A stretch of 64,000 nucleotides of DNA. Origin: Tubulanus polymorphus. Its lineage: Eukaryota > Nemertea > Palaeonemertea > Tubulaniformes > Tubulanidae. The position numbers and the translations under genes were made by a program. The stretch spans positions 1,830,072-1,894,071 of the forward strand of contig NC_134034.1 of assembly GCF_964204645.1 (NCBI RefSeq), given 5' to 3'. Each line of letters opens with the position of its first letter. The first letter of the stretch is position 1. Below are positions 1 through 64,000 of this stretch, piece by piece. A model generated the notes under the pieces. That model ran no database searches, had not been told where the DNA came from, and saw only the letters and a list, made by a program, of their open reading frames with translations.

Positions 1-249
1 TAATGGGTTATGCTCCTAAATCATTGTTTATAAATGATTATATATAAATGGTTCGGAAGACTACGGATTATCGCGCGTTATCTGTTAATCGCTTAATCCG
101 TTATTAAAAGCTTGGTTGGTCGCGGGTATTCCGGAATTGAAATCTGTTGACTGTATTTCACTATTGCGCTGTATGGGGAGAGGTCTTATGGAGAGAGGAC
201 AGTGATGTTTCTAAGAAAAGTGGTTTATTTCTGTATCTTGGAAAACGAA

Positions 250-489
250 CTAATGTCTATTTCAACCTGACTTGAGAGCATACAGGGTTGCCTAGCTCGC
301 TAATTTTTGGTAGTACATACCTGATAAAGGTCTTAATAGGACCAGAAAGGACGAGCATAAAAAATGATGATTTAGGTCGACTGCCAATGCATTCTGGCCC
401 TAATAAGACTTCTATCAGGCATGTACTACCAAAACTGACTGAGTTAGGCCACCCTGTATGCTCTCAAGTCAGGTTGAAATAGACATTAG
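250..489. mobile_element. MITE-like foldback element, about 240 bp
   Basis: The two ends are inverted copies: CTAATGTCTATTTCAACC at the left and its complement at the right. Complementarity continues inward for roughly 90 bases per arm, through the 'gagagcataca' and 'ggtagtacat' blocks, with mismatches. There is no coding capacity. A transcript would fold into one long hairpin. I see no clear target-site duplication, so a non-autonomous DNA transposon is inferred from structure alone. Confidence 0.7.
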
Positions 490-1560
490 TACATGTAATT
501 GATTTCTACCACGATGATAATTTTCGAGTCTTTTCGTTCTTAATGGTCGTAATAATTCGTGCGGTGCAGTCAATGATAGCCACAGATATGGACGATGGTT
601 CTTAAAGTATCCAAAAACCATAGAACTCAAATCAAGATTTGAGTTCTACGCCAAAAACCAGCGAGAACGTGGAAAATAAACCAATAATTCAGTATTCGCA
701 TTTACAAAATTAACCAAAATAAAGAGACAAATTCACTGGCATTATTTGAACACCTAGTAGGCCTAGATATTACTTGAATTATAACTTTAACAATATGCAA
801 ATCTTTTCTCACAAGACCCAAGACCCATGTCACGTGTACGCCAAGCACTGGCAAAATGCACTAATTCTACCATAGAACATTGAATAATATTTTGCAGTTG
901 CACTAAACTAAACGGGCGTGAATTTGATGTGTTAACACGAATGTTAATTCTGGAAGCACGGAAATGTAGAGGGGAAATAACTAAAAAAAATCAAATCCTC
1001 GTAAACATAAATAACGAAAGTCTAATCAAGGCAAAAACTTCACAATAAAAAAGGTTAATATGTAACATAGATCGTCGATTACTTTTCGTTTTGCGTCGCT
1101 TCATTTGTTTTTTTTTTTTGATTCCGTGGATGTGAACGGAGAGGAAGCCGAGTGGACCGAGCGTCGTAGTAGAAATGACAGTCGATTATAAATGATGTAA
1201 GCCGCAAGTGGACGAAGAAGCCGTTAGTTCAGTGAAGTGTAGTGTACGATGCGTCTATTCTCTCTATAATAATTCACGCTTGAAGAAGTTTAGCTTTTCT
1301 TCCTTTACTGAGGGTCTATTTCCTTCCATAAATACGGACGGTAACCGGCCACGCTATCCAGCGATACTCGTTATCAAATTACTGTCTCTCTTCATACCGT
1401 GTAGAGTCCGGCATGGCGGTCACTGTATTCTGGATTCACTGCGATATTACTGTTGGTTTTCATCGTAAAGTTACTTTCTGTTGAATTCAACTGAAGAAAG
1501 AAACCACAATCATTGACAAGATAACGAAACCAGTAGTTGCGTTGAGCCATTTCCCAAAAC
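490..1560. other. No gene recognised
   Basis: I see no conserved protein, RNA gene or strong repeat here. The short open frame at 1208-1468 has no recognisable domain and no splice support, so I do not call it. Confidence 0.6.
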
Positions 1561-1561
1561 C

Positions 1562-1935
1562 AAGAAAGTAGTGACGTTTAGACTCATTTCTATGACCCAT
1601 TTTTAAGAGAGTAGTGACGTTTAGACTCAATTCTATGAGCCATTTTCACAACTTAGAGAGTAGTGACGTTTAGACTCAGTTCTATGAGCCATTTTTAAGA
1701 GAGTAGTGACGTTTAGACTCAATTCTATGAGCCATTTTCACAACTTAGAGAGTAGTGACGTTTAGACTCAATTCTATGAGCCATTTTCACAACTTAGAGA
1801 GTAGTGACGTTTAGACTCAGTTCTATGAGCCATTTTTAAGAGAGTAGTGACGTTTAGACTCAATTCTATGAGCCATTTTCGCAACTAAGAGATTAGTGAC
1901 GTTTAGACTCAATTCCACACGCCATTTTCAAAGCA
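1562..1935. repeat. Minisatellite, about 8 units of 41-48 bp
   Basis: The core 'gtagtgacgtttagactca' followed by 'ttctatgagccatttt' recurs in tandem. Two unit types are mixed: a shorter one ending in 'ttaagaga' and a longer one ending in 'cacaacttagaga'. The last copy is degenerate. Confidence 0.9.
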
Positions 1936-2312
1936 GGGGTCAATAGGGTCATGGGTCACCTTCTCGTCAGTAGTGCCATGTAGCGGAGGTTATTGGTATT
2001 CAGTAGATGAAATTTAATATCGCCAAACATATCATGAGATGCTGCAATATTCCCTAAATGTTCATGGAATATTTGTCAGGATTATTGTAAAATCATTTTT
2101 GACGAATAAAAGTAATTTTCAGAATAACAAGTGCATTAGATTCATTTATTGGTAGATTTATATAATTTGAACACCGGTCACATATCGACATGGTCAGTCG
2201 TATATATCAAAATGGCGAACATTATGTAAGCATACTTACCTGGCACAGAGGTCCACCGTGATCTGAAACGGAACAGCCAACTAACTTAGATAAACGAGTA
2301 ATATATTTCGGC

Positions 2313-2600
2313 TTGCCTAGACAGATAATTAGAAATTCAAAAAATAGACATATATGTAATTATGTAATAACAGTTCTAAAATGGACACTGTACAAAAATC
2401 ACCGTAAATCATGTGACGGGGAACAGCAAATAGATCTAAAAAACTATGCTAGGAATTATATTGTAAATAGATTAAAACAAGAGATTGCACACAAAAAGAA
2501 CATACATTTGTGGACCCAAAATGAATCCCTAATTAAAATAACTGAAATGGAATTGGTAATAAATGAAATACTACTCGATACAATTTATGATATACTGTAA
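2313..2600 (+). pseudogene. C-terminal remnant of a LINE reverse-transcriptase ORF
   Basis: This is an open frame of about 95 residues ending in TAA inside the poly(A)-tailed insert. It is lysine/asparagine-rich with a helical 'NYVITVLKWTLYKNHRKSC' stretch, which resembles the basic tail after the RT domain in several non-LTR retrotransposons. No RT catalytic motif is present because the element is truncated. The position (end of the ORF, then 3' UTR, then poly(A)) fits a LINE. The similarity is by impression, not by search. Confidence 0.5.
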
Positions 2601-2683
2601 GCTTTGTATACTATGTACTACGTATATTATTAAATACTATGTATAGTATGTTTGTGTATTTTCCGACATGAATAATGTATTAT

Positions 2684-2726
2684 TGATATATATATATATG
2701 TATATATATGTATATATATGTATGTG

Positions 2727-2785
<59 letters not shown>

Positions 2786-2862
2786 ATATGTATATATATG
2801 TATATATATTTATATATGTATATATGTGTATATGTATGTATATATATATATATATGTATATG
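2684..2862. repeat. TA/TATG microsatellite
   Basis: A long run of TA dinucleotides with interspersed TG lies inside the LINE 3' region. It gives spurious Tyr/Ile/Met open frames. Confidence 0.95.
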
Positions 2863-3310
2863 GACTTGTTAATTCTGTAAATGTGTATATATTGAAGAAT
2901 GATAGACTATTTGATAACGATGTCTAGTATGTAAATAGGATTCTGTACCGATAACTGTATATAATTTTTCAAAATTTTAAGAAAAAAAACAAAAGCAATA
3001 TAAAAAAAAGATAAAAAATACTGAAAAAAAGGAAAAAATGTTAAAAAAGAACGAAAATTTTTTATATCCTATTTGGAAAGAGTAGAACAACCTAAAATGA
3101 AAAGAGATAACAGTTATTTAAGAACTTTCCCTCTCGGTCGTAAGGTGTTCTTACACCTAATACACGGAGCTAGAGGTGATTTTTTTTTTCTTTTTAAACT
3201 GCATATTCTCGCTACAATCATGTAACAATATCAGTCCCCCACATGACTCCAGTGGGTGCGATGTAGATGTAATGGAGCTTTCCATTAGATAATAAAGTAA
3301 GATAAAAAGC

Positions 3311-3354
<44 letters not shown>

Positions 3355-3499
3355 ACCGTGATCTGAAAGGCGGTACCTCTATGGCGAGGCCTGTCATTGC
3401 ACAAAGACTGGTTGACCCATACGATCTCCCCAAATGTGGGAGACTCGGGTGTACAATTTCTGGTAGTGGGGGACTGCGTACGCGCTATCCCCTCTATAT

Positions 3500-5040
3500 G
3501 AATAAAGAATACATTGCCCTCTCAAACTGTCAACGTCCACAACTCGCAGAACTAGTGGTATCGTGATGCCTGAATCCATGTGAGAGGAACGCGGAATGTT
3601 TAAGTCTTCGCCTAATCGCTCTATTTATCTGAAATTAATTGTTACTATGTCCATAACGTTGTTAGGTCCCTTATAAACCTGCCAACCACTTCTGGCGAGA
3701 ATGAAACGGGGTTTGATATCGGGATAGAGGTTATACGTAAGTCTATATGACTGCCTGGTGGCCGTCTTCAAAATCGAATTCGACTGCCCGGCGGCCATCT
3801 TTAAGACAAGAAGTTCGATCGACGATGTCTTCTTACGTCACATTGCGTAACGTTAACGCGTTTGGTCGGATCTGGAATTATATAGTTGTCGATCTCGGCA
3901 ACAACAATCAACGTCCGACGTAACGAACGTAAGCGGCGTGTGACGCGCTATCTCCGTTGACGTTGACGTTGTAAGAACGCTGGTGCGCGGCGTAACGTCG
4001 TTTCTCACATCGAGCAAGTCCGTAAGAAGCGCGCGCGTCTCGTACGTGTATTTTCAATACTCGCGGATTATCAACAGATTAACGAACATTTGGATAACGG
4101 ATTAAGCGCAATTACGATGCGGATTAGTGAAATTGGATTAGCGTCGGATTATTCGTAGGTGTTTGAATACGGATTAGGCCGCGAATAAATTCATAAACGC
4201 GCTTTTATCTAAAGTGAGTATATTTCGGATGTAGATTTTCTCGAGTTCCGACGACGAAATTTTCTGAACAATCTAAAAATAGAAAGAGAAAACTGTGAGA
4301 ATTTATTTCTTAACTAATTTTTCTCTTGTGATATCGGAACCTTTCGAAAGCGCTACCTCATTAAATCAGATCCGGGTAGATTTTTTAGGTAGATTTTTTT
4401 TTTCTGGCGGGGGTAAAGGGAATGAGTCTTCCTCGGTATAGATCGAACCAAAATGTGACCCGCGCCGTTTCGTTCCCGGCAGGCGTGACCGTTTCGGTTT
4501 TTAAGGGACACACGACAGATAAATAGAATCCAAATCGATCACATGAAAATAAGATGGAAAATCGTCGGCTTTTTCGCGTGATTAAAGAATCGGAATAATT
4601 CTGAAATTTATAGAGAGTCAAATTAAATCGTGAATTGTGGAACCGAGGTATGTTTTATTCATCCCGGCAGGTGTGACTGGTCGACACACGACAAATCAAG
4701 CAATCAAACATAGGAAAAATCATCCTTAAATTGGAAATGACAAATCAAAAGTCAATTTTATCTGACAGACCGTTTGAACTGGGACAGGCAGATGTGGACT
4801 AGCGGGTCTCTATCGAGGGATCCGCCAAATCAGTATAAACCAAATCCATGCCTTCTTAAACTTGGAAAAAAGGCCAAACTCGTTGAAATGAATTTATTAT
4901 TGTTTAAATCTATTGATATTTCCCGACGCTGTTGATTGTCTATTTTAACGTAATTCTAATCTTATTTTGGAAATATCGAGAAAAGCTCAATAATTCAGAT
5001 TATTCAGAGCTCGCGGCAATGGCGGCACCGGAAGTCAATT
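3500..5040. other. No gene recognised
   Basis: This is moderately GC-rich, CpG-containing sequence downstream of the U1 locus (3.7-4.2 kb), then plain A/T-rich sequence. I found no domain, RNA gene or repeat I can name. Confidence 0.55.
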
Positions 5041-5043
5041 ATT

Positions 5044-5158
5044 CAGTCAGTCAGTCAGTCAGTCAGTCAGTCAGTCAGTCAGTCAGTCAGTCAGTCAGTC
5101 AGTCAGTCAGTCAGTCAGTCAATCAGTCAGTCAGTCAGTCAGTCAGTCAGTCAGTCAA
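5044..5158. repeat. (CAGT)n microsatellite, about 28 units
   Basis: An uninterrupted CAGT/AGTC tetranucleotide run with one variant unit (CAAT) near 5120. The Ser-Val-Ser-Gln open frame across it is an artefact. Confidence 0.97.
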
Positions 5159-6150
5159 CTGAAAACGTTTTCGATTAAAGCTCATTCCCTTGTTCTCTTG
5201 TTCTGTTCCGTTCCTAATTGAAAAATATCAATTATTTCACGCCAGAATGAAATTTCACTTGTAAATTAACTTCCTTGTCGTTTCCCGAATCGAATCGATT
5301 GATTAAATCAGATTTTAGACCCAGCTGTTGGGAGGAAGGAGGGGGTTAATTAATACTCGTTAATAGTTGCATTTATTCAGAGAAATCAGAATTAGAAGAA
5401 ATCAGAATCAATAGAAATATTCAGCAGCGAAAAGATGAGGAACGAAAGCCTAATTTAGTCGATATTCAGCGAAGGGAGCGGGAATTTTTCGGGTCGTGGG
5501 CCCCCGATTAAGGGGAGTACAAGGAGCACATATAGTGCTCTCGTTGAAATATTCCCTCGGACCCTTTTTAAAGCAATATTTTTCGGGCCGATTTTTCTTT
5601 TAGATTTCTCGTCAATGTCACATTCGAGTGTCCCTGCAAATTGCATTAAAACGCATTGAGATTTCCAATATTTCCCTGCGTGGAAGGTTGCTTTTAAAAC
5701 AGTTTCGCCGCTTCAGCATCTTTGTGCTCCTGTCAGATTTTGCCTCTTGATCAGTCCACGGCGAAGGGAACGGGTATATACGTGGTTGTATAGTTCGTCT
5801 GTCCAATCACGCACTTTCTCTTTCGTCTGGAAACTTTCTGCCTCTGTTTCTCCCGTCTCTGCGCAGACGGCTGAATGTTCTACCGAGAAGTATATTCAGT
5901 CTTGCGGAGGGGAGAATAAGCGTTTTAAAAGGGCCTCGGATTCTTCGTCCGAAGCGAAGAGAAAGGAACGATTCTCTTCTAGATCGTAGATTCCTTTTCT
6001 ACGGTCCACACAATGCGGAAATACAGAACGGAGCGAATAATATGGTGAGATTCGTTTGTAACGTAGATTCCTTGTCCACGGCGAAGTGAGCGGTGTAGTC
6101 TTTCGCTGAATCACGTCGATCGAATAGCTAGCCTAGCTGCAAGCGATGCA
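5159..6150. other. No gene recognised
   Basis: Short open frames occur on both strands, but none has a recognisable domain or splice structure. A similar phrase, 'gtccacggcgaag', appears near 5754 and 6072, hinting at an old local duplication. Confidence 0.5.
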
Positions 6151-6156
6151 AGCGAT

Positions 6157-6184
6157 ACAGAGAGAGAGAGAGAGAGAGAGAGAC
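6157..6184. repeat. (GA)n microsatellite
   Basis: A run of about 12 GA dinucleotides. Confidence 0.9.
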
Positions 6185-6255
6185 AGAGGCAGAGATTGAA
6201 AAGATTGCGGACGGGAGGGGAGAGAATTTGGACTATGTAATGATGAGAAATTCTG

Positions 6256-6420
6256 GTGTTTATGGTATGTGTGTTACGTACAGCGAGGTGGCATTCCGCA
6301 CACAAAACACCAGAACAACACAAAAACTACATCAATCTAAACACAGGATATATAGCAGTGCGCCGTGGTGTGAAACAAGGGTCGATTCTGAAGCTACTAA
6401 TGTTGATGCTGCTGCTGCTG
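6256..6420 (+). pseudogene. Decayed reverse-transcriptase fragment
   Basis: One frame reads '...INLNTGYIAVRRGVKQGSIL...', matching the RT block usually written G-(V/I)-x-Q-G-(S/C)-x-L of LINE polymerases. It then runs into a leucine-coding CTG microsatellite where the 'SP(L/F)LF' part should follow. Only this one block survives, so it is a relic with no function expected. The clade cannot be told. Confidence 0.55.
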
Positions 6421-6519
6421 CTTCTAAACAGATTCAATTTCAATTTATTTCAAAACAACAAGAGAATGAATGAAATGTCTGGGTACGAATTTAAAAGATA
6501 CCCTAAGTAAACAAAGGGT

Positions 6520-7545
6520 TGATATAGCTAGGGGCGAGGGGGGACTCAGAGGATCTGCACCAGTAAGTCGAGAAGATACACAATGTCCGTGTAAATAAAT
6601 ATCCTAACTATAGAAATCCCACAAGGATTCAAACAAAGATTCTAAGTTCTTAAGTAAAAGTTTATGAGTAATGTTTCGGCTAAATACTATTAGCCATCGC
6701 CAGGCGTATCAGTACTCCTGATAATAATGATAATAATAATCATAATTGAATTGAATTAGTCTATAGAAGAAACATTGCTCAAATACAGTCAAATCTCGTA
6801 TTCAAACTGTAACAGACATCTTAAAACTTAATTTCTTTAAAAAATTGCTGTCTCTCTTTCTCTAACCAAAACTTGAGTAAAAGAAGACTTTTTGATAATC
6901 CGTTGATACCACGGTGCAAAATAGATATATAAACTATTCATGGACTGCACATTTTCATTGATTATTCAATTCGCGGATAAGTTCAGCAAGGGGGCGCAAA
7001 GGGGCAGGGCACGATGGGTTGGGAGCAAGCGTCGCCTTCATGTCTATCGTGGAGCATCAGAGAGTCTAGAAAGTAAAAGTTCACAAAACGCATTTTTCTA
7101 ATTATCAACCCGTCATTAAATTCCAATCCCCATTTCCTGCCGTTGTGTCACGTCACGCTGTTCTGAAATCGACTTTAAGAGTTTGAATTCTAACGGCGGT
7201 TTAAAAACTCATCCGCGCGCGGTTAGGATTGACTTCCGGCGACGCACGATCGGTGTATTACACCGCGCTCAGGGGGAGGGGAAGAGGCAGATTCAGGGCG
7301 AACTTTGGTTATCGGAGGTTCGATAAGATGATTACTCTCTATGGTAAAACCGAATATCAGTTTTAGTCAGGACTTCCGAAAATAGCGAACCACGCAACTG
7401 AGCGCGGTCGCTGAAGTTCGGACCTAGTTCCAAGATGGCCGACACTGTAAAATGCGTCAGTACCGAACTATTATCGGTCATTCTGACCACCTAGGACCAC
7501 TAGTCAAGACTAACTATACCGAACTGAAATTCACCCGAGCAATGT
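6520..7545. other. No gene recognised
   Basis: Nothing with coding or RNA-gene character was seen. The stretch 7.2-7.5 kb is locally CpG-rich. Confidence 0.5.
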
Positions 7546-7549
7546 TCCA

Positions 7550-7690
7550 TGTGCTCCGGATGATAGTTAAAGTTGGGTTCGAATCCCACTGGCTGCTTAC
7601 ACTGTGGAGGTAACACTTCAAAGGCAGATGGCCCCGGTTAGATGTGAACACCATCAGTTAAGGGTTAAATTTTCTGGGGGAAACCAAGAT
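7550..7690 (+). mobile_element. SINE copy, partial (tRNA-derived family)
   Basis: The B-box-like 'gggttcgaatcccactggctgc' region (near 7573) is followed by a body and tail ('ccccggttagatgtgaacac...gggttaaattttctgggggaaacc') that match, in order, the element at 22300-22490. The 5' A-box part is missing or too diverged. Two copies sharing B box, spacing and tail indicate a dispersed SINE. Confidence 0.6.
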
Positions 7691-8154
7691 CAGAACAAAG
7701 GATAAAAACGAGAGGTTATCGAAATCTCGCGTGATCTAAATGGTCGATTTTAGAGACGGTGAATCTAAGTATTTTCCATTCTGTGAAATCAAACTGTCAA
7801 ATACATGTAAATATATCGATTGTTTTTCTTTTACAGGATATGTGTCCCGGTTAAACGACAACATCAGGAGCAGCAGATTGTGAGCGAGAGAGAGACAGAG
7901 ACAGAGACTGTTGTTAGTAAGATTCAGCGCCATTTATTAGTGAATTGCCCGAACAATTTAGCGTAATTTAATAAAACTGGAGCGCGGAGACAAACGACCG
8001 TTTATCCCTGCTGATAATCCCAATAGACACACTTCACTCGCAACGGTTTTAATCCCTAGGGTGCGACCGATCTGCATATCTTTCCTGCTGTCTATTCGTG
8101 TTACATATCGAACTGTCTTCTGCCGCATCGAGCTAATAATAGGATAGCCGACTG

Positions 8155-8530
8155 TCAATAGGAGACCAGTCCAACCGGACACCAGTCTCATCGGGAGCCA
8201 CGATATCGAGGGTTTACGGCGCTGTGATTGGTTGTTGATTTGTTGCGGTTGGCCGATAGGGACCAGTCCAACCACTGGACACGAGTCCCCGAGGAAAATC
8301 GGGGCTTTTGCTTGCAACCTTTACGACCGGTAACCAGTCTACGCTCGCGGACGATCAGGGCACCAGTCCACTGATAACCAGAATTCTATTCTGGACACCA
8401 GTCCAGTGGTCCCCGTTCAAGAAACTGAAATCAATAGTAGCAAATGGTAGACACGGACACCAGTCATCTGATGCAGATAATAAACCGGACACCAGTTCAC
8501 CTGTAGACTGGAACCAGTCCAACACCGGGT
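8155..8530. repeat. Degenerate GGACACCAGTC minisatellite
   Basis: The motif 'ggacaccagtc' or 'ggaaccagtccaac' recurs about ten times at irregular spacing, sometimes extended to 'accagtccaacc'. Open frames across it on both strands are a by-product of the repeat. Confidence 0.7.
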
Positions 8531-8539
8531 TGTAGTAGC

Positions 8540-9640
8540 CACTACCTTCATATATAGATCAAGTTTCAAAAGCCAGTGCCCCGAGGTCCCTTTACAAAGC
8601 GCCATCGCTACGATACGAGTTCTAACCGAAAAATTGAAGTTCCATTTCATTAAGCGAAATTGCGTCAGCAGCATATGGCACGCACTACACGCACTGCGGC
8701 AATCGACTGCACGCACTATGCGTGGTTGATTGATGTACCGAGAATAAAGCGGGATTAAATCCAAATCTCTTTTTACTCGTTATCACATTAAACAGGTGTT
8801 ACTCCCTTTATCCGCGCCCTCCCCCCGTACTACACCCCCACCCCCTCCGATTCGAAAACACCGCATGCCTATTCCGCGCATCCGCTGTACGAACCGACCG
8901 CGACGACAATCTCGCATCATCTCGCGATAATTGCCGAGACATCTGTTGCGAATTGTCTCCAAAAACGCGAACAACAATAGACAACTGTGAGAGCCGCGCG
9001 TGGTGAACCTAATTATACCGTAATTCATCTTATATTCTAAACACAAACTTCGTAATTCCTTACATCTCAACTGGGGATCTATCGAAAATATCCACTCATT
9101 GATAATTCCGATCAGATCATCTCTGCCGGATTAACTAATCTATCTACTAACGGATAATCCGGTACTGTAATTGATTAAACGATTTGATGCATAGGTCGGA
9201 GCGATTATTTTCGGTATAGAGTTTGTGTAACGTGTTTGTGAGTACGCGTTGATCTAACGGATCTAACAAGACATAGTGTATTCGCTGTAATTAGGTTGTT
9301 GATAAGCGTTTGGAGAAAGAGGAGAGAGCAGAAAGAGTAGAGAGAAAGTAGAGAGAGAGGAGAGAGAGGGCAGAGTGAGGACAAGAACCTCTCACATTAT
9401 ACAAACATAGGCGCTCGTAGATGATACAAGTGTATCGACGCGCGATTGACTCATCGCAAAAGATGTCTGCGATTATTTCTAAATCGTGATAATTTTCCAT
9501 CCTAAGCGGATCTATATATATATATATATAAATATAGATATATATCGGAACTCTAGGATTATGTACGTATGCCGGGGAATTAATTTACTCTCGGATTAGG
9601 TATATTGTTTGTGCGCTTTAGCTGCGGGATATAGCGAGGA
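8540..9640. other. Presumed 5' flank of the acetylcholine receptor gene
   Basis: No coding content. It contains a short AG-rich tract (9310-9372) and a small TA run (9516-9530). Transcription presumably starts in this interval, but no TATA box or initiator can be assigned with confidence. Confidence 0.4.
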
Positions 9641-9641
9641 T

Positions 9642-28886
<19,245 letters not shown>

Positions 28887-29616
28887 AAACGCGCCGCGCT
28901 ACTTACAGGGATTGGTACGTTTACATATCAATACGCGTGGTGATTACCACCAGGCGGCGTGCGAGGTATCCATTACGGATGTGATGATTAGGATTTTACC
29001 TGAACGGGTGTTAGGCGTAACGCGTCGCCATTGATTGCCAGGGACTCATTTGAATCGCAGGGATATCCGATGAAAACATCGACCATTTCTCGTTCTCAAT
29101 ACGTATATTTCCTTAGTGTAGAGTTTGTTTTTATAAAGATGGCCGCTATGGCAGCCACATAAGGCCAGGCTCTTATAATAATCCATTTGCAATACGCTTT
29201 AATTTGATATCCCACAATTCACGACCAATGCTTAGTTTTTTTGTATCGTCAGCAGATGGCGCTAGTACAACTATTCAAGATGGCCGCTGTTACGATATAA
29301 ACACTTCAAAGCGTTATTAATCATAGAAGATCTGTTTGTTCATCAAACGGACAGCAGGTGGCGCTTCAGCTACTCAAAATGGCTGCTATACAGCAACACG
29401 TGCACTTTTCACATTGAATATAGACACGCATTTATTTGGAAGCTTCAATCTATGATCACCAGGGGGCGTTGTTTTCACCTACACTATGTGAATGTATATA
29501 GGTGTGCGTGCGTGTAGTTAGATATTGATTGAATGAGAAAATTAAGATGTATAATTAATTATACCAATAATTTATACGAAAAAAAAACAAATTCGTTTAT
29601 AACAGAATAAAATAAA
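28887..29616 (+). other. 3' UTR of the acetylcholine receptor gene
   Basis: Follows the TGA at 28884-28886. It contains three 'aagatggccgc'-type motifs (near 29138, 29278 and 29380) and several 'caggtggcgct / accagggggcg' motifs. Overlapping AATAAA signals lie at 29606-29616. Confidence 0.6.
29606..29616 (+). promoter_or_regulatory. Polyadenylation signal (receptor gene)
   Basis: Two overlapping AATAAA hexamers, 720 bases after the stop codon and the first good signal downstream. Confidence 0.6.
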
Positions 29617-29811
29617 CATTGTACACTTTATAATCTAAGCTCTTCCCTTTATTTGTTATATTGATTAAAAAGAACTGCGCAAGGTCTTCAGAATATGTTC
29701 TCTAAAAAGGAGGAGTCAGGATCTTTTTTTTATTTTGAAAAAAAAATTTGTCTCAATTATATCTGGAATCGGGTTCGTCACCTACGTACGAAATGCCATG
29801 GTGTAGACTTA

Positions 29812-29925
29812 AGCGACCCCGGTAGCTCAGTAGGATACGGCTTGTTGCTGTTGCATTGACTATCAGTTGTCAGTCAGAGACAAGCAGGTTCGACAACCTG
29901 CTGGTTGTGTTACAGTTCACCCCTG
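29812..29925 (+). mobile_element. tRNA-derived SINE, 5' part
   Basis: 'cgaccccggtagctcagtaggatacggc' contains a clear A box and 'gcaggttcgacaacctg' a B box. The family has other copies at 17640 and 22300. The tail region is not recognisable. Confidence 0.6.
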
Positions 29926-30845
29926 CTCGAGAGCCCCAAGCGTCGACACCACTGCTCCAACCTTCTCCAACAAGAAGAAAGATCTGGAAGATACTCAACT
30001 AAAGGCAATTTTTCCACTGACCTTTCTGAAAGGCACAACGCACAATAATACAGCCGGGCGCAATATGCTTCGAGACTGCTCGCCTTCTCAGGATGACTAG
30101 CCACTGTAAAAACAGCACCATTGATGATGAATTACTTTATATTCTATATGAATAGGGATGAGCCAACCGTCTGTCTTCATATACACATATAGATATTAAT
30201 GTAAACAGACACAGGTTGTAACAGGTTTCACGCGACCCGTCGCCCACTTCCAAATTGTCGCCACACTTCTTTCGCCTTTTGTTTTATACAATTAATCAAA
30301 CTCAACGCAAGAATGCTCGCGGTGCGGCGTAAAATATTTGTTAATTAACAAAAAGCATTCGATCGGATAGGCAAACGCTAAAACATTGGTAAGAAATAAT
30401 CTTTTCGGGAAAGCAATATACTATAAAACGTTGCGTTAACTAGAAATATACAAGTGCCAGTGTTTTCATGGTTTTTGCTGCGCTGTTTAGGTAATTAACA
30501 TAACATTAACATAAAATTTGAATATGCTAATCAGGGGCAAATTATGAAACCGTCATCTAGAACCAAATTTGGTTCCAACTCAGAAAAACAGACCCCGCTG
30601 GAGATACACAGTACAGTACAGTAATGAGCATAATTTACTGAGCTTGTGCATGAACATAATCTGGTGCCTCCCGATTGGTCGACAATACCTTTGAATTGGT
30701 GTTCTTGAGATTTCTGGCTTTTCTATGGTAGTTATAACGAATAAGACACTACTATTGAGTGACTCAGAATAGAATGTACTGCCTAACTGATGGATTTCAC
30801 AATTCATTTACAGTTTTTTCTGGTTTGCTAATTCATTTTGAAGAG

Positions 30846-33800
30846 ATGAACATCGTTTTGCTGGTTTGCCTGATGATCCAGGTTTCCTTGGCCTTCAATT
30901 TTCCAGGTATGAAAAACAATCGAAGCGTGGTAACATCCTAATCCTCTAAGCGAGGTTGAAATGAACAATATTGATGATATCATTATTTTTTGTTGTTAAG
31001 CGCTATCTTCTATTATCCTATCATATCAGTTTTCATAACGCTATTTTAGGTACCGCAAATAAGATAAAACCCCACTATTTACAAATTAAAAAGAAATCTA
31101 AAAGCACACCTAAATCTAAGGCACACTTGACGATGATCTCTAGGGTGAGATCGAAACGTCGCGTTCGTATATTTTAGATTGTTTCAATAAATAAATTTCT
31201 CGATTTTAGATTTCTTTTAATTTGTAAATGGTGGGTTTTTATCTTATCATCTGTTCACCCGACGTTTGAGTGTGGTTATCGTACTAGGTACCGCTATCTT
31301 AGGCCTTGTGTAGATTATCAATCCAAGACGTATTCGTATTGACAGGACTCTACACAGATCGGTTTAATCATACGTTTCCCAAAATCTCGTTAAATTTCCA
31401 GAGCAATAAAGATAATGATGATAATATCTTATAAGAGTAATTTTTAGTGTCTGGAAACAAATAAACCTGCGTATATGCTTACAGGGATGCCTCGTCAGGT
31501 GCAAAATATTATTGGAGGGACATCACCCCGAGGACAAGACGCCAATGAAGGAGGTTTTGACGTGTCCGGAATGTTGGGCCGACTGAAGAAAGATATCCCT
31601 CAACTAACGCCGGGCTATAAACAGCCTCAAAAAGGTACCCAACAGCAACAAGGTATCCAACAACAAGGTATCAGACAGCAACAAGACGGTATCCAACGAC
31701 AAAGTATCCAACGGCAACCACAAGGTATCCAACAACAGGGTTTCCCGCAGCAGCAAGGTTTCCAGCAACAGCAAAAAGGTTTCCAATCGCAGACGAGACC
31801 TATTCGGCAAAGGCGCCGAAGACGACCGCGTCCCCGATTGCAACCTCAATCCAATATCATCAAACAAAGACCCGTTCTACGGCCTCAATCTAAGCCAGTT
31901 CAATCTGAAGCTCGACCTGTCAAACAGGCAGAAATAGAGCCTGTTCAGTTTCAACCCGCACAAAAGGCTCAAGAAAAACCAGCCACACAACCTCAACAAA
32001 GCACTCAGTCACAGGCGAATGTACAACAATCTGCACCAAGACAACCAAAGGCAAGAGATTCATACGTGCATGTAGTCGAACAGCCTGCCCGACAAGCAAA
32101 TCAGAAAGAACCAGTAGTGAATCCATCTGTGGGCCCGAAAAACAACATAGGAGCACCACCTCCGCAAACAAGTATTTTCAGCCCTCCACAAGCTCAGCAG
32201 AGTAAACCCGTGCCGCAAAATAACATCGGCGCACCTCCACAAGCAAGTATATTCAGTCCCCCGACACCGGCAACAAATAAACCCCTTATACAGCAACAAA
32301 TGAACTCCTTACCACAAAATAATATGGGAGCACCTCCACCGCCACAGATGAGTATGCTGAACTTACAGCAACAACAAAATCCGCAACAAATGAATCCTCT
32401 CCAACAGAATAACATGGGTGCTCTCCCGCGACCACAGATGGGTATGGGTAACCAACAGTTTCAACAAAATCCTCAACTAATGCACCCTCCCCAACAGAAT
32501 GGTATGGGCACACCCCAACAACCACAGATGGGTATGCAAAACCCACATCAACAGATGCACCTACCACTGCAACAAATGCGACTACCACAAAATAACATGG
32601 GCGTTCCCCCACCACCACAGATGGGTATGGCTAACCTACAGTCACAAGAAAATCCTCAACAAATTCATCGTCTTCCAAATAACAAAGGTGCATTCCGGCC
32701 GCCATCGATGGGAATGCAAAATCCAAAGCAACACATGAACCATCGACAACAAATCAACATGGGTGTACCCCTGCCACCACACATGGGAATGCAAAATCCA
32801 CAGCAACAAATAAACTCCTTACCACAAAGCAATATGGGCGTACCCCGGCCACCACACATGGGAATGCAAAATCCACAGCAACAAATGAACTCCTTACCAG
32901 AAAGCAATATGGGTGTACCCCGGCCACCAATGATGGGAATGCAAAGTCCACAGCAACAAATGCACCATATACCACAAAACAACATGGGTGTACCCCGGCC
33001 ACCACAGATGGGTTTGTTGAACCCGCAGCTTCAAAAAAATCCTCAAGCTCAACCTCCTCAGCAAATGCATATGCAACATCCTCAATCAGGTCCGATGATT
33101 CAAAATTCACCATCGCCAGCCTCTAACCCGGGACAACAATCTGTCGTGATGGGTAAGCATTTCCAACAACCAGGATCACCAGCGCAACCCGGACAACCAA
33201 CTCAAACGGCTTTCCCATATTTCCCGTTCAATTTCCCACCGGCGAAAGCCAGATACCCTTACAACATGGTACCGTGTACACCGGACATGCATCAATGCGA
33301 GTTCTCGCTCATCCTGCAGCACTACCTTACAATGGTAAGCGTTAACAACGAACAGGTCTCCATCGATAACAGTGGAGCTATTGTCGATCCGACGAATCTC
33401 GCGAATACCATTGAAGAACAGGACAAGATCGTCATAGCTGACGGGTTACAACCGCCTAAACTAGTTATAGCCGTAAACAATTCAATACCGGGTCCAGCTC
33501 TACACGTCTACACAGGTCAGGATATCATCGTACACGTAACAAACCTACTGCTATCCGAGTCTGCGAGTGTACACTTCCACGGGCAAGATGTAGCCGGTTC
33601 CCCTTGGACGGATGGTACGCCCTATATCACCCAATGCCCGATTGGGCCCGGGCAAACATTCACGTACCGGTTCCAAGCCGGGATACCGGGCACGTCGTTT
33701 TACCAGTCGATGTTGGGTATGCAACAACAAGCGGGGGTTTACGGGGCCTTTATTGTCCATGCTCGCGACCAGCCGCATGACCCGCTACACGATAAGGAGC

Positions 33801-35029
33801 TAGTGCTGTCAAACTGGAATGATAGAGAGACACCTGTTGAGCTGTTTATGAAGGATGACTGGGATCAGATGCAAGGTTCCCCACTTTTTTCTGGTATTCT
33901 AATGAATGGGAGAAAAAGCGCGGTTGGTCCAGCTATTTTCGACTTCAAAAGCGGTGAATCCTATCGCTTCCGATTAATCGGCGCTCAAACTAAAAACCCG
34001 ATCACTGTACGATTCCATGAGCACTCGTTTACAGTTGTGGCGCTAGATGGCGTTGATATAGAGCCGGTTGAAGGTCACATTATTACCATATGGCCGGGTG
34101 AGAGAACCGACGTCATAGTTAAAGCCGACCAATCACCGACATTTGATTATAAGATAATTGCTAAGTATCCGGGTGGGAATTACCAAGGTTTTGCTTTGAT
34201 ACGGTACGATGGTACAAGCGGAACTGTTAGTACAAACCCTGCCGGATGCACGGCCGCTACTCCTTGTGTCATCATCAATTGCCTCAGCCCGAAAGATGTC
34301 GCCGATTCTCCCATATTCAAATGCGTTTCGCTAAACGATATGAAATCGAAAGGCGTACCGGCGCCGAACCTTTACTGGAAATCCGGCCCGATATTCCTAA
34401 ATTTCGTCGTCGCTTCGTTAGCACAACCAGAAAACGTGGTCAACGCTCGCAGATTCATAAACCCGACTACAAACACCCTGGTGGCGTCCGGTGGAACGAC
34501 ACCGTGCGATCCGCGTAAGTGCATCGACGGCCAGGTTTGTAAATGTACGGCTCAATTCAACGTGATGAAGAAGTCAGTGACGCAATACGTGTTCGCTAAT
34601 ATGGGCTCTAACACGCAGATGAGAGCCATTCATATGCACGGAAACCACTTCCACGTGTTGAAAGTGCAATACGACCCAACACACGGCGAAATCGTCTGCA
34701 GCAACGACCAAATAACCGAGTTATCGCTTTGCAGACGTCTGAAATGGGCAGACGACAAGTGGAACTACAACTGGCACCTGATCCCGAATCTGAACATCAT
34801 GAACCCCATAGTTAAAGATACTGTATACATCCCCCCGAATGGATACGTGGTAGCTCGTGTGTTCAACTATAATCCGGGAGCCTGGGCCATACATTCTACC
34901 GACGTGAACGAGTTTATATCGGGAATGTCTATCGTCAGTCGAGTCGGAGAGCCGGGTCGAGATTACAGGACGCCTGTAGATTTACCGATCTGTTCGAATT
35001 ACGACGCCGACATACAAAGAAGTAAGTGA
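30846..35029 (+). CDS. Secreted Gln/Pro-rich protein fused to a degenerate laccase-type multicopper oxidase (1201 aa)
   Basis: Exon 1 (30846-30906) encodes signal peptide MNIVLLVCLMIQVSLA plus FNFP. Exon 2 (31485-35029) joins in phase 1. Residues 19-55 form a short module (FNFPG-MPRQVQNII, then FDVSGMLGRLKKDIPQL). Residues about 56-605 are Gln/Pro/Met/Asn-rich, with a basic RQRRRRRPRPR patch and about eight imperfect 25-residue repeats (NMGVPRPPHMGMQNPQQQ). From about 610 three cupredoxin domains of animal-laccase type follow (PCTPDMHQCEF, PGPALHVYTGQDI, TQCPIGPGQTFTYRF). Copper motif 1 is intact (H717-F-H719). Motif 2 reads YQSM at 760-763 instead of HSH. Motif 3 keeps H1070-M-H1072 but has Arg1067 at the type-1 His. 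Motif 4 reads H-S-T (1157-1159) with Glu1163 instead of HCH...H. The type-1 Cys and five of ten His are lost, so oxidase activity is unlikely. The last codons overlap a perfect donor (35022); splicing to 35106-35146 would change the C-terminus to IFSIPDVIRDRTG. Confidence 0.93.
31059..31247. mobile_element. MITE, about 189 bp, in the signal-exon intron
   Basis: The ends 'ataagataaaaccccac' and the complement of 'gtgggtttttatcttat' pair. The arms continue through 'tttacaaattaaaaagaaatctaaaa' and its complement. The centre carries 'gatcgaaacgtcg' and AATAAA, as in the element at 56468-57025. Confidence 0.75.
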
Positions 35030-35105
35030 CTTAAATTTATGTCCATAACTCTTTTTGAATCGTCATTCATCTTATCATTATTAACAATAATGTTTTCGTT
35101 CGCAG

Positions 35106-35146
35106 TTTTCAGTATTCCAGATGTTATCAGGGATAGAACAGGGTAA
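35106..35146 (+). CDS. Possible alternative last exon of the oxidase-fusion gene
   Basis: An acceptor 'ttttcgttcgcag' ends at 35105. With the donor GTAAGT at 35022 it would remove an 84-nt intron, and 13 residues later the frame closes with TAA (35144-35146). The donor is an excellent match although reading through gives a stop within three codons, so either end is possible. Confidence 0.4.
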
Positions 35147-37378
35147 GATATTTGTCTTAGTTCGAACCGAGAGTCCTGAGCATTCCTAAGTACTGGGGCC
35201 GCGCTCCTCAGACCCACGATACCATTTCCGCCGTTCTTCCAATTTCCGATCGTCGACATGTGACACGTATTCAGGATTTACCTATTACTTGATTGCTAAA
35301 GAGCTACAAACACCAATTATTTGACATCCAAAAACTGATCGTTTACATGTTTTCAGTACCTCACCTGAGCAGGATTATGTTGATCCTTAAAGAATGGTTC
35401 TGACAGTAACTTTTCTGTTAGCTCGTGGTGGTACAATAACCACTGACAATACACAATTGGTATTCTGTAACTAAAAGGATAATAGGTCTTGGCATTGATA
35501 TGGAAAGTTTCGTCTGTCAGCTCTTAGCCATTTAAAAGTCCAGGGACAAAATTTCAATGAATTCTTCCTTATTTTACTTTTTTTAAATGCCTTTTTCTGC
35601 TCTGCTCACTTTCAGACAAACTCACAGCGCTGCCGCATCCGTTCCTGGAGTCTGAACAGATCACCACTAACCATATTATCTATTCTGAGCTATGTATTTA
35701 TTATCTAAGAATAAATTGGTCTTGGAAAATGACACTCATGAGTTTTAGATTTGCTTTTTTTCCTTATAGATGGAATGAGAAACCGAAAAGTTGGTTAAAG
35801 TTAGATAATATACACACAATTTAAACAATATGTTTGTTATGGCATGCGTTATACAGATGGTAATTTACTTCAACCAACTTTTGAACAACTGGTCCCAGGA
35901 TGATGGAGAGTTAAGAACTAATCGAAGGATGTGGTCTCTATGTCTTTTCATAGATATGGGGATGGTGAATCAACCTTCAGCAAACTGATTCAGCTTATAG
36001 CCTGGCTAGGTATTGATAGCTGGAGATTGGGATGCAGTGGCTTCAATTCGTTCATCCCTGGTCGGCGATTCCTAAGACCCAGATCCATGACTTCATTGAG
36101 AGTTAATCTGCCCCAAGTGACAGATTCATTAGAGTTAGACTCGTTTAGTTTCTGCGTCCATTATTTCACGAAACGGAAATATGTTCCTATAGTTACATTG
36201 GATTGGTACATGTAACACCTAGACAAACGTTGATGAACGAATGACTTGCCCTAGTCAGGGCCTAAAACTGCCCCAAATGAAAGATTTCCTCCTTTTCGAC
36301 ATGGTTTATATACATCCACGATTTAACGAAACGGAACTTTCCTTGCCTCTCATATTCCACGTAAATGACTTCATCGAATGTAAATCTTTTAAAAGAAAAG
36401 TTTGTTCCATTTCCACGAAATCAAATCTCTCGAGCCCCGAGTTTGTGAATTTCACACCTAGACGAATATAGACAAATGAGTGACTCCCTTGAAAATCTGC
36501 CCATTCCACGAAAAAGAAATTTCTCTAGCCTAAAAAAGGATTGGTAATGAAATAACAAATGTAGACAAAATTATACTTCCTTGTAAATCTGCCCTAAGAA
36601 AGAAACAGATTTGCTTTTCACGAAAAAGAAATTTCTCCACAGACTAGCCGCGCAGGATTAGTGAATTTAAACGTAGGGAAATAAAATCTTGCCCCCGATA
36701 AAACACAAAACCATATGCCTTGATTCAAATCTATATGTACACGTAATCTTCTACTAAGAACGATATATCTATTCATTTGGAACGAGTTGAAAAAGCGTAC
36801 CGTCTGTTGACTGAGAAATAATCGTCCATCATTGCTGAAGGTTTTGACGGTAAGATATTGTAGGAAATGGACACAGGTGTGTGGTTCAGGGGTATGATTT
36901 ATCGCGGGGTCCAGGTGTTCACAGCGATATACCTATGTTCATTGCTAGGTGTCCACCACATAGTCTCTACATAGACGCGCGAGATTTAGGTAAGATTATC
37001 TTCGTTTTCTCAGATCAAGAACATTAACAGCATCTGATGTCAAGGTAATTTGCGTATTGATAATTTGACTGTGAAACTAACTCAGGCCTACGTACAATCT
37101 GAAATTGGGGTTTTATAGACTGGGTATAGTTTAGTTATCCCTAGGGATTCTTGCCCTGGGCCCGGTTTCATAAGACCGGGTATAAAAGTTATCACTAGGG
37201 ATAAATCCTCGACAATGGACCCGGTTCTATAGTGTGGGTGATAGATAACCCAAATAGTGAAAACTAAAAAACCAGATGAAATCAATTTCATTCTATATGC
37301 AAATACAATGAAGTTGAAAACCTAGATACAAATATATCATATACCACAGAATAAGGGATACCCATCAACCGCTATATT
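35147..37378. other. Intergenic; degenerate repeats, no gene
   Basis: A candidate AATAAA for the upstream gene lies at 35710-35715. From about 36080 to 36660, 'aaatctgccc', 'cacgaaaaagaaatttctc' and 'acacctagac' blocks recur at roughly 130-150-bp intervals, a decayed tandem repeat. 37110-37240 holds relics of the 165-bp MITE. Confidence 0.55.
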
Positions 37379-37450
37379 TGGGCTGTAGCTCAGTAGTAGA
37401 GCGCTCGCTTCGCATGCGAGAGGCCCCGGGTTCAAATCCCGGCAGCTCCA
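37379..37450 (+). tRNA. tRNA-Ala (CGC) with a mismatched first base pair
   Basis: The D arm is GCTCAGTAGTAGAGC. Anticodon stem CTCGC/GCGAG encloses TTCGCAT (anticodon CGC), and T stem CCGGG/CCCGG encloses TTCAAAT. The acceptor stem TGGGCTG/CAGCTCC has the alanine identity pair G3:U70, but position 1 is T opposite C72. TTTT at 37454-37457 can terminate pol III. It ends only 30 bp before the start codon of the next gene, so the two must share or compete for promoter space. It could be a functional gene or a recent pseudogene. Confidence 0.8.
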
Positions 37451-37479
37451 GTCTTTTGAAAATCATATTCTATTCTAGT

Positions 37480-39269
37480 ATGGCGTTGTTGAATTTGGTA
37501 ACGTTAGTGTGTGTTGTGGCGGGTGTACGGGCCTTCAATGTTCCAGGTAAAATAATCATTTTTTGAATGAAAGCATTTCATTTACTCGATTCCGGGGGGA
37601 TCATGCTGTTCATGAGTACTTCACTTTTTCAGGTTTGCCTCCTCAGCTGGGACAACTGATGGGCGGTGGCGGTGGCGGAGGTGGCTCACCATTTGGAGGA
37701 GGAAGTCCATTTGGAGGTGGTTCCCCATTTGGAGGAGGTGGTAAGAAGAATAGTATTTCGATTCTCTAAGAATTTGGTCTAAGAATGTTGACAAAGTTCT
37801 AAATTTCTGTTGATCAGTTCGAAAATTGTCTGTGTTTAATTTGACTCTGGATACAGTTCCACAGTTATGTGGATAATTAGACTGTGAATCCAGCTCCACA
37901 GTTGTGTGGATTCAATTTAGATCCAATTCCACATGTGTGCGTTGGTTTACCCAGATCCACACAGAATTTCCCAAATAATCTCTGACCAAACGTAACTCTT
38001 GAGTTCCATAAAGCCTAATTCTTGTTGGTTTAAATAGTCAAATACAACTTGCAGCCTTGGTAAATGATCATTGAGCGTGTTCATTTTCGACAAAGTATCC
38101 AGATCCAAAATATCGTGGGAGGACAGCTGTTCTGCATAAAAAAGGCAGCGTCCAATATTTCTCACCTTAGAAAAGTTCCTTCTATGCCCCATTTGTATTC
38201 AATAGAATCTCATCGCATCATGAAGTCCTTTATCGTAAGAATATTTGTTTCTTTCATTTTAGGAATGTCTCGAGTATCGCAATTCATGGCTCCTCCAGGA
38301 GGACAACAACAACAGGGAGGTTCAGCCGGTTAGTATCCTAATCACATCAGTCGATTTATAGCTAGGGATTGTAACATATACAAGGTGCGGTTTATTGCGG
38401 TTACAGGTGGTTTGCCGCCCTCCGTTCAGAAATTCATGCAACCGAAAAACACCAAGAAGGTGGATATGGGATCTATGGCATTCGACCCCGCTGACTTTGC
38501 CGATATCAAGGAAAGCATGAGGAAAATGAAGGAAGAAGACGATAAGAAAAGGGCGAGAGAAAAGGCTGCTAAAAATGGTCAGGCCACTGGACAAGGACAA
38601 GGACAAGCTGCCGGACAAGTGCAAGGACAAGCCGTTAGACAGGGGCAGGCCCAAAATGCTGGACAAGGGCAAGGGCAAATATCGCAAAAGTGGAATACCG
38701 GTAACGGTCAGAATCAACAAAACCAAGTTGCCCAAAATAACCGGGCACAGCAGGCGCAAGGAAGAAATGTGAATATCAACCAACAACAGATGCAGAATGC
38801 TTACCAGATGCAACCCCAGTTCCAACAGCAACAACAACAGATGCAGAATGCTAACCAGATGCATCCCCAGTTCCAACAGCAACATCAACAGATGCAGAAT
38901 GCTAACCAGATGCAACCCCAGTTCATGCAGCACGGACAGCAGATGCAACCACAGAATTATGGCCAAAACAACCAGATGCAAATTCGACAAAATTATCAAC
39001 AGGCCGCAATGCAAGCCCAGCAACCTCAGCAAACTTATTTCCAAAACGTTCAGCAACCACAACAGAACTATCATCCTCAACAAGCGTTATACCAACAGAC
39101 GCAATATCAGCAGCCTCAACAGAACTTCTACCAAAGCTATCAGACGCAACAACCACAGCAAAACTATTTCCAAAACAACCCGGGACATTACGTTCAGCAA
39201 CCGCAGCAGCACCAACACTGGCAAACTCCACAAGGATTTGGTCACCACGGAGGCTACATGCAGGGATAG
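37480..39269 (+). CDS. Secreted Gln-rich protein, isoform A (exons 1-4, 367 aa)
   Basis: Exons: 37480-37546, 37633-37740, 38263-38328, 38407-39269. Every intron is phase 1, splitting a glycine codon. Exon 1 encodes signal peptide MALLNLVTLVCVVAGVRA plus FNVP. Exon 2 encodes GLPPQLGQLM and a Gly-rich SPFGGG repeat. Exon 3 encodes GMSRVSQFM and a Gln run. Exon 4 opens with GLPPSVQKFM, a charged FDPADFADIKESMRKMKEED segment, then GQ- and QQQMQNANQM-type repeats and an aromatic QPQQNYF / FYQSYQ tail. The Gln/Asn/Tyr-rich composition with a signal peptide suggests an extracellular structural protein. No enzyme or known domain is visible. The AATAAA at 39309 supports exon 4 as a terminal exon. Confidence 0.85.
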
Positions 39270-40974
39270 ACACCGATTGCCCGGCCATCCTCTATTACTG
39301 GAATATTGAATAAATTTGATTTCTGTGAACTCTAAGATGCTAGTTTCCTACCGATATCATTTATATTTAGATACGTTTTGTTTACTTCACGCTCTCTCTC
39401 TCTCTCTCTTTCTCTTTCTGTCCGTCTTAGATTTAGGCAGATTTCTAACTCTATTGTAGGGAGGCTTCTTCACAAACTTGGAACGAGATGAATTGAATAT
39501 TACGTTTTGTACGATTTCTTTTTGTGCAGGTCAAGGCCAGAACATGATGACTATGGGTTTAAATCCGAATCAACATCAAACTCCAGCACATGCCGGTCAT
39601 GGCCACGGTCATATGGGTGGGCACGGACATGCTAGTATGTTGGGCCACGGGCGCGGAGGGGTCGCCAGTGGACAACCACAGACGGCTGGATTTGGGCAGC
39701 CTCAAATGCAAGGTAGGTTCGGTCAGCCTCGTATGCAAGGACAGTTTGGTCAGCCACACATGCAAGGGCATGGATTTGGCCAGCCACAAATGCAGGGGCA
39801 TGTATTTGGCCAGCCACAAAATCAAGCTGTTAGATTCGGTCAGCCACAACCACAAGAAGTTAGATTTAACCAACCACAGATGCAAGGGCGTGGATTTGGT
39901 CAGCAACAAAGGCAGGCAGGTGGGTTTGGCCAGCCAAAGATGCAAGCAGGTGGGTTTGGCCAGCCTCAGCCTCAGATGCAAGCTGCTCGATTCAGCCAGC
40001 CACAAGCTCAACGTGAGGGTGGGTTTGGCCAGCTACAAAGGCAGGCAGGTGGGTTTGGCCAGCCACAGATGCAAGCAGGTGGGTTTGGCCAGCCACAAAG
40101 GCAGGCAGGAGGAATTGGCCAGCAACAAAGGCAGGCAGGTGGGTTTGGACAGCCACAGATGCAAGCAGGTGGGGTTGGCCAGCCACAAAGGCAGGCGGGT
40201 GGAATTGGCCAGCCACAAAGGCAGGCAGGTGGAATTGGCCAGCCACAAAGGCAGGCAGGTGGCTTTGGTCAGCCACAAATGCAAGCAGGTCAGCCACAAA
40301 CCCAACAAGGGGTTGGTTTTAACCAAGGATTCCAGCAGCAGCAGCAGCAGCAGCAGCAACAGGGAGGATTTAGACCTCCTGGGATGCCGACAAATGGAGG
40401 ACTACCGAAAGATGTTCAAGAAATTCTCAACATGAAACAATCAGAAACGAAAGAGTTTGATCTGGATGAAATGTTGAAAGAGATCGGTCAAGTTCGTGCT
40501 CAGATACCCAGTCTTAATCAGGACAAAGAAAAACAGCAAGGAGGTCCCCAACAACAGGGTCAACCGCCTAATCAAGGACAAGGGGGTCCTCCACAGCAGG
40601 GCCAACGGCCTAACCAAGGCCGTCCTCCCCAGCAGCAATTCAACCAAGGTCAACCTCCCCAACAGCAATTCAACCAAGGTCAACCTCCCCAACAGCAATT
40701 CAACCAAGGTCAACCTCCCCAACAGCAATTCAACCAAGGTCAACCTCCCCAGCAGCAATTCAACCAAGGCCAACCTCCCCAGCAGCAAAACCAGAACCAA
40801 CAGCCTCACCAGGGTCAGCCACAACCTCCTCAGCAGCAGATTAATCACGGCAAAGCAGCACAGCAGTCCATCCAGGGCCAGGTACCACAGGAGTCCAATA
40901 AAGACCAAAAGGCGCAGCAGTCCATGCAGGACCAAACGGCTAAATCAACAAACTTCGGAACATGGAGAAAATAG
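37480..40974 (+). CDS. Secreted Gln/Gly/His-rich protein, isoform B (exons 1-3 plus 39530-40974, 561 aa)
   Basis: The exon at 39530-40974 begins after acceptor 'tctttttgtgcag' in phase 1, matching the donor of exon 3 (38328). The open frame upstream of the acceptor has no signal peptide, so I infer an alternative terminal exon rather than a separate gene. It encodes a His/Gly-rich start (HAGHGHGHMGGHGHASM), about 30 copies of a 7-10-residue GGFGQPQMQA / GGIGQPQRQA repeat, a poly-Gln run, then GLPKDVQEIL with FDLDEMLKEIGQVRAQIPSL. Six FNQGQPPQQQ decapeptides follow, encoded by nearly identical 30-bp DNA units (about 40610-40790), then a Gln/Lys tail. The AATAAA at 41202 lies 228 bases after the TAG. 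Other splicing, for example a GTAACG donor inside exon 4 at 38700, is possible. Confidence 0.75.
39309..39314 (+). promoter_or_regulatory. Polyadenylation signal, isoform A
   Basis: AATAAA 40 bases after the TAG of exon 4. Its position before the 39530 exon implies alternative terminal exons. Confidence 0.65.
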
Positions 40975-41201
40975 AGGCATGTCACGGGGAAATTGCAGTT
41001 GGTAACGCTCATGTTTTCGACTGGTTTAGAAATAAATGGCATTTCAAAATCGGGGATGGTTTTCATAAATGTGGGATCTTAGTTTTTCCTTTCTATAATC
41101 CCAAATATTGCGATGGCAATAGTGCGCCTTTAATGTTTAAACCATGATTGCGCATGGAGGCCCAGACTACACTCATATTGAAGACATTGGACATTTCTTT
41201 G

Positions 41202-41207
41202 AATAAA
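41202..41207 (+). promoter_or_regulatory. Polyadenylation signal, isoform B
   Basis: AATAAA 228 bases after the stop of the last exon. Confidence 0.65.
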
Positions 41208-41351
41208 ATACGATTTTATTTCCTTTCAGAATAGATTCATAATTTCACAAACTAAGTAATTCCGTATATAATGACGTAGATAATGTTACAAATGTTATAA
41301 AATGAATACACAAAATATGTATGGCTACAAAAAACAAAGATAACTTGTAAA

Positions 41352-41880
41352 CTGATGACATCGAGAGAATCTACCACGTTCCTCCCTCGGCAGGGATACA
41401 AATCTGATGGCGTCGTGAGACTCTACAATGTTACTCCCTCGGCAGGGATACAAATCTGATGGCATCGTGAGAATCTACCATGTTATTCCCTCGGCAGGGA
41501 TACAAATCTGATGACATCGTGAGACTCTACAATGTTACTCCCTCGGCAGGGATACAAATCTGATGACATCGTGAGACTCTACAATGTTACTCCCTCGGCA
41601 GGGATACAAATCTGATGACGTCGTGAGACTCTACAATGTTACTCCCTCGGCAGGGATACAAATCTGATGACGTCGTGAGACTCTACAATGTTACTCCCTC
41701 GGCAGGGATACAAATCTGATGACATCGTGAGAATCTACCATGTTACTCCCTCGGCAGGGATACAAATCTGATGACATCGTGAGACTCTACAATGTTACTC
41801 CCTCGGCAGGGATACAAATCTGATGACATCGTGAGACTCTGTCGCGTTCTTCCCCAGGAGGGATTCGAACCTGATGGCAT
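41352..41880. repeat. 52-bp minisatellite, about 10 units, with tRNA T-arm-like core
   Basis: Unit 'ctgatgacatcgtgagactc' + 'tacaatgttactccctcggc' + 'agggatacaaat'. The last unit (41840-41880) reads 'ccccaggagggattcgaacctgatgg', which on the minus strand looks like a tRNA T arm with TTCGAATCC. The other units carry a decayed version of it. Confidence 0.9.
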
Positions 41881-42666
41881 CGTTGCTATGTGCTTATTTA
41901 TTCAAATATAGATCTAGGATGAAATACACAAAACATTGACTACAATACAATCTAAAGAACACGAAAGAAAGAACGTGGATCCAGTTTCACAGTTTGCGAG
42001 TTCGATATCAGTTCATTTCGATGTTCTAAACTCGTGGCTCAAATCTGATCCCGCAGCTGCGGAACTGGATCCAATCTAGTCAGATCGTGGGTATATTAAA
42101 ATAATACATCTAAAACAAATGAAATGCACAAAAAACAATAAAAGCAAAAAACACAACAATGAAATAAAAGCTACAGTAGAGATTGCTAGGCAATTGTCAG
42201 TCGATTATACAAAACTATATAAAACATGCACGGGTAAATGTTACAAAATAGCACGATATATTATATATTAATATCTATATTATTATATTAATATATATCC
42301 ATTATCCGGCAAAACAAGCACGCTTCGATATTTTGTCCCGAGTCCATCCTCGGCTACAGGGGCTCGCAGCTTCCGTGCGCAGTCGCACGGGAAGACAACG
42401 TTCTGGATGAAACTGGACCCTGGTAGGCGAGTATGGCGTACAAAGGGGACAAGAAAATTAGTATATAAAACTAGAGCCACTTAATAAAATACATGAGATA
42501 AAATAGCGGAATTGGTCATCAGCAGCTTTTAAACCTTAATACAGATACCATCGTTAGGACAATGAAAGCTATAGCGTCATAACGAATTTGGCAATGTCGT
42601 AAAGAATGGTATTTTCATTAAAATTTGACTTAGATTGAGCAAATTTGTTCTCTGAAAAATGTTGTT

Positions 42667-42969
42667 GTTAACCCTTTCAGTGCTGACTAATCAATACCCT
42701 ATAGTGCTAGAGATAATTTGAAAATTTTCAAAAATTCCACCCTAGTGAGTTGAATAACAGGAATATCACTATAGTGCGTCTACACCATGACGCGGTGTAT
42801 CATTAGTTACTAGTATTTTACTATGTTTGACAGGTGCTGCCATCTTTCAATAGAGATAAAAACTAATTACTAATTACATCAATTTTATACACCGCATTGC
42901 GGTGTGCTAGCGAAATCTATCACTGATTTATACACCGCACTGCAGTGTAGACGCACTGAAAGGGTTAAC
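42667..42969. mobile_element. MITE with GTTAACCCTTTCAGTGC ends
   Basis: Perfect 17-bp terminal inverted repeats (right end GCACTGAAAGGGTTAAC). The interior has paired 'caccgcattgcggtgt' palindromes and 'gctgccatctttcaatagag'. Further copies are at 57776-58056 (full), 52036-52280 (inverted), 58449-58665 and 46440-46612 (decayed). Confidence 0.9.
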
Positions 42970-43137
42970 TGTAGTAACCAAACGAACACAATTCAAACTT
43001 CGCATGCGGAATTATCGAAATTTTTTAAACATTTTCAGGACTTTTCACGAATAATTCAAATTGATCGCAATATTTCCGCATTTCTTCAAAGGACGACATC
43101 AGTTTCTCACATCAATCCGAACCCGATCGACGTGTAA

Positions 43138-59977
<16,840 letters not shown>

Positions 59978-59991
59978 CACGCTTTTAGATA

Positions 59992-62229
59992 CTGAAATTG
60001 AAGACACGAAAAAAAAAATGTTTCGATTCAAAGATAGAAAAACCAATCTTTTTACTTTCCAAGTTTAATGCTTTCCCCTCCAATTCCAAGTTTAGTTCAT
60101 GGGAGCAAATGCAGTCTAGGTGCCGCTCTCTTCTTGATTTGGAGTCAGGGATAGGAGACAGTAGAGTCGGAGCAGGCCAGAGAGGGGCGGAGTTGCAACA
60201 GACAGCAGCCCTTCTCTCCTCTATTAGTTTTAGTCTTCTCCTCTGACAGATGAGACAGCAGAGAGAGGAGCCAATTCGAGTTCAGGGACAGGGTTAAGAA
60301 AAGCGGAGCCTAAATATTTAGAAATCTGTGACTGATGTTGGTGATACATGAACAGTGGTTGACTGGATTTCGTTAAGTCATCAGATCAGTATCTCCTTCC
60401 TCAAAATCCGTGTTCCAAAAAAGGACTTTGAATCTACTTTTTTCATGTGGAACTTAGTTTATAACACGTCTCAGATTTCAGTCGATTTAGACTATTATTA
60501 AACGATGCACTTTATCATATCTACCTTCACTGAATGCTTACTGCAGAATCCTCCTCACGGGACCTTTTTAATTACGATGACCCGGCATATAACAATAAAA
60601 AATTATTTTTATTTCCTGCTCCGCCCGACCTTCACGGTTGAATAAAATTCCGAATTGAATTGATTACGACGATACGGATTACTGGACCGGACGTATTCAA
60701 TTCAATTTTACGTTATTGATAATTTTTTCTGACATGCGGTACGGGTGTGAAAATCAGAATTGTCCAATTGCGTCGGAGAATCGAAATTTTAAAAAAATAA
60801 AGTTTCAAAGATTTAATTATTTCTTCATTTTTATTTCGACGTTGCAGATACAAATGCTGGGTGATAATATAGAAAAAAACATAATCCCATTGGCTTTAGA
60901 AAACAAAAGCCCGCCAAGCAAAATCAAACTCCTTAAAGATAACAGACAAATCTATTACAGTATAAACTTTGCCTTACACACACGTATCCAACTCGGACAA
61001 AAACGAAATCCTCTTTCTGAATTCCTAATCCATTTTCCTATCCTTGACTTGGTGATAAAAAAAATGTGGACAAATTTTACCGGTTGCGCAAGTTTGTCTG
61101 AGTAAGGTGAGAGTTTAACTGTGAAAAAAAGTTTCAATTCAACACTTGGTATTACAGCCTGATTCAGATTGTCTTTAATAATCAAAATAATGAGATAATC
61201 CTTTTTCACCTATTTAAACGATCCTATATCATTGCAATATCATGGTCCAGACTAGTTAGTTACCTAATCGTTGGTGGTAAGCTTTTTATAATCGGATGGG
61301 CTTATGTGAAAATATCCGATCGTGAAACTAAACCACAGTTAGGTTACTGACTAGGTCCAGACTTGATACCGCAGGAGGGTCCAATTCAGGAAGGGGTACG
61401 AGCATTTCAAATTAGGGCGAAGGTCACCTTGAAAGAGAGCTTAACTCATTTTTGGAAAACAGAGAGCAAGCTTATAAAATTAAAGTGTTTTATCTACAAT
61501 ATTTTCATTTTTCCGTGGAATTGCAGGACTTGAATTTTCAGGGGGTGGGACACACTTTCCCCTTGGGACAGTCCACCTGCCTGCGCAGTAATCACGAATT
61601 TTGTGCAAAAAAAAGAACAGAGATCAACATAAAATACCTTAAGCCGAACGACTTGACTGAATTCACTAGGCGTCCACAACTAATTCTAATAATACATTAA
61701 ATATCACAGGTAATGGGTCAATCATCAATAACATTGACACAAAATCATTAAAAAACAAAATAAATAATTACACGGCTTGAGAAACTCTAACAGGACTGGC
61801 CTTCAGCTTATTCAATAATAAAAACCAACAAATTCTAAGCTGCTTTTTCTGGAAAATATACCCCGAATCACATCATTATTCAAATTGGGATCCAGTCTCA
61901 TGAAGAATCAACTGAAACCGCCTTCAACCGATGACAAATAATATGATTACAAATTTAATTGTCACGGACAATTCTTAATTCCACAAATCCCATCAAACCA
62001 ACATTGTCGTCATAGGTATAAAAGTGGTAATTTTTAATGAAGTCATTGGGGGATTTATCGAGACAACCAGTCCATCTTTCTGTAAAGGTGCCTATGTATG
62101 ATGTCATAGGGGGATTCATTGAGTCACCCATTTTTCTGAAAATCAGTACCATTTTTTGGTTTGTTTATGAGTCTACACACTAACGTACGATGTCATAGGG
62201 GGATCAACGAAGGCAGCCATGATAGAAGA
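59992..62229. other. 5' flank and presumed 5' UTR intron of the transporter; no other gene
   Basis: A good acceptor (minus strand 'cttcaatttcag') directly precedes the transporter start exon, so a non-coding first exon lies somewhere to the right. I cannot place it. From 60.7 to 61.9 kb I see only A/T-rich sequence and short open frames without domains. Confidence 0.5.
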
Positions 62230-63920
62230 TTACGAATGATGATGATGATGATGAGGATGAGATTCGCTAGGAACTTCATCGACGACCTTGACCTCGTCGC
62301 TGTTGTCTGCCTCCGATTCCGTCTGCTCCTGTTCCGATTGTTGTAATTTCCACATCGAATGATAGACGTCTTTACGCTCCAACAAATCTTCGTGTCTGAA
62401 TAGAGAAAATAAAAAACCCGATATTCGAAGTCGATTCTATTTCGACGTCGGTGCTGCCCCCTGGTGGCTGTAGGTCAAAATACCCCATCAAGAATCCCCC
62501 AGGAAAATTCGTGAAAAACTCACCCAGGAAAACTCCCCCCACAGAAGAATGTTCCAAATTTCCAATCAATTTTCAAAGGATTGTTTACATATCATCCTGT
62601 CAAGTGTAATTCACAGGGTTTCATCCCTTCATGGTCTCATGTTGAAAAGGGAAAAGATCAGCCAGTTTTGAAATTCTAACAATAGGCCTATGTTTCCTGT
62701 GTTTCCATGGCTAGGCACCATGATAGGGATAATTACCTGCAGGATTTCTACTTTGGGGGTTTGACATTCGTGGAATCTTTCTGAGAGATTTTTAGATTGG
62801 TTATCAAAATCTACCGATGGCGGTAATAAATACTAACCGGCCGCGTTCGACGATGGCGCCCTCTTTCAGTACGAGTATCTGATTGGCGTGCACGATCGTC
62901 GACAGTCGATGAGCGACGATGATCGTCGTGCGGTTCTCGCAGATTTTCGCCAGCGACGCCTGAATGTTACGTTCGGTCTGCGTGTCGAGAGCAGACGTCG
63001 CCTCGTCGAGTAGAATGATCGCCGGCGATTTCAGGATCGTCCGCGCGATCGCCACGCGCTGTTTCTCGCCGCCGCTCAATTTCAACCCTCTCTCTCCGAC
63101 CACCGTGTCGTATCCTGCGTTAGAGAGAGAAAATAACAAATAACAGATAACGCCCCCTATTAGCGATACAAACAACTTATACTACGGAAATGTTTACAGG
63201 GCTGCCAACCTTTTTGAAAAGTGCGATCGGTAACAATTGAATTTTTTTCAGTAACATTTCATTGAAACATGAGGAAAGTAACAAATACTGAAAATCAGGA
63301 GCATTTGGCAGCTCTGAACTTAAGACCAGTCTAAGATCATCTTAATTCTGGGATCATTCATTTATTACCTACGCATTAGGGGAGGGGTCAGTGTAATTGC
63401 GTACTGTAATGCTTACTGAATATGAAAAAATGGCCGATTTTGCGTACAGAGGGGGGTTGAAAAAGTCAAATTTCATGCGTACGTAATAAATGAATGATCC
63501 CTCTATAACTAATCTAACAACTTAAGACCAGTTTAAGCTGATTTTGGTTCCGTAACCAATCTAACATTTTACATTGTGGCCCCTACAGCCTATCTGAATG
63601 GACTGTCAAGCCGCCTGTGATGAGTGATAAAAGGGACCTCTGCAGTTGATAAGAAGAACTAACAACAAATTCTCTGCTCCAAGATGAACTTATAACCATT
63701 ACTACGCCCTCCGCAGTTGACAATATGAACTAATTAAAAACTTACTATCGGGGAATGCTAATATTTTCTGATGAATATCCGCGGCCTCGGCCGAACTCTC
63801 GACCTCGTCGTCGCCGGCGCCGACGCGTCCATAGCGTATGTTATAACGGATATTATCATTGAACAGTACGGTATCCTGCGGCACGACGCCGATACTCTGT
63901 CTCAACGAGTGTTGCGTAAC
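62230..63920 (-). CDS. ABCB6: ABCB6 (half ABC transporter), C-terminal three exons; gene continues past the right edge
   Basis: Exons in transcript order: 63746-63920, 62838-63114, 62230-62395, in phases 0, 1 and 2, ending at a TAA. They encode the second half of the nucleotide-binding domain: Q-loop [20 protein letters not shown], signature LSGGE, Walker [14 protein letters not shown]-loop VAHRLST, then a tail. [21 protein letters not shown] and [21 protein letters not shown] are very close to ABCB6 rather than ABCB7 or P-glycoprotein. ABCB6 is a membrane porphyrin/heavy-metal transporter of the HMT1 type. Walker A and the membrane domain lie outside the window. The C-terminus is acidic and ends PHHHHHHS, a natural hexahistidine. 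It lies head-to-tail upstream of the P-glycoprotein-like gene. Confidence 0.93.
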
Positions 63921-63964
63921 CTAGCAGATAAAACAAAACTAACAGTACGAATTTATATCGGGGA

Positions 63965-64000
63965 GTATCCTCGCTTGCCAGGGTTCGATCGCCCCCCCCC
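63965..64000. repeat. Fragment of the 'tcctcgcttgcca' repeat ending in poly-C
   Basis: 'gtatcctcgcttgccagggttcgatcg' matches the repeat at 12300-12525. The final run of C may be a real homopolymer or an assembly edge. Confidence 0.5.

Follow-up and report, generated by a model that had tools for sequence, protein, structure and literature searches.

What would two neighbouring genes be for that begin in the same way and run on into Gln-rich repeats, when one of them also carries a laccase-type domain? The genes, here called A and B, lie in the window (the whole 64.0-kb stretch of DNA that was analysed, C10:1830072-1894071 of a 267.8-Mb, 77-contig assembly; Table 1). Laccases are usually interpreted as enzymes that harden animal surfaces, so automatic annotation would probably call gene A an oxidase, a label that its residues indicate is very likely wrong. 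We favor, at a probability of about 0.5, the reading that the products of A and B are secreted proteins of an extracellular scaffold and that the domain of gene A is a folded anchor with no oxidase function. The key feature, which goes beyond what an earlier note on this DNA had observed, is that the fused domain reads as a non-oxidase by its residues and that the loss is shared by another fused gene elsewhere in this genome.

Table 1. Features of genes A and B in the window and of the gene pair on contig C9
Feature	Location	Strand	Description
Gene A exon 1	30846..30906	+	ATG, hydrophobic core judged by eye, donor CCAG/gtatga
Gene A exon 2 (gene model)	31485..35021	+	
Gene A exon 2, first part	31485..33240	+	Module GMPRQVQNII...FDVSGMLGRLKKDIPQL, then Gln/Pro/Asn/Met-rich repeat linker
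Gene A exon 2, second part	33241..35021	+	Laccase-fold domain, three cupredoxin domains, without type-1 copper ligands
Gene A exon 3 (probable)	35106..35146	+	IFSIPDVIRDRTG, TAA stop; splice signals only
AATAAA past gene A exon 3	35710		
Gene B exon 1	37480..37546	+	Signal peptide (by eye) + AFNVP, phase-1 donor in Gly codon
Gene B exon 2 (phase 1-1)	37633..37740	+	GLPPQLGQLM + Gly-rich SPFGGG repeats
Gene B exon 3 (phase 1-1)	38263..38328	+	GMSRVSQFM; module similarity not above chance
Gene B exon 4, long form (phase 1-1)	38407..38700	+	GLPPSVQKFM...FDPADFADIK module; donor CCG/GTAACG
Gene B short form, exon 4 3′ extension	38701..39269	+	Gln/Asn/Tyr-containing tail to TAG; AATAAA at 39309
Gene B exon 5 (long form)	39530..40974	+	His-rich stretch, FGQPQ/RQAGG decapeptides, GLPKDVQEIL...FDLDEMLKEI...QIPSL module, QFNQGQPPQQ decapeptides, TAG
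AATAAA 3′ of gene B long-form stop	41031 and 41202		
C9 fused gene	C9:13.960-13.964 Mb		Signal-peptide exon, phase-1 split Gly, Gly/Met-rich + PPQAQQMRPQMNQ repeats, laccase fold
C9 neighbour gene	about 3.3 kb upstream of fused gene		GRGYPPPQMAGAPP repeats, own signal-peptide exon, phase-1 split Ser codon

The first exon of gene A encodes MNIVLLVCLMIQVSLAFNFP, a putative signal peptide followed by AFNFP, and ends with a phase-1 donor inside a Gly codon, after which exon 2 resumes with GMPRQVQNII. Gene B has the same arrangement, its exon 1 encoding MALLNLVTLVCVVAGVRAFNVP ahead of a phase-1 split Gly and then GLPPQLGQLM. The shared start described in the earlier note, a short putative signal-peptide exon ending in AFN(F/V)P before a phase-1 intron that splits a Gly codon, is therefore seen directly in the sequence, and the Gln/Pro/Gly/His repeat that the note placed between modules is present as repeat chains in both genes. 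In gene A, the 587 aa that precede the laccase-fold domain (Q 22%, P 17%, zero Cys) contain 75-nt and 90-nt repeats within the exon 2 linker, and chain and domain share one open frame of 1193 codons from stop to stop. Introns 1 and 2 are phase 1 with GT..AG ends, the 3′ end is most simply modeled as a third exon, and the predicted product is 1212 aa. The long-form model of gene B, with a predicted product of 659 aa, has four introns that are all phase 1 with GT..AG ends; the predicted short form is 367 aa, with its stop at 39267-39269. Two alternative 3′ ends for gene B are plausible, each stop having an AATAAA downstream, and the tails they would produce differ in Tyr content (12 of 188 residues in the short form, 0 of 480 in the long form). 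The linkers are rich in Gln, Pro and Gly and have no Cys, and a match to the Pfam family Decapeptide (PF25296) in exon 5 of gene B reaches 23.2 bits, below the cut-off of 45. Both genes combine a signal peptide, judged by eye, with a repetitive low-complexity chain, as a secreted matrix protein would. From this composition alone we infer a scaffold role, and the earlier suggestion of a matrix protein is plausible.

According to the earlier note, a short module at the start of exon 2 of gene A recurs in exons 2 to 5 of gene B (B2 to B5 below). The resemblance was compared with chance by Smith-Waterman alignment, counting how many of 2000 shuffles of one partner reached the observed score; the modules had been chosen by eye, so these counts are optimistic. 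The A and B5 modules score 44 against 19.0+/-3.7 for shuffled sequence (1 of 2000 as high), and similarly few shuffles match B4 with B5 (3), A with B2 (2) or B4 with B2 (2); the pairs B5 with B2 (22), A with B4 (29) and B4 with B3 (122) are weaker. GMSRVSQFM, the B3 copy, is at chance against A (1259/2000), B5 (1248/2000) and B2 (1272/2000), although it likewise opens a phase-1 exon. The recurrence, and the comparison with chance that had been set for it, thus hold for A, B2, B4 and B5, which exceed nearly all shuffles in most pairings, and fail for B3, which is at chance against three of its four partners. An expression for the full motif, written after the modules were known, has three matches in the six frames of the window, all in genes A and B, and none in 200 residue-shuffled copies of the window. 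Because the modeled introns are all phase 1, the inner exons are symmetric (1-1) and would be free to duplicate, and the shared start together with modules at the beginnings of symmetric phase-1 exons fits the exon duplication proposed earlier. The wide family envisaged alongside it is weak: a genome search with the A and B5 peptides (a low-sensitivity search that needs close seeds) returned self-matches only, and the module is not clearly recognizable in the C9 pair, where the best of nine comparisons was reached by 8 of 1000 shuffles and the others by 31 to 686.

The domain of gene A exceeds the Pfam cut-offs for Cu-oxidase_3 (PF07732, 4.8e-32), Cu-oxidase (PF00394, 1e-19) and Cu-oxidase_2 (PF07731, 1.1e-12). 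Its PDB sequence matches include ascorbate oxidase and laccases, and six NCBIfam MCO models match it, all far under cut-off. An AlphaFold model of the domain is poor (mean pLDDT 44.4, pTM 0.50, 6 rows); the AlphaFold input drew on open reading frames from five of the six bacterial loci found, L067, an incomplete locus, being left out. MCOs lead the 50 Foldseek matches listed, and this supports a laccase fold weakly, because the TM scores are 0.39-0.56 and the rmsd values 10-18. One could suppose that gene A tethers a still active laccase-type oxidase to a matrix protein, so that the matrix would be hardened in place: the three-domain fold and the histidines of L1 (HFH) and L3 (HMH) are kept, and the intact laccases described below show that the chemistry probably exists in the animal. 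We nevertheless consider this very improbable. The domain has the three cupredoxin domains of a laccase but only 5 of the ten His and one Cys that serve four coppers (Table 2). Relative to ascorbate oxidase, the L2 motif FYHGHLG has become FYQSMLG, so that its HxH reads QSM, and the L4 motif FHCHIEPHLHMGM has become IHSTDVNEFISGM; the His-Cys-His path reads H-S-T, with Ser in place of Cys, and the type-3 set is incomplete. Since all type-1 and several type-3 ligands are missing, the domain cannot be called an oxidase, and judged by its sequence it is very likely no working laccase. The laccase-type domain of the earlier note accordingly survives as a fold and not as an enzyme. In laccases, electrons enter at the type-1 copper and pass via His-Cys-His to the trinuclear site (PMC4203857). 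With Arg, Ser and Glu at the type-1 positions and Ser-Thr in the path, this electron route is lost, and a domain without a type-1 site would not be expected to take up electrons from a phenol.

Table 2. Residues at the copper-ligand positions of the ten laccase genes
Gene	L1a	L1b	L2a	L2b	L3a	L3b	L3c	L4a	L4b	L4c	L4d	Kept
Window gene A	H	H	Q	M	R	H	H	H	S	T	E	5/11
C9_13.96	H	H	H	M	E	H	H	R	S	S	S	5/11
C9_13.845	H	H	Y	S	V	H	H	H	S	M	Q	5/11
Other seven laccases	H	H	H	H	H	H	H	H	C	H	H	11/11

The loss is not confined to the window. Ten laccase loci were recovered by both a protein search and a family search of the genome, and the alignment comprises these ten genes, both C8 genes being incomplete at the N-terminus. 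Seven have all 11 ligands; they share the three cupredoxin domains of the window domain, to which they are 30-36% identical, but have 10 His and 1 Cys where it keeps 5 of 11. The remaining three lack the entire type-1 site (0/3 each), H/C/H being replaced by R/S/E in the window gene, E/S/S in C9_13.96 and V/S/Q in C9_13.845, and all three retain the type-2 histidines (L1a, L3b) and the type-3 histidines L1b and L3c. Two of the three, gene A and C9_13.96, are fused to long Gln/Gly/Pro-rich chains, the C9 fusion holding chain and laccase fold in one open frame of 1039 codons from stop to stop. There too, a predicted secreted repeat gene adjoins the laccase-fold fusion, the pair spanning C9:13.956-13.964 Mb, but because the gene order is reversed it is no simple copy of the window block. 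No fusion was seen for C9_13.845, whose first exon is a candidate only, so loss of the type-1 site does not require fusion.

Conservation elsewhere in the domain bears on whether these losses reflect decay. Ligands apart, the seven intact genes are invariant at 105 columns. The window gene keeps 80 of these, C9_13.96 66 and C9_13.845 83, with 51 of the columns retained by the whole trio and 6 by none of it. At that rate, the complete absence of type-1 ligands from each of the three genes would have a probability of about 2e-4 (6/105 cubed), so general divergence does not explain it; the estimate is naive, as a single loss may be common to the genes. Chance fusion of a decaying laccase pseudogene to a repeat gene would suit the tree, where the longest branches (1.72 and 2.21 changes per column) belong to the two fused genes, but it is hard to credit given that both fused genes keep long open frames, that there are two such genes at all, and that the window domain retains 80 of 105 invariant residues and 11 of 11 invariant non-ligand Cys (5 of 11 in C9_13.96) alongside zero type-1 ligands. 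We take the window domain to be maintained on the strength of those 80 residues. The tree unites the two fused domains (98/96), a join that may be long-branch attraction, their branches being the longest; a clade of all three genes without a type-1 site, also with long branches, is neither supported nor rejected (p-AU 0.31).

If the domain is maintained without being an oxidase, it may still work in copper chemistry, as a secreted regulator that pairs or competes with the active laccases or as a carrier that delivers copper to them, the chain only localizing or spacing it. This main rival to our reading gains from the presence of seven intact paralogues in the same genome and from the retention of both type-2 histidines in all three genes, as described for MCORP and SKU5 (PMC4203857). 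We nonetheless regard it as unlikely: the whole trio would retain the four L1/L3 histidines with a probability of about 0.06 (51/105 to the fourth power), which puts their retention near background, and 587 aa of module and repeat chain is long for a tether. Such near-background retention is also why we do not claim metal binding, which these sequences weakly suggest. The simplest interpretation is that the domain has a structural or docking role.

Insect MCORP offers the closest comparison (PMC4203857). It lacks the type-1 residues and keeps the two type-2 histidines, and the Tribolium protein, with ligand losses comparable to those of the gene A domain, showed no detectable oxidase activity; it is nevertheless required for insect viability and ovary development, and an MCO fold without type-1 ligands can thus have a real function. 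By this description the gene A domain resembles it in fold, in the absent type-1 ligands, in the broken His-Cys-His, in the type-2 histidines present and in being a maintained gene, but MCORP has no residue of His-Cys-His, whereas the window gene and C9_13.845 still have the first L4 His. One might therefore ask whether gene A encodes an MCORP-like protein with a physiological role, in reproduction for example, unrelated to the building of material. We consider this slightly less likely than the copper-related role, since the passages that describe MCORP give it an N-terminal signal anchor and mention no Gln-rich fusion, and its authors report no orthologues outside insects. The N-terminus of gene A has a hydrophobic start, judged by eye. 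The plant protein SKU5 is likewise described with an ascorbate-oxidase-like fold, without type-1 and type-3 ligands and with the type-2 histidines, and Bp10 without most ligands (PMC4203857); both are closer to ascorbate oxidases, and that description mentions no Gln-rich fusion for them.

Returning to the scaffold reading, we suggest that A and B would be exported as long, flexible Gln/Pro/Gly-rich chains with a few short modules, and that the chain of gene A, like that of its C9 relative, would end in a laccase-type fold that is no longer an oxidase. This folded domain would most likely dock the chain to partners or surfaces, and its L1 and L3 histidines may hold a metal ion. The chain itself is a plausible substrate for cross-linking, by a transglutaminase acting on Gln and Lys or by the seven apparently intact laccases acting on Tyr, and the alternative 3′ ends of gene B would then yield a Tyr-containing tail and a Tyr-free one. 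In molluscan shell matrices, Gln-rich low-complexity proteins combine a secretion signal with a long Gln-rich chain, as is predicted for genes A and B in a host that may have no shell. At the level of titles and abstracts, no laccase-fold fusion is apparent in reports on those proteins (PMC6003135, PMC8217771), and the titles and opening abstract lines of the open-licence literature on laccases in shells, tubes, mantle and jaws and on matrix proteins yielded no fusion of a laccase fold to a Gln-rich chain. We tentatively envisage a lophotrochozoan class of scaffold whose Gln-rich chain has as its structural cap a former laccase that lost the electron-entry copper but is still folded and perhaps metal-binding. 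If true, this would add a lineage, beside those of MCORP and SKU5, in which an MCO became a non-oxidase by losing the type-1 site while keeping the type-2 histidines. What an MCO fold does without an oxidase role is a question that stands for those proteins as well, and ten laccase genes in one genome, seven intact and three without a type-1 site, allow it to be approached by direct comparison.

Repeat chains also lie at or near the genes without a type-1 site. Long Gln/Gly/Asn-rich open frames number three in the window (one in gene A, two in gene B), two at C9_13.96 (the fused gene and its neighbour) and three at C9_13.845, against none in five regions (69.3 kb in total) around the seven intact laccases, a comparison of unequal stretches (64.0, 19.9 and 19.8 kb against flanks of about 1 to 7 kb). 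Two of the three frames at C9_13.845 belong to a Gly/Asn/His/Gln-rich gene that is preceded by a candidate signal-peptide exon and lies about 8.4 kb upstream in the same orientation; the third belongs to a gene with GQPGQVPY repeats, excluded from the matrix genes because by eye it appears to encode a membrane protein. The host of these genes is most likely a lophotrochozoan. Searches of the assembly recovered neither COX1, with prokaryotes as controls, nor a molluscan haemocyanin domain, for which the controls gave no match either. The lophotrochozoan assignment comes from C6, where ten homeodomains follow one another (5.318-5.635 Mb), some of them resembling Lox5, Lox2, Lox4 and Post2.

Gene B, which encodes the putative secreted Gln-rich repeat protein, may possess an additional, non-coding first exon farther 5', because its ATG is immediately preceded by an AG that could serve as a splice acceptor. 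On the same side, only 28 nt separate the ATG from a tRNA-Ala gene, and the 3' side of gene B is closely followed by a tandem array with a 52-nt unit (9.4 copies, 95% matches). Other RNA genes in the window include two tRNA-Lys genes that lie about 4 kb apart and have equal Rfam scores.

Farther along the window, a series of open frames resembles the exons of a transporter that we take to be of the ABCB/MDR type, and a 14-residue motif is present in their translations. The window also carries two repeat tracts on opposite strands, about 17 kb apart, that have a translated unit in common (one example being 11 residues long).

Elsewhere in the assembly, an open frame near C9_13.845, the third laccase-fold gene lacking all type-1 copper ligands, contains GQPGQVPY repeats followed by hydrophobic stretches and, judged by eye, appears to encode a membrane protein. 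On contig C6, ten consecutive Hox-type homeodomains span about 316 kb.

Locations of the features described, in window coordinates unless a contig is named
Feature	Position	Strand	Basis
U1 spliceosomal RNA gene	3339-3494		Rfam, 87.3 bits
tRNA-Lys (CTT)	11115-11189	minus	Rfam
tRNA-Lys (CTT)	15168-15242	minus	Rfam
Repeat tract	27594-28335		
tRNA-Ala (CGC)	37378-37451		
Tandem array	41352-41840		
Transporter-like frames	43141-63181	minus	
Repeat tract	44705-45499		
GQPGQVPY-repeat frame	C9:13848992-13849891		
Homeodomain cluster	C6:5.318-5.635 Mb	single strand
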